From the IMG/VR virus record IMGVR_UViG_3300044634_001060, positions 1 through 50,730 of that record: a DNA stretch of 50,730 bases; one strand, 5' to 3'. Of the stretch, positions 1 through 50,730 are shown piece by piece; position 1 is the first letter of the stretch; each line of letters begins with the position of its first letter. The stretch is from a virus. The position numbers and the translations under genes are program-made. The notes below the pieces were generated by a model. It saw only the letters and a list, made by a program, of their open reading frames with translations. It was not told where the DNA came from and ran no database searches.

Positions 1-413
1 AGTGGAGTCATAGTTCACCCTTTGCAGGGTGAACAAAAAAGAAAGCGTCATCACGATGAGCTTCGCCATCTCCAACCCGGGTGCTTATTAGGAAGCAGAG
101 CGCCTTCTCTCCCCATACACTACCGTCACTTGTATTCGCTCGGAAGCCAATATAATCTAGTGGAGTTTGATTATATCAACTAGCGGGTTGCTTTTTCTCA
201 GTGCCCGCATTCTTTTAATGCCATAACGTTGTTTGCATCTTGCCGACTGCATTCCAGAATCTAACGCCGCGTTTAACGGAGCCTCAAGGAAACCGATATA
301 GTCCTCGGTGGGGCGGTGCAGTGCCTATGTATGTGCCTTAAAAAAGGTTTAAATTTGATGCCAGGGAGATTTTGATTAGCCGTGTAAGCCGGGATGCCAT
401 GTTGTATTGTTAG
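1..413. other. Unassigned terminal region, possible broken gene
   Basis: No secure gene is seen. On the minus strand two 55-codon open stretches lie end to end in different frames: 324-157 (ends TAG) and 175-8 (ends TGA). A -1 shift near 175 would join them into about 105-110 residues. Neither has a convincing start codon with a ribosome binding site, and an in-frame TAG lies directly upstream of the first. Both contain the peptide DYIGF, encoded with three synonymous differences, which hints at coding. Codons here (CTG, CAC, CGC, CCC, ACC, GAG) are more GC-rich than in neighbouring genes. A perfect 8-bp inverted repeat (150-157/169-176) sits at the frame junction, and another (14-21/28-35) lies near the window edge. 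Plus-strand frames are also open for about 40 codons, so an RNA gene or a decayed insertion remains possible. Confidence 0.25.
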
Positions 414-836
414 TTATAATGCCTTGAGTGCTTCTTTTAATATTTGTGAGCCGCCTACTCTAACGTTAATAATTCCGTTGTAATATTCGTCGGTTTCTAA
501 AACTTTACGCTCAAATTGTTCTCTAGCTTCTAAATAACTGGCTACGCCTCTGCTAGGACAAAAATAAAGTATTTCCCTAGTAAAGTTATTGGGTCCTAGC
601 TTTGCTACATCTTCTAGCAAGTTGTCGCTACTGCCCCAATACTCTCGCCAATCACTTTCTACTGTGCTTCTACGCTTGTTCTTCTTGCCCTTTAGTGGCG
701 GGCGAGTCTTTTTAAACTTGGCTAACTTTTTACCCACATACTTTCGATTGTTGGTTAAGTTAGTAATCAAGTATACAAACGCTTCAGTACCTTCCGGTAA
801 TTCGTTTACTGTTTGACCTTCATGTGTCCATTGCAT
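414..836 (-). CDS. GIY-YIG (Seg-like) endonuclease domain protein
   Basis: This 140-residue protein belongs to the GIY-YIG nuclease superfamily, whose members cut DNA and in T4-like phages often act as free-standing homing endonucleases. The GIY element appears as VYL (residues 21-23) inside VYLITNLTNNRKYVG, and the YIG element as YVG (33-35). A basic stretch follows (PPLKGKKNKRR, 47-57), then ESDWREYWGSS (60-70), a pattern I associate with SegE-like proteins of marine T4-like phages. It is short for a complete homing enzyme and no separate DNA-binding domain is visible, so activity is uncertain. It lies downstream of the sulfotransferase-like gene on the same strand with a 33-base gap. No strong ribosome binding site is seen. 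A late-promoter-like AGTAAATA ends four bases before the ATG. Confidence 0.75.
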   Translation of the reverse strand: MQWTHEGQTVNELPEGTEAFVYLITNLTNNRKYVGKKLAKFKKTRPPLKGKKNKRRSTVESDWREYWGSSDNLLEDVAKLGPNNFTREILYFCPSRGVASYLEAREQFERKVLETDEYYNGIINVRVGGSQILKEALKAL

Positions 837-840
837 GCTC

Positions 841-848
841 TATTTACT
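841..848 (-). promoter_or_regulatory. Possible late-promoter motif AGTAAATA
   Basis: The minus strand reads AGTAAATA, then gagc, then the ATG of the GIY-YIG gene. It resembles the T4-type late motif TATAAATA with a G at position 2, like the TGTAAATA seen at 41953. With T4 spacing, transcription would begin at the start codon itself. It could be chance, since the gene can also be read from the upstream operon. Confidence 0.3.
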
Positions 849-869
849 TGAGCAAGCGTTGTTTAACAG

Positions 870-1448
870 TTATTTAGAATAAAATAAGTCTCTAGGATCA
901 AAATCAATCCTAGGTGGCTCTTCCGACCATACAATTGGTCGGCTATAGCGTTTGTGAGTTGCAAACGGCAAGTGTTCGTACTCTACTAACTCGCAGTTTA
1001 ATGTTTTATAATAATTTGCTAACTCATTATATCCACTACGCAGATGATTAATGCAGTGATCATAAAAGTTTAAATCTAACTCAATTTCAGACACTGGTTG
1101 CGGTTCGCCGCTCCATATGTTAGTTGTGTGTGCTAGGTAATAACTTTTACACTGTTCGTTAAAATCAGAACGTATGAGTATATAAATCTTAGATGAAAGT
1201 TTTATTAGCTCTTTCTCAATTAGATTAGCTCGTTTGAATAACGGTCGTATATTTCTAATGTGCCACGGGAAACACTTGACCACTGAATTGTTATTTTGTT
1301 TAACATATTCTAGTTTCTGGATTTGCCTGTCAACATCTAGTTCTGGATCACCAAAGTACTCGTCTAAATTATCGTACGAATATTGTTCAGCAACATGATT
1401 GCAAAACCATGTGCTGCCAGTTCTAGGTGTTGTTAAAACTAAAATCAT
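870..1448 (-). CDS. Sulfotransferase-like protein
   Basis: A 192-residue protein with the signature of PAPS-dependent sulfotransferases, which move a sulfuryl group from PAPS to a hydroxyl or amino acceptor. The N-terminal MILVLTTPRTGSTWF (1-15) matches the 5'-phosphosulfate-binding loop, of the PRTGST form seen in Stf0/LPS-type enzymes. IYILIRSDFNEQCKSYYLA (88-106) resembles the 3'-phosphate-binding segment with conserved Arg and Ser. The protein is shorter than most family members (about 250-300 residues), so it may be a minimal form. Its ATG overlaps the gp46 stop codon (ATGA), so it is co-translated with the recombination genes. The acceptor is unknown; a glycan made by the accessory genes at 42-50 kb, or a host surface sugar, is speculation. 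It has no counterpart in T4. Confidence 0.7.
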   Translation of the reverse strand: MILVLTTPRTGSTWFCNHVAEQYSYDNLDEYFGDPELDVDRQIQKLEYVKQNNNSVVKCFPWHIRNIRPLFKRANLIEKELIKLSSKIYILIRSDFNEQCKSYYLAHTTNIWSGEPQPVSEIELDLNFYDHCINHLRSGYNELANYYKTLNCELVEYEHLPFATHKRYSRPIVWSEEPPRIDFDPRDLFYSK

Positions 1449-3214
1449 TCCACGTATTCAGTGTCAGTGTTGTAGCTGGTAAAGCCGCCTTCCTTGATAA
1501 CTGTTAGAACATTATTCACACGCCCTACCAGTTCTTCTTTGTGGCTGATCAAGAAAATGTTCTTGCCATTTTCTCTGTTCATCTTCTTGAGAATTGCAAG
1601 ACTGTTTTCTACACCCATTGTGTCCATGCCCGAATCAATAAGTTCGTCGATGCACATTAGGTTCATGGGTTGATTTAGACTTTCGTAAATGTCACGGAAA
1701 GCCCAGCTTAGACTTAGAATCAATCTGTTACGTTCACCTCGACTTAGATTGTCAAAGTCTAGGTCTCTGCCGTACTCGGTAATTTCAACTGTTAAGTCAC
1801 TGTTGAATTTAACGTCATGTGGCAATCCAATCTTATCTAGATAGTATGCAAGACGATGATTCAAGTATGCAATGTTTTGATCAATAATCTTCTTACGGAT
1901 AAAACTGTCTTTGCTGGTCAGTAGCTTGAGTAGGAACTCTTGATGGTCTTTGAGATATGTAAGCTCGTTGATTAAGTCAAAGCTGATATCTTGCAAGCCA
2001 GTGTTTTTAAGACTATCGATCTGGTCAATGTATGGATTAACTTCTGATGTCTTTTCGCTGTACTGCACTGTCAGTGTTTCTAAATTATGCTTGTGTTCTA
2101 ATGCACCCTCTAAACTATCATAAAAGGTTGTTGCATCATCTGTGATATTACCAACAGCATTAATTGCTTCTACAAGTTCGTTGAGTCTGGCTGCAACATC
2201 ATCGTTGTACTTGACTTCTTCTTTGAGCTTGTTTGCTAAATCATGTGCATACTGTTCGTGTGTATCTAAGTGTGCTGTGCCTTGTTTACATGCAGGGCAT
2301 ACACCTTCTTCGGCATTTTTAATATTACCACGAAGTTCGTCACACTTCTTTGTACTGCGATTAAGCGATGTTTCTGTACGATCACGTTCGTTTTCAAGAA
2401 CAGTTTTTGCGTCGCGCTGTTCTTTGTTTTGTTGATTGGTCTTGTGACCTTCAATTTCGATTTCGATGTCAATCTCGCTCAATGCGCTGATAACATTTTG
2501 CATATCGGCCAGCTTGTCGGACTTAGTTTTCTCCCATGCCCTACTGCGGCTTTCAATTTCAGTGATGTTCTTCTCAATACGCTCGTTGCTGGTTTTTACA
2601 ACATTGATTCGGATTTCTTCGTCGCGAATAGTATCCTTGGTTTGCTTTAGCAGTTCTTTGAGAACATCCGCCTTTGCACTAAGCTCAGTGATACCTAACA
2701 GTTGTTCAATCATGGCACGTTGGTCATTTGACTTCATGCTAAGGAATGGTTCAGTATAGGTATTAAGTGCTACAATGTGCTTGAACATTTCATGTGGAAA
2801 GCCCACAATGCGTTCGATGTCTTTTTGTGTCTCTCTACTATCACCCTGCGCATCATCGTCTTCGTTGGTTTCGACGCCGTCAACAAAGAAGCGAAGAATG
2901 TTGGGTTTACGACCACGTTCGATGCGATATGCTTTGCCGTTGACTTCAAAGTCAACAGTAACAATCATAGTTTTACCGTTGGTCTTATTAATGAGATTAT
3001 CTTTTTTGATGTTAGTTAATGCTTCGCCATATAGTCCGTAACTAAGTGCATTAACAATTGTAGTCTTGCCAGTACCGTTGCGGCTACCATCACCACCTAG
3101 GTCAAGATTATGACCCAGTACCAGTGTTAGATTACAATTATCAAAATTAACAGCCTGAGTTTGTGCGCCAATACTCATAAAGTTTTTGGCGCTTACATTT
3201 TTAATTTTTAACAT
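1445..3214 (-). CDS. 46: gp46-like recombination endonuclease subunit (SbcC/Rad50-type ATPase)
   Basis: A 589-residue ATPase subunit of the gp46/gp47 complex, the phage counterpart of Rad50-Mre11. In T4 this complex resects DNA ends for recombination-dependent replication and takes part in host DNA breakdown. The Walker A motif is SRNGTGKT (44-51). A long coiled-coil region (about 165-440) is broken by a zinc-hook CPAC (306-309). The ABC signature is LSRGERNRL (490-498), Walker B is MNLMCIDEL (517-525) with Asp523-Glu524, and the switch His is in ISHKE (about 558). The length matches T4 gp46 (560). Its ATG overlaps the gp47 stop (TAATG) and its own stop overlaps the next start (ATGA), so the four genes form one coupled unit. 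Confidence 0.95.
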   Translation of the reverse strand: MLKIKNVSAKNFMSIGAQTQAVNFDNCNLTLVLGHNLDLGGDGSRNGTGKTTIVNALSYGLYGEALTNIKKDNLINKTNGKTMIVTVDFEVNGKAYRIERGRKPNILRFFVDGVETNEDDDAQGDSRETQKDIERIVGFPHEMFKHIVALNTYTEPFLSMKSNDQRAMIEQLLGITELSAKADVLKELLKQTKDTIRDEEIRINVVKTSNERIEKNITEIESRSRAWEKTKSDKLADMQNVISALSEIDIEIEIEGHKTNQQNKEQRDAKTVLENERDRTETSLNRSTKKCDELRGNIKNAEEGVCPACKQGTAHLDTHEQYAHDLANKLKEEVKYNDDVAARLNELVEAINAVGNITDDATTFYDSLEGALEHKHNLETLTVQYSEKTSEVNPYIDQIDSLKNTGLQDISFDLINELTYLKDHQEFLLKLLTSKDSFIRKKIIDQNIAYLNHRLAYYLDKIGLPHDVKFNSDLTVEITEYGRDLDFDNLSRGERNRLILSLSWAFRDIYESLNQPMNLMCIDELIDSGMDTMGVENSLAILKKMNRENGKNIFLISHKEELVGRVNNVLTVIKEGGFTSYNTDTEYVE

Positions 3215-4230
3215 TAGACCTCAAGTTTATTATAGATGTCAATAAGAACTTGTTTGTCAACTGTGTTAGATTCAATAGTATCCAGCTGACTGAGAACAAT
3301 TTGATCAACGCTTTCAAAACTAATTTCGCCGCCCTCAAAGTTTTCTTCCTCGTCCTTAACAGGCATCAATTGTAGTTCTCTAACTTTGTAAAGTTCAGAA
3401 AACTTTTCTCGAATAAAATTAGCTTCTTCGTAGCTAATATTAATGTTTAATTTTACACGAGCATAGGTGTATTCGTCAAGTAAATTCTGATGGTTATCAA
3501 TTAATTCACTTAGTGAAAATACTTTAAACTTTGGACAAGCATCCCAATTCACGTATACAGGTTCTTCGCCCCACGTAAGGAACATAGCACCACGTTCATT
3601 GTCATCAACGTCTGCATAGTTGTGCGGGAAAGCATTACCAATATAGTGAATGTTGTTTTTGTATTGACGCTTGTGGAAGTGTCCGCTAAACACGTACTCT
3701 GGTCCACTTAGGTGTTCTGCTTTGAGTCCACCATGATCAGGCATTTCTACCATTGCGTTCATTTTGAAGTACGGTAGTTCTAAGTGACCAAACAAATACT
3801 TGACCTTTAGCTTTTGTACTTGCTTCCACTCATCTGCCACTAGCCACGGTAAAATAGCAACGTCGCCTTGCATGAACTTTTCATCTACCATTACAAAATT
3901 AGGTAGATCTCTAGCATACTCTACGCTGTTAAGTTCACGCTTGTCCTTGTAGTACAAGTCGTGGTTACCAGTGATAAAGTAGACCTTTTCAAAGTTGTCA
4001 TTTAGCTTCTTGAGGTCTTTGATACTAGCGTTCATTGTAGCAACGTTAACGCTGGCACGATGGTGACTCCAGTCACCTAAGAAGATACATGTCTCGGCAC
4101 CGCGAGCTTTTGCTTCCGCAATAAACCAATCAACAAATCGATGACAATCGTCTAAGTGAATGCGGCTGTTTTGCTTTAATCCGTAATGAATGTCTGTGAA
4201 GCAAGCCGCTGTTTTAAACAGTTGGCTCAT
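3214..4230 (-). CDS. 47: gp47-like recombination endonuclease subunit (Mre11/SbcD-type nuclease)
   Basis: A 338-residue metallophosphoesterase, the nuclease partner of gp46; T4 gp47 is 339 residues. The metal-binding motifs are all visible in order: FTDIHYG with Asp13 and His15, FLGDWSHHR with Asp53, TGNHD with Asn89, His90 and Asp91, then FGHLE and SGHFHKR for the later histidines. These coordinate two Mn/Mg ions for DNA cleavage. The gene overlaps gp55 upstream by ATGA and touches gp46 downstream by one base. This gives fixed stoichiometry and expression from the sigma-70-type promoter at 5134-5162, the time at which T4 also makes its recombination proteins. No key residue is missing. Confidence 0.95.
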   Translation of the reverse strand: MSQLFKTAACFTDIHYGLKQNSRIHLDDCHRFVDWFIAEAKARGAETCIFLGDWSHHRASVNVATMNASIKDLKKLNDNFEKVYFITGNHDLYYKDKRELNSVEYARDLPNFVMVDEKFMQGDVAILPWLVADEWKQVQKLKVKYLFGHLELPYFKMNAMVEMPDHGGLKAEHLSGPEYVFSGHFHKRQYKNNIHYIGNAFPHNYADVDDNERGAMFLTWGEEPVYVNWDACPKFKVFSLSELIDNHQNLLDEYTYARVKLNINISYEEANFIREKFSELYKVRELQLMPVKDEEENFEGGEISFESVDQIVLSQLDTIESNTVDKQVLIDIYNKLEV

Positions 4231-5108
4231 AGATCGTCATATTCCTCATGTGAAGGCTTGTCAGCTTCTGCACTTTCTCTGAGTTGGCGGATTTCTGCTT
4301 CGTGCGCCAACTGTCTGCTGTAGCTGGGCATATGACCCTGCTCAATCAAAATGTCGTCACGAATAGTTTGATTGCGTTTTTCTAAGTTTAGCACTCGAGT
4401 AAAACTGTTGTTTACTGCGGCAGTGTAATAAGCAAACGGATTATCAGATTTTGCTTCATTGAACTGTAGTCCAACTTGACTTAGCTGTACCAGTGCTTGC
4501 CCACGCATTTCATCAATGTATGTGTATCCGCGCCAGTTAGCACGATGGCTGTAACGCTCAACTAGCTTTAAGAACATTGTACCTAATGTATTTGTAATGC
4601 GTCCGTGGTCAACACAGAAGTCGCCGTTGCTAATACTGCCACGCCAGTGACTGCGCACAACTTCTTTTAGCTCATTGTTTTGATAAGCATAGTGCTTGAA
4701 TGGTGGGAAGTTTACACGGCTCTTTTCTTCGGCTTCGTTTTTTGGATTCTTTTTACGACCTTCTTCTTCCGGGATATGCTCGTATGTCATTACTCGAAAT
4801 ACAACTTCGTCGTCGCCAATTGAATCAGGGTCAACAGCAAAGTCTTTTTGCTTGGGCTTGTTACGATAATCTTTTGAATCGTGCCCTAGCATAGCTTCTG
4901 CGTAACCCTCACTTTGGATACGTGCAGCCTTATTTTCTTTTGCTTGTTTTAAGGCTTTTTTATCGATGTTCTTGATGTTATCTACAATAATATCGTACAT
5001 GTCGTAACGGTCGTCTTCAACATAACAAAAGGTAATTTTGCTTTTATGAATCTCCTTTAGAATGTCTTTGTTATTGAGATAGTTTTGCTTTTTGGCTGTT
5101 ATTGTCAT
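4227..5108 (-). CDS. 55: gp55-like late-transcription sigma factor
   Basis: A 293-residue protein of the gp55 family, small sigma factors that bind host core RNA polymerase and recognise the late promoter (TATAAATA in T4). The conserved core lies in the second half: RANWRGYTYIDEMRGQAL (about 189-206), then NPFAYYTAAVNNSFTRVLN, then KRNQTIRDDILIEQGHMPSYSRQL, which correspond to sigma region 2-like helices. T4 gp55 is only 185 residues. The extra N-terminal 130 residues are charged, contain VVFRVMTYEHIP and VNFPPFKHYAYQ, and appear to be a feature of marine gp55 forms. The ATG has a good ribosome binding site (CAGGAGT, spaced about 7). The gene faces away from a late promoter 115 bases upstream, so the switch gene lies beside one of its own targets. 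Confidence 0.9.
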   Translation of the reverse strand: MTITAKKQNYLNNKDILKEIHKSKITFCYVEDDRYDMYDIIVDNIKNIDKKALKQAKENKAARIQSEGYAEAMLGHDSKDYRNKPKQKDFAVDPDSIGDDEVVFRVMTYEHIPEEEGRKKNPKNEAEEKSRVNFPPFKHYAYQNNELKEVVRSHWRGSISNGDFCVDHGRITNTLGTMFLKLVERYSHRANWRGYTYIDEMRGQALVQLSQVGLQFNEAKSDNPFAYYTAAVNNSFTRVLNLEKRNQTIRDDILIEQGHMPSYSRQLAHEAEIRQLRESAEADKPSHEEYDDL

Positions 5109-5133
5109 GCAGACTCCTGTAAGATTTCTTACC

Positions 5134-5162
5134 AGTATAACAGTATTTTATAACAAAGTCAA
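5134..5162 (-). promoter_or_regulatory. Sigma-70-type early promoter for the gp55-gp47-gp46 operon
   Basis: The minus strand reads TTGACT (5162-5157), a 17-base spacer, then TATACT (5139-5134). Both boxes are one base from consensus with ideal spacing. Transcription would start near 5127, giving a leader of about 20 bases that carries the gp55 ribosome binding site. Confidence 0.8.
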
Positions 5163-5222
5163 CGAAAAACTGGCTTTTCTTGAACTTTCTGGCTAGCATT
5201 TAACATGGGCTTTAATTTGATA

Positions 5223-5230
5223 GATAAATA
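5223..5230 (+). promoter_or_regulatory. Late promoter GATAAATA
   Basis: GATAAATA matches the T4-type late motif with the degenerate first base seen in marine T4-like phages. With T4 spacing (motif at -13 to -6) transcription starts at A5236. That leaves a 13-base leader containing AGGAGA ahead of the ATG at 5249. It would drive the baseplate block to the terminator at 12094. Confidence 0.8.
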
Positions 5231-5248
5231 CTACAATAGGAGAACGCT

Positions 5249-6184
5249 ATGGCAGATCAACCAAACAGATTTACAAATGGCAGGGTGTTTAGTGCATTAG
5301 GTACAACACTTGAAAGCAAGCTGAGTAACCAAGTAGGCAAAGGGTTATCCAAGGTTAAAAATCCAATACTACGATCTGGTTTAGGCTCTATCGTTAATAA
5401 CTTCCTGCCAGGTTTTGGTGGTGGTATTCCAGACTTCAGCGACAATAACTATAGAGAGTTGGTTAATAACAGATTAAGCGCCATTGCACAAGAAACTTCA
5501 AATGTTATTGCAAAACAAAATACTATTAGCACCACAGGCACCAGCGATAAACTCACCAACGGTTATGACTGGCGAGCCAGACTTCGACCAAAGTCGGGTG
5601 GTGTAGAACAGTTTTATGGTACAGTTGCCAGCGGTGAAGCACTGATGCGACCGCTCAAAGAAAGCGGCGGCCTAGTATGGCAGTACACTCCTAATATCTT
5701 TTTAAGCGGTACTGCTGAATACAATCAGGCTCTGATGCAGGGCATGAATTATCCTATTAACACGTTTATTAGCAGTCGTCCGCCTGATATTCCTGTTGCC
5801 GCTGACTTCACAGCCAATGACATTTACGAAGCACGTTACCTATTAGGTATCATGACTTTTCTTAAAGTGTGTACCAAAGCCTATTACGGAGATGCATCCG
5901 TAGCCAGTGGTGATTACGGTACGCCTCCTCCGGTCCTGCTGTTTGAATACCTGGGTGACCACGGATTTAACAAAGTTCCTGTAGTGGTATCAAACTATAG
6001 TATACAGCTCAGCGATGATGTTGATTATGTTCCTGTAGTTGTAAACGATTCTGTAACACATGTTCCTACTAAAACTAACATTGTTATAACTCTTACACCT
6101 AATTATACTCCGCATAAACTACGCAGACGCTTTGACCTCAATGCAGTAAGAACCGGACAAGCATACAAGGATGGGTTCATCTAA
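5249..6184 (+). CDS. gp48/gp54-like baseplate tail-tube cap protein
   Basis: A 311-residue protein resembling the T4 gp48 and gp54 pair, which cap the baseplate hub and start tail-tube polymerisation. The recognisable part is the tube-protein-like beta domain: LVWQYTPNIFLSGTAEY (about 141-157), then NYPINTFISSRPPDIPV, then EARYLLGIMTFLKVCTKAYYG (about 194-214), PPPVLLFEYLGDHGFNKVPV and DDVDYVPV. The N-terminal 80 residues are Gly/Asn-rich with no clear fold. T4 gp48 is 364 and gp54 is 320 residues, and I cannot decide which is the true counterpart; no second copy lies in this window. The start is set by AGGAGAACGCT just upstream. The stop overlaps the gp53 ATG (TAATG). Confidence 0.75.
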   Translation: MADQPNRFTNGRVFSALGTTLESKLSNQVGKGLSKVKNPILRSGLGSIVNNFLPGFGGGIPDFSDNNYRELVNNRLSAIAQETSNVIAKQNTISTTGTSDKLTNGYDWRARLRPKSGGVEQFYGTVASGEALMRPLKESGGLVWQYTPNIFLSGTAEYNQALMQGMNYPINTFISSRPPDIPVAADFTANDIYEARYLLGIMTFLKVCTKAYYGDASVASGDYGTPPPVLLFEYLGDHGFNKVPVVVSNYSIQLSDDVDYVPVVVNDSVTHVPTKTNIVITLTPNYTPHKLRRRFDLNAVRTGQAYKDGFI

Positions 6185-6495
6185 TGCCTGAAAATAGAAT
6201 TCGCAAAGATAGTTTTATCAAAAACACTGCAATACTGGATGGTCTGTTTCTAGACTATAATTCGTTGCCATCAATTCCAAAATATGACTCTGACGAAGAA
6301 TATATAATTGATCAAGCATATAACCAAAGACCGGATTTATTGGCATATGTGCTTTATGGAAACTCACGTTTGTGGTGGGTGTTCGCATTAAGAAATCCTG
6401 ATGTGATAGAAGATCCGTCGGGTGATTTTTTAGCTGGAAAAACAATTAGATTGCCCACTAAAGAAACCGTAAACATTGTAGCAGAGAGTGCGTAA
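6184..6495 (+). CDS. 53: gp53-like baseplate wedge protein
   Basis: A 103-residue protein matching the N-terminal part of the T4 gp53 family. gp53 joins neighbouring baseplate wedges around the hub. Diagnostic sequence is QRPDLLAYVLYGNSRLWWVF (48-67), then ALRNPDVIEDPSGDFLAGKTIRLP, the usual gp53 pattern of a Trp-Trp segment followed by a short LysM-like end. T4 gp53 is 196 residues, so this is a compact version, as commonly seen in marine T4-like phages. It is coupled at both ends: its ATG shares a base with the upstream stop, and its stop overlaps the ATG of the hub gene (TAATG). Confidence 0.8.
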   Translation: MPENRIRKDSFIKNTAILDGLFLDYNSLPSIPKYDSDEEYIIDQAYNQRPDLLAYVLYGNSRLWWVFALRNPDVIEDPSGDFLAGKTIRLPTKETVNIVAESA

Positions 6496-9401
6496 TGAGC
6501 AGCAGATTGGCATCCGGAGGTAGAACGCCAGAAATACCTGATCCGTATTTGGGCACAGTCTACGGAAACATTTTAGATATCTATGACAATCCGTCGTATA
6601 ACCTACGATTGTATATGCGTCCAGTTGGCTCAGCTGGATCTAGCTTGGATTCAATTGTGAATTCGCCTGACATGGCAGCAGCCAGGGCCAGAGAAACAAA
6701 CTCGGATCCTGAAATCGTAGTAAATGGCCGTAAAGAAATCAAAGAAGTTACAATTGCGCAAACAGGTGTTACTGGCAACATCATTGATGATCTAGAAATT
6801 ACCGCTGTAAAAGATTCCGCTGGCGGATTCCTAACGCAAGTAGCAAAGTTTAGAATATTTCAGCCGGGCGGTGCAAATTTACTTGATCAAATTGTTTCAG
6901 CTGATATGTACCTAGGAAATTCGGTTACCTCAACTCCGATCATGTATTTGGATATAAGATTTCAAGGTTATAATCACGACCCCGATGACAACGATGCTGG
7001 CGGTCAAACTGCTACAATATTAGGACCTATAACATTCAAGTGTAAATTGCTCAGCATTAACACACGAATAGACAATACCGGAAGTAACTATGATTTCGAA
7101 GTTACGTTAGAAAATACTACTGCGTTTGCTGATACTGCATACAGAATACCTGCAGATATTATTACTCGAGGCAAGACTATTACTCAGCATGTGAAAGAGT
7201 TCGAAAAGATCCTTAATAACGTACACAACAATTTTTCTGGAACAGCGTATGAAAGACCGGATCAATTTGTTATTGATTTAAGTGGTCTCATCGGTGATGG
7301 TTCAAGTAGCGTTGGATTTGAAGGTGGTAACTCTACAAAAATCAAAGATGACACACTGGCCACCAGCAATGATTCTGATGCTCAGGACAGTAACAGAGGT
7401 TGGACCAATCTAGTAAACGATACACTCGACGCTGAAGAAACAGGTGTACAAGATCCACCCAGCAATCGCGGTCGCACAGATATTGTTGTAAATGGCGATG
7501 AATTAACAGTAAAAACTGGTACTAGTATTGATAGGTATATCTTTAATCTGTTAAGTATGAACAAAGAATTTCTAAGTATGATTACTAGAAAAACTAAGTT
7601 TGATGACCCCGGTGATCTCACCGTGGATAAGGCTAAAACATTCATTAAATGGATGAGAATGAATGCCGAAGTACAAGAGTTACAGTGGGACAAACTGAGA
7701 AATACGTATACTCGCAAGTACACTTACAAGCCAACTTTATATGACACAGGCCGTAGCGATGTTGCTATAACCAGCGACGAACTAAACATCACTGCAACCG
7801 AAGCTGCCGCCACACAGAAATTAAACCAAATGTACAGTGCAGGCAGCATACACAAAAGCTATTATTATTTGTTCACTGGTAGAAACGATCAAATTTTAAA
7901 CCTCGACATCAATTTCAATGGCTCGCAGGTGCTGTTGGTGCCACCCAAAGGCGGTGTCATTGCTGATGTAAGTTTGACTTCTGCTGTGGCTCTTAATTCT
8001 ACTATTGCACAAAATGCAGATGCTAGTGGCAAAGAATTATTTAACAAAGCAAAAAATGCAGCAAACAAGGCCAAGTTTGGTGACTTATTAAACTCAATTA
8101 AGGATACGGCAGATTCTATAAATGCAGTCGCAGGAGCAATAGGTAGAACACCGGATCAATTGAGAACTATATTAGCTGATACCACAGGTAAAGCTCAGCA
8201 AGCTCTAGCAAATTCGATTGACACCCGAACACGTAATGCATTAGTATCCGGTGCAGCCATGTCCAACGATAGCCCTACTGAAACAGCGCCGCCCAACGGT
8301 ACCACCCCCGGCGGAGGAACATACAAACCAGATTTGAGCGGGTTCACGTATTCAGAAGATTTGGTAATGTCATCGAATGCAGTTGATGTAAAAGATTTAA
8401 AAAACTTTGACATTGCAAACTCAGAGATTCGTTACGAAATATTATCTACCAACACTGTGCCAAACGTTGCCGAGGCCGCAACATATGTAACTACAAACCC
8501 CAGCAATACATTGTTTGGTTATGTTTATCAACAACATAATTCTTCTGCTTTTCTAAACAAAGTTAACTTAACTGTGCGTGGCGACCCGTGGTATTTGGGA
8601 AAAGCAGCAGGGCAGGTAAAAATGGCGGAGCAAAGCACACCTACCAGTGTTAGCTATACTGCCAACGACAATTATTTCATACTTCAGATTGCAACACCTC
8701 AACCATATGATCCAGATGTTGAGGATGAAGACAGTTCTAAAAATTCAGGTTTCTGGAACTTCAACGGAATAAGCAATTCCTTTAGTGGTCTATATATGAT
8801 CACTAAAGTTGTAAACTATTTTAGAAATGGTGTTTATACTGTAGACATTGAAGCAGCAAAAGATATGGCTATTCCTTTGCACAAGGTACGAAGAGTACGC
8901 AGAGATGAAACTCCTCGAGACCTAACAACGGTAGCAGGCTACGACGAAGCTATGAAAACAATTGGTGCACCTATTAATACCATATCAGATCCTACAAATC
9001 CAGATACACCCATAGGTGATCCACTGGCACCGTTGGTAGGTACGCCGCCACCGGTGGGACAAGATATAGAAAGCATGGGTAAGTTGCGACAATGGTTGTT
9101 GTCTAACGGTGCTGTGCCTGATGAAAATCCAAACTTCCCAGACCCAGACGGTTATAGTCCTGACGCACACAGTAGTAGAGAACATGCCGAAGGCCGCGCA
9201 TTTGACGTCAACTTTAGTGCGCCTGGCACAAACCAAGGCCGCGGCGTCCACGAAGCTACCAATCCTGTATATGGACCAAAAATGGATGCCATTGCAGCCG
9301 CACTTAGACAAGCCAACTGGAATGTTGTGTGGCGTTCGGGTGGCCATTATGATCATTTACACGTATACGCAAACAAAAACGCTCCTGGAAAAGGTAGATA
9401 A
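6495..9401 (+). CDS. Putative baseplate hub protein with C-terminal M15-type peptidase domain
   Basis: A 968-residue protein between gp53 and gp5, the position expected for the central hub (T4 gp27, 391 residues). The first 750 residues are beta-rich. They include a hub-like segment, KLRNTYTRKYTYKPTLYD and HKSYYYLFTGRNDQILNLDI (about 395-475), resembling the domain that processes tail-tip proteins onto the spike. A Pro/Gly linker (about 835-858) leads to a C-terminal domain (860-968) with the M15/VanY-type zinc peptidase pattern: SREHAEGRAFDVNF (894-907; His897, Asp904) and GGHYDHLHV (949-957; His954, His956). This family cleaves peptide stems of peptidoglycan. The domain would be delivered at the tail tip during infection. 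The hub assignment rests on position and weak pattern; the peptidase motif is clear. Confidence 0.75.
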   Translation: MSSRLASGGRTPEIPDPYLGTVYGNILDIYDNPSYNLRLYMRPVGSAGSSLDSIVNSPDMAAARARETNSDPEIVVNGRKEIKEVTIAQTGVTGNIIDDLEITAVKDSAGGFLTQVAKFRIFQPGGANLLDQIVSADMYLGNSVTSTPIMYLDIRFQGYNHDPDDNDAGGQTATILGPITFKCKLLSINTRIDNTGSNYDFEVTLENTTAFADTAYRIPADIITRGKTITQHVKEFEKILNNVHNNFSGTAYERPDQFVIDLSGLIGDGSSSVGFEGGNSTKIKDDTLATSNDSDAQDSNRGWTNLVNDTLDAEETGVQDPPSNRGRTDIVVNGDELTVKTGTSIDRYIFNLLSMNKEFLSMITRKTKFDDPGDLTVDKAKTFIKWMRMNAEVQELQWDKLRNTYTRKYTYKPTLYDTGRSDVAITSDELNITATEAAATQKLNQMYSAGSIHKSYYYLFTGRNDQILNLDINFNGSQVLLVPPKGGVIADVSLTSAVALNSTIAQNADASGKELFNKAKNAANKAKFGDLLNSIKDTADSINAVAGAIGRTPDQLRTILADTTGKAQQALANSIDTRTRNALVSGAAMSNDSPTETAPPNGTTPGGGTYKPDLSGFTYSEDLVMSSNAVDVKDLKNFDIANSEIRYEILSTNTVPNVAEAATYVTTNPSNTLFGYVYQQHNSSAFLNKVNLTVRGDPWYLGKAAGQVKMAEQSTPTSVSYTANDNYFILQIATPQPYDPDVEDEDSSKNSGFWNFNGISNSFSGLYMITKVVNYFRNGVYTVDIEAAKDMAIPLHKVRRVRRDETPRDLTTVAGYDEAMKTIGAPINTISDPTNPDTPIGDPLAPLVGTPPPVGQDIESMGKLRQWLLSNGAVPDENPNFPDPDGYSPDAHSSREHAEGRAFDVNFSAPGTNQGRGVHEATNPVYGPKMDAIAAALRQANWNVVWRSGGHYDHLHVYANKNAPGKGR

Positions 9402-9404
9402 CAC

Positions 9405-12092
9405 ATGGCAGACAATTCAACAATCAGTACCAACAATCCGGAAACACGCAAGGACGCTAAGAGAGATCCTACCTACGGCATATATATTGGATCAGTAGTC
9501 AGCACAAAAGATCTAAGTCGCACAGGCAGAATATTGGTGTTCATAGCAGCACTGGGAAAAGACCCAGAAGATCCAAATGCTCGTTACTCGTGTACATGGA
9601 CTAGCCCGTTTGCTGGCGGCACTGATCCTGCAGCCATTGGCGGCAAAATTGAAAGCTATGAGCAAACACAAAAAAGCTATGGCATGTGGATGGTACCACC
9701 AGATGTTGGCAATCTGGTACTAGTTTGCTTTGGCGACGGTAATTTAAAGTTTCCTTTTGTTATTGGATGTTTGTTTCCAGATAAGAACAACTACATGGTC
9801 CCTGGGATGGCATCAGGCAAAAGCTACAGTGATCCAAACCTACTAGTCCCTGTTGCCGAAAAGAATAAACGTGATGAGCGTACTACACAAAATGATGCTA
9901 TTAGGCCAATACACATTGACTTGGCAGAAAATATTGTTAAGCAAGGACTGGTCAACGATTCTATACGCGGCACAGGTAGTGCCAGTGCAAGACGCGAAAG
10001 CCCCAGCGAAGTATTTGGTATTTTAACTCCGGGTCCTCGCGATCCATTCAATTTCAATAACAGACTAGCTGGCCACCAGTTTATCATGGATGATCGAATT
10101 GGCAGTCGCCAGATACGATTACGAACCGCAGGCGCTCAACAAATATTGATGGATGATTCTAACGGTATTATCTACATTATCAACAAAAGTGGTAAAGCAT
10201 GGATCGAACTAGCTGCCGATGGCGGCATTCATGTTTTTGGCGCAGGCAGTATAAACATGCGTGCCAAGGGCGACTTTAATCTTCGTGCAGACCGAAGCGT
10301 CAACATTGAAGCTGGACAAAATGTCAATATCAAAGCAGCCGGGGATAACGTAGACGGAGATTATAAAGGTATAGCCAAAGGACCGTTAGTAACACCTCCA
10401 CTAGGAACTGGTGGTACTGTAAACATTGAAGCGGCAAAAGACATCAATCAATTTGCTGCGACTACGTTTAATGCCACATCCGCAGGTAGTAGCATCAATC
10501 TCAATGCAGCCGGCGCATTTAAAGTTACATCTGGTGTTGATACCGGAGATCCAGCAGCACCTGTGGGCATAAGTCTTGACACTAAAGGTACCATTTCAGT
10601 TAGCACACCGACTGCAATGTTCTTATCTGCTTTGGGCAGCATAGGCATCCAAGGTGGAGCGTTGATAGGTATTGATGCAGCGTTAATTCATTTAGCTGGC
10701 ATCATGCCTCCACCTATAAAAGCATTACCTGCGCCATCTGCACCACGTATAGCACATTACCCCCAAGAAGATCAATCAAAGTTGGACCCAGTGTTTAATG
10801 TGGACAATGCCAAAGACGGTAAGCCTTCTATTCCGTTACAAGGAAAGCGACCACCCGAACCAGGAAAACTGTACAAGTATGACACAATTGTTCCTATTAT
10901 GGTTACAGCCGAACCATACACCAACGGACGTACCAAGGTAGTCGACCCCAAACAAGACGATCCAAATAAGGTTGGATCAGACGACACCGCAGCAGGCGCA
11001 CCAGGCGAAAGCAATACACCCGGTAAACCTGCAGATGTACAAACACCTGAAGGCTCTAAAGTCGGCGTTGATTATAAAAATCCGTCAGGCGCTGGCGCTG
11101 GTGGAACAGGCACACCAGCCGGAGGAACAGGCACGGCTGCGACTGCTGGATCTAATTCTGCCGCTGACAGTATCAGAGCTGCCAATGCTGCATTAGAACG
11201 AGCAGCCAATTCAATTCCAACTTACGCAGACGTTCAAAACCTGGTAAACAATTTTGCTCGTGCAGCCGAAAGACGATTGATGGAAATAACAAACATCAAC
11301 GGTATTATCAAATCAATTGAAACAGCTATTCCGCCTATTAGATTTCCTATTACCAATGCCATTCAAGATAAGATCATTGGTGTACAAAAACAACTTACTG
11401 AATTAGAAGCACGGTTGAATCAGTATGCTATTGATGCCAAAGGACTGATGGCAAACATAGATGGTGGGGCAATCAAAGCAATGCGAGGAACACTGGACAA
11501 TGCATTTAGGTTTGCAGCAAATGCTGAAGATTTAGCAAATAGATTAAACGCTGCTGGTATAACTGTATTGCGCGATGGGCCAAGTATTATCTATCAAGAT
11601 GCTTTGGGCAATAAGATAGTAGACTTTTCTGCAGGATTAGGACCAATCAGTGCATCAATGGGGCTAGCAGCCGATCTAAATGGTGCGTATGAAAATGTCA
11701 AGTCCATGATTAGAGTGCCGTTAAACGATAATCAGTCGGCAGCAATATCCAGTTTTGTTCAACAGATCGGAGCAGAGAATTTTGCCAGCAGTAATGTATT
11801 GGCAGCACTCAACGAAGGCAAGTACAGCGAAATACCTAGACTCATGAAAACATGGAGTCTTGGCGCTGACATATCGGGTGGCGGCACTGACGGTGCGCTA
11901 GTGTTCAGAGAAGATTTACAAGATCGTAGAATCTACGAAGGTGAACTGTTCCAGACACCAGATGAAGTTGATACGTCTCCTCCGCCAAACTTACAGCCTG
12001 GTGATGTTGGTTTCTTGAGACTGGCGCAACATTTAGCTAATGTCAGAGCTGAATACGTCAGACAGAAAATAAACGAATTTGGTTTCTCATAA
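9405..12092 (+). CDS. 5: gp5-like baseplate central spike (OB-fold and beta-helix)
   Basis: An 895-residue spike protein. Residues 24-135 form the gp5/VgrG-type OB fold (YGIYIGSVVSTKDLSRTGRI, VGNLVLVCFGDGNLKFPFV). Residues 222-430 hold the repetitive beta-helix of the membrane-piercing needle, with short units such as GSINMRAKGDFNLRADRSVN. T4 gp5 (575 residues) carries a lysozyme domain between these parts; none is present here. A Pro/Gly/Thr-rich linker (about 500-580), a helical region (about 590-760) and a terminal region follow. Residues 771-850 (NDNQSAAISSFVQQIGAENF, LNEGKYSEIPRLMKTW, FREDLQDRRIYEGELF) resemble the C-terminal lobe of GH24 phage lysozymes, without the catalytic N-lobe. 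The gene starts 3 bases after the hub gene and ends just before a strong terminator. Confidence 0.8.
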   Translation: MADNSTISTNNPETRKDAKRDPTYGIYIGSVVSTKDLSRTGRILVFIAALGKDPEDPNARYSCTWTSPFAGGTDPAAIGGKIESYEQTQKSYGMWMVPPDVGNLVLVCFGDGNLKFPFVIGCLFPDKNNYMVPGMASGKSYSDPNLLVPVAEKNKRDERTTQNDAIRPIHIDLAENIVKQGLVNDSIRGTGSASARRESPSEVFGILTPGPRDPFNFNNRLAGHQFIMDDRIGSRQIRLRTAGAQQILMDDSNGIIYIINKSGKAWIELAADGGIHVFGAGSINMRAKGDFNLRADRSVNIEAGQNVNIKAAGDNVDGDYKGIAKGPLVTPPLGTGGTVNIEAAKDINQFAATTFNATSAGSSINLNAAGAFKVTSGVDTGDPAAPVGISLDTKGTISVSTPTAMFLSALGSIGIQGGALIGIDAALIHLAGIMPPPIKALPAPSAPRIAHYPQEDQSKLDPVFNVDNAKDGKPSIPLQGKRPPEPGKLYKYDTIVPIMVTAEPYTNGRTKVVDPKQDDPNKVGSDDTAAGAPGESNTPGKPADVQTPEGSKVGVDYKNPSGAGAGGTGTPAGGTGTAATAGSNSAADSIRAANAALERAANSIPTYADVQNLVNNFARAAERRLMEITNINGIIKSIETAIPPIRFPITNAIQDKIIGVQKQLTELEARLNQYAIDAKGLMANIDGGAIKAMRGTLDNAFRFAANAEDLANRLNAAGITVLRDGPSIIYQDALGNKIVDFSAGLGPISASMGLAADLNGAYENVKSMIRVPLNDNQSAAISSFVQQIGAENFASSNVLAALNEGKYSEIPRLMKTWSLGADISGGGTDGALVFREDLQDRRIYEGELFQTPDEVDTSPPPNLQPGDVGFLRLAQHLANVRAEYVRQKINEFGFS

Positions 12093-12093
12093 G

Positions 12094-12123
12094 AATATAG
12101 GGCCCGAAGGCCCTATATTTTTT
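12094..12123 (+). terminator. Intrinsic terminator after gp5
   Basis: A perfect 11-bp stem (AATATAGGGCC paired with GGCCCTATATT) with a CGAA tetraloop is followed by a T run to 12123. It begins two bases after the gp5 stop codon and ends the first late block. It also lies beyond the end of the converging minus-strand gene. Confidence 0.9.
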
Positions 12124-12163
12124 ACATATAAATTTCTACACTGTTATAACATAATAAAATCTA

Positions 12164-12421
12164 TTATCTGGAAGCAGATGTAATCATGCGTTCCATTTCA
12201 AACAGCTCACCAGGAATGCCGTTATTGTTATAACGGAAATTTCCTACTAGGTTGATGCTGTCGAACAGAACGTGCTTCTTGGTCACACTGTCATACAAAC
12301 CAACAGTAACATATTTCTTACGCTGTTCAAACAGCTTAAAAAATCGTTCAGTTCGCTTTTCTGCATTGAACCGATCTGCACTTTCACAGATTTCGTCAAA
12401 CTTCCTCATCATCTTATTCAT
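12164..12421 (-). CDS. Hypothetical small phage protein
   Basis: An 85-residue protein I do not recognise. It is charged: a helical, basic/acidic N-terminal half (MNKMMRKFDEICESADRF, then ERFFKLFEQRKKYV) is followed by a short beta-like part ending GELFEMERMITSASR. No signal peptide, membrane segment or metal-binding motif is visible. The ribosome binding site is weak, and residues 4 and 5 are also Met, so the start could be 9 or 12 bases later. The gene has its own sigma-70-type promoter (12507-12535) with a leader of about 78 bases that holds a hairpin. Expression is therefore probably early. It converges on the gp5 terminator. Confidence 0.6.
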   Translation of the reverse strand: MNKMMRKFDEICESADRFNAEKRTERFFKLFEQRKKYVTVGLYDSVTKKHVLFDSINLVGNFRYNNNGIPGELFEMERMITSASR

Positions 12422-12456
12422 TAACTTTACATCTCATGCTTTAAGTTAAACAAAAT

Positions 12457-12473
12457 GGTAACAAAGTGTTACC
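12457..12473 (-). other. Hairpin in the leader of the 85-residue gene
   Basis: A 7-bp perfect stem (GGTAACA with TGTTACC) closes a 3-base loop. On the minus strand it is followed by ATTTTGTTT. It lies about 36 bases upstream of the start at 12421 and about 27 bases after the predicted transcription start. It could be a weak attenuator or terminator for read-through from the metallopeptidase gene, or an mRNA 5' stabilising hairpin. Confidence 0.4.
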
Positions 12474-12506
12474 GGCCTATGTATGCAATTGCTTGCCTAC
12501 ATTCTT

Positions 12507-12535
12507 ACTATAGCTGACAACCAACGTTATGTCAA
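12507..12535 (-). promoter_or_regulatory. Sigma-70-type promoter for the 85-residue gene
   Basis: The minus strand reads TTGACA (12535-12530), a 17-base spacer, then TATAGT (12512-12507). The -35 is consensus and the -10 has one mismatch. It lies just beyond the stop codon of the metallopeptidase gene (12542). Confidence 0.75.
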
Positions 12536-12541
12536 CCACTA

Positions 12542-13003
12542 TTATTTTGATTTGTGTTTTACCCAGCGATGCATTAGACCAACTTCGCGACCATATGCTT
12601 CTACCTCCCAGGGAGAATCAAAATAGCTATCCTCGCCGGGCTTGGGCCGCCATTGCTTGCCCATCCACACACTTTCTAACCTATATCCACCTTTTGCAGT
12701 GCCATAGTCTTTGAACAGCTCATTTTTGGCATGTTGCTTGACATGAACCATTTCGTGCGCCAGAGTTTGAATAAGATCGTCCCCGCGGCCATTGCGCAAC
12801 TGAATAGTAAAAAATCTACTACGCCGAGTACCATCCTCATTGATTGCGGCACCCTGTACGTCTAGTTTTGGATCAAGTTCAATATCCAATTCTAGGTTTT
12901 CAACCATGCGTTTATGCATCAAACAACGTGCAAAAAACTCGGATGCTTCGCACAGTTCCGCGATCAATTTTTTATTTTTAGTACCAAAAACATTAATGTC
13001 CAT
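12542..13003 (-). CDS. SprT-like/zincin metallopeptidase-type protein
   Basis: A 153-residue protein with a zinc-metallopeptidase core. LAHEMVHVKQH (81-91) is an HExxH motif with His83, Glu84 and His87. DSPWEVEAYGRE (129-140) supplies a candidate third ligand (Glu133 or Glu135), as in SprT-like and related minimal zincins. The rest is short: an N-terminal helical part and a beta segment RRSRFFTIQLRNGRGDD (60-76). No secretion signal is present, so it would act in the infected cell. The substrate is unknown; a role in processing or removing a host or virion protein is inference. The start has AGGACCT upstream. The promoter at 13032-13060 is a full consensus sigma-70 site, so this is likely a strong early gene. 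Confidence 0.7.
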   Translation of the reverse strand: MDINVFGTKNKKLIAELCEASEFFARCLMHKRMVENLELDIELDPKLDVQGAAINEDGTRRSRFFTIQLRNGRGDDLIQTLAHEMVHVKQHAKNELFKDYGTAKGGYRLESVWMGKQWRPKPGEDSYFDSPWEVEAYGREVGLMHRWVKHKSK

Positions 13004-13031
13004 ATAGGTCCTATCTCTCAGCTTATATTAC

Positions 13032-13060
13032 ATTATAGCACAGCTTTTGGTGCTTGTCAA
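13032..13060 (-). promoter_or_regulatory. Consensus sigma-70 promoter for the metallopeptidase gene
   Basis: The minus strand reads TTGACA (13060-13055), exactly 17 bases, then TATAAT (13037-13032). Both hexamers are full consensus. Transcription should start near 13025, about 20 bases ahead of the ATG at 13003. Confidence 0.9.
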
Positions 13061-13104
13061 CCGGCGCATTTTAGGGCGTCATTAAAACGAGTTTTAACTT
13101 TTAA

Positions 13105-13112
13105 GATAAATA
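13105..13112 (+). promoter_or_regulatory. Late promoter GATAAATA before gp25
   Basis: The same GATAAATA motif as at 5223. It ends five bases before the gp25 ATG, so with T4 spacing the first transcribed base is the A of the start codon (13118). Confidence 0.75.
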
Positions 13113-13117
13113 ATGTT

Positions 13118-13501
13118 ATGGTAACATTTAAAGGTTTCAGCACAGTTGACAGGGTTCGAGCTCCATATACATTGGATGACATGGACCTAGTCAAGCGCAA
13201 TTTGCTTAATACTTTTTATACACGTAAAGGTGAAAGAGTAATGAGACCTGCGTATGGCAGTGACATTTGGGATTTGTTAATGAACCCCGAAGATACATTG
13301 ACCAGAGCTGAAATTGAAGAAGATGTAAAAAGAATTATAGATGCTGAGCCTAGAGTTAGACATATTGAAACAGTTATGTTTTATTCAGATCAAGCATTAC
13401 GAATTGAAGTAACTATTCAATATGTGCAGACAGGAGATCAAGACTCGCTGTACCTAGAATATGTTAGACAGGCAACCTCTGCCAGCGATGATATGGGATA
13501 A
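13118..13501 (+). CDS. 25: gp25-like baseplate wedge protein
   Basis: A 127-residue protein of the gp25 family (T4 gp25 is 132 residues). gp25 has a lysozyme-like fold and forms part of the inner baseplate where sheath assembly begins. Diagnostic sequence is LLNTFYTRKGERVMRPAYGS (about 29-48), then DIWDLLMNPEDTLT, then the helix and strand IEEDVKRIIDAEPRVRHIE. The reading frame extends upstream to 12914, but that part overlaps the divergent promoter and the opposing gene. The ATG at 13118 directly after the late motif gives the correct family length. No ribosome binding site is visible, consistent with a leaderless message. gp6 follows after 6 bases. Confidence 0.85.
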   Translation: MVTFKGFSTVDRVRAPYTLDDMDLVKRNLLNTFYTRKGERVMRPAYGSDIWDLLMNPEDTLTRAEIEEDVKRIIDAEPRVRHIETVMFYSDQALRIEVTIQYVQTGDQDSLYLEYVRQATSASDDMG

Positions 13502-13507
13502 TCGATA

Positions 13508-16500
13508 ATGTCACTAGTAAACAGACAAAATAACTTATTTGCTAGCGAAGATTGGAAAGTAGCTTACAAAGCCTACAGCCAAATCAATTTTCGCGCATAC
13601 GACTATGACAGTATTAGAACAAGTCTTGTTGAATATGTAAAAGCCAACTTTCCTGAAAATTTCAATGACTACATTGAAAGCAGTGAGTTTATTGCTATCA
13701 TTGAGATGTTAGCATATCTTTCACAGAGCCTTGCTTTCCGCATGGACTTAAACAGTAGAGAAAACTTTTTAGAAACAGCTGAGCGTCGCGACAGCGTATT
13801 CAAGCTAGCTCGTATGTTGGGCTACAATCCAAAGAGAAATATCACTGCTAGCGGTTTAATGAAGCTGACTGCGGTTAGAACAACACATCCGCTCAACGAT
13901 AGCTTAGGCAACCCTTTAAACAATAGAACAGTATACTGGGATGATGCAAACAACCCACAAAGCTACGAGCAGTTTATTACTATTTTAAATGCTGCAATGA
14001 CCAGCTCAAATAGATTTTCGTCTCCATCTAAAAAAGGCACTATCGCTGGCGTCCCATCTGAGTTATATCAACTTAATACACCGATTGGCTCACCGTTGGC
14101 ATATAGTTTTAACTTGTCAATCAACGGTGCATCAAAACCATTTAATATTGTCAACCCAGATCTTCTCGACAATGGATATTTCTTTGAACGTCATCCAGAT
14201 CCAACAAACTTGTTTAACCTAATTTATCGCAACGACGGAAAAGGTTTAAACAGTGTTAACACTGGTTTCTTTGTGATGTTTAAGCAAGGTAACTTAGACT
14301 TCGTTGACTTTAACTATACAGCACCAATTGAAAACAGATTTGAAGATGTTACTGTTGCAAATATCAACGAAACAGATGTATACTTGCAGGAAATTAACAC
14401 CGAAGGTCTTGTACTTAATAAATGGGAAAAGATTCCAAATACAATTGGACAAACATTAAATTATAACAGCATTAGTTTGGGTACAAAAAATCTATATGCT
14501 GTTGAAAATATTAATAACAGCGGACTAAGACTTAAATTCCCAGACGGTAACTTTGGAAACATCCCCACTGGAATTTATCGTTTATGGTTCCGCCCCAGCG
14601 ATCCTACACGTTATGCAATTCAGCCCGAAGATGCACGTAGCGTAAGCATTAGTATTCCTTACGAAGATAGCAGAGGCCGCGAACAAAGCCTCACACTAAC
14701 ATTCAGATTAGAACGCAGAGTCAACAATAGTTTGCCACCTGAGTCATTGGAAGCAATCAAAGAGCGTGCTCCACAGGTTTACTATGCGCAGAACAGAATG
14801 ATTAGTGCGCAGGATTATAATGTGTTCCCGTTGAGTCAAAGCAATAACATCACTAAGATCAAAGCAATGAACAGAACTCATGCAGGTCATAGTAGATACA
14901 TTGACATCAATGATCCTACCGGCACATACAATAACGTAGATACCTTTGCTAAGGATGCTATTCTTTTTGTGGAAGATAGAAATTCTACAAAATCTATTAT
15001 TGTAAATGACAACAACACAGCATCTGAAATTGTTGCTAGTGTTATACCTGAATACCTCAAAGAACAGAGACTAAACAACTTTGTTTATTATGGTCTAAGA
15101 AACTTGTGGACAGATTTCTCGTCTGAAAAATTTAAAACATCTCGTTTGAATATTCGTTGGAAACCACTGCCACTTATGGCCAAGAGTAAAACTGGTTACA
15201 TGACAGAAACATTTAGTACCAGCGGCGAAACAGTAATCATGACAAACACTGATTCGCGTACTACCATGTTCAAAGTGAATAACTTTGTAAAATTTGTAAA
15301 CTCTGGCAACCTAGAAGATTACAAGTGGGTAAGAATTGTAAATGTAGATTACAATGGCGCATTAACCAGCGGCTTAACAACCAGCGTAGGTCCATGGGCA
15401 CTCAGCGAAGAAGTAAGCGAAAATTGGTTTGCTGATGAAGTAATTCCTACTTTAAGAAAATTATTTTCAACATCTGAATCAGATCAGATAAAATCTGCAA
15501 TTAGAAATAAAACTACATTTGGTTTAGGCTATAATGTATCTGCAGACTATTGGTATATCATTGCAGGAAAAGACCTCAACAAGACTGCCGATTACAATGT
15601 TGCATACGCTGAAAATACCAGTAGCCAAGGTTTAGATAGCAGTTGGCTATTGCTGTTTGAATATAGTCCAATTAACAATTCAAGCTATCGTTATAATGTA
15701 ACTATCCGTGGTCAAGACTACGTGGTACAAAGTGTCAACGAATTAAAGTTTTACAATATTAAAAATGTAAAGATTGTTGACAGTAATAACAAATCATCCA
15801 ACGATCTAATTACATTTAATACTTTAAATACCAAACCAGGTAGTGCTGAAACAATTGAATGGTACCGCAGAAACAATATTACATATTGGAGAAACATAGA
15901 AACCGGTTCATTGCATCAGCCTGTTAACTTTGCAACAAACATTCCTTTACGTACTCGTGGAACAAAATGGAACGATATTGAAGTAAGCTGGAAGAGCAAC
16001 TTTGGTATATTTGATCCTGAGTCGGGAAGCGGCACGTTGGCTGACATTGTTGATAGCTCAACGGGTAATCGTTATGTGGGTGAAGCTACGGCAAGACTTA
16101 ACACTTACTTTGATGATGGTTCTCAAAGCAGTATCACATCAAACGTTACAATAGCTAATAACAGCGGTCAGCTATCACGCATCCCAAGTAGTATTGTTAT
16201 TCCTTTTAATAACACAACCTTTGGTACAAATATTTTAGATGCCAATGGCAATATCACTTACAGAATGTTCAACGATGCTGGTACCGGATTAGAAGTGTTT
16301 CACGGTAACACAACAGTTTATTCTTACGGTGAAACTGGCACATCATTAAACACCGGTGTTACAGGACGTCTGTATCTTGCAAATGCTAACGTAACTGCCG
16401 AAACAGGTAATATAATCTACAGCGATCTGCAAGATAATATCTATCACATATCCGCTGACGGTACAGGTACGCTGTATAAAGATCAGCTGGTGTTGAATTA

Positions 16501-17677
16501 TCTAAATAATAAAGAAAACATTGACAAGGACATTGTGTGGCAAGTAGTTGATGTATACAAATATGCCGACGGTTACACAGATCCACGCAAGGTTATTGTT
16601 GCACCCATAGACACTGACAGCGACCTAGTGCCAGACAGACCGTTGCAGTTTGTTGAATACGTTGACGCAGACGATCTGCAACTATTCGAATACTACACAG
16701 ATTTTGATGGGTATACTTATGACCGACCAGTAACTGGTATAATCTTAGATTACAGATATGAAAATTCAGTGTCTGTGAACTTCACAGGCAATGTTATCAG
16801 TCCAGGTAGTTATGTAAGCAACACTGTATTAGATACAGTTGATTGGATCCTAGTCAAGGATCTAAGTATTGTGACTAGCTACTTAGAAAATAATTTAGGA
16901 AAAGCAGCAGGCATTAAAATTTATGCTGTTGCCGAAGATGCCTGTTATTTGATGACACCAAGCAGTACTGACTTAAATATAGTTCGTGCTATTCCAACCA
17001 ATGATTATTTTGTTAAACATGGCCGCGGCCCAACACAAAATACAGCAAGTCTCACACAAGAGCAAAGTATTATTCGCTGGCAGCATGTAGCGCCCAGCGA
17101 TGTTAGAATTGACCCTAGTATTAGCAATGTAGTAGAGATGATCATACTCACAACAAGTTATTATAACGATATTATTGCTTATCAGGCACAGACAGTTTCT
17201 CGTGCTATTCCACGTGAGCCAACCTCAGCTGAACTAAGCATTGAATTTGAAAATTTAAATGAATATAAGAGTGCCAGCGATAGCTTGGTGTTCCGCAGTG
17301 CCAAGTTTAAACCCTTGTTTGGCGCCAATGCTGATGCAGAGTTCCAGGCACGTTTCCGTGTAGTTAAATTGTCTAATCAACTCAGTGACAATGAATTGAA
17401 AACACGAATCATCTCAGCTTTTAACAACTACTTTGATGTAACTAATTGGGAATTTGGTGAAACTTTCTACTTCACCGAATTAAGCAGTTATGTACACCAG
17501 CAACTAGGTAGTGCCATTGGTAGTATTGTTATTCTACCAAAAAATACCAGCGGTAAGTTTGGCGACCTGTTCCAAGTAAAAGCAGAACCAAACGAATTAT
17601 TTTTAAGCACAGCCACAGTAGGCGATATCGAAATAGTAGAAAAAATTAACTCGCAAACATTACGTACTGATCGTTAA
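13508..17677 (+). CDS. 6: gp6-like baseplate wedge protein (enlarged)
   Basis: A 1389-residue protein whose N-terminus is typical of gp6, the baseplate J-like wedge ring component: YDYDSIRTSLVEYVKANFP (about 32-50), YIESSEFIAIIEMLAYLSQS (about 55-74), and RMDLNSRENFLETAERRDSV. A second family-like part lies at LPPESLEAIKERAPQVYYAQ and RMISAQDYNVFPLSQ (about 415-450). The C-terminus (about 1240-1389) returns to a J-like pattern ending in AEPNELFLSTATVGDIEIVE. T4 gp6 is 660 residues. The extra 700, mainly 480-1200, are Asn/Thr/Ser-rich beta sequence and look like inserted surface domains. It follows gp25 by 6 bases and precedes the giant gene by 11 bases with AAGGA as ribosome binding site. Confidence 0.85.
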   Translation: MSLVNRQNNLFASEDWKVAYKAYSQINFRAYDYDSIRTSLVEYVKANFPENFNDYIESSEFIAIIEMLAYLSQSLAFRMDLNSRENFLETAERRDSVFKLARMLGYNPKRNITASGLMKLTAVRTTHPLNDSLGNPLNNRTVYWDDANNPQSYEQFITILNAAMTSSNRFSSPSKKGTIAGVPSELYQLNTPIGSPLAYSFNLSINGASKPFNIVNPDLLDNGYFFERHPDPTNLFNLIYRNDGKGLNSVNTGFFVMFKQGNLDFVDFNYTAPIENRFEDVTVANINETDVYLQEINTEGLVLNKWEKIPNTIGQTLNYNSISLGTKNLYAVENINNSGLRLKFPDGNFGNIPTGIYRLWFRPSDPTRYAIQPEDARSVSISIPYEDSRGREQSLTLTFRLERRVNNSLPPESLEAIKERAPQVYYAQNRMISAQDYNVFPLSQSNNITKIKAMNRTHAGHSRYIDINDPTGTYNNVDTFAKDAILFVEDRNSTKSIIVNDNNTASEIVASVIPEYLKEQRLNNFVYYGLRNLWTDFSSEKFKTSRLNIRWKPLPLMAKSKTGYMTETFSTSGETVIMTNTDSRTTMFKVNNFVKFVNSGNLEDYKWVRIVNVDYNGALTSGLTTSVGPWALSEEVSENWFADEVIPTLRKLFSTSESDQIKSAIRNKTTFGLGYNVSADYWYIIAGKDLNKTADYNVAYAENTSSQGLDSSWLLLFEYSPINNSSYRYNVTIRGQDYVVQSVNELKFYNIKNVKIVDSNNKSSNDLITFNTLNTKPGSAETIEWYRRNNITYWRNIETGSLHQPVNFATNIPLRTRGTKWNDIEVSWKSNFGIFDPESGSGTLADIVDSSTGNRYVGEATARLNTYFDDGSQSSITSNVTIANNSGQLSRIPSSIVIPFNNTTFGTNILDANGNITYRMFNDAGTGLEVFHGNTTVYSYGETGTSLNTGVTGRLYLANANVTAETGNIIYSDLQDNIYHISADGTGTLYKDQLVLNYLNNKENIDKDIVWQVVDVYKYADGYTDPRKVIVAPIDTDSDLVPDRPLQFVEYVDADDLQLFEYYTDFDGYTYDRPVTGIILDYRYENSVSVNFTGNVISPGSYVSNTVLDTVDWILVKDLSIVTSYLENNLGKAAGIKIYAVAEDACYLMTPSSTDLNIVRAIPTNDYFVKHGRGPTQNTASLTQEQSIIRWQHVAPSDVRIDPSISNVVEMIILTTSYYNDIIAYQAQTVSRAIPREPTSAELSIEFENLNEYKSASDSLVFRSAKFKPLFGANADAEFQARFRVVKLSNQLSDNELKTRIISAFNNYFDVTNWEFGETFYFTELSSYVHQQLGSAIGSIVILPKNTSGKFGDLFQVKAEPNELFLSTATVGDIEIVEKINSQTLRTDR

Positions 17678-17688
17678 GGATTGTAAGA

Positions 17689-20600
17689 ATGTCAGATAAG
17701 ATTTACAAAAAATTACCAGGTGTATTGCAAACTACCGCAATCAAAAATTTCTTTGAAAGCACAGTAGAGCAATTATTCAGCAAGGCTAACGTAGAAAACA
17801 TCCAAGGTTTTATTGGTAATAAAACCAGTGACGATGTTAACGTTAAAGGAAGTTATATTCCTCAACCTACTGTAACAAGACGTTTCTATAATGTTACACC
17901 TACGGTTAATAACATTGATCCTAGAACAGGTAAAAGTGAAAACTTAGTGTTCTATGATGAGTTCATTGAATCCTTGGCTACCTATGGCGTTGACGTTAAA
18001 AATCATAACAGAATTTTTGGAGAAAAATACAATGTATTCATGCCTCCAATTGACGCAGATAAGTTAATTAACTATCAAGAATATTATTGGTATCCCGATG
18101 GTCCTGCACCAGTTGAAGTCAGAGGTACATTAGCTGAACCAATTGATATCAATCGCGACATCATTGGCAAGGCACAGTTTATTCCACCTGTGGGTAAGAA
18201 GTTACGCAGCGGCATGATTATTAAATTTGCCGGCGAATATGTTATTCCTGCAAGTCAACTCAATGTTGAATACATTGTCGAAGGTGTGGGCGAAAAGATT
18301 TATCTTGTACCAAAAGTAGATAATTTTAGCACACGTTTTTCTACACCAGTAGATGATGTTTACGATGCTACTATTTTCTCACTAGATGATGAAAATGTAC
18401 GTCATAGCGCAGGTAATGTATCAAGTGTGACTGTTCTAAATGGTGGTACTGGGTATAGTAACACTGATATAGTAACTATTAGCGGTGCTACATCAACACC
18501 TGCGTCAGCTAACATTGTAGTTGATGCCAATGGTTCAGTAACAACTGTTGTTATTAATTCCGCTGGTGATCTATACAGTGATCAAGTGAGAATTTCAATT
18601 CAGAGTACAACCGGTAAAGACTTTGTGGGTTCTGTTATTCTTGATGATATGCACACTATCACAAGTAGCACTGTTGACATCTTATCTACACAAGCCAAGA
18701 CAGGTATTGATCCAAACACAGGGAAATATTATTTCCTAGGTGGAACATATAGTTTTGACAAAGATACCGATGGTGACAACGAAGGTAACCTACAGTGGGG
18801 CGGCGGCCTATCTCAGAGCGTACCCGACTACATTGTACAACGTCGTGGTGCAGCAAACAAAAACGTTTGGAGTCGTGTAAACTTCTGGTATCATAAAAAT
18901 AACTTTATTGATGCAGGTGTAGCAGTACCCAACGAAGCATATCGCGCTCAACGTCCAATCATTGAATTTGACCATAGACTAGAACTATACAACCACGGTG
19001 TTCGTGGTATCGGTGCTGTTAACATTGCGTGTACTACATTGTCATTTGCTGAACTTGATGGCAGCAGAACTGGTGCATTAGTTGATGACGTTCCTGTAGA
19101 GCGTGCAACGATTATCTTCCCCTATGAAGATGTAAGTATTTCAAAATATATCTATCAGGCGTTTACAAACATTGCAACAAACAACATTGAGTTGATGCGT
19201 GTAGGCGATCCAGAACTTAATCCAGCTGGTGCAGAAGACGGTGATCTTAACTTCGTGCCATGGGAGATGCTTGACGGCGATGTTGTGCAGATCAAGAACG
19301 GTTCATTTAACATTGGTAAAGAGTTTAGGTTTACCGGCGATGGCTTTGTAATCTGCCAAGAAAAAATAAGTGTAAATCAGGATCCGCTGTTCAACTTATA
19401 TGATGACGCGGGTGTTTATCTAGGCGACCCTGGTAAGTATCCTAGCGCAACATTTGCAGGTAACAGAGTATTTGGCTATGTTCGTGATCTTGTAGATATT
19501 TCTAAAGACGTAAATATTACTAGATCTTCAGTCCAAGACGAAGTCCTAGGATTTCATCTATACTATAGACCTTTCAAGGCCAGCAGTGAAATAGCTTTTA
19601 TTACAGAAATTAATCAAAAGCCATATTACTACACTCCTATTGGAACAAACAATAGTACACTACTTGAGGGATATTTCTTCTACAAGTTGCTCGATAACAC
19701 AGAAGAACTGCACACTGATTGGAAAACAATAAGTGTTCCATCAACACAGAGAATTTATACGTCGTATACACTTGATCAATTTGACATTGACAACAATTCC
19801 AAGACTTTCTTTATTGGCTGTGAACCAAAGCAAGATTCAAACAAGAATAGCGGATACGATATTGAAGTTAAAGTTAACGGTATTAAGCGTACTGACTTTA
19901 CCTACGGCGCCAGTCGTGTAGCGTTTATTGACTTTGACGCATTTAATTTCACAGTTGGTGACTTCATTGAAATTTCAGCATTCAGTGACAATGGATTAAT
20001 TTCCTACGATAGTATCAGCAAATACGAAGTTCCGCTATCATGGAGAAACCCATTTAACCAACCATTTGATGTATTGTCGGAACCAGAATTTTTACCTCAG
20101 TTTAAAAAGTTTATCGAAAAGCAGGATGGCTTTGAAGGTGATGCATTAAGTGTCAATAACTTTGCAAGTACCAATAGAGATCCAGCACTAGCAACTGACA
20201 TTGTACAAACAGATCACTCAGCTATACTTGCGGCATTCCTATTAGATAGTCAGCCTCACAATTTAGTAGAAGCTATTAGATTTAACTCTGGCGAATATCA
20301 AAAGTATAAGAATCGTTTAAAGAGTGAAATCAACAACTATTACAATACCTACGACATCAGCAATTTCTCCAATGAGTATGTGCTAGAGCAAGTATTGAGA
20401 AATGTTACTTCGTTCAAAGTAGGCAAAGATGTATTCAACAGAACATATGTTGTGCCATTCGGTGACAACTATATCCAGGACCAGTTTACAGTAAATGATC
20501 GCACAGTATCAGAGTTCGTATCAACAACTTTTGCTGATCTAAATGAAATTGAAAACAGTCTGCTAGTTTATGTACAGTCTGGCACAACAACTAGACTACT

Positions 20601-23600
20601 AAATGTTGATGCTGATTACACAATTAGCAGTTTCAACCCTATCACTGTTGAAATTAACAGAACTAGTGTAACACTAGACTTAGGCGACGTTGTAACTTTA
20701 AAAATTTATGACAGTGAGCGTGATAGCGCACAGTGTCCTCCTACACCAAGTATACTTGGCCTATATCAATTGTATCAACCCAGTGTTGAAACAGATTATA
20801 GCTTTAAAGAACCATTAGATGTTGTTATCGGTCACGACGGATCACGCACACCTGTATTGGGCGACCGCCGCGATGATATACTATTAGAATTTGAAAAGCG
20901 TATCTACAATGCTGCAAAATCACAGTTTAGATTAGCTAACAGCTTGCCAGAGCTTAACAGAACAAGTGTAAAGCCAGGCGCTTTCCGTGGCACAGGGTTT
21001 GAATACAAAGAATGGTATGATTTAATGAGATACCACTTTGCTACTTGGTCTACTGCTAACAAAGTTGACCCAGTTGCAAATGAATTCTTTGATGCTGCTG
21101 ATCCGTGGACATGGAACTACAGAGGCAATCAAGACATTGGTGGATATTGGAAGGGCTGGTATGATTACTATTATGATACCTTTAGACCTAACACAGACCC
21201 ATGGGAAATGTTGGGCTTCACAGAACAACCAACCTGGTGGAACGATCAGTATGGCACAGACTACGGTAGTAATAATACAGCTATGTGGGATGACCTTGAG
21301 GAAGGTATCATTCGTAGAGGACGTAGAGAAAACTTTGCAGATGACAGCTACCTTGTAAACAATCCGTTTAGAAGAATTGGCTTGCATCAAGTTATTCCAG
21401 TTGACGCAGACGGTAACCTAATTACTCCTTACGAATTAATATCAACCGGTTCAACAACTAAAACTGTTGAATGGAGACCGGGTAATGCAAACACAAGTTT
21501 AGGTTATGCTACAACAAGTTTCCTTAACACTGATGGTCTTAATATAAGTTTTGATGCTAGCAACGTTTACGTTGAAGGCAAAGCCTTGGTTAACCACTCA
21601 TTGTCTCTGCATCCAAACTTTGTTGGACACAGCGAAATTGAAGAACAAGACGTAAGTTATGTAATACCTAGAAATACAGATCAAACACCAACAGCTATGC
21701 CCGACTATGCTGTAGCAGTTATGGTAAACGGTATTGCATTCTACACTCCAAAGTCCACTAAGACTTGGAACGATGCAGGCGAATGGCATTATAATAATGG
21801 CAACGTTGATGACTTCACAGAATTTACATCCTACGGTCACAGCACTGTAAACGGTCTATTCCACTACCACTCAACTCACCCCGAGGTGGTTGGCCTAACT
21901 GCCTGGAGCAAAACAACTCACAGTCCTATCATTGGTTGGGCATTTGACGGTCTACCAATTTACGGTCCGTACGGTTATAAAGACCCGTTAAATCCGGCTA
22001 GTGAAATCGTAAATATTAAGAGTCCTTTTAGACTCAGATCTGGTGTACGTCAAACCGGCCCTGGTGGTGCGCACACTGGTATGTTTGTCGAAGACTTTGA
22101 TCTAGATGGTGCAGTACTTGGACAACTAGGGTACACAGATCAATATAACACACGTTACGGTGTAACACCTGATAGCCCTAGCACACCTATTAGATATTAT
22201 GTAGCAACTGTTGATGACAGCGGTAAACCCATGTTCCCATATGCAGTGGGCGGAGGAGTTCAATCACATTCCACTAGTGGATCTGTATGGGCAGGAAAGT
22301 ATTGTGCTGTACCAGCAGATATTTCTAATAATACAACAAACTCAGCAGTGGTGCCAGCAAACGTAATTGCAGCTATTACCAGCGATAAAATTGTTGAAAA
22401 GTCATACACAGATGCAGTTAGTGCCGATTGGAAATTTGGCGACGGCGCCCCTGTTGAAATTAGTTGGAGATATTCTGAAGACTATCCATTTGCTGTAGTT
22501 GAAGCATTACTACTAGGTAAGCCAGCACAGTTTGCAACATTGTTTGCAGATCCAACAAGAATAGAACGTACTGTTGCTAACAAAGATATGTTGGTTGAAA
22601 CAACTTCTCGCGGACGTTGGCAGTGGAGTAACCCTGGTCACTTCAGAGTACACGGTGAAATAGACAATGCTGGAAACTTTGTTACAAATATTGGTTATAG
22701 TCAGTTTATTAATAGCTGGTTAAATTTCCAGGGCTTAACTATCAACAACAGTTTTGCATATAAACTAAGAACACTTAATGTTAAGTTAGGGCATAGATTT
22801 GCTGGATTCATTGACAAAGACACAATGACTCTGCGTACTGATCAGTACAGCACAACCGGTAATGCTACTAGCTTAATTGTACCTTCAGAAAACGTAAACG
22901 TTGTAATTCACAGCTCGCCATACAAGACTAGAAACTTTTATAGCGGTGTGATCATTGAGAAACTCGAAGACGGCTTCAAGGTAAGAGGCTTTGATAGAAA
23001 CTTTGGTTATTTCTTAACACTAGCAAGCAGAACAAGTGGCCCACGTGAAAAAGTAAGTGTGGGTGGCGAACCAGCAAACTTTGTTGACTGGACACCAAAT
23101 ATTTCTTATAGAAAATCTGCAATTGTACGCTATCAAAACAGCTACTATCGCGCACCAAGCGACATAGCAGGATCTGCTACATTTGATCGTTCTGTGTGGA
23201 CTCGCTTGTCTGCATTGCCGCAGATTGGTGCTGCCACCGGTGTACTATACCAAGATACCACAGGCGAAGTTGTTCGTGTTGATTACGAAACAAAGTTCAC
23301 AACAACTGATGAGTTGTTTGACTTCCTGATCAGCTTGGGCAGATATCAAAAATCAATTGGCTTTAACTTTGGTGAATATGACAGTAGCATTAACGCTACA
23401 AGAGATTGGGCATATGCAGCAAAGCAATTCTTATTCTGGGTAACTGGTAATTGGGAAATTGGTAACACATTAGAATTAAGCCCAATGGCAACTAATGTAA
23501 CATTCTCCACAGAGCTAGGGTTCATATCAAAACTTAACCGCGTTGACCGCGATCAGTTTGTGTTAATGGATTCATCTGGTGCAGTAATTTCTCCAACAGA

Positions 23601-26600
23601 ATGTGAAATTGTACGTGAAGATAATCGCATCGAGATTGCGCCGCCAACCGGCCGCCAGATTTACAGCGCACTAATTTATACTCAAGAAATTGAGCACGCC
23701 ATGACAGTTGACAACATCACAGTTTTCAACGACGTTATCTATGACCCATTGCGTAACCAAAAGCACACACGTTTTAAACTCAAGGGCAAGAGAACTGCTA
23801 ACTGGGATGGTCGTTACATCACTGAAGGCTTTGTTATCTCTGGTGACGAACTAAAACCAAACTTGGACAATCTAGCTGGTACTATTGGCAGATACAACGA
23901 ACTAGGTTTTGTGCCTGTGGATAAGCAGCTATATCAAGTTGCTCGTGCGCAATACGGTTATCAAGACAAAGAGTATCTCAGAGAACTTGATATCACAGAT
24001 GATCAACAGGTTGATTTCTACCTGGGCATGCTACAAAGCAAAGGCACCTCAACTAGCTTGGGTCGTATTGCTCGCAGTAATGCAATTGTACAAGGTAACG
24101 TAACAGTATACGACGAATGGGCTCTGCGTGTTGGTGACTTTGGTGATACTGAAAATGATCAAAGCGTTGAACTAAAACTTAACAAGAGTGAGTTTATCAA
24201 CGACCCACAACTAATTACACTAGCCTTCCCAGAAGATACAACTAATATTGTTGAAAAGATTGAAGTACTAGATCGTAAGCACAAGTACTATAGTGTACCA
24301 CAGATTATTATCTCAGCACCAACCAGCAGCAATGGTGTGCGTGCTACTGCTGAAGCTACACTAAACAGCGCCGGTGAACTAAGTTCCATTAGTGTAACAA
24401 ATACAGGTTCGGGTTACGGAACAAATCCTGATCAACCAATTGTGGGTGTTACAGTTATTGCTGGTTCTGTTGTAGTAGATACAGTTGATACTAAATTTAA
24501 CGCTGTAACAGCTTTGAGCAGTAACAGTTGGATCAGCACTAGTGGTTTGTCAAATGTTGTTATCAATGATCATTTAAGTGCTAACGGCAACGTTGTTGTA
24601 AATCTAAGCTCTGCCACAGATGCTGACGACATTGTTACATTAATTAATTCTGCGCCTGGACTAGGCGGAAACATCACTGCAACTGTGTACAGAACTGACA
24701 CAGATATCAGCGGTAACAGCGATGTTGATATTGGCTATACACTGGCATTAACTGGCAACGACTTTAGCATTGTCAGTGCTGCCGCAGGCCTATATCTAAC
24801 TACAGGAAGATATCAACCACGCCAACGTTATGCGATTGAAACTGCAAATAACACAGTAGCAGCTAACGTAAGTGTGCGTGTAGATGACAATTTAGTTAGC
24901 AGTAGTTTCTGGGCATTAGACTCAGGCGATCGCTGGACTATTACTACTGTTTCAGCCGCAGATGAAAATCAGTCACTGGCATTAAATCTAAACACCGGTA
25001 CCGAAAATGGTACTAGTGCAATGGCCGCAGAAAACACAATTTTAACTGACGGTGAATATCCGTTTGTTGATGTGTTTGTAAATGGTGTTAAAATCAATAA
25101 CAAACCTGATCAACAGGTGTTTACTCTAACAACTACATCAATCACTTTCTCAAATGTTTCTCTGCTACCACAGAGTGCGCTGACTCCTGCATTTGACTAC
25201 TCACGTACACCTGCTAGAACAAAATATATCTTGCCAGCTCAATCAACTGTAAAAATTATTGAGAAAGCAACCATTGATTTTACTGATGCATATCAAGGCG
25301 ACGTACCGGGTTCACAGCTTGAAATTACAGTGCAGACAAACGATGCTATTGCTATCAAGTTAGGTACTAAGAGAATTTATGAAATTACACCTGATGCAAA
25401 AGACGACGATGTTATATTAATTGACATCGACGACACAACTCGCTTCCTTAAGAAGCCATTGGGTGTAAGAGAACACAGCCTATGGCCAACCACAAGTGGC
25501 GTAGATTATTCTGGTATCATTGACAGTAAGTATCCAACACTGCCCAATGCAGGTTATGTAAATCCTGCAAACGTAAACTTCATGTCATACGACGTTGCAA
25601 GTTTACCTGACCTATTCGACGAAAACATTATCATTAAACCTTCAGGTAATAGTTACATTCATGTTGCTGCATCTGAAAACAACGATTGGAATGTTTATAA
25701 ACTACAACAAGCTGGTGGCGTTACATATCTAGCCAACTTAGGCGATGATGCAAAACTTTATACCACTGAAAGTTTGTTCAACTATATTGATTCAAACCAA
25801 ATTGGTGAAAATGATACATCACGTTACTTAGACTTCTTCTTAACACTTAAGAATGCAAATGTCAGTGATAATGTTGTAGTATGGACCAACGAAACAATTA
25901 TCAAGCAGAACGAGTTAAACATTCTCGATGTTGAAGCACCAAGAATGATTGAAGCTCGCATCAAGAGTATTGGCCCACATCCAACTGCTCGTATTGCAAT
26001 TACAAATATTACACCAGTATCAACGTACTCATACAAAAATGCAAGTATGAGTGCAGCCGATGCTAACAATATTGTTACAATTTCAAACGTATCGATTCCT
26101 ACACTAGCCGAAGGCGATGCAGTATCATTCAACGATGCCACAGGTAACACTTATAGCTATTCTGCTAACCTAACATATAATGGTGTAGGTAATGTTACTG
26201 TTGGCGCATCAAACGTAGCATATGTAACAGCAAGCGGTCACGTAACACTAGCATTCAGCGGCGACCCGACTGCTAACAACAAACAATATTATGTTGAAAG
26301 TGTCAACGTGGTAGGAAACAGCTTTGTTGTTCGCAGCGACTATTTTGCTAATGCTAACGTTGTGGCTGCACTAAGCAATATCAACTATAGCGTAACAGCT
26401 TTTGAAGATTTTGGTGATTCAAATACTTACTTTACAGTATCAAATGTCACACCACTATCGTTTACAATTGAGCGTCCTGCTAGTGTAGCACGTAACGTTG
26501 ATGTTTACCACATGACACTTTCCAAGTTGTTTACTGCTAATGCGCACGGAATTTCTTCAGGCGATGTTATTAGAGTAGCAACCACAACATTCAGCGGTGC

Positions 26601-29600
26601 ATATAGTGTTAGATCTGTTCCAACTTCAAACAGTTTAATTATTGCGGCACCATTTGTTGACAGTGACACATTCAGCGGTAACATCATCACACGTGGTATC
26701 CAAATTAGTACAATTGCTAACCACGGCATACAGCCTATCTATGCAAGAAAGAAAAAGCGTATTGCTGTACACTTTGCTGAACCAAGACAGTATAACCAAA
26801 CATATTTCATTGATAGCATTACACCAGATACTATTAACATCCTAGGCCGTTATCCAGTTGACGACGAAACATATTACTTCTATGATGAAAAATTTGGCTA
26901 TGCAAACGCTGATTCAAATGTAATCACTGTTGATGCAAGTATGAACTTAAATGACGTTACTGTAATGTATATGTCAAACTCGTTCCTTGTTGCCAAGAAC
27001 ATGTACACAGTTGAAGCCAACGGTGACGTTAAGTTCAACAACAACATCCTAAATGAAGATGCTAACGTGTCTACAGGATTTATTATTGCACGTGAACCAG
27101 AGAATGTGTTCAACGGACGTTATCCACTTTTAACAACAATTGATCATAATAGAGTAAAACTAAACAACTCTGAAATTCAAATTGATAGCTTCAACAACCT
27201 AGGTGGACTAGCAACATCAATTAACCGCGCAATTAACCTACGTAGATCAGCTATTGTAGCTGACGGTGACCAGCGTGTGTTTAAGATGGGCTTTAACTTC
27301 CTTAACAATCCAGGTACTCCGGTTGCAGTCAATGAGACCAGCACATTAAAGATTCCAGCAGGCGCAATCAATAATTATGGTCCTTACGTTAAAGATGAAC
27401 AAGTTATTAACAACATACTTGGATCTAATGTAAAAATTGTTGGTAAGATACCACTATCTACAAACGTAGAAAAGATCAAAGATGACCGCTTTAACAAAGG
27501 CCCAATTCCAAAAGGACCTACATACGGCTTTACCTACGAGCGTGATGGCCAGTTGTATGTTTGGAATCCGCTGATTGAAGACTATACCAAGTACGACGTT
27601 TACACAACTGAAGGCGATGATACTTTAGACACCGATGGTGCAAATACAACAGACGGCGGTTCAAGCGATGGCACTGATTCCGACACTGGTGTAAATCCAG
27701 ATGGCGACACTGACGATCTTAACACAACTCAGCCGCCTGCATTGCCACAAGGACACGATCCTAGCAAACCTAAGCTAAGAATCATTCCTGGCTCGGTAAC
27801 TGCTGACCCAATCGTGACAACAACAATGGGTGTCAAGTGGCGTGGCTATATAATGAAGAACGCTAATGGCACTGACTACACCAGAACATTTACTGGCGTG
27901 CCAGGCATGGGTTCTTACACAGGTCCTCGTTGGAGATTAAAAACCAGCGGTGAGTTCTTGTATGAAGTATACGAGCTTGTACAGAACAGTGCTGGTAAAG
28001 TTTATTATATTCTAGTAGATAGATTATATCCACCTGCTGTGCCACATGATTTCTTTGGAACTGTTAATGCTTACAATGATTTTGATGGGTTAGCTCTAGA
28101 GAATCTATATTATTCTGCTAAGATTACGCCATATGATCCAGCACAGTTTGACATTGCATCAGCTAATCCAAACAAGTATACTATTACTATACCTCCTGTG
28201 GAACCAGCATGGTATGTGGGCAAGCAATTAATCCCTGAACCGTTTGCACGTTCAACAGGTAATGGTAGCGACGCTGAAATCAATTTTGCAAACTTGCCAC
28301 AGCCTATGATGATTGGTGCGCTGGATGTCTTTAACGAAAGCGAAACTCGTATCCAAGTTAATGGCAACGGCATGAATTCATTCCTGCTATGGACACCAGG
28401 TTTAACACCGGGTGAGTGGACACCTAATACCAAAGGTCCCGGTTCGTTACTGGGTGCAAATGATACTCCAACATATTGGGGATTTGGTAGAGGATACTAC
28501 TACCTAAATGATGGTCATAGACCAACATCGGATCGTAGCCCTGCAACCACTAGCGGTCCATATCCTGGCAAGAGTACAAATGGCTGGGTAACAAGACAGC
28601 AAAGATTTAAGTACAGTTCGGATTTTACTGTATCACCAATTATCGATACAAGAACTGATAATTTTGCGGAGAAGATTGTTAGTGTCAGCGATTATGATAA
28701 TCCAGCTATCACAGGTCTACGCCCAGAAGAAGTATTTGTTGCATGCTTCTGGACTGAAGCGCACACTTATGTAAATCAGCTAGTTGGCTATGATTATAAA
28801 AATGTTGACAGCAACGGCAACCCAACTCCACTGTACAGAGACTACGAAGGTACTGTAACTCGTGTTAAGTATATTCGTTTAACTGAACTACCATTTGATG
28901 CTGTGCTACGTAGACCAATTCCTGATACAGGTTGGGGTGGCAAAGGCTGGAAGAACACAACCACTGACAGAACATTGCTGCCAACTGATCCACAATTTGA
29001 TGTTATGAATGGCACAGATCCGTGGGCCGCGTTTGATCCTACAACTCCGTCAACAGGCGGATCCACAGGTGACGATGATGAGCCAACAGGCGGAACATCT
29101 ACTACGGTACCAACAGGCACTACTGCTAATCCTGGCCTAGGCCGCGGATTTGGCAGAGGTTTTGATCCTCAAAATATTCCATCTGTGGATGACGTACCAG
29201 CAGTGGGCGGAGAAGGAAATAATAATCCACCGGCACCAATTATTCATGGTGGTGCATTAGCAGGACTTCCCACACAGTGTGAAATTGATGAGTCAAATAT
29301 TCCTGTACCAGAAGTTAACACAGACCCAACTAATATTCCGTGTTTCTTACGCGACTCGGAAGATGTTCTTGCATTAGAAACAGAAAAGAACAAAGATGCT
29401 AAGTCAACATTAGCGTCTCAGGTAAACGAAACATTTGTTTATAAGATTGTTGGCAACAAACCATTTATGGTATTCTTCGACTTTAGTTCTGCAGGTACAC
29501 TTGCTAACGGTCTTACAATTGAACAGGCCGAAGACGAAGCATTTACAAAGGGTGTAAAAGTTGTAATTGATACAAGTTCAACTGGCACAAATAAGAATGT

Positions 29601-32600
29601 TGACGACGGAGAGCAGATCGGTGTCTATGGTATTGATATTGTTCCGGGTGTTGGACGCTCATTTGTACCTGCTGTAAACGAAGCATGGTACGTTGACACT
29701 GAGCAAGTTTATGCTAATCCGCTAACATACAACGCAGATACTATAAATCTAGCAAAAGGTCCAGCTAATAACCCAGTAGGTGTCAAAGGCTACGGCTTTA
29801 TTTCTAGAAGAATAGATTGTCGCGATGGTGAATTTGTACGAGTAACTGTACACAAAGGCGCAGGTAATACAGTAGGAACATATAGACTTGCTATATCGTT
29901 TACCAAACGCTACGAGCGTGTTATTGAGCCACCTCCACCACCAGGCTGCGATAATGCAACTAGAGGTTCACGTAGATTTAAAGACGGTGTAATTCTTGAC
30001 AAGTATGTGTTCAGTGATGCAAAAAAGAAGAACAACAAATTCCTAGGCATGAGCTTTGGCGGCTTGTTTGGTAAAAAATCAGTTGGTAGGTTCGACGGCT
30101 ACTTCGGTAACGGAGCAGGCGGCCCTCTACGTAACCAAGGTGATAACATCTATTACCCATATCAAGCTCACCCAACATACAAGAACAAAAAGGAATATAT
30201 TGCTAAGACAGCTGATCCTAACAGTTCAGAAGCCAACGGTGGTCTAGAAGAAACAACACAATCTAAGACCATTGATGTGTCTTCGGTACCTGAATACTCA
30301 ACCTATGAATTCAAGGGTTACTATAAAGCTTCAGCATCGGGTACGCATACATTTAAGACAACTTCAGACGACGGATCATGGCTATGGGTGTCTGATGTAG
30401 ATGATACATTGCCCTTGCAAGAAAAGTACAAACAAGATGGTCATAGACCAGATGACCAACGCAACTACAATTGGACAAACGCTATTGTAGCTAACGGTGG
30501 TCTACATGGTGCTGCATCAACACAAGGTACAGTATCACTAGAAGCAGGCAAGTACTATTTCGTACGCGGTATTTTTGGTAATAACAAAAAGGCTGGCTCA
30601 TTTAAATTAGAAGTACAGCCACCTGGCACATCCAGCTTTGTTCCTGTAGAATTTACTGGACGTCTATGTCCAGGTGACCCCGGTTATGTAGATCCAAATG
30701 CAAGCACAGGCAGCACTGGTACAGGAACAACAGGTACAGGTACAACAGATACCGGCACGCCAGGCACACCTGGCGGCGGTGGTGGCGGCGGCGGCGGCGG
30801 AATTGATACTCCGTTGTTTAGTTCATTCTCTGAATATCCTAGCTCACAATCGTTTGGTATTCCTGCAGGCGGGTTCTCCGGTGCTACCGGTAGAGATATA
30901 GCCACAGGAACATCATCACTTGTTACAGCAGGTATGCTAGACTCTTCAGCAACGCTTCAAGGTGTACAAACAAGCGGATTCACATCGCTATCGGGATTAT
31001 CTGCAGAAACATCTAGAATGTTAACAGGTGGCGACGGCAGTGCTGGCGGCATTACTGGTTTTGTTGGTGGTGTTGGTAGCAGTATTGGTAACTTTGCAGG
31101 AGATGTATTTGGTACAGTTACCGGTGCAATTGGCGATGTTGCTAACGTGGTCACCGGCGGCCTAAAGAGTATTTGGGAAGCAGTTTTTGGCGGCAACACA
31201 AAGAAAAACTTTAGCGGTTACTCAAGTCCTTCCTTAACTGGCTACAACTTTATGCCAACTACATTTAAGGCCATAGATTCTAAAATACGTGTGGTATCAC
31301 CACAGCGTTATGGCTTTGCTATTCCTTTACGCAGTGATAGATATGTTAACGCAACAAGTCAACGTGTTACTGGCGGATTTGTTGTTCCACTAGCTAAGAA
31401 ACTTGACGTAGTTTCACGTGTACCACGACCATTAAACAGTGTCAACATTCAAAACGAGCCATGGTTCCGCAGTATAGGCGCTAGCCTAGATAGAACTATG
31501 CGTGGCGTAACATACCAGCCAACAAAAATTTCATCAACTTACTACTTGCCAGATGGTTCAACTGCTATTCGCAACGTTGTGCAAACTCCTGCTACAAATG
31601 GTAGAACAGGTTATGATGTAAACGGAACACGAACACTAATTAATCGTGTTGCTGGTACTTCAACCAGCGAGCAGCAACTTGGTGGTATTATTCCAGGTCA
31701 GAGAGGACTAGACACAGTTACACTAACACCGGACAATGGTCCAGGCGTTGACTTTGTACCGGGTGTTGGTGTGCCTCCAGGCGGTGGTGGAAGCGGCGGC
31801 ACTGGCGGCGGCGGTCAACCACCAATTAACTACGACAACCTAGGTCCTAGTGTTCCTGTTCCGTGGGAATATCTACCAGTCGATGATAATAACATTGATT
31901 TTGCTGTAGTACCAACTATTAACATTACTCCGCTAGGACTAGATGATACTGGTGCATATGTCAGAGCAGGACAACCTGCTGTTGCTCCTATTGCACGACC
32001 AACTCCTAGTGCAACAATCAGTGACGAAGATCTATTGGGGGTCGCGGATAACTCAGAAATCTTTATTAACAATAAAAAGATTATCCTACGTCCAGGCAAG
32101 TCAATCAAAGACGTTGCGGCACAGATTAACTGTGCTAACATGGGTGTTAAAGCACTGATTGACACAGCTACAAACCAATTGAAGATCAATTCATGTACTG
32201 ATGCTGGCTTTGCTATTAAGAATGGTTGCGCTGGCGGCCGCTACAAGCAAGTAGCTGACTTCCACATTGTACGTGGTTTTGAACAACAGAAAAATACATC
32301 GCAAACTATTTCTAACAGCGATGTTGGTTCTATTGTTAGCACACCATATAATAGCACTGATGAAATTTACACACCTCAAACATATTCTCGTTATTACAAG
32401 AATGACGATGGTGACTTGATCAATCTAAACGATGATGTTACTGTGGGTACAACAAGCACAGCTGGTGCATTTATTCCTTCACAGAACATCAGTAACACAA
32501 CCACAACTGTTTATGCAACAGGTGGTAAGGGTTATAGAATTGGCGATCGCTTGAGAATAGTAGGTGGTACTCCAGTCAACAGTACTATTGGACCATTAAC

Positions 32601-35600
32601 AACTATTTGTATTGACGAACCAGGTATTGGTTATACCAATCCTGCTAACTTAAAGATCATTATTGGTGATGGTGCTAGCCCTGGTATTGGTGCGTCAGCT
32701 ATTGTTACACAACTTGATGCAAATGGCGGTGTTGGAGAAATACAAATGCTCAACTATGGTGTTGGCTATGACATCTCTGAACCACCACCAATTAAGATTG
32801 TAGACACAGGCGCACAAGCAACTCAGTCTTATGTTACATTAGATGCTGCAAATCCAAGCGGTACATATAATAGAAATACTATCCTACTAGCACAGATTTC
32901 ACGTGAGCTACCAGGTGGTTTAATTGAGCTTGACGAAAAGTTCTTTAGAGTAACAGCAAGCAATGTAACACTGGGTAACGTTTATACCGATTCAGCTACA
33001 CTAACTGTCTCACCTGCTAATACATCGGGCGAAGTAACTATTACAACAAGTCCAAGTATTATTGCACTAGCACAACAGCCAGGTTATGTAACTGTTCTTT
33101 GCGATACAACTAATAACACTGCAAACCTACTAAACGATAAAGTATTCTTAATTACTTCTATCAATACAACAACTAATAGGATGACAATCAAGGATGCGTT
33201 CTTTGCAAATGCAAACACATCATTTGCATCAAACATTTCGTCATTGAGCAACGTTGAAGTTTCTGTTATTGAACCGTTTACATCACGTGGTATGACAGAA
33301 GTGATCGATCCAAGAATCAGCAAAGTGGAAGCAGTATTGTCAGCTAAGGTTGCATTATCTCCGGACTTTGTCAAGACAGGCAATCCAACCACATCTGTTG
33401 CAAATGCATTTGTCGAAGGATTCACAAGCGCAGCAGGACCAGTTCGTGTAGCTAAGTTTGTGGTCACAGGTGTTGATGGCGAAGGTGCTATCACAAGTCT
33501 CAAGATTATTGACAGAGGATTGTATAAAATCTTCCCATCAGACTTAACAATGGGTATTCCTCTAGAATATGACTTTGAATATCTAGGCAACAGTCCTCTA
33601 CCAGATAATATTCTTGGTTATGCTGACCCGATTCGTAATAACACTCAATACGGTGTTGGTCATCCGCTGTACGGAACACCTGAAAAGACAGTGTCACCAT
33701 TTGTGGGCGGCAAACACCCTGATTGGAATGGATTCAAGGAAGTACGTTTTGATACCAAAACACGATCATTTGTTGAATACCAAGGTACACCTGGCGGATA
33801 TGATCCACTAACTTATGTTGAAATTGGTGGACAAAGATTAAGCAAACAATACTCAATCGATCTAAATCCATTGAGTCCAGATTACGGCAATTACGTTGAT
33901 CCGCTAGAATTGGGCGGCGGTACAGGTGCAAGAGTGTTTGTGACATCACAAGATGTACCGGATTGCTCAGAAAAGAGTACTGCACGTGAAGACATGGGCT
34001 TACCCGAATTGGTATCAGATGTTAGCGTTCCTGACGCACTAGCAACAATGTTGAATAATGCGTTGACAGGCGCAGGATATCAACCAGATGATATTAGATT
34101 TGAAGTAGATCCGTTGGGTCCAGGTGTGGGTAGATTGAATCTAGTTTCACCTAAGTTCCCTGGTGTTAACATTGATACAAACAATCCTGGCTTCTTAGAT
34201 AAGCTAGGGATTCCTGTAGGTGACTACAATACAGGTATGCTGTGTATTCAAGCTACAATTAGTACGCCAAACCCAACTGAAGCCGAAATTGACAGCACAA
34301 TAAGCAAGCTATATGATACTGGTGCATTTGGTGCGCTAACACTAGACCAACAAGCAGAAGTAGTTGGAAGTCAAGGCGCAATCGAACCACCACAGGTATT
34401 GAGCTTGCTATGCGTTAACACCATTGAAGAATGGGGTTGGCCAGGTACACCACCTAAAGTTGTACCGGGTACAAATATCAACGGCGGCAAGGAACCAGAG
34501 GAAAATATAAAAACTTATATCACCGATGATGTTGTTGATCCTGAAAATGGAATTCCTGGAACAGTAACAGAAGACAACTCTGCTAACAATAAGTTTGTTG
34601 ATTTAACTGGTGCGTTAGAAAATAACAATTCAGACTTGATTCCAAATGACGGCAGATTCAGCGAATCAGGCACAGGCGACATTGGAAACTTATTGTTTAC
34701 CGGTGAAGTTTATCGCTACGACCTACAAACTATCTTTGGTGGTAGAGTAACACTAAATGGTAGTAAGCAGTACAATAACACATTTGTATTCCAAAGTCAA
34801 CGATTTGACAACGAAGCACAGTTATTAAATCCTGTTACAGGAAGTCTCGATCTAGTAGACTTCCCTAAGGTATGGGTAGATAACTATAACAACAACGGCT
34901 GGGCGTTCTTTGATAATGCCAACGCTGTACCAGTAAGAGTACAAGAGCCATTAGTTGATGTAGAGTATGTCAAGAACTCATTGGTATACGACTCCGAGTA
35001 TGGTGACAAAGAATTTGACTTACATTTCTGGGATCCATTCAAAGGCGTATTACCTGGATTCATCCGTAATGAAATTCACTTCATTACTGAACAAGATCCA
35101 GTAAGTTATAACAATGCTAGAACAAACTTTGGCCGTAACAACATTGGTAAAGTATGGTGGGACACTGGCACACTACGTTATATGTGGTACGAACAGGGTT
35201 CAAACCGCGAGCGTTGGTTAAATTGGGGTCGCACCTTCCCAGGCAGTACTGTCACAGTATGTGAATGGGTAGAGAGTAAAGTACTACCACAGAACTGGAC
35301 AGGTGATGGAACACCTCGCTGGGTTGACAGATATGTCACTGAGCGCCACTGGAATGAAGCTGAACAAAAATATGAGCAGTACTTCTACTATTGGGTACAG
35401 AACCGTAGTAAGCTAGACGAGCGTTTATCAAATACAGGTAGAAAACTTGATATTCTAACTGTGGCACGTTATATTGCTAACCCAGTTGGTTATGGTATTA
35501 ACCTAATTAACTTTGTAAGCAGTAATGCATTTGTACTAAGCAATGTTGCATCTAACCTACGCGAAGATGAAAGCATTATACAGATCAATCTAAGTAGAAA

Positions 35601-37959
35601 CTTAAATCCTGAAGGAATGAAGCATACTGCATGGAAGTTGATGCGCGAAGGCGATAACAACAGCACAGTACCTGATCACTTAACTGATAAGCTAATTGAC
35701 AGTGTATGCGCTGAAAATGCTATCGGCCAAGTAGTACCAGATCCTCTACTCAGCCAAGTAGAACGTTACGGTATTGCATTCCGCCCACGCCAAGCAATGT
35801 TCAAAGACATCAAGGAAGCAAGACGTGTTCTACGCTCAATTGTAAATGAAATTCTAGCTGATACACAGTTAGAATCAAATTACAGTGGCTGGGATAACAA
35901 TATGCCTAGCACACTAAATTATGTTGAGCGTGTGACATGGTATGCTGTTGAGCGTATTGATTTGGCAACTAATGAAAAGATTAGATATAATAGCAGCTAC
36001 AAACCTGTATTCAACATAGCCAGCGTAAGTGAACTTGAAATTTACAAGAACGTTAACGATGGTACTGTGGTTCAGGTCAACGACCCAACTGGTTCACGTC
36101 ATCAGCTTTGGATGTATGTTGCAGCCGACGATGAGTATAAGTTAATTGCTATCAAGAATGAAACAGTAAGACTGTCTGACAGATTCTATGTTGAAGATAC
36201 AACAACACAATTATCTGCAGAGCTTCGTGCTTTCCTAACAGCATTAGTTGACACAGTGTTTGTAAACAATGAGAACTGGAATACAGTATTCTTTGAAATG
36301 CTAAAATATGCATATGCAGAACAGCATCAACTAAGCTGGGCATTTAAGACATCTTACATCTATATTGAGAAGGAAGAAGAAGATCTAATTCCGTCAGTAG
36401 GATTTAAACCAGATAACTTTGCTAAAGTTATTGAGTATATGAATGAAGTAAAACCATATACTGCTAAAATCCGTGAGTATAAAGATGGTAAGCGTGCGCC
36501 AATTGAATATATTGGTCAAAACAGCATCAGCGACTTTGATAAGCCACCTTATGCAGATAGAGCAACAAACACTATTAGAATCCTAGATGATTTTGATGCT
36601 GACGATGCAACTATCATGGCAAATGATCCACGTTATACAAACTACTATAGTGTAACAAACAAGACTCAGCTACCATTTAGACACAACAATACAAAACTTG
36701 TATTTGACAGAACTAACTGGCAGCTAACTCAGTTTGGATTCAATGCTAATACAACTACGTACAATCAAAGTATTGCTTGGAACATGGCTAACATTAATAG
36801 CCTAAGCAACACACAGGTAAGTTCAAACAGTTATATCAGATCTGCGGATCGTATCTTTAAGTTTGATCCTGTTGTACGAACAGCCTTTGTTGCAGAAGTT
36901 AATGCATATTACGGAAACAACACAGCCGGTGCAGATAGCAATGTAATTACTAACTCAAGTGCTATCTATAACATGCTTGAAGCTGGCGCATTAAGTACAA
37001 CATTGTTCCTAGTCAAGGAAAAAGTTGGCGGCGGATTCCGCGGCGAAACACTTGACGCAAATGTGTTTACTAAGTTTGTAGAAGGATTTGATTCTACTAC
37101 TGACTTACTAACTAACTTCGGTTACGATACAGATCCATGGGACACTGTAGGCTGGGATCAGAACATTGAAGTTGTCAACTACGAAGGTATCTTCAACGAA
37201 GCAACACAAGGTAACATTACACTACGCAGAAACGACACAACCTACGAAGGATTTGACGGTGCAACATTTAAGAAGATTCTTTACGGTGAAGAACGCCCAG
37301 AAGAACTAGCACTACTAGATCCGCTAGAAAGTCTGATTATGCGTGTAACAACAAGCATTTACCCAATTGGTAATAGCAACACTGTGATAGCATCTACGCC
37401 AATAAACAGTACGGCAAGTAATGTAACATTCCAGATTCACCAGAACTTGTTTGGTAATACTGAATATCTACGTGTTCTCGAAGATAACAGAACTATCCTT
37501 GCTGCAAATGCTTATAGCTACTCAACTGAAATTACAGTAGTAGACGCTGGCGTACTTCCAGATCCAAAACCAGGATTACCAGGCATTATTTGGATTGGCA
37601 GCGAGCGTGTGTTGTACGAAAGAAAAATTGGTAATACACTAAGTCTGCTCACACGTGGTAGCGCAGGCACAACAGCACAGGATTGGTTAATTACTGACCT
37701 TGCTGGTAATAGCGTAGATATTGAAGTATGGAATGGTGCCGAAACTGAAACGTTTGATCACCTAAATCCATCATCTAATGTATGGCTCGAAATTGGTGTT
37801 CGTTATGATGAACCAACACCATATGACAGCATTGCGTGGGACTCAGCAGGATGGGACGAAGCAGCAATTAGCGGACAAACAGCTATCAGTATAACTGATA
37901 AAGCTAATGCTGACTATGCAAACGTTACTAGCTTGATGAAATTCATACATAATATCTAA
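17689..37959 (+). CDS. Giant baseplate/virion structural protein in gp7 position (6756 residues)
   Basis: A single uninterrupted frame of 20.3 kb, 40% of the window. It occupies the place of T4 gp7 (1032 residues), between gp6 and later structural genes. The N-terminus (YKKLPGVLQTTAIKNFFEST) and C-terminal third (about 5770-6756, with RYGIAFRPRQAMFKDIKEAR) look like a conserved structural scaffold. Between them are inserted domains: GGxGY-type beta modules near 243-318, 2198-2265 and 4940-5045; a YHYH domain (about 1336-1530) with FHYH at 1391-1394 and GWAFDGLPIYGPYGY; acidic Gly/Thr linkers near 3305-3365 and 3785-3850; a PA14-like domain (about 4095-4320) with KTTSDDGSWLWV; a ten-Gly run at 4362; and a glycine-zipper segment near 4454-4502. 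The start has AAGGA upstream. The gp7 assignment is by position. Confidence 0.75.
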   Translation: MSDKIYKKLPGVLQTTAIKNFFESTVEQLFSKANVENIQGFIGNKTSDDVNVKGSYIPQPTVTRRFYNVTPTVNNIDPRTGKSENLVFYDEFIESLATYGVDVKNHNRIFGEKYNVFMPPIDADKLINYQEYYWYPDGPAPVEVRGTLAEPIDINRDIIGKAQFIPPVGKKLRSGMIIKFAGEYVIPASQLNVEYIVEGVGEKIYLVPKVDNFSTRFSTPVDDVYDATIFSLDDENVRHSAGNVSSVTVLNGGTGYSNTDIVTISGATSTPASANIVVDANGSVTTVVINSAGDLYSDQVRISIQSTTGKDFVGSVILDDMHTITSSTVDILSTQAKTGIDPNTGKYYFLGGTYSFDKDTDGDNEGNLQWGGGLSQSVPDYIVQRRGAANKNVWSRVNFWYHKNNFIDAGVAVPNEAYRAQRPIIEFDHRLELYNHGVRGIGAVNIACTTLSFAELDGSRTGALVDDVPVERATIIFPYEDVSISKYIYQAFTNIATNNIELMRVGDPELNPAGAEDGDLNFVPWEMLDGDVVQIKNGSFNIGKEFRFTGDGFVICQEKISVNQDPLFNLYDDAGVYLGDPGKYPSATFAGNRVFGYVRDLVDISKDVNITRSSVQDEVLGFHLYYRPFKASSEIAFITEINQKPYYYTPIGTNNSTLLEGYFFYKLLDNTEELHTDWKTISVPSTQRIYTSYTLDQFDIDNNSKTFFIGCEPKQDSNKNSGYDIEVKVNGIKRTDFTYGASRVAFIDFDAFNFTVGDFIEISAFSDNGLISYDSISKYEVPLSWRNPFNQPFDVLSEPEFLPQFKKFIEKQDGFEGDALSVNNFASTNRDPALATDIVQTDHSAILAAFLLDSQPHNLVEAIRFNSGEYQKYKNRLKSEINNYYNTYDISNFSNEYVLEQVLRNVTSFKVGKDVFNRTYVVPFGDNYIQDQFTVNDRTVSEFVSTTFADLNEIENSLLVYVQSGTTTRLLNVDADYTISSFNPITVEINRTSVTLDLGDVVTLKIYDSERDSAQCPPTPSILGLYQLYQPSVETDYSFKEPLDVVIGHDGSRTPVLGDRRDDILLEFEKRIYNAAKSQFRLANSLPELNRTSVKPGAFRGTGFEYKEWYDLMRYHFATWSTANKVDPVANEFFDAADPWTWNYRGNQDIGGYWKGWYDYYYDTFRPNTDPWEMLGFTEQPTWWNDQYGTDYGSNNTAMWDDLEEGIIRRGRRENFADDSYLVNNPFRRIGLHQVIPVDADGNLITPYELISTGSTTKTVEWRPGNANTSLGYATTSFLNTDGLNISFDASNVYVEGKALVNHSLSLHPNFVGHSEIEEQDVSYVIPRNTDQTPTAMPDYAVAVMVNGIAFYTPKSTKTWNDAGEWHYNNGNVDDFTEFTSYGHSTVNGLFHYHSTHPEVVGLTAWSKTTHSPIIGWAFDGLPIYGPYGYKDPLNPASEIVNIKSPFRLRSGVRQTGPGGAHTGMFVEDFDLDGAVLGQLGYTDQYNTRYGVTPDSPSTPIRYYVATVDDSGKPMFPYAVGGGVQSHSTSGSVWAGKYCAVPADISNNTTNSAVVPANVIAAITSDKIVEKSYTDAVSADWKFGDGAPVEISWRYSEDYPFAVVEALLLGKPAQFATLFADPTRIERTVANKDMLVETTSRGRWQWSNPGHFRVHGEIDNAGNFVTNIGYSQFINSWLNFQGLTINNSFAYKLRTLNVKLGHRFAGFIDKDTMTLRTDQYSTTGNATSLIVPSENVNVVIHSSPYKTRNFYSGVIIEKLEDGFKVRGFDRNFGYFLTLASRTSGPREKVSVGGEPANFVDWTPNISYRKSAIVRYQNSYYRAPSDIAGSATFDRSVWTRLSALPQIGAATGVLYQDTTGEVVRVDYETKFTTTDELFDFLISLGRYQKSIGFNFGEYDSSINATRDWAYAAKQFLFWVTGNWEIGNTLELSPMATNVTFSTELGFISKLNRVDRDQFVLMDSSGAVISPTECEIVREDNRIEIAPPTGRQIYSALIYTQEIEHAMTVDNITVFNDVIYDPLRNQKHTRFKLKGKRTANWDGRYITEGFVISGDELKPNLDNLAGTIGRYNELGFVPVDKQLYQVARAQYGYQDKEYLRELDITDDQQVDFYLGMLQSKGTSTSLGRIARSNAIVQGNVTVYDEWALRVGDFGDTENDQSVELKLNKSEFINDPQLITLAFPEDTTNIVEKIEVLDRKHKYYSVPQIIISAPTSSNGVRATAEATLNSAGELSSISVTNTGSGYGTNPDQPIVGVTVIAGSVVVDTVDTKFNAVTALSSNSWISTSGLSNVVINDHLSANGNVVVNLSSATDADDIVTLINSAPGLGGNITATVYRTDTDISGNSDVDIGYTLALTGNDFSIVSAAAGLYLTTGRYQPRQRYAIETANNTVAANVSVRVDDNLVSSSFWALDSGDRWTITTVSAADENQSLALNLNTGTENGTSAMAAENTILTDGEYPFVDVFVNGVKINNKPDQQVFTLTTTSITFSNVSLLPQSALTPAFDYSRTPARTKYILPAQSTVKIIEKATIDFTDAYQGDVPGSQLEITVQTNDAIAIKLGTKRIYEITPDAKDDDVILIDIDDTTRFLKKPLGVREHSLWPTTSGVDYSGIIDSKYPTLPNAGYVNPANVNFMSYDVASLPDLFDENIIIKPSGNSYIHVAASENNDWNVYKLQQAGGVTYLANLGDDAKLYTTESLFNYIDSNQIGENDTSRYLDFFLTLKNANVSDNVVVWTNETIIKQNELNILDVEAPRMIEARIKSIGPHPTARIAITNITPVSTYSYKNASMSAADANNIVTISNVSIPTLAEGDAVSFNDATGNTYSYSANLTYNGVGNVTVGASNVAYVTASGHVTLAFSGDPTANNKQYYVESVNVVGNSFVVRSDYFANANVVAALSNINYSVTAFEDFGDSNTYFTVSNVTPLSFTIERPASVARNVDVYHMTLSKLFTANAHGISSGDVIRVATTTFSGAYSVRSVPTSNSLIIAAPFVDSDTFSGNIITRGIQISTIANHGIQPIYARKKKRIAVHFAEPRQYNQTYFIDSITPDTINILGRYPVDDETYYFYDEKFGYANADSNVITVDASMNLNDVTVMYMSNSFLVAKNMYTVEANGDVKFNNNILNEDANVSTGFIIAREPENVFNGRYPLLTTIDHNRVKLNNSEIQIDSFNNLGGLATSINRAINLRRSAIVADGDQRVFKMGFNFLNNPGTPVAVNETSTLKIPAGAINNYGPYVKDEQVINNILGSNVKIVGKIPLSTNVEKIKDDRFNKGPIPKGPTYGFTYERDGQLYVWNPLIEDYTKYDVYTTEGDDTLDTDGANTTDGGSSDGTDSDTGVNPDGDTDDLNTTQPPALPQGHDPSKPKLRIIPGSVTADPIVTTTMGVKWRGYIMKNANGTDYTRTFTGVPGMGSYTGPRWRLKTSGEFLYEVYELVQNSAGKVYYILVDRLYPPAVPHDFFGTVNAYNDFDGLALENLYYSAKITPYDPAQFDIASANPNKYTITIPPVEPAWYVGKQLIPEPFARSTGNGSDAEINFANLPQPMMIGALDVFNESETRIQVNGNGMNSFLLWTPGLTPGEWTPNTKGPGSLLGANDTPTYWGFGRGYYYLNDGHRPTSDRSPATTSGPYPGKSTNGWVTRQQRFKYSSDFTVSPIIDTRTDNFAEKIVSVSDYDNPAITGLRPEEVFVACFWTEAHTYVNQLVGYDYKNVDSNGNPTPLYRDYEGTVTRVKYIRLTELPFDAVLRRPIPDTGWGGKGWKNTTTDRTLLPTDPQFDVMNGTDPWAAFDPTTPSTGGSTGDDDEPTGGTSTTVPTGTTANPGLGRGFGRGFDPQNIPSVDDVPAVGGEGNNNPPAPIIHGGALAGLPTQCEIDESNIPVPEVNTDPTNIPCFLRDSEDVLALETEKNKDAKSTLASQVNETFVYKIVGNKPFMVFFDFSSAGTLANGLTIEQAEDEAFTKGVKVVIDTSSTGTNKNVDDGEQIGVYGIDIVPGVGRSFVPAVNEAWYVDTEQVYANPLTYNADTINLAKGPANNPVGVKGYGFISRRIDCRDGEFVRVTVHKGAGNTVGTYRLAISFTKRYERVIEPPPPPGCDNATRGSRRFKDGVILDKYVFSDAKKKNNKFLGMSFGGLFGKKSVGRFDGYFGNGAGGPLRNQGDNIYYPYQAHPTYKNKKEYIAKTADPNSSEANGGLEETTQSKTIDVSSVPEYSTYEFKGYYKASASGTHTFKTTSDDGSWLWVSDVDDTLPLQEKYKQDGHRPDDQRNYNWTNAIVANGGLHGAASTQGTVSLEAGKYYFVRGIFGNNKKAGSFKLEVQPPGTSSFVPVEFTGRLCPGDPGYVDPNASTGSTGTGTTGTGTTDTGTPGTPGGGGGGGGGGIDTPLFSSFSEYPSSQSFGIPAGGFSGATGRDIATGTSSLVTAGMLDSSATLQGVQTSGFTSLSGLSAETSRMLTGGDGSAGGITGFVGGVGSSIGNFAGDVFGTVTGAIGDVANVVTGGLKSIWEAVFGGNTKKNFSGYSSPSLTGYNFMPTTFKAIDSKIRVVSPQRYGFAIPLRSDRYVNATSQRVTGGFVVPLAKKLDVVSRVPRPLNSVNIQNEPWFRSIGASLDRTMRGVTYQPTKISSTYYLPDGSTAIRNVVQTPATNGRTGYDVNGTRTLINRVAGTSTSEQQLGGIIPGQRGLDTVTLTPDNGPGVDFVPGVGVPPGGGGSGGTGGGGQPPINYDNLGPSVPVPWEYLPVDDNNIDFAVVPTINITPLGLDDTGAYVRAGQPAVAPIARPTPSATISDEDLLGVADNSEIFINNKKIILRPGKSIKDVAAQINCANMGVKALIDTATNQLKINSCTDAGFAIKNGCAGGRYKQVADFHIVRGFEQQKNTSQTISNSDVGSIVSTPYNSTDEIYTPQTYSRYYKNDDGDLINLNDDVTVGTTSTAGAFIPSQNISNTTTTVYATGGKGYRIGDRLRIVGGTPVNSTIGPLTTICIDEPGIGYTNPANLKIIIGDGASPGIGASAIVTQLDANGGVGEIQMLNYGVGYDISEPPPIKIVDTGAQATQSYVTLDAANPSGTYNRNTILLAQISRELPGGLIELDEKFFRVTASNVTLGNVYTDSATLTVSPANTSGEVTITTSPSIIALAQQPGYVTVLCDTTNNTANLLNDKVFLITSINTTTNRMTIKDAFFANANTSFASNISSLSNVEVSVIEPFTSRGMTEVIDPRISKVEAVLSAKVALSPDFVKTGNPTTSVANAFVEGFTSAAGPVRVAKFVVTGVDGEGAITSLKIIDRGLYKIFPSDLTMGIPLEYDFEYLGNSPLPDNILGYADPIRNNTQYGVGHPLYGTPEKTVSPFVGGKHPDWNGFKEVRFDTKTRSFVEYQGTPGGYDPLTYVEIGGQRLSKQYSIDLNPLSPDYGNYVDPLELGGGTGARVFVTSQDVPDCSEKSTAREDMGLPELVSDVSVPDALATMLNNALTGAGYQPDDIRFEVDPLGPGVGRLNLVSPKFPGVNIDTNNPGFLDKLGIPVGDYNTGMLCIQATISTPNPTEAEIDSTISKLYDTGAFGALTLDQQAEVVGSQGAIEPPQVLSLLCVNTIEEWGWPGTPPKVVPGTNINGGKEPEENIKTYITDDVVDPENGIPGTVTEDNSANNKFVDLTGALENNNSDLIPNDGRFSESGTGDIGNLLFTGEVYRYDLQTIFGGRVTLNGSKQYNNTFVFQSQRFDNEAQLLNPVTGSLDLVDFPKVWVDNYNNNGWAFFDNANAVPVRVQEPLVDVEYVKNSLVYDSEYGDKEFDLHFWDPFKGVLPGFIRNEIHFITEQDPVSYNNARTNFGRNNIGKVWWDTGTLRYMWYEQGSNRERWLNWGRTFPGSTVTVCEWVESKVLPQNWTGDGTPRWVDRYVTERHWNEAEQKYEQYFYYWVQNRSKLDERLSNTGRKLDILTVARYIANPVGYGINLINFVSSNAFVLSNVASNLREDESIIQINLSRNLNPEGMKHTAWKLMREGDNNSTVPDHLTDKLIDSVCAENAIGQVVPDPLLSQVERYGIAFRPRQAMFKDIKEARRVLRSIVNEILADTQLESNYSGWDNNMPSTLNYVERVTWYAVERIDLATNEKIRYNSSYKPVFNIASVSELEIYKNVNDGTVVQVNDPTGSRHQLWMYVAADDEYKLIAIKNETVRLSDRFYVEDTTTQLSAELRAFLTALVDTVFVNNENWNTVFFEMLKYAYAEQHQLSWAFKTSYIYIEKEEEDLIPSVGFKPDNFAKVIEYMNEVKPYTAKIREYKDGKRAPIEYIGQNSISDFDKPPYADRATNTIRILDDFDADDATIMANDPRYTNYYSVTNKTQLPFRHNNTKLVFDRTNWQLTQFGFNANTTTYNQSIAWNMANINSLSNTQVSSNSYIRSADRIFKFDPVVRTAFVAEVNAYYGNNTAGADSNVITNSSAIYNMLEAGALSTTLFLVKEKVGGGFRGETLDANVFTKFVEGFDSTTDLLTNFGYDTDPWDTVGWDQNIEVVNYEGIFNEATQGNITLRRNDTTYEGFDGATFKKILYGEERPEELALLDPLESLIMRVTTSIYPIGNSNTVIASTPINSTASNVTFQIHQNLFGNTEYLRVLEDNRTILAANAYSYSTEITVVDAGVLPDPKPGLPGIIWIGSERVLYERKIGNTLSLLTRGSAGTTAQDWLITDLAGNSVDIEVWNGAETETFDHLNPSSNVWLEIGVRYDEPTPYDSIAWDSAGWDEAAISGQTAISITDKANADYANVTSLMKFIHNI

Positions 37960-37985
37960 TAATTAAAATGAGTTTTAAAAAAAGT

Positions 37986-37993
37986 GATAAATA
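37986..37993 (+). promoter_or_regulatory. Late promoter GATAAATA after the giant gene
   Basis: GATAAATA lies in the 42-base AT-rich gap between the giant gene and the next start. T4 spacing puts transcription start at 37999, only three bases before the ATG at 38002. Confidence 0.7.
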
Positions 37994-38001
37994 AACGTAT
38001 T

Positions 38002-38655
38002 ATGTCAACAGAAGAACAAACAAGTGAGAATAGTATGGATTCTAGACGCGAGTTAGAAGAGCAGCCCAACGATTATGCTGGACTAAGCATGAGCGGGCAT
38101 ATTCTTATCCGCGACAAGGAAACCGGCGAAGAGCTTATTAATAAGCGCAACGCTATACACTACGGCAACATGGCTAACATGGTTGCCAATGCATTAAACA
38201 ATGCATCAGGTTCCTATATTCACTACATGGCTTTTGGTAACGGTGCTACTAGTGTTGATACAAGTGGTCGTGTAGTATACAAGACTCCGCGAGTAAGTGA
38301 AGCATACGAAAGCGGTGCAAACTTATACAGCAGAACTTATTATAAAATCATTTCAGCAAATACATTAACTGATAAGATTGAAATCATTCCAGGTCCGAGC
38401 TATACTGATATTAAAGTTACTTGCACACTAGGGTATGATGAACCAGGCGATCAAGACTTGTTTGATAGTAGTACTACCAACGAAGGCGACTATATTTTTG
38501 ATGAACTAGCATTGTTTAGTTATCCTAGAGATACAGCCGCAACTGAGCCAATTAATACAAGCACAATGTTGACGCACGTGATTTTCCACCCTGTTCAAAA
38601 ATCACAAAACAGAATAATTGAAATAATTTATACTGTTAGGGTACAGTTAAGTTAA
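38002..38655 (+). CDS. Virion structural protein (baseplate/tail-fibre connecting type)
   Basis: A 217-residue protein of a kind seen in marine T4-like phages at the end of the baseplate block. The characteristic opening is GHILIRDKETGEELINKRN (about 29-47), then AIHYGNMANMVANALNN and YIHYMAFGNGATSVDTSGRV, a pattern also found in tail proteins of other phages. The C-terminal half is beta-rich with no enzyme motif. Its place after the gp7-position gene would fit T4 gp8, but similarity to gp8 (334 residues) is not evident. A frame-extending GTG at 37984 is rejected because it lies upstream of the predicted transcription start. No ribosome binding site precedes the ATG. Confidence 0.6.
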   Translation: MSTEEQTSENSMDSRRELEEQPNDYAGLSMSGHILIRDKETGEELINKRNAIHYGNMANMVANALNNASGSYIHYMAFGNGATSVDTSGRVVYKTPRVSEAYESGANLYSRTYYKIISANTLTDKIEIIPGPSYTDIKVTCTLGYDEPGDQDLFDSSTTNEGDYIFDELALFSYPRDTAATEPINTSTMLTHVIFHPVQKSQNRIIEIIYTVRVQLS

Positions 38656-38671
38656 TTTGGGGAAATAGAAT

Positions 38672-40507
38672 ATGCCATATACAGTTACAAATTCCGATGG
38701 TAGTTTAACAGTATCCGTAGCAGACGGTACCGTTGATCAAACCACATATGCACTGGCGCTGGTCGGCCGCAACGTTTCAAACTATGGTGAATACTTTATT
38801 CGTAACAGTATTCGTCATTTGGAAAACTTTGCTAGCGCCGCGGCACCATCAACAAGCACAGTACTAGAGGGTCAACTCTGGTACGACAAAAGCGAAAGTC
38901 TTTTAAAAGTCTGGGACGGCAGTCGTTGGAAACGAGCTACAAATATTGTAGTTGATTCAACTGCACCTAGCACAAGTTTAACAGATGGTACATCATTCTT
39001 TGATACAACCAATGACAAGTTATATGTACACGACGGTGTTAGTTTTAAAGTCGCAGGCTATGCCGGCGAAGTAACAAACTCATATAGCAGTACTACCAAT
39101 ATTGGTTCCCCAAACAATTATGGTACAAAAATTCGTAACATCTTCCTCAAAGATAGCAGTGGTGTTGACCGCGCTGTACTTGCTCTAACATATGTAAACG
39201 ATTCTGCTAACGGTTCAATCAACCAAGGTACTACAACAACAGCCGGTGGTAAAGAAACTATCATGGCAGTGTTTAGTGACCACGCTACATTTAGTGTTCA
39301 AAACACATCAAGTGCAACAGAAGGCGAAAGCATTAACTTCTATGCAGAATTAGTAGCATCAGGTGGTATTGGTACAACTATTAATCCAGGTCTAAACTTA
39401 CGCTCAGAATATGATACAACAGCACTTGCACTCACAGATAGAGCCTATCGTGCAGACGCTGCTTATATTATCAACACTGGTAGCGTAGGCAGTGATGGTT
39501 CAAACGTTTCAGCTAACAACGTTATCCATACAGGCCGCGGCTATGTGCCAGCTACTAATAACAGTTTTAGTTTAGGTAGCGCATCATTTAGATTTGCAGA
39601 TTTACATACTGGTACAGTGTATGTAGGTAACGGTACATCTGGTAGCATATTGCCCGCTGGTACAGTAACCTTGGGTAACAGTTCTTCATATGTAGATCAC
39701 GTATATGCAAATAATATCACTGTTGCAGATATTATCAATTTCAGTACTGCAAACTTAGGTAACACCAGTAGCCCAATTTTAAATGGCTTCTTTGCTAATG
39801 CTACTGTAACAACAAGCATGACACTCGGCAGTGGCGGCACATCGTTTACACTACCAACTGCTAGAGGTACCAACGGACAAGCACTTGTTACTGATGGTTC
39901 CGGTGTTGTATCTTGGCAAACACTAGCTGGCGACATTGAAAGTGTTGCAGCAGGCGCAGGTCTAACAGGTGGCGGTACAAGCGGCGCAGTTACACTAGCA
40001 GTTGGCGCAGGTAGTTATATTATTGCTAACGCAGATGATATTGCAGTTGACGCAACACCAAATAACACAGCAAGTAAAGTTGTAGCAAGAGACGCTAGTG
40101 GTAACTTTGCAGCTGGCGTTATTACAGCCACAGCAACCAGCGCACGATATGCTGACTTGGCAGAAAAATATCTAGCAGATGCAGACTACGAAGTTGGCAC
40201 CGTTATGGTAGTAGGCGGAGAGAAAGAAGTTACAGCTTCTTCGGGATTTGGACAACGTGCAATTGGTGTAGTATCAGCTAACCCAGCTTACATGATGAAC
40301 AGTGAGCTCGAAGGCGGAACCTACGTAGCACTTAAAGGTCGTGTGCCAGTTAAAGTTACTGGCGTCATCCATAAAGGCGACAGACTCATAGCTTCAACGA
40401 ATGGCTGTGCCACTGCTGGCGTTATGCATGCAAATGATGTATTTGCTATTGCACTAGAGTCAAAAGCAGATGCAGGCGCCGGTGTAGTTGAAGCAGTGAT
40501 TCTGTAA
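38672..40507 (+). CDS. Tail-fibre-like structural protein
   Basis: A 611-residue fibre-like protein. The N-terminus (MPYTVTNSDGSLTVSVADG) and the module EGQLWYDKSESLLKVWDG (about 67-84) occur in fibre or baseplate-attached proteins of marine T4-like phages. The middle is Ser/Thr/Asn/Gly-rich, with the repeated element LGSASFRFADLHTG and LGNSSSYVDHVYANN (about 305-355), typical of trimeric fibre shafts. The C-terminus has YADLAEKYLADADYEVGTV (about 490-508), VIGVVSANPAYMMN-like sequence and GRVPVKVTG, a terminal domain common on cyanophage fibres that may be an assembly domain. It probably contacts the host surface or forms an adapter for it. A weak GGGGA lies upstream of the ATG. The stop codon overlaps the next late promoter. 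Confidence 0.7.
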   Translation: MPYTVTNSDGSLTVSVADGTVDQTTYALALVGRNVSNYGEYFIRNSIRHLENFASAAAPSTSTVLEGQLWYDKSESLLKVWDGSRWKRATNIVVDSTAPSTSLTDGTSFFDTTNDKLYVHDGVSFKVAGYAGEVTNSYSSTTNIGSPNNYGTKIRNIFLKDSSGVDRAVLALTYVNDSANGSINQGTTTTAGGKETIMAVFSDHATFSVQNTSSATEGESINFYAELVASGGIGTTINPGLNLRSEYDTTALALTDRAYRADAAYIINTGSVGSDGSNVSANNVIHTGRGYVPATNNSFSLGSASFRFADLHTGTVYVGNGTSGSILPAGTVTLGNSSSYVDHVYANNITVADIINFSTANLGNTSSPILNGFFANATVTTSMTLGSGGTSFTLPTARGTNGQALVTDGSGVVSWQTLAGDIESVAAGAGLTGGGTSGAVTLAVGAGSYIIANADDIAVDATPNNTASKVVARDASGNFAAGVITATATSARYADLAEKYLADADYEVGTVMVVGGEKEVTASSGFGQRAIGVVSANPAYMMNSELEGGTYVALKGRVPVKVTGVIHKGDRLIASTNGCATAGVMHANDVFAIALESKADAGAGVVEAVIL

Positions 40508-40513
40508 TAAATA
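40506..40513 (+). promoter_or_regulatory. Late promoter AATAAATA
   Basis: AATAAATA overlaps the stop codon of the fibre gene. T4 spacing gives a start at 40519 and a 19-base leader with TAGGAGA ahead of the ATG at 40538. Confidence 0.7.
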
Positions 40514-40537
40514 TAGTAAGGAATTTAGGAGAAAACT

Positions 40538-41566
40538 ATGCCATCAGGCGCAACAGTCACAATAACAGGCGGTACAAATATGACGCAAGTCGTAGCCGGT
40601 ACTGATACAGTTCAAGCAGTTGACTTTAACAATGCTAGAACAAATGTTAACAATCTACTTGGCAACGCACAAGATGTTACACTAGGGACTTACACAGCGT
40701 CAAGCACGTTTGGTTATACCCAAGGTGGCACTGCTCTTACTGCTGCCAGTGCAGGTGGATTGGTTTACGCAGATAACGCAACAGGCGGTTTCAAACGCCT
40801 GCAGGACGAAGTCCAGGCGTTATGTGCTTTCCTAGGACAAACAGTACGTACAGGTGTTGGTACCGACGTAACAACAGCAACAACAATTAGTGCCACAACA
40901 TGGAACAACTTGATGTTAAACATCAAAGATTGTTGGGACAACAGATTTAGTCCTGCAAGCACAACAACTTCTACTGATGCCAGTGTTACTAGAACAACTT
41001 CGTGGTCTAGTACATTAACTGAAGAAACAACATTTACATGGGCCAGTGAAACTGCATGTAGAGGATTCTTTAACGGCGGTGGCGACATTGGTTTTAGTTC
41101 AAGTCGCAGTGGTGGAAGCTCAACAACTCAAAACACTGACTGGACAAACCTTTTAAGCGCAATCGGTGACGTTCTTATGACGCACGATAATACCACAAGC
41201 AGTGGCGCAACAGGTACTAGTGCAGGTTTAGGATTCTACGAATTATCTACATCATATCAACAGCTTTACATTAAATATGGTTCTGGTGCATACGCTTCAA
41301 ACTATTTTAGAGTTGAAGGCAAAGTCAACAGTACAACTAACCCAACAGTGGTTACATTAAAAGCCACATGGTTTGACCCTCACGCATTGGGCAGTGGTAT
41401 TGGTCCAGACGGCGTCCCTGGTACAGGTGATGACTCTTCTGGTTATTCAGACTTCATTGACGGTACATTGACCTTAAATGCCCGTAGAGTGCAACCAAAT
41501 GCTAACGGTAGCGGATTCAGTTTTACTGCACCTACTGTTTCAGCTGGCGCAATCAGCGGTTCATAA
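40538..41566 (+). CDS. Putative phage structural protein, fibre-associated
   Basis: A 342-residue Thr/Ser/Gly-rich protein with no enzyme motif. Recognisable phage-type phrases are FNNARTNVNNLLGN (about 30-43), TISATTWNNLMLNIKDCWD, CRGFFNGGGDIGFSSSRSG (about 172-190) and TDWTNLLSAIGDVLMTHDN. These recur in minor structural proteins encoded beside fibres of marine T4-like phages, where the GGG-IRF-like and TDWTNLL segments are typical. The C-terminal 90 residues form a beta domain with a possible ion-binding loop GPDGVPGTGDDSSG. It has its own late promoter and a strong ribosome binding site (TAGGAGA), suggesting high expression. It ends 24 bases before a strong terminator. Confidence 0.55.
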   Translation: MPSGATVTITGGTNMTQVVAGTDTVQAVDFNNARTNVNNLLGNAQDVTLGTYTASSTFGYTQGGTALTAASAGGLVYADNATGGFKRLQDEVQALCAFLGQTVRTGVGTDVTTATTISATTWNNLMLNIKDCWDNRFSPASTTTSTDASVTRTTSWSSTLTEETTFTWASETACRGFFNGGGDIGFSSSRSGGSSTTQNTDWTNLLSAIGDVLMTHDNTTSSGATGTSAGLGFYELSTSYQQLYIKYGSGAYASNYFRVEGKVNSTTNPTVVTLKATWFDPHALGSGIGPDGVPGTGDDSSGYSDFIDGTLTLNARRVQPNANGSGFSFTAPTVSAGAISGS

Positions 41567-41590
41567 TAACTAACTCTTAGTTAAACCAAA

Positions 41591-41620
41591 AAGCCAGTTA
41601 CTTCGGTAGCTGGCTTTTTT
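41591..41620 (+). terminator. Intrinsic terminator, copy 1
   Basis: An 11-bp stem (AAGCCAGTTAC with GTAGCTGGCTT, one G-U pair) closed by a UUCG tetraloop is followed by six T residues. It ends the structural block. The same hairpin recurs at 41919. Confidence 0.95.
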
Positions 41621-41624
41621 AACG

Positions 41625-41632
41625 TATAAGTA
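41625..41632 (+). promoter_or_regulatory. Variant late promoter TATAAGTA
   Basis: TATAAGTA differs from TATAAATA at one base and lies five bases after the first copy of the hairpin terminator. T4 spacing gives a start at 41638 and a 27-base leader with AAGGAGA ahead of the lipoprotein ATG. The GTG at 41638 is the first transcribed base and is unlikely to be the start codon. Confidence 0.55.
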
Positions 41633-41664
41633 TTAACGTGAAGAACATAAAGGAGAATCACTAT

Positions 41665-41871
41665 ATGAAGATGTTCACAACTATCGCAGTAGCTACTGCA
41701 CTTTTAGGTCTAGCAGCTTGCACAAAAAATGAGCCAGCACCTGCCCCAACTGAAGCACCAGCACCTGCTCCTGTAGCAGCCCCAGCTGATAATGCTACAG
41801 CACCAGCGGCTCCAGCAGATGTATCTGGTGGTGGCAAGCCAGCTGAAGGCGGCGCTGTACAGCCTAAGTAA
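41665..41871 (+). CDS. Small Pro/Ala-rich lipoprotein
   Basis: A 68-residue lipoprotein. Residues 1-18 are a type II signal peptide (MKMFTTIAVATALLG) ending in the lipobox LAAC with Cys19. After lipid attachment the mature part would be only 50 residues, almost entirely Pro, Ala and Glu/Asp repeats, ending GGGKPAEGGAVQPK. Lys-Asn follow the Cys closely (CTKNE), so in enteric bacteria the usual sorting rule would send it to the outer membrane. Candidate roles are change of the host surface or superinfection exclusion, or an Rz1-like outer spanin, since Rz1 is also a short Pro-rich lipoprotein. No inner spanin partner or holin is seen nearby. It has its own promoter, AAGGAGA ribosome binding site and terminator, making a self-contained moron-like cassette. 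Confidence 0.8.
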   Translation: MKMFTTIAVATALLGLAACTKNEPAPAPTEAPAPAPVAAPADNATAPAAPADVSGGGKPAEGGAVQPK

Positions 41872-41918
41872 TTAATTACGCGGGCTGAGCCCAAGTAATA
41901 TTGAAAAGTGTCGAACAA

Positions 41919-41949
41919 AAGCCAGTTACTTCGGTAGCTGGCTTTTTTT
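41919..41949 (+). terminator. Intrinsic terminator, copy 2
   Basis: The hairpin is identical to the one at 41591 (11-bp stem, UUCG loop) followed by seven T residues. A smaller interrupted hairpin (GGGC-TGA-GCCC flanked by TTAC/GTAA, 41876-41898) lies between the lipoprotein stop and this terminator. Confidence 0.95.
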
Positions 41950-41952
41950 ATG

Positions 41953-41960
41953 TGTAAATA
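41953..41960 (+). promoter_or_regulatory. Variant late promoter TGTAAATA
   Basis: TGTAAATA lies three bases after the T run of the second terminator and five bases before the ATG at 41966. T4 spacing puts transcription start on the A of that ATG. It would drive the accessory operon to the right edge of the window. Confidence 0.5.
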
Positions 41961-41965
41961 TTGGC

Positions 41966-42325
41966 ATGAGCACACGTTTGACCCAAGCACTAGAGTTTGC
42001 AAACTATAGAGTTACACTGAACAATCAGCAAGCCGCACTTAGAGCAAAAACTCAAAGTTTATTGAGCTACAGTATCAATGGCGGTACATTTACCATTGAT
42101 ATGGATTTAATTAACTTTTGCAAACTGTTACTTGATGAAAAGCAGTCAGAAGCAGTACTGCTAGACATATATAAGAATCCTATTAAGGTCGTTCTAGCAG
42201 ATTTTTACAGCGAAATACTAAGTCGTTATTTTGAAGTCACCAACGACTATTATGCTGAATACGAAAAACTTCGCAAGTCTAGAAAAGTACATAAGGTATT
42301 AGATCTCAATGAAGAAGGCAAATAA
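41966..42325 (+). CDS. Conserved phage protein of unknown function
   Basis: A 119-residue protein of a family I associate with marine T4-like phages, with an opening of the type LTQALEFANYRVTLNNQQ (about 5-22). Further conserved-looking parts are SLLSYSINGGTFTIDMDLIN (31-50) and FYSEILSRYFEVTNDYYAEY (80-99). It is helical with no enzyme motif, membrane segment or signal. It is the first gene of the accessory operon and directly follows a late-type motif without a ribosome binding site, so it may be translated from a leaderless message. Its end overlaps the start of the glycosyltransferase by 17 bases. The function is not known. Confidence 0.65.
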   Translation: MSTRLTQALEFANYRVTLNNQQAALRAKTQSLLSYSINGGTFTIDMDLINFCKLLLDEKQSEAVLLDIYKNPIKVVLADFYSEILSRYFEVTNDYYAEYEKLRKSRKVHKVLDLNEEGK

Positions 42326-43217
42326 TGATCGCGGCATCATTATGTTTGCCCACAACAACTCTGAAATTGATTACTTTAAATTAGCAGTATTAAACAGCCT
42401 GCTAATTCAGCGCCACTTAGGTATCTCAAATATAACTGTAGTAACTGATCCACACAGCTACAATCACGGCATTAAAACTTTAGGTAAAAAACTAGTCAAT
42501 AGTGCTATTAACAATCTGATTGTAGTTGAAAAAGACAAAGAGTTCAAACTTGCTAATACAAGAATATATAAAGATACAAGTCATACTGCCAAGCCACTGA
42601 GCTTCTATAATGTTAATCGATGTGATGCATATGACTTGAGCCCGTATGAAGAAACTATATTATTAGACGTAGACTACTTAATACTAAGTGATACACTTAA
42701 TCAGTGTTGGGCACACAACGAAGAACTAATGATGAATTGGCGTTACCAAGACATCATGCATGAACGTAAAGATACCACACTTAATAGATTAAATGATTTT
42801 GGTATTACAATGTACTGGGCAACTGTGGTGTATTTCCGTAAAACACCTTATGCAGAAACTTTTTTTAATTGTGTAAAACATGTAAAAGAAAACACACAGT
42901 ACTACAAAGATTTATATAAATGGAATGGTACACTATATAGGAATGACTATAGTTTCAGTATAGCCGCACATATAATGAGCGGGTTCCAAGACAAAGGTAT
43001 TTCTCAACTGCCAACAACACTATACAAAACATTTGACACAGATGATGTGCATAGTGCTGTTAATGATCACACATTAATTATGTATTTGGAAAAGCCTCGC
43101 AGCCCCGGGGACTTTATGCTTACTAAGTGGGATGGTGTGGATTTACATGTCATGAATAAATGGGCAATAAACAGAATAAGCGAGGGAATGTTAGATCATG
43201 TTAGAAACAATTTGTGA
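42309..43217 (+). CDS. Glycosyltransferase-like protein (DxD, GT-A type), copy 1
   Basis: A 302-residue protein with the layout of GT-A glycosyltransferases. The N-terminal nucleotide-binding strand is RGIIMFAHNNSEIDYF (8-23), followed by NITVVTDPHS (41-50). The metal-binding DxD is in SPYEETILLDVDYLILSD (111-128; Asp120, Asp122). It is a paralogue of the product at 44622, sharing the HNN/QNN-xxxDY opening and the SPY(E/D)ET(I/V)(L)LD(V/T)D block. It probably transfers a sugar from a nucleotide donor, acting in the cytoplasm; donor and acceptor are unknown. Its start overlaps the previous gene by 17 bases and its end overlaps the aldolase-like gene by 20 bases. An alternative start at 42342 would remove 11 residues. 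Confidence 0.7.
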   Translation: MKKANNDRGIIMFAHNNSEIDYFKLAVLNSLLIQRHLGISNITVVTDPHSYNHGIKTLGKKLVNSAINNLIVVEKDKEFKLANTRIYKDTSHTAKPLSFYNVNRCDAYDLSPYEETILLDVDYLILSDTLNQCWAHNEELMMNWRYQDIMHERKDTTLNRLNDFGITMYWATVVYFRKTPYAETFFNCVKHVKENTQYYKDLYKWNGTLYRNDYSFSIAAHIMSGFQDKGISQLPTTLYKTFDTDDVHSAVNDHTLIMYLEKPRSPGDFMLTKWDGVDLHVMNKWAINRISEGMLDHVRNNL

Positions 43218-43830
43218 TACACTAGTAGAAGCATATAAGCGCAACTGGATTACCAGTCGTGATGGCAATGTAAGTATTCGTCACCATGACCGAAATCACT
43301 TTTACATTACGCCCAGTGGTGTTCGTAAGCAAACACTACAGCCCGATCAATTTAAGAAAATTGGGCTAATGAATACCGGCACTGAAACAATCTGCAAGAT
43401 TCTGCCCTATACTTCTATCTCCAGCGAGTTGCAACCAAGCGGTGAAATTCCTCTACACTTTGGTCTACAAAAAGAAATGGGACAACACAAAGATGATGTA
43501 CGAGTAGTTATGCACTTGCATCCAACATATTGTATAGCAGCCATGCACGCCGGAATAGAACTATCTGAGTTAGTTAAAGACTTTCCAGAGCTAGGACGCT
43601 ATACACGAGTAGCACCCAACGTACCCGACGTCCCGCCTATCAGCGAAGAACTAGCAACTAAATGCCATGAAAGTTTAGAGCTTGACAAAGAAGGCAATAT
43701 TGCATATGACATTGTAGGTATTAAAGGTCACGGGGTTGTGGCAATAGATACTAGCCCATGGCGTGCTATGGAACACATCGAACGCTTAGAACATATTTGT
43801 AAGATTGTGTTGTCCAGCGGTGTGAAGTGA
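43198..43830 (+). CDS. Class II aldolase/adducin-family protein
   Basis: A 210-residue protein with the full motif set of class II (zinc) aldolases and related enzymes such as fuculose-phosphate aldolase, ribulose-phosphate epimerase and methylthioribulose-phosphate dehydratase. The phosphate-binding elements are DGNVS (22-26) and ITPSG (37-41). Glu83 in PSGEIPLH (80-87) fits the catalytic acid. Zinc ligands are His106 and His108 in MHLHPT and His178 in IKGHGVV. It is about the usual family length and appears intact. Members act on phosphorylated three- to six-carbon sugars; the specific reaction cannot be read from sequence. GAGGGA upstream, inside the preceding gene, serves as ribosome binding site. 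Its place among glycosyltransferases suggests supply or editing of a sugar precursor. Confidence 0.8.
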   Translation: MLETICDTLVEAYKRNWITSRDGNVSIRHHDRNHFYITPSGVRKQTLQPDQFKKIGLMNTGTETICKILPYTSISSELQPSGEIPLHFGLQKEMGQHKDDVRVVMHLHPTYCIAAMHAGIELSELVKDFPELGRYTRVAPNVPDVPPISEELATKCHESLELDKEGNIAYDIVGIKGHGVVAIDTSPWRAMEHIERLEHICKIVLSSGVK

Positions 43831-43842
43831 AATACAAAGTCA

Positions 43843-44622
43843 ATGAAACGTTTTAAGCACATAGTTACATCTGGCTGTAGTTTTAGCGATGTTATTACAC
43901 GCGACACATGGCCAATATTTGTGGAAGCATCGTATAATATCGAGTGTAATCATGTAGGATTACGTAGTCAAGGAAACGGCCTTATTGCAAGAAAGGCTGT
44001 ATATGCTGTTCAGCAAGCACTACAGCAAGGTTATAAACCAGAAGAAATTTTAGTCGGTATTATGTGGAGCAGTCCAGATAGACACGATCTGTACTTTTCT
44101 AAATTTGATGGTATGAATACTAAACCTACAACATATGTTGAAGGGGACACCGGCGGCTGGTTAATTATGACTCCGCATTTAAATGAAAAAACATCTAAAA
44201 TTTATTACTCACACTTGCATGATTTTGTTAATCACAGAGTTGATACCTACGAAAAAATTCTTTGGGTACAGTCGTACTTAAAATTACTAGGCGTCAGTTA
44301 TTTTATGACTCCTTTTACAGCAAAAGTTTTTAAAGACATCAAGTTTCATAATAATCCTAACGTAAAATGGATGCATGACCTCATCGACTGGTCGCATTGG
44401 TTGCCAGTAGACAGTATGCACGAATGGTGTTATACTCATTGGACCGATGACGATTTTCCGCTGATAGATGTGCAGGTCAAAGAAACAGGCGCTATTATAA
44501 AATGGCCAGACATCCATCCTACACGGATCATGCATGAGCAGTTTGCAAAAGAAATAATCTTGCCACATATTAAAAATAAATTTCCTGATTATTATTGTCC
44601 AGAGTTCAAGGAAGGTGTTTGA
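43843..44622 (+). CDS. SGNH/GDSL-hydrolase-like protein
   Basis: A 259-residue protein with SGNH-type features. Block I is TSGCSFSD (9-16), where the Ser of GCSFS takes the nucleophile position, block III is RSQGNGLIA (41-49) with Gly-Asn, and block V is DIHPTRIMHEQFA (223-235) with Asp223 and His225 (His231 is an alternative). The family removes or transfers acyl groups on sugars and other substrates. The GCSF variant is common in T4-like marine phages, where no substrate is established. There is no signal peptide, so it acts in the cytoplasm. Given the neighbours it may modify acetyl groups on a glycan (inference). The stop shares a base with the next start (TGATG), showing coupling with glycosyltransferase copy 2. 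Confidence 0.6.
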   Translation: MKRFKHIVTSGCSFSDVITRDTWPIFVEASYNIECNHVGLRSQGNGLIARKAVYAVQQALQQGYKPEEILVGIMWSSPDRHDLYFSKFDGMNTKPTTYVEGDTGGWLIMTPHLNEKTSKIYYSHLHDFVNHRVDTYEKILWVQSYLKLLGVSYFMTPFTAKVFKDIKFHNNPNVKWMHDLIDWSHWLPVDSMHEWCYTHWTDDDFPLIDVQVKETGAIIKWPDIHPTRIMHEQFAKEIILPHIKNKFPDYYCPEFKEGV

Positions 44623-45485
44623 TGAGTAAGGGCTATATAGTAATAGCACAAAACAATGCTTCTGTTGATTATCTTCAGCAGGCATATGCCCTTGCGCTTA
44701 ACTTAAAGCTCACTCAAAGCACAGTTAATAACCTAACTGTATGTGTGGATGCAGAAACTAAAAAGAAGATCACTAGCAAACATAAGCAAGTATTTGACTA
44801 TATAGTTGACATTCCCTGGCAAGATGATGCAGCAGACTCAGAATGGAAGATTAATAACAAGTGGAAATACTTGTATATGTCTCCGTATGACGAAACAGTT
44901 ATACTTGATACAGATATGATATTCCCCACAGATGTAAGTCACTGGTGGGATATATTAAGTCAACGTGATGTATGGGCTACAACAAAAGTACGTACCTTCC
45001 GCGGGGAAACTGTTAGTAGCAATTACTATCGCGAATACTTTGTAAAGAATAACTTGCCTAATGTGTACACAGCTTTCTTTTATTTTAAGAAAAGCGATTT
45101 AGCTAGTGAATTGTTTGCTATGACAGAAATTATATTTCAACACTGGCAGCGTTTCTTTTACAAGTACATGCCAGAGGGCAAGCCTGATTGGCTCAGCGGA
45201 GATGTAGCATTTGCATTAGCTATGCAACTACTAGGCATTGAACATGAGTGTACCCGAGAAAACATTGATGCAGTACCTACATTTGTACATATGAAAAGCC
45301 ATGTACAAAACGTTCCTAGTAGTATGATCAGCGAGAGGTGGACAGACACATTGCCCACGTATTACAATAGTTATCGCGACTTTAAAGTTGGAAACTTCCA
45401 GCAGCTACTACCATTTCATTATGTAGAGAAAGACTGGCTTACAACTGCAATGATAAAACAAATGGAGTATGATTATGGAATCTGA
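44622..45485 (+). CDS. Glycosyltransferase-like protein (DxD, GT-A type), copy 2
   Basis: A 287-residue paralogue of the product at 42309. The opening is KGYIVIAQNNASVDYLQQAY (3-22), then NNLTVCVD, and the DxD lies in SPYDETVILDTDMIFPTD (87-104; Asp96, Asp98). WLSGDVAFALAMQLLG (about 196-211) resembles the acceptor-side segment of GT8-like enzymes. The ATG at 44622 is preferred over an upstream TTG at 44595, because AAGGAAGG lies 8 bases before it and it overlaps the previous stop. Probably a cytoplasmic sugar transferase; donor and acceptor are unknown. The end overlaps the following gene by 11 bases. Confidence 0.7.
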   Translation: MSKGYIVIAQNNASVDYLQQAYALALNLKLTQSTVNNLTVCVDAETKKKITSKHKQVFDYIVDIPWQDDAADSEWKINNKWKYLYMSPYDETVILDTDMIFPTDVSHWWDILSQRDVWATTKVRTFRGETVSSNYYREYFVKNNLPNVYTAFFYFKKSDLASELFAMTEIIFQHWQRFFYKYMPEGKPDWLSGDVAFALAMQLLGIEHECTRENIDAVPTFVHMKSHVQNVPSSMISERWTDTLPTYYNSYRDFKVGNFQQLLPFHYVEKDWLTTAMIKQMEYDYGI

Positions 45486-46131
45486 AGCCGAACTAAGACG
45501 TCAGCGTTTTCTAGCCGCTAAAGAAGAAGCTGGAGGAACAGCAGGTGCATTGATTAGATCAAATGCTAAAAAGCCTGCATATGTTTACTTTGATATCACA
45601 GGTACTATTTTATGTGTCACCACAGACTCAGACATTGAACCACTACCACACTGGACACACAAGCACGAGTTTACACAGGAACAAGTAGAAATCCTTAAGG
45701 GTAAGAATCATAACCTATTCTATGTAAAGCAGGATCCGTTAGTTGAAAACTTATTCAGTATTGAAAACAGGTCTGTGGAAAGTCAATACGTAACAGTCGA
45801 AGAAGAATTCCTATCTTTGATACCAAAAGAAAAAACAGCCAGCTACGATATCAAATGTAAACTAAGCTCAACAGAATTTACAGTTACAGCCCACAAGAAT
45901 TTGATAAAACGATACGATGACATTGAGCCCAGCAACATGGTTGCTAAAGGTAAAAAGATTTTAAAGTTTTATATTACTGCTGAAAATGATCCACACTTTA
46001 TGTTTTCGGCTATTAATGTAAGTTTGGCTAACCTAGTAACAACAGGTGAAGTAACTATTAAAACCTCCGAAGACTTTAGCCAATGTAGCATTTATACTCC
46101 AAAAGCGTTTGATAAATATGTGCGTACTTAA
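45475..46131 (+). CDS. Hypothetical phage protein
   Basis: A 218-residue protein I cannot assign. The first 30 residues are helical and charged (MESEAELRRQRFLAAKEEAG). The rest alternates short strands, for example KPAYVYFDITGTILCVTTDS and FYITAENDPHFMFSAINVSL, suggesting one or two beta-sandwich domains. No catalytic pattern, signal or membrane segment is seen. Two Met codons compete. The second (45475) is chosen because GGAG lies 7 bases upstream, whereas it is only about 1 base from the first (45469). It overlaps glycosyltransferase copy 2 by 11 bases. The beta-rich make-up would suit a structural or sugar-binding protein, but this is a guess. Confidence 0.55.
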   Translation: MESEAELRRQRFLAAKEEAGGTAGALIRSNAKKPAYVYFDITGTILCVTTDSDIEPLPHWTHKHEFTQEQVEILKGKNHNLFYVKQDPLVENLFSIENRSVESQYVTVEEEFLSLIPKEKTASYDIKCKLSSTEFTVTAHKNLIKRYDDIEPSNMVAKGKKILKFYITAENDPHFMFSAINVSLANLVTTGEVTIKTSEDFSQCSIYTPKAFDKYVRT

Positions 46132-46146
46132 TCACAGGACACACAT

Positions 46147-47145
46147 ATGGCCAAAATTGATGTTACCGAATTAGACATCTTCTATATCTCTTATGATGAG
46201 CCCAACGCAGAAGAACACTGGGCCGATCTATTAAACAAAGTGCCATGGGCAAAGCGTGTACACGGCGTCAAGGGATTTGATGCTGCCCATAAAGAGTGCG
46301 CCCGCCAAAGTGAAACTGAACGTTTTATTACAGTAGATGGTGACAACATCGTTATGGATGACTTCTTTGAGCAAGTACTCGATGTACCCGATACAGACCA
46401 TGACGGTAACAATATCAGTGAAAGCATCTTTAGCTGGAACGCTAAGAACTTACTTAATGGTCTAGTATACGGCAATGGCGGACTAAAATGCTGGCCCAAA
46501 GAGTATGCACTACAGATGCAAACACACGAAGCAGCAGGTGATGGCGAAGGCATGGAGTTCTGCTGGAAGCTAAACTATATTCAGCTCAACGATACATTCA
46601 GCGAAGTACATCAAACAGCAAGTCCATTTCAAGCATTCCGCGCTGGCTTTAGAGAAGGCGTAAAGATGAGCCTCGATCAAGGCAAGCGTGTTCGCGCTGA
46701 TGAATTCAAAGATCGGATCTGGTGGGGCAACTATAACAGACTACAAACATGGTGCAACATTGGCAGCGATGTTGAAAATGGTCTATGGGCTATATATGGC
46801 GCACGTTTAGGTTGTAAGCTAACTGTGTTAACAGACTGGGATACAAATTTAATATCCGATTATGAGTGGTTCAAAGATTACTTCAATAAAGAAATTGTGA
46901 CACAGTTTCCCGGAGATACAGTTTGCCGCTATACAAAGGTTGCATGGAACAAAGAAATGTTGTATAATACTGTATGCGATCTAGGCCGAGAACTCAATGA
47001 AGGCATCAATGAAATGATGCTATTCGACCCAAACCCACAAATGTGTAAGTTCTTTAAAAAGACTTTTGTAAATCCACGTCGTTGGGGTGTAATGATCAGA
47101 GAAAAACAAATTCAAGAACTGTTAGAAAAAGGTTTGCTACAGTGA
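46147..47145 (+). CDS. Glycosyltransferase-like protein (VDGDN type)
   Basis: A 332-residue protein of a kind found in marine T4-like phages. The N-terminus LDIFYISYDEPNAEEHWADL (9-28) with VPWAKRVHGVKGFDAAHKEC (32-51) is the nucleotide-binding half of a GT-A-like fold. ERFITVDGDNIVMDDFF (58-74) carries the DxD at Asp64 and Asp66. IFSWNAKNLLNGLVYGNGGL (about 99-118) follows. The C-terminal 150 residues are helical, with NIGSDVENGLWAIYGARLG. No activity is known to me for this group, so glycosyl transfer is inferred from the DxD context. AGGACACACAT precedes the ATG, almost the same leader as before the radical SAM gene at 49260. The stop overlaps the next GTG start. Confidence 0.6.
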   Translation: MAKIDVTELDIFYISYDEPNAEEHWADLLNKVPWAKRVHGVKGFDAAHKECARQSETERFITVDGDNIVMDDFFEQVLDVPDTDHDGNNISESIFSWNAKNLLNGLVYGNGGLKCWPKEYALQMQTHEAAGDGEGMEFCWKLNYIQLNDTFSEVHQTASPFQAFRAGFREGVKMSLDQGKRVRADEFKDRIWWGNYNRLQTWCNIGSDVENGLWAIYGARLGCKLTVLTDWDTNLISDYEWFKDYFNKEIVTQFPGDTVCRYTKVAWNKEMLYNTVCDLGRELNEGINEMMLFDPNPQMCKFFKKTFVNPRRWGVMIREKQIQELLEKGLLQ

Positions 47146-47717
47146 TAGTATGGCTCTTTGGTTCAACTAGTCCGTTTGCGCAAGCACTTAAGGCTGCACT
47201 GGAATCTGCCGGCCATAGTGTAGTTGCATATGGACGCGACACAGTTGACTACAATGAGCCCAAAGAATTTGTAGAAGGTCTACTAGGGCCAGACATGGTT
47301 ATATTTAATCAGCATGTAGGCGGAGGCTTTATGGAACCATTCCTAGATTACCACCCTGCATTTCATCGTGATTATACTATGAAACCGGTATACGAACATC
47401 TAGATTCTGTGTTACTGTTTAAACTTTATCTTATTCATTATTATTCCAGGGCAAAGTTTGTATTTGTTACCAGCAGTATTGCAGTATTAAAAGAACACGG
47501 ATTAGACTTAGTTATGTATAGAATGTTGCGATCATTGGAGCATCAAATAATCTATGCCGCCGCGGCAGATGGTATCAATGCTATTGGTATTTGTCCTGGT
47601 GGGCTCAACAGTGATAATACGCCCGAGTATGCAGGCAAAACTATAGAACTAGCGTTATCTAATGCAGTACCTGGTAAAATTTATTTTGCCAATACCGGCG
47701 ATGAGGTACCAGCATGA
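47142..47717 (+). CDS. SDR-like Rossmann-fold protein
   Basis: A 191-residue short protein resembling short-chain dehydrogenases/reductases, which oxidise or reduce sugars and other substrates with NAD(P). The N-terminus VWLFGSTSPFAQALKAALES (3-22) is a glycine-rich nucleotide loop of atypical form. FVFVTSSIAVL (106-116) supplies the catalytic-type Ser. The usual YxxxK appears as YRMLR (126-130), with Arg for Lys. AIGICPGGLNSD (147-158) matches the PG motif. It is about 50 residues shorter than most SDRs. The Lys-to-Arg change could mean weak or non-enzymatic function. The start is taken as GTG at 47142, overlapping the previous stop (GTGA) with AAAGG upstream. The longer frame from 47082 lies inside the previous gene. 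Confidence 0.6.
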   Translation: MIVWLFGSTSPFAQALKAALESAGHSVVAYGRDTVDYNEPKEFVEGLLGPDMVIFNQHVGGGFMEPFLDYHPAFHRDYTMKPVYEHLDSVLLFKLYLIHYYSRAKFVFVTSSIAVLKEHGLDLVMYRMLRSLEHQIIYAAAADGINAIGICPGGLNSDNTPEYAGKTIELALSNAVPGKIYFANTGDEVPA

Positions 47718-49249
47718 GCAGCCATTACGAAGCCGCAGCCGACACAGCCGAACAACAATTAAATGCAATTAGTCCCAGCATGTGTTATGCAAAGTGGGCG
47801 CAGGTAAGTATGCATCTTACCAATGGTATGACACACAGTTGTTACCATCCGCCTACGCATCAAATTCCTCTCGCTGAACTCGCAGTAAATCCCAGCGCAC
47901 TTCATAACACCGAAGAAAAGAAGCAACAGCGTAAAGCAATGCTAGAAGGTGAAAGACCTGCTGGGTGTAGCTATTGCTGGCGCATCGAAGATGTGGGCGG
48001 CCGCAGTGATCGTATCTATCGCAGTGGCGAGTACTGGGCGCAAAACGCCCGCGAAGATATCAAGGCAGCTGGGTGGGAAGGCAACATTAATCCACGTTAT
48101 GTGGAAGTAAACTTTAACCAAGCCTGCAACTTCAAGTGTAGCTATTGCAGTCCGCATCTAAGCACCAGCTGGCATCAAGAAGTCAAAGACCATGGGCCGT
48201 ATCAAATCGTAGGTGGCGAGCATAACAACACAGAAAGTTTAGCTCGTGCTGGCCTAATGCCTTTACGTGTAGCACAGGATGAGAATCCATATGTAGAAGC
48301 GTTCTGGAAGTGGTGGCCCGAACTGTATAAAAGTCTAGAAGTGTTTCGTATGACAGGTGGTGAACCACTAATGGATGTAAACACTTTTAAGGTGTTGGAC
48401 TATGTACACAAGAATCCCAACGCATGGTTAGAGATGAGTGTAACATCAAACATGTGTCCGCCAAAGCCACAGCTAATGGACAAGTTTATTGAATCGCTAC
48501 AGAGACTAGAACAGATTCAAATTTGGGAAGATCCACAGAAGTTTAATCCAAACAGTGGAAACAACTGGTATGTAGCACCGGCTTGTAAGAACTTTGCTGT
48601 GTTTGTTAGCTGTGACGGTTTTGGTAAGCAAGCAGAGTATATGCGTAACGGCATGGACTTTGAAGTGCTAAAGAAGAATGTGTTGCGTGTATTACGTGAA
48701 ACAGACAACACTACTATCACATTTATTAATACATTTAATGCACTTAGCCTAACCAGCTTCCGTGAATGGTTGCAGTTTATCCTAGAACTCCGCGAAGAGT
48801 TTGCCAAGGATCGACAGGGCGTTAAATACATACCAATACCGGACAATGGTGATCATAAGCACCCGGATTATGAAATTAAGCCAAAGCAACGTATTTGGTT
48901 TGACATTCCGCTACTAAGAGCACCACACTGGCAATGCATACAAGTAATGCCAGAATGGTATCAAGACTACTTAGAAGAAGCTATTGCTTTTATGGAACTT
49001 AATGCTGCCAACGAGCAGTATATAGACTATAGAGGCTTTAAGGACTTTGAAATAGATAAAGCACGTCGTAACCTAGAATGGATGAAAGCGGGCAGTAAGT
49101 TAAGTGAAGAAGAAGTACTAAAAGCGAGAGCTAATTTTTACAAGTTCTTTACGCAACATGATCAGCGTAGAGACACAGACTTTTTATCAGTGTTCCCGGA
49201 AATGGAAGACTGGTGGCAAATTTGCCAAGAAGCAAATGCAATGATTTAG
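47714..49249 (+). CDS. Radical SAM protein with N-terminal twitch-type cysteines, copy 1
   Basis: A 511-residue radical SAM enzyme. The SAM-binding 4Fe-4S motif is CNFKCSYC (Cys138, Cys142, Cys145). FRMTGGEPLMD (about 213-223) is the GGEP motif that contacts the SAM amino group. Upstream, CYHPPTHQIP (43-52) and CSYCWRIED (85-93) supply additional Cys/His that could hold a second cluster, as in twitch/SPASM proteins but placed N-terminally. Such enzymes generate a 5'-deoxyadenosyl radical to modify sugars, peptides or nucleotides; the substrate is not known here. The gene overlaps the SDR-like gene by ATGA. A close paralogue follows 10 bases downstream, so the two may work together or on related substrates. 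Confidence 0.85.
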   Translation: MSSHYEAAADTAEQQLNAISPSMCYAKWAQVSMHLTNGMTHSCYHPPTHQIPLAELAVNPSALHNTEEKKQQRKAMLEGERPAGCSYCWRIEDVGGRSDRIYRSGEYWAQNAREDIKAAGWEGNINPRYVEVNFNQACNFKCSYCSPHLSTSWHQEVKDHGPYQIVGGEHNNTESLARAGLMPLRVAQDENPYVEAFWKWWPELYKSLEVFRMTGGEPLMDVNTFKVLDYVHKNPNAWLEMSVTSNMCPPKPQLMDKFIESLQRLEQIQIWEDPQKFNPNSGNNWYVAPACKNFAVFVSCDGFGKQAEYMRNGMDFEVLKKNVLRVLRETDNTTITFINTFNALSLTSFREWLQFILELREEFAKDRQGVKYIPIPDNGDHKHPDYEIKPKQRIWFDIPLLRAPHWQCIQVMPEWYQDYLEEAIAFMELNAANEQYIDYRGFKDFEIDKARRNLEWMKAGSKLSEEEVLKARANFYKFFTQHDQRRDTDFLSVFPEMEDWWQICQEANAMI

Positions 49250-49259
49250 AGGACACACA

Positions 49260-50730
49260 ATGGGACGTAAGCAGGGCGAAAGCCACAGAGAGTTTAAGAA
49301 GAGAATGATTGATCCGGTTTCGGAATCATTCTGTGCGGCCAAGTGGCTTAACGCTACTATTTGGCTAGGTCACGGCGGCACTACTAGTTGCCATCACCCT
49401 CCCGCACACCAAATTGATTTAGAAGAAATCAAAGAAAATCCCAGTGCTATTCACAACACCAAGCACAAAAAGAAAATGCGTCAAATGATGCAGGAAGGCA
49501 AGCGTCCCAAAGAATGTGAATACTGCTGGAAGATTGAGGACATGGGCAAGGATGCTGACGGCAACGAGCCTGTAAGTGATCGCACATACAAGACTGTTAT
49601 CTACGAAGATGAAGACTTGATGAAGATTGCTAAACTAAATCCTGATGCAGACGTTGGTCTTAAGACGCTGGAAATTTCCTTTAATAGAACCTGTCAGTTT
49701 GCGTGTAGCTATTGTAATCCTGCTTTCAGTACTACATGGGTAAAGGACATTCGAAACAACGGTGGATATCACAATATCCGTAGCGATGCACGTGGTCACT
49801 TCATTGACGACGCACCCTATGCTGAACCATTTGACAGAGATGACTTTAATCCATATGTAGATGCTTTCTGGCGTTGGTGGCCAGAGCTTAGTCAAGAGCT
49901 AGAAGAAATTCGTGTTACTGGCGGCGAACCCACAATGACTCCGGACATCTATAAACTGTTTGATTGGTTTAAGGAAAATGCTGATACACCGCAAGCACAG
50001 AAAATGCGACTGGCTATTAACAGTAACTTGGGTTCTAAGAAAGACCTCATTGACAAGTTGATTGCAGGCACACAGTATATTAATCGTTTCCACTTGTATA
50101 CCAGTTGCGAAGCATACGGTCCACAAGCTGAATATATTCGCGATGGACTAAATTGGACCGAGTGGACACATAACTTTGAACGTATGTGCAGTGAAGCACG
50201 TATCGAAGGCCTGCACATGATGATGACCATTAATGCGCTGTGCTTGGATAGTATTGTAGACTTCCTAGATTGGATGCTGTCAATGAAGCGCAAGTACGGA
50301 CATAATCGTCCTGGCTTTACTTGCAATATCTTACGCTTCCCCAGCTTCCAAAGTCCACTTACATTACCAGATGAGTTGCGTAAAAAGTATCACGACCAAA
50401 TCTTTAACTGGCTCAAAGAAGTACGTGAACGCGACGAGCGTGATGCAAATGGACTACAGTTAGTACAACCTTGGGAACAGGATCAGCTAAGTCGACTTAT
50501 TGAATATTTGGACGTTGTTAAAACACCACACCGTAATACTGCTGATCGCGAACTACTAGAGCATGACTTTAAAGTATTCCATGAGCAGTATGATGCACGT
50601 CGAGGCAAAGACTTCCGCAAAACATTTCCTAACCTAGTAGAGTTCTACGATAGCATCAAAGTTCTACCCTTGGATAAAAAGGAAATGGATATTCAACAGC
50701 CCAAAACACTGGCCAAGGACGGTGCTGTAT
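49260..50730 (+). CDS. Radical SAM protein with N-terminal twitch-type cysteines, copy 2 (partial)
   Basis: A paralogue of the preceding gene, open at the window end with 490 residues visible. The SAM motif is CQFACSYC (Cys145, Cys149, Cys152) and RVTGGEPTMTPD carries GGEP (about 220-231). The N-terminal metal-site segment repeats: CHHPPAHQID (44-53) and CEYCWKIED (86-94), with the shared NPSAIHNT (60-67). The N-terminal 160 residues align with copy 1 almost without gaps, apart from an insert DADGNEP (98-104) and a variable stretch around 112-135. The ATG has GAGGACACACA before it. The stop codon is beyond the window, so full length and any following genes are not known. The reaction is unknown; two diverged copies in tandem suggest distinct substrates or successive steps. 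Confidence 0.85.
   Translation, partial: MGRKQGESHREFKKRMIDPVSESFCAAKWLNATIWLGHGGTTSCHHPPAHQIDLEEIKENPSAIHNTKHKKKMRQMMQEGKRPKECEYCWKIEDMGKDADGNEPVSDRTYKTVIYEDEDLMKIAKLNPDADVGLKTLEISFNRTCQFACSYCNPAFSTTWVKDIRNNGGYHNIRSDARGHFIDDAPYAEPFDRDDFNPYVDAFWRWWPELSQELEEIRVTGGEPTMTPDIYKLFDWFKENADTPQAQKMRLAINSNLGSKKDLIDKLIAGTQYINRFHLYTSCEAYGPQAEYIRDGLNWTEWTHNFERMCSEARIEGLHMMMTINALCLDSIVDFLDWMLSMKRKYGHNRPGFTCNILRFPSFQSPLTLPDELRKKYHDQIFNWLKEVRERDERDANGLQLVQPWEQDQLSRLIEYLDVVKTPHRNTADRELLEHDFKVFHEQYDARRGKDFRKTFPNLVEFYDSIKVLPLDKKEMDIQQPKTLAKDGAV

Follow-up and report, generated by a model that had tools for sequence, protein, structure and literature searches.

Late genes of T4-like phages appear to yield leaderless as well as Shine-Dalgarno-led messages from one gp55-type promoter

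Whether a phage late promoter can place the start of its RNA directly on a start codon is the question raised by the gp25 locus of a T4-like phage. The window analyzed here, an IMG/VR record taken over its whole stretch of 50,730 bases, has jumbo T4-like phages such as SCTP-2 and PA5oct relatives as its nearest named phages by gp6 (~43% identity), and a megablast of the window against named phages returned nothing, leaving no close named phage at the DNA level. The baseplate wedge gene gp25 (13118-13501, plus strand; PF04965, phrog_43) is preceded by the late promoter box GATAAATA (13105-13112, plus strand), and the five bases ATGTT separate this box from the ATG at 13118-13120. Both the coordinates and the gene identity given in the earlier note are thus correct. 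In T4, late promoters precede the RNA start by about one helical turn (PMC2988020), and, with the five-base offset from box to +1 taken over from T4 by analogy, the ATG at 13118 becomes the predicted RNA start. Because the ORFs 5' of gp25 lie on the minus strand, its run of genes opens with gp25, and gp6 (13508) comes next. The box occupies positions -13 to -6 of the ATG such that a Shine-Dalgarno (SD) sequence cannot fit, which accounts for the SD sequence noted earlier as missing. Also encoded in the window is a gp55-type late sigma factor of 293 aa (4227-5108, minus strand; phrog_12791, E 3.6e-98; phrog_234, E 3.3e-25). Directly 3' of the gp25 box, and upstream of the predicted +1, an out-of-frame ATG (13113-13115; ATG TTA TGG TAA) would, on any message that began further upstream, open a minicistron that overlaps the start of gp25.

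The spacing was compared across 81 loci, comprising the window and 80 relatives fetched by gp6. Inspection of these loci reveals a late promoter box with a box-to-ATG distance of exactly five at gp25 in 81/81, counts across relatives not being independent of one another, at pairwise gp25 identities down to 36% and with 21 different five-base spacer sequences. Two loci scored at 14 carry a tandem box, the second copy of which lies at five. The box itself is GATAAATA, one base from the consensus TATAAATA-type box, in 78/81 loci. Gene 5249, which has the same box together with an SD sequence, provides an internal control. Its box in the window (5223-5230, plus strand) lies 18 bases from the ATG with AGGAG at 5238-5242, and the distance for its homologue is 16-24 in 38/39 of these loci. 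In the 39th (L057, position 2034), the homologue has its box five bases from the ATG, a possible natural switch from the leadered to the leaderless state. A wrong start call for gp25 was ruled out, as SD-led homologues of gp25 use this same start codon, and the starts further downstream in homologues that the earlier note had envisaged as a refutation were not what these homologues displayed.

Additional sites in the window extend the comparison. The box TGTAAATA (41953-41960, plus strand) stands five bases before the ATG of a 119 aa gene (41966-42325, plus strand), as described in the earlier note, and the gene is predicted from this spacing to be leaderless. The distance is five in 19/47 unique homologous contexts and in 19/20 unique contexts among the closer homologues L317-L340, and the first two bases of the box differ among relatives (CT, GG, TG, AA and others). 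At gene 38002 (38002-38655, plus strand; phrog_11259), eight bases separate GATAAATA (37986-37993, plus strand) from the ATG, in line with the three-base leader already proposed for this site; the leader is predicted to be AUU and the message near-leaderless. The 37986 site is a predicted 3-nt-leader variant of a mostly five-base family, in which 51 unique contexts include 24 at distance 5, five at 6 and four at 8. A minus-strand site at 848-834, earlier offered with a "perhaps", does carry AGTAAATA four bases before an ATG, but in the nearest relative six bases separate TAAATA from the ATG; with spacing not conserved (4 versus 6), the site was dropped as a further example. Normal leaders with AGGAG were confirmed for genes 5249, 40538 and 41665, the second having the box AATAAATA at 40506-40513 (plus strand) and AGGAG at 40527-40531. 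Gene 46147 is likewise leadered, with GATAAATA at 46111-46118 (plus strand), 28 bases to the ATG and AGGA.

Matches to TATAAATA with at most one mismatch number 74 in the window versus 95 expected. That is to say, the box alone is not enriched, and its placement is therefore the test. Whole-record searches of 13 relatives provided 181 unique GATAAATA sites for the clade to which the window belongs. Of these, 67 have a distance of five and 75 a distance of at least 16; five fall at 6-8, and the range 9-15 is empty. Box-to-ATG distances are bimodal, with a peak at five, the value for which the earlier note had suggested looking, and a broad class at 16 or more. For a 250-kb relative (G001), 11 different genes stand at distance five among 31 sites examined, with products that include a PAAR protein, a head-tail adaptor and a virion structural protein as well as gp25. 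Relaxing the box to TAAATA in this genome gives 9, 5, 36, 9 and 8 sites at distances 3, 4, 5, 6 and 7, respectively (P ~1e-9). Larger relatives with ATAAATA at distances 3-7 have it at five in 19/32 (G014), 14/20 (G015) and 7/12 (G019) cases. The start codon at five-base sites is ATG in 88 and GTG or TTG in none, which fits the expectation for leaderless starts. An SD sequence is present at 1/67 five-base genes versus 66/75 leadered genes; these counts receive little weight because the box itself excludes an SD sequence at five-base sites, and the absence of SD was dropped as an independent argument for being largely geometric.

To place the predicted +1, base preferences were read relative to the box. 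At leadered promoters of the clade, +5 is a pyrimidine in 59/75 cases and +6 is a purine in 67/75, with A in 58, and T4 leadered late promoters have a purine at +6 in 24/31. At five-base sites, the base preceding the ATG is a pyrimidine in 67/67. The RNA probably begins at the sixth base after the box, which in the five-base class is the A of the ATG. An alternative is that the promoter is real and the true start lies a few bases upstream or downstream, leading to leaders of 1-4 nt or to a lost ATG in place of strictly leaderless messages. Some families do have the ATG at 6-9, and T4-type starts can be imprecise. Against this, the distance of five is invariant at gp25, and in the 38002 family position 6 is still A in 9/9 contexts with the ATG at 6 or 8, such that the RNA start seems to stay put when the ATG moves. 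We regard a shifted start as unlikely. It would be functionally close to a leaderless message, as no SD sequence fits either way, and our interpretation allows the predicted leaderless class to include such short leaders.

A different explanation would have the A+T-rich box at -13 to -6 only resemble a promoter and act as a translational signal (an unstructured ribosome site of the S1 type) within a longer mRNA transcribed from an upstream promoter. A+T-rich sequence before SD-less starts can help initiation, and the position of the box is fixed relative to the ATG. However, the same box precedes SD-led genes at varied distances, and the pyrimidine-A offset is tied to the box and not to the ATG. 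The genes upstream of gp25 run the other way, and the 41953 box adjoins an intrinsic terminator (41917-41952, plus strand; hairpin 41917-41946 plus U-tract; -18.7 kcal/mol, z -6.4) that is present again in relatives with altered sequence. This terminator ends just before the box, making read-through from upstream unlikely. The box is, moreover, that of a T4 late promoter, and gp55 is encoded. A purely translational role is improbable.

The arrangement is not confined to the window's clade. For the cultured Pelagibacter phage HTVC008M, 9/18 late-box genes lie at five, gp25 included, and annotated starts agree for gp25 (31132), the baseplate tail tube cap (19456), the baseplate wedge initiator (49760), the putative tail tape measure (16007, minus strand) and the DNA end protector (18916, minus strand). 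In an unbiased count of 6-mers by position, the top rank goes to TAAATA with its end five bases before the ATG in HTVC008M and to AGGAGA in T4. HTVC008M differs in its smaller genome, in its TATAAATA box at gp25 and in the distances among its gp25 relatives, which run from 5 to 9 only across 40 unique contexts. Stenotrophomonas phage RAS14 has 7/42 at five, and its gp25 has CTAAATA at that distance. No five-base peak is found among the late-box genes of T4 (0/31), Syn9 (0/20) or S-PM2 (1/28). One gp25 lineage switches state, with HTVC008M at five bases (predicted leaderless), Mosig at eight and Melnitz SD-led. Leaderless gp25 as a general T4-like trait was rejected, being absent in SCTP-2, Deifobo, Phosso, Atu_ph07, 121Q, GAP32 and RaK2 as well as in T4, Syn9, S-PM2 and S-SSM5. 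A chance juxtaposition kept by descent, for which one could cite only the lack of box enrichment across the window, can be set aside given a spacer that varies in sequence and not in length, 11 unlinked genes at five in G001, the probability given above for TAAATA in that genome, and recurrence in HTVC008M and RAS14.

We therefore return to leaderless initiation and hold with considerable confidence that the late regime is mixed, with one gp55-type promoter predicted to yield both leaderless and SD-led mRNAs. The gp55-type late RNA polymerase would recognize NNTAAATA (mostly GATAAATA) and start transcription on an A located six bases beyond the box. In a subset of the late genes, of which gp25 is the clearest, this A would be the first base of the start codon, and the resulting leaderless mRNA would have to use an SD-independent route in which the 5'-terminal AUG is recognized by the ribosome with initiator tRNA. 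Other late genes would obtain an SD-led leader of roughly 11-26 nt from this promoter. The box, invariant spacing, bimodal distances, ATG-only starts and the pyrimidine-A preference at the predicted +1 are features of the sequence; we infer from these that the box is what gp55 recognizes, that transcription begins at this +1 in vivo and that ribosomes translate the message in its leaderless form. Both the leaderless reading of gp25 in the earlier note and its suggestion of two initiation classes among late genes gain support at the sequence level from the spacing, the bimodal distances, the pyrimidine-A, start-codon and homologue-start comparisons and the recurrence in HTVC008M.

Weighing against this reading, the host may initiate without SD sequences in other ways. 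Phages themselves can carry a ribosomal protein of interest here, bS21, which contacts the anti-SD region. It is encoded by HTVC008M, Mosig, Melnitz, SCTP-2, Atu_ph07, G014, G015 and G016, and was not found in G001, which is a fragment. As a cause of the leaderless class, bS21 was rejected because it does not discriminate: SCTP-2 and Atu_ph07 have it with gp25 not at five, and G001 appears to lack it. In other phages, bS21 has been linked to late-stage replication (PMC9723584). Phage bS21 is a candidate for late control of initiation that is not limited to phages with leaderless gp25. A regulated late translation program, where the phage alters initiation late in infection (for example through its own bS21) and leaderless structural mRNAs are favored over SD-led ones, is a doubtful though conceivable extension.

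T4-type late gene expression is a textbook system with SD-led messages, and lambda cI is a leaderless phage mRNA beginning with AUG. The latter is a single regulatory gene with a host-type promoter, whereas the genes considered here are late structural genes under a predicted phage sigma factor. Likeness to T4 late promoters (gp55/gp33/gp45; PMC2988020) lies in a TATA-type box of 8 bp, located roughly one turn upstream of the predicted +1, a gp55 homologue and late structural genes; the difference is that T4 messages are leadered and SD-led, while many genes here stand at five. For T4 gene 25 itself, a split ribosome-binding site is known in which a distant SD sequence is brought near by a hairpin (PMC3014915), so that the same gene shows non-canonical initiation in both, the difference being that here no leader at all is predicted. 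Thermus phage phi-YS40, for which leaderless middle and late mRNAs are established (PMC3594737), resembles the present case in being lytic and in having some of its later genes form a leaderless class. It differs in its Thermus host, in that most of its middle and late transcripts are leaderless and in accompanying IF2/IF3 changes (PMC3594737), and in that leaderless and SD-led late genes are here predicted to share one gp55-type promoter. Neither mapped RNA starts for HTVC008M or such phages nor a report of leaderless late genes in T4-like phages was found in the literature searched, largely without subscription papers. Leaderless phage mRNAs are already known from phi-YS40; what appears to be new is their predicted occurrence beside SD-led late genes in T4-like phages. 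Many aquatic T4-like phages, cultured SAR11 phages included, appear to use the same promoter for both kinds of message, a natural pairing of leaderless and leadered genes that bears on how marine phage starts and 5' UTRs are annotated and makes late-infection ribosome steering by phages directly testable. Possible benefits to the phage are compactness, fixed stoichiometry or preferential late translation.

A dyad also lies upstream of several of these promoters. At gp25, TTAAAACGAGTTTTAA (13082-13097, plus strand; approximately -36 to -21) is 7 bp upstream of the box and is kept before gp25 in relatives, and TTAAAATGAGTTTTAA (37963-37978, plus strand) was identified from sequence upstream of the 37986 box. 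The dyad, TTAAAACNNGTTTTAA, stands 7-8 bp before the box at the gp25, 5249 and 37986 promoters and is seen upstream of several baseplate and tail promoters, both leadered and leaderless. With at most 4/14 mismatches, it occurs at 66/88 unique five-base sites and 46/84 leadered sites versus 119/4000 random positions, and in G001 at only a few of the 31 promoters. Its role could be that of an activator site or of a second element of the promoter. T4 late promoters show no -35 conservation (PMC2988020), so we describe the promoter as working like a T4 late promoter and do not call the two identical. Six loci (L125, L134, L146, L151, L160 and L164) have two GATAAATA boxes facing each other at a separation of ~35-45 bp. 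A dyad-like element lies upstream in most, and no start codon occurs within 40 nt of either box; transcripts from these convergent starts would overlap. Elsewhere in the window, 17689-37959 forms one ORF of 6756 aa, the start of which matches the virion structural protein family phrog_10938, and two neighboring genes at 47714-50727 have weak matches to radical SAM families.
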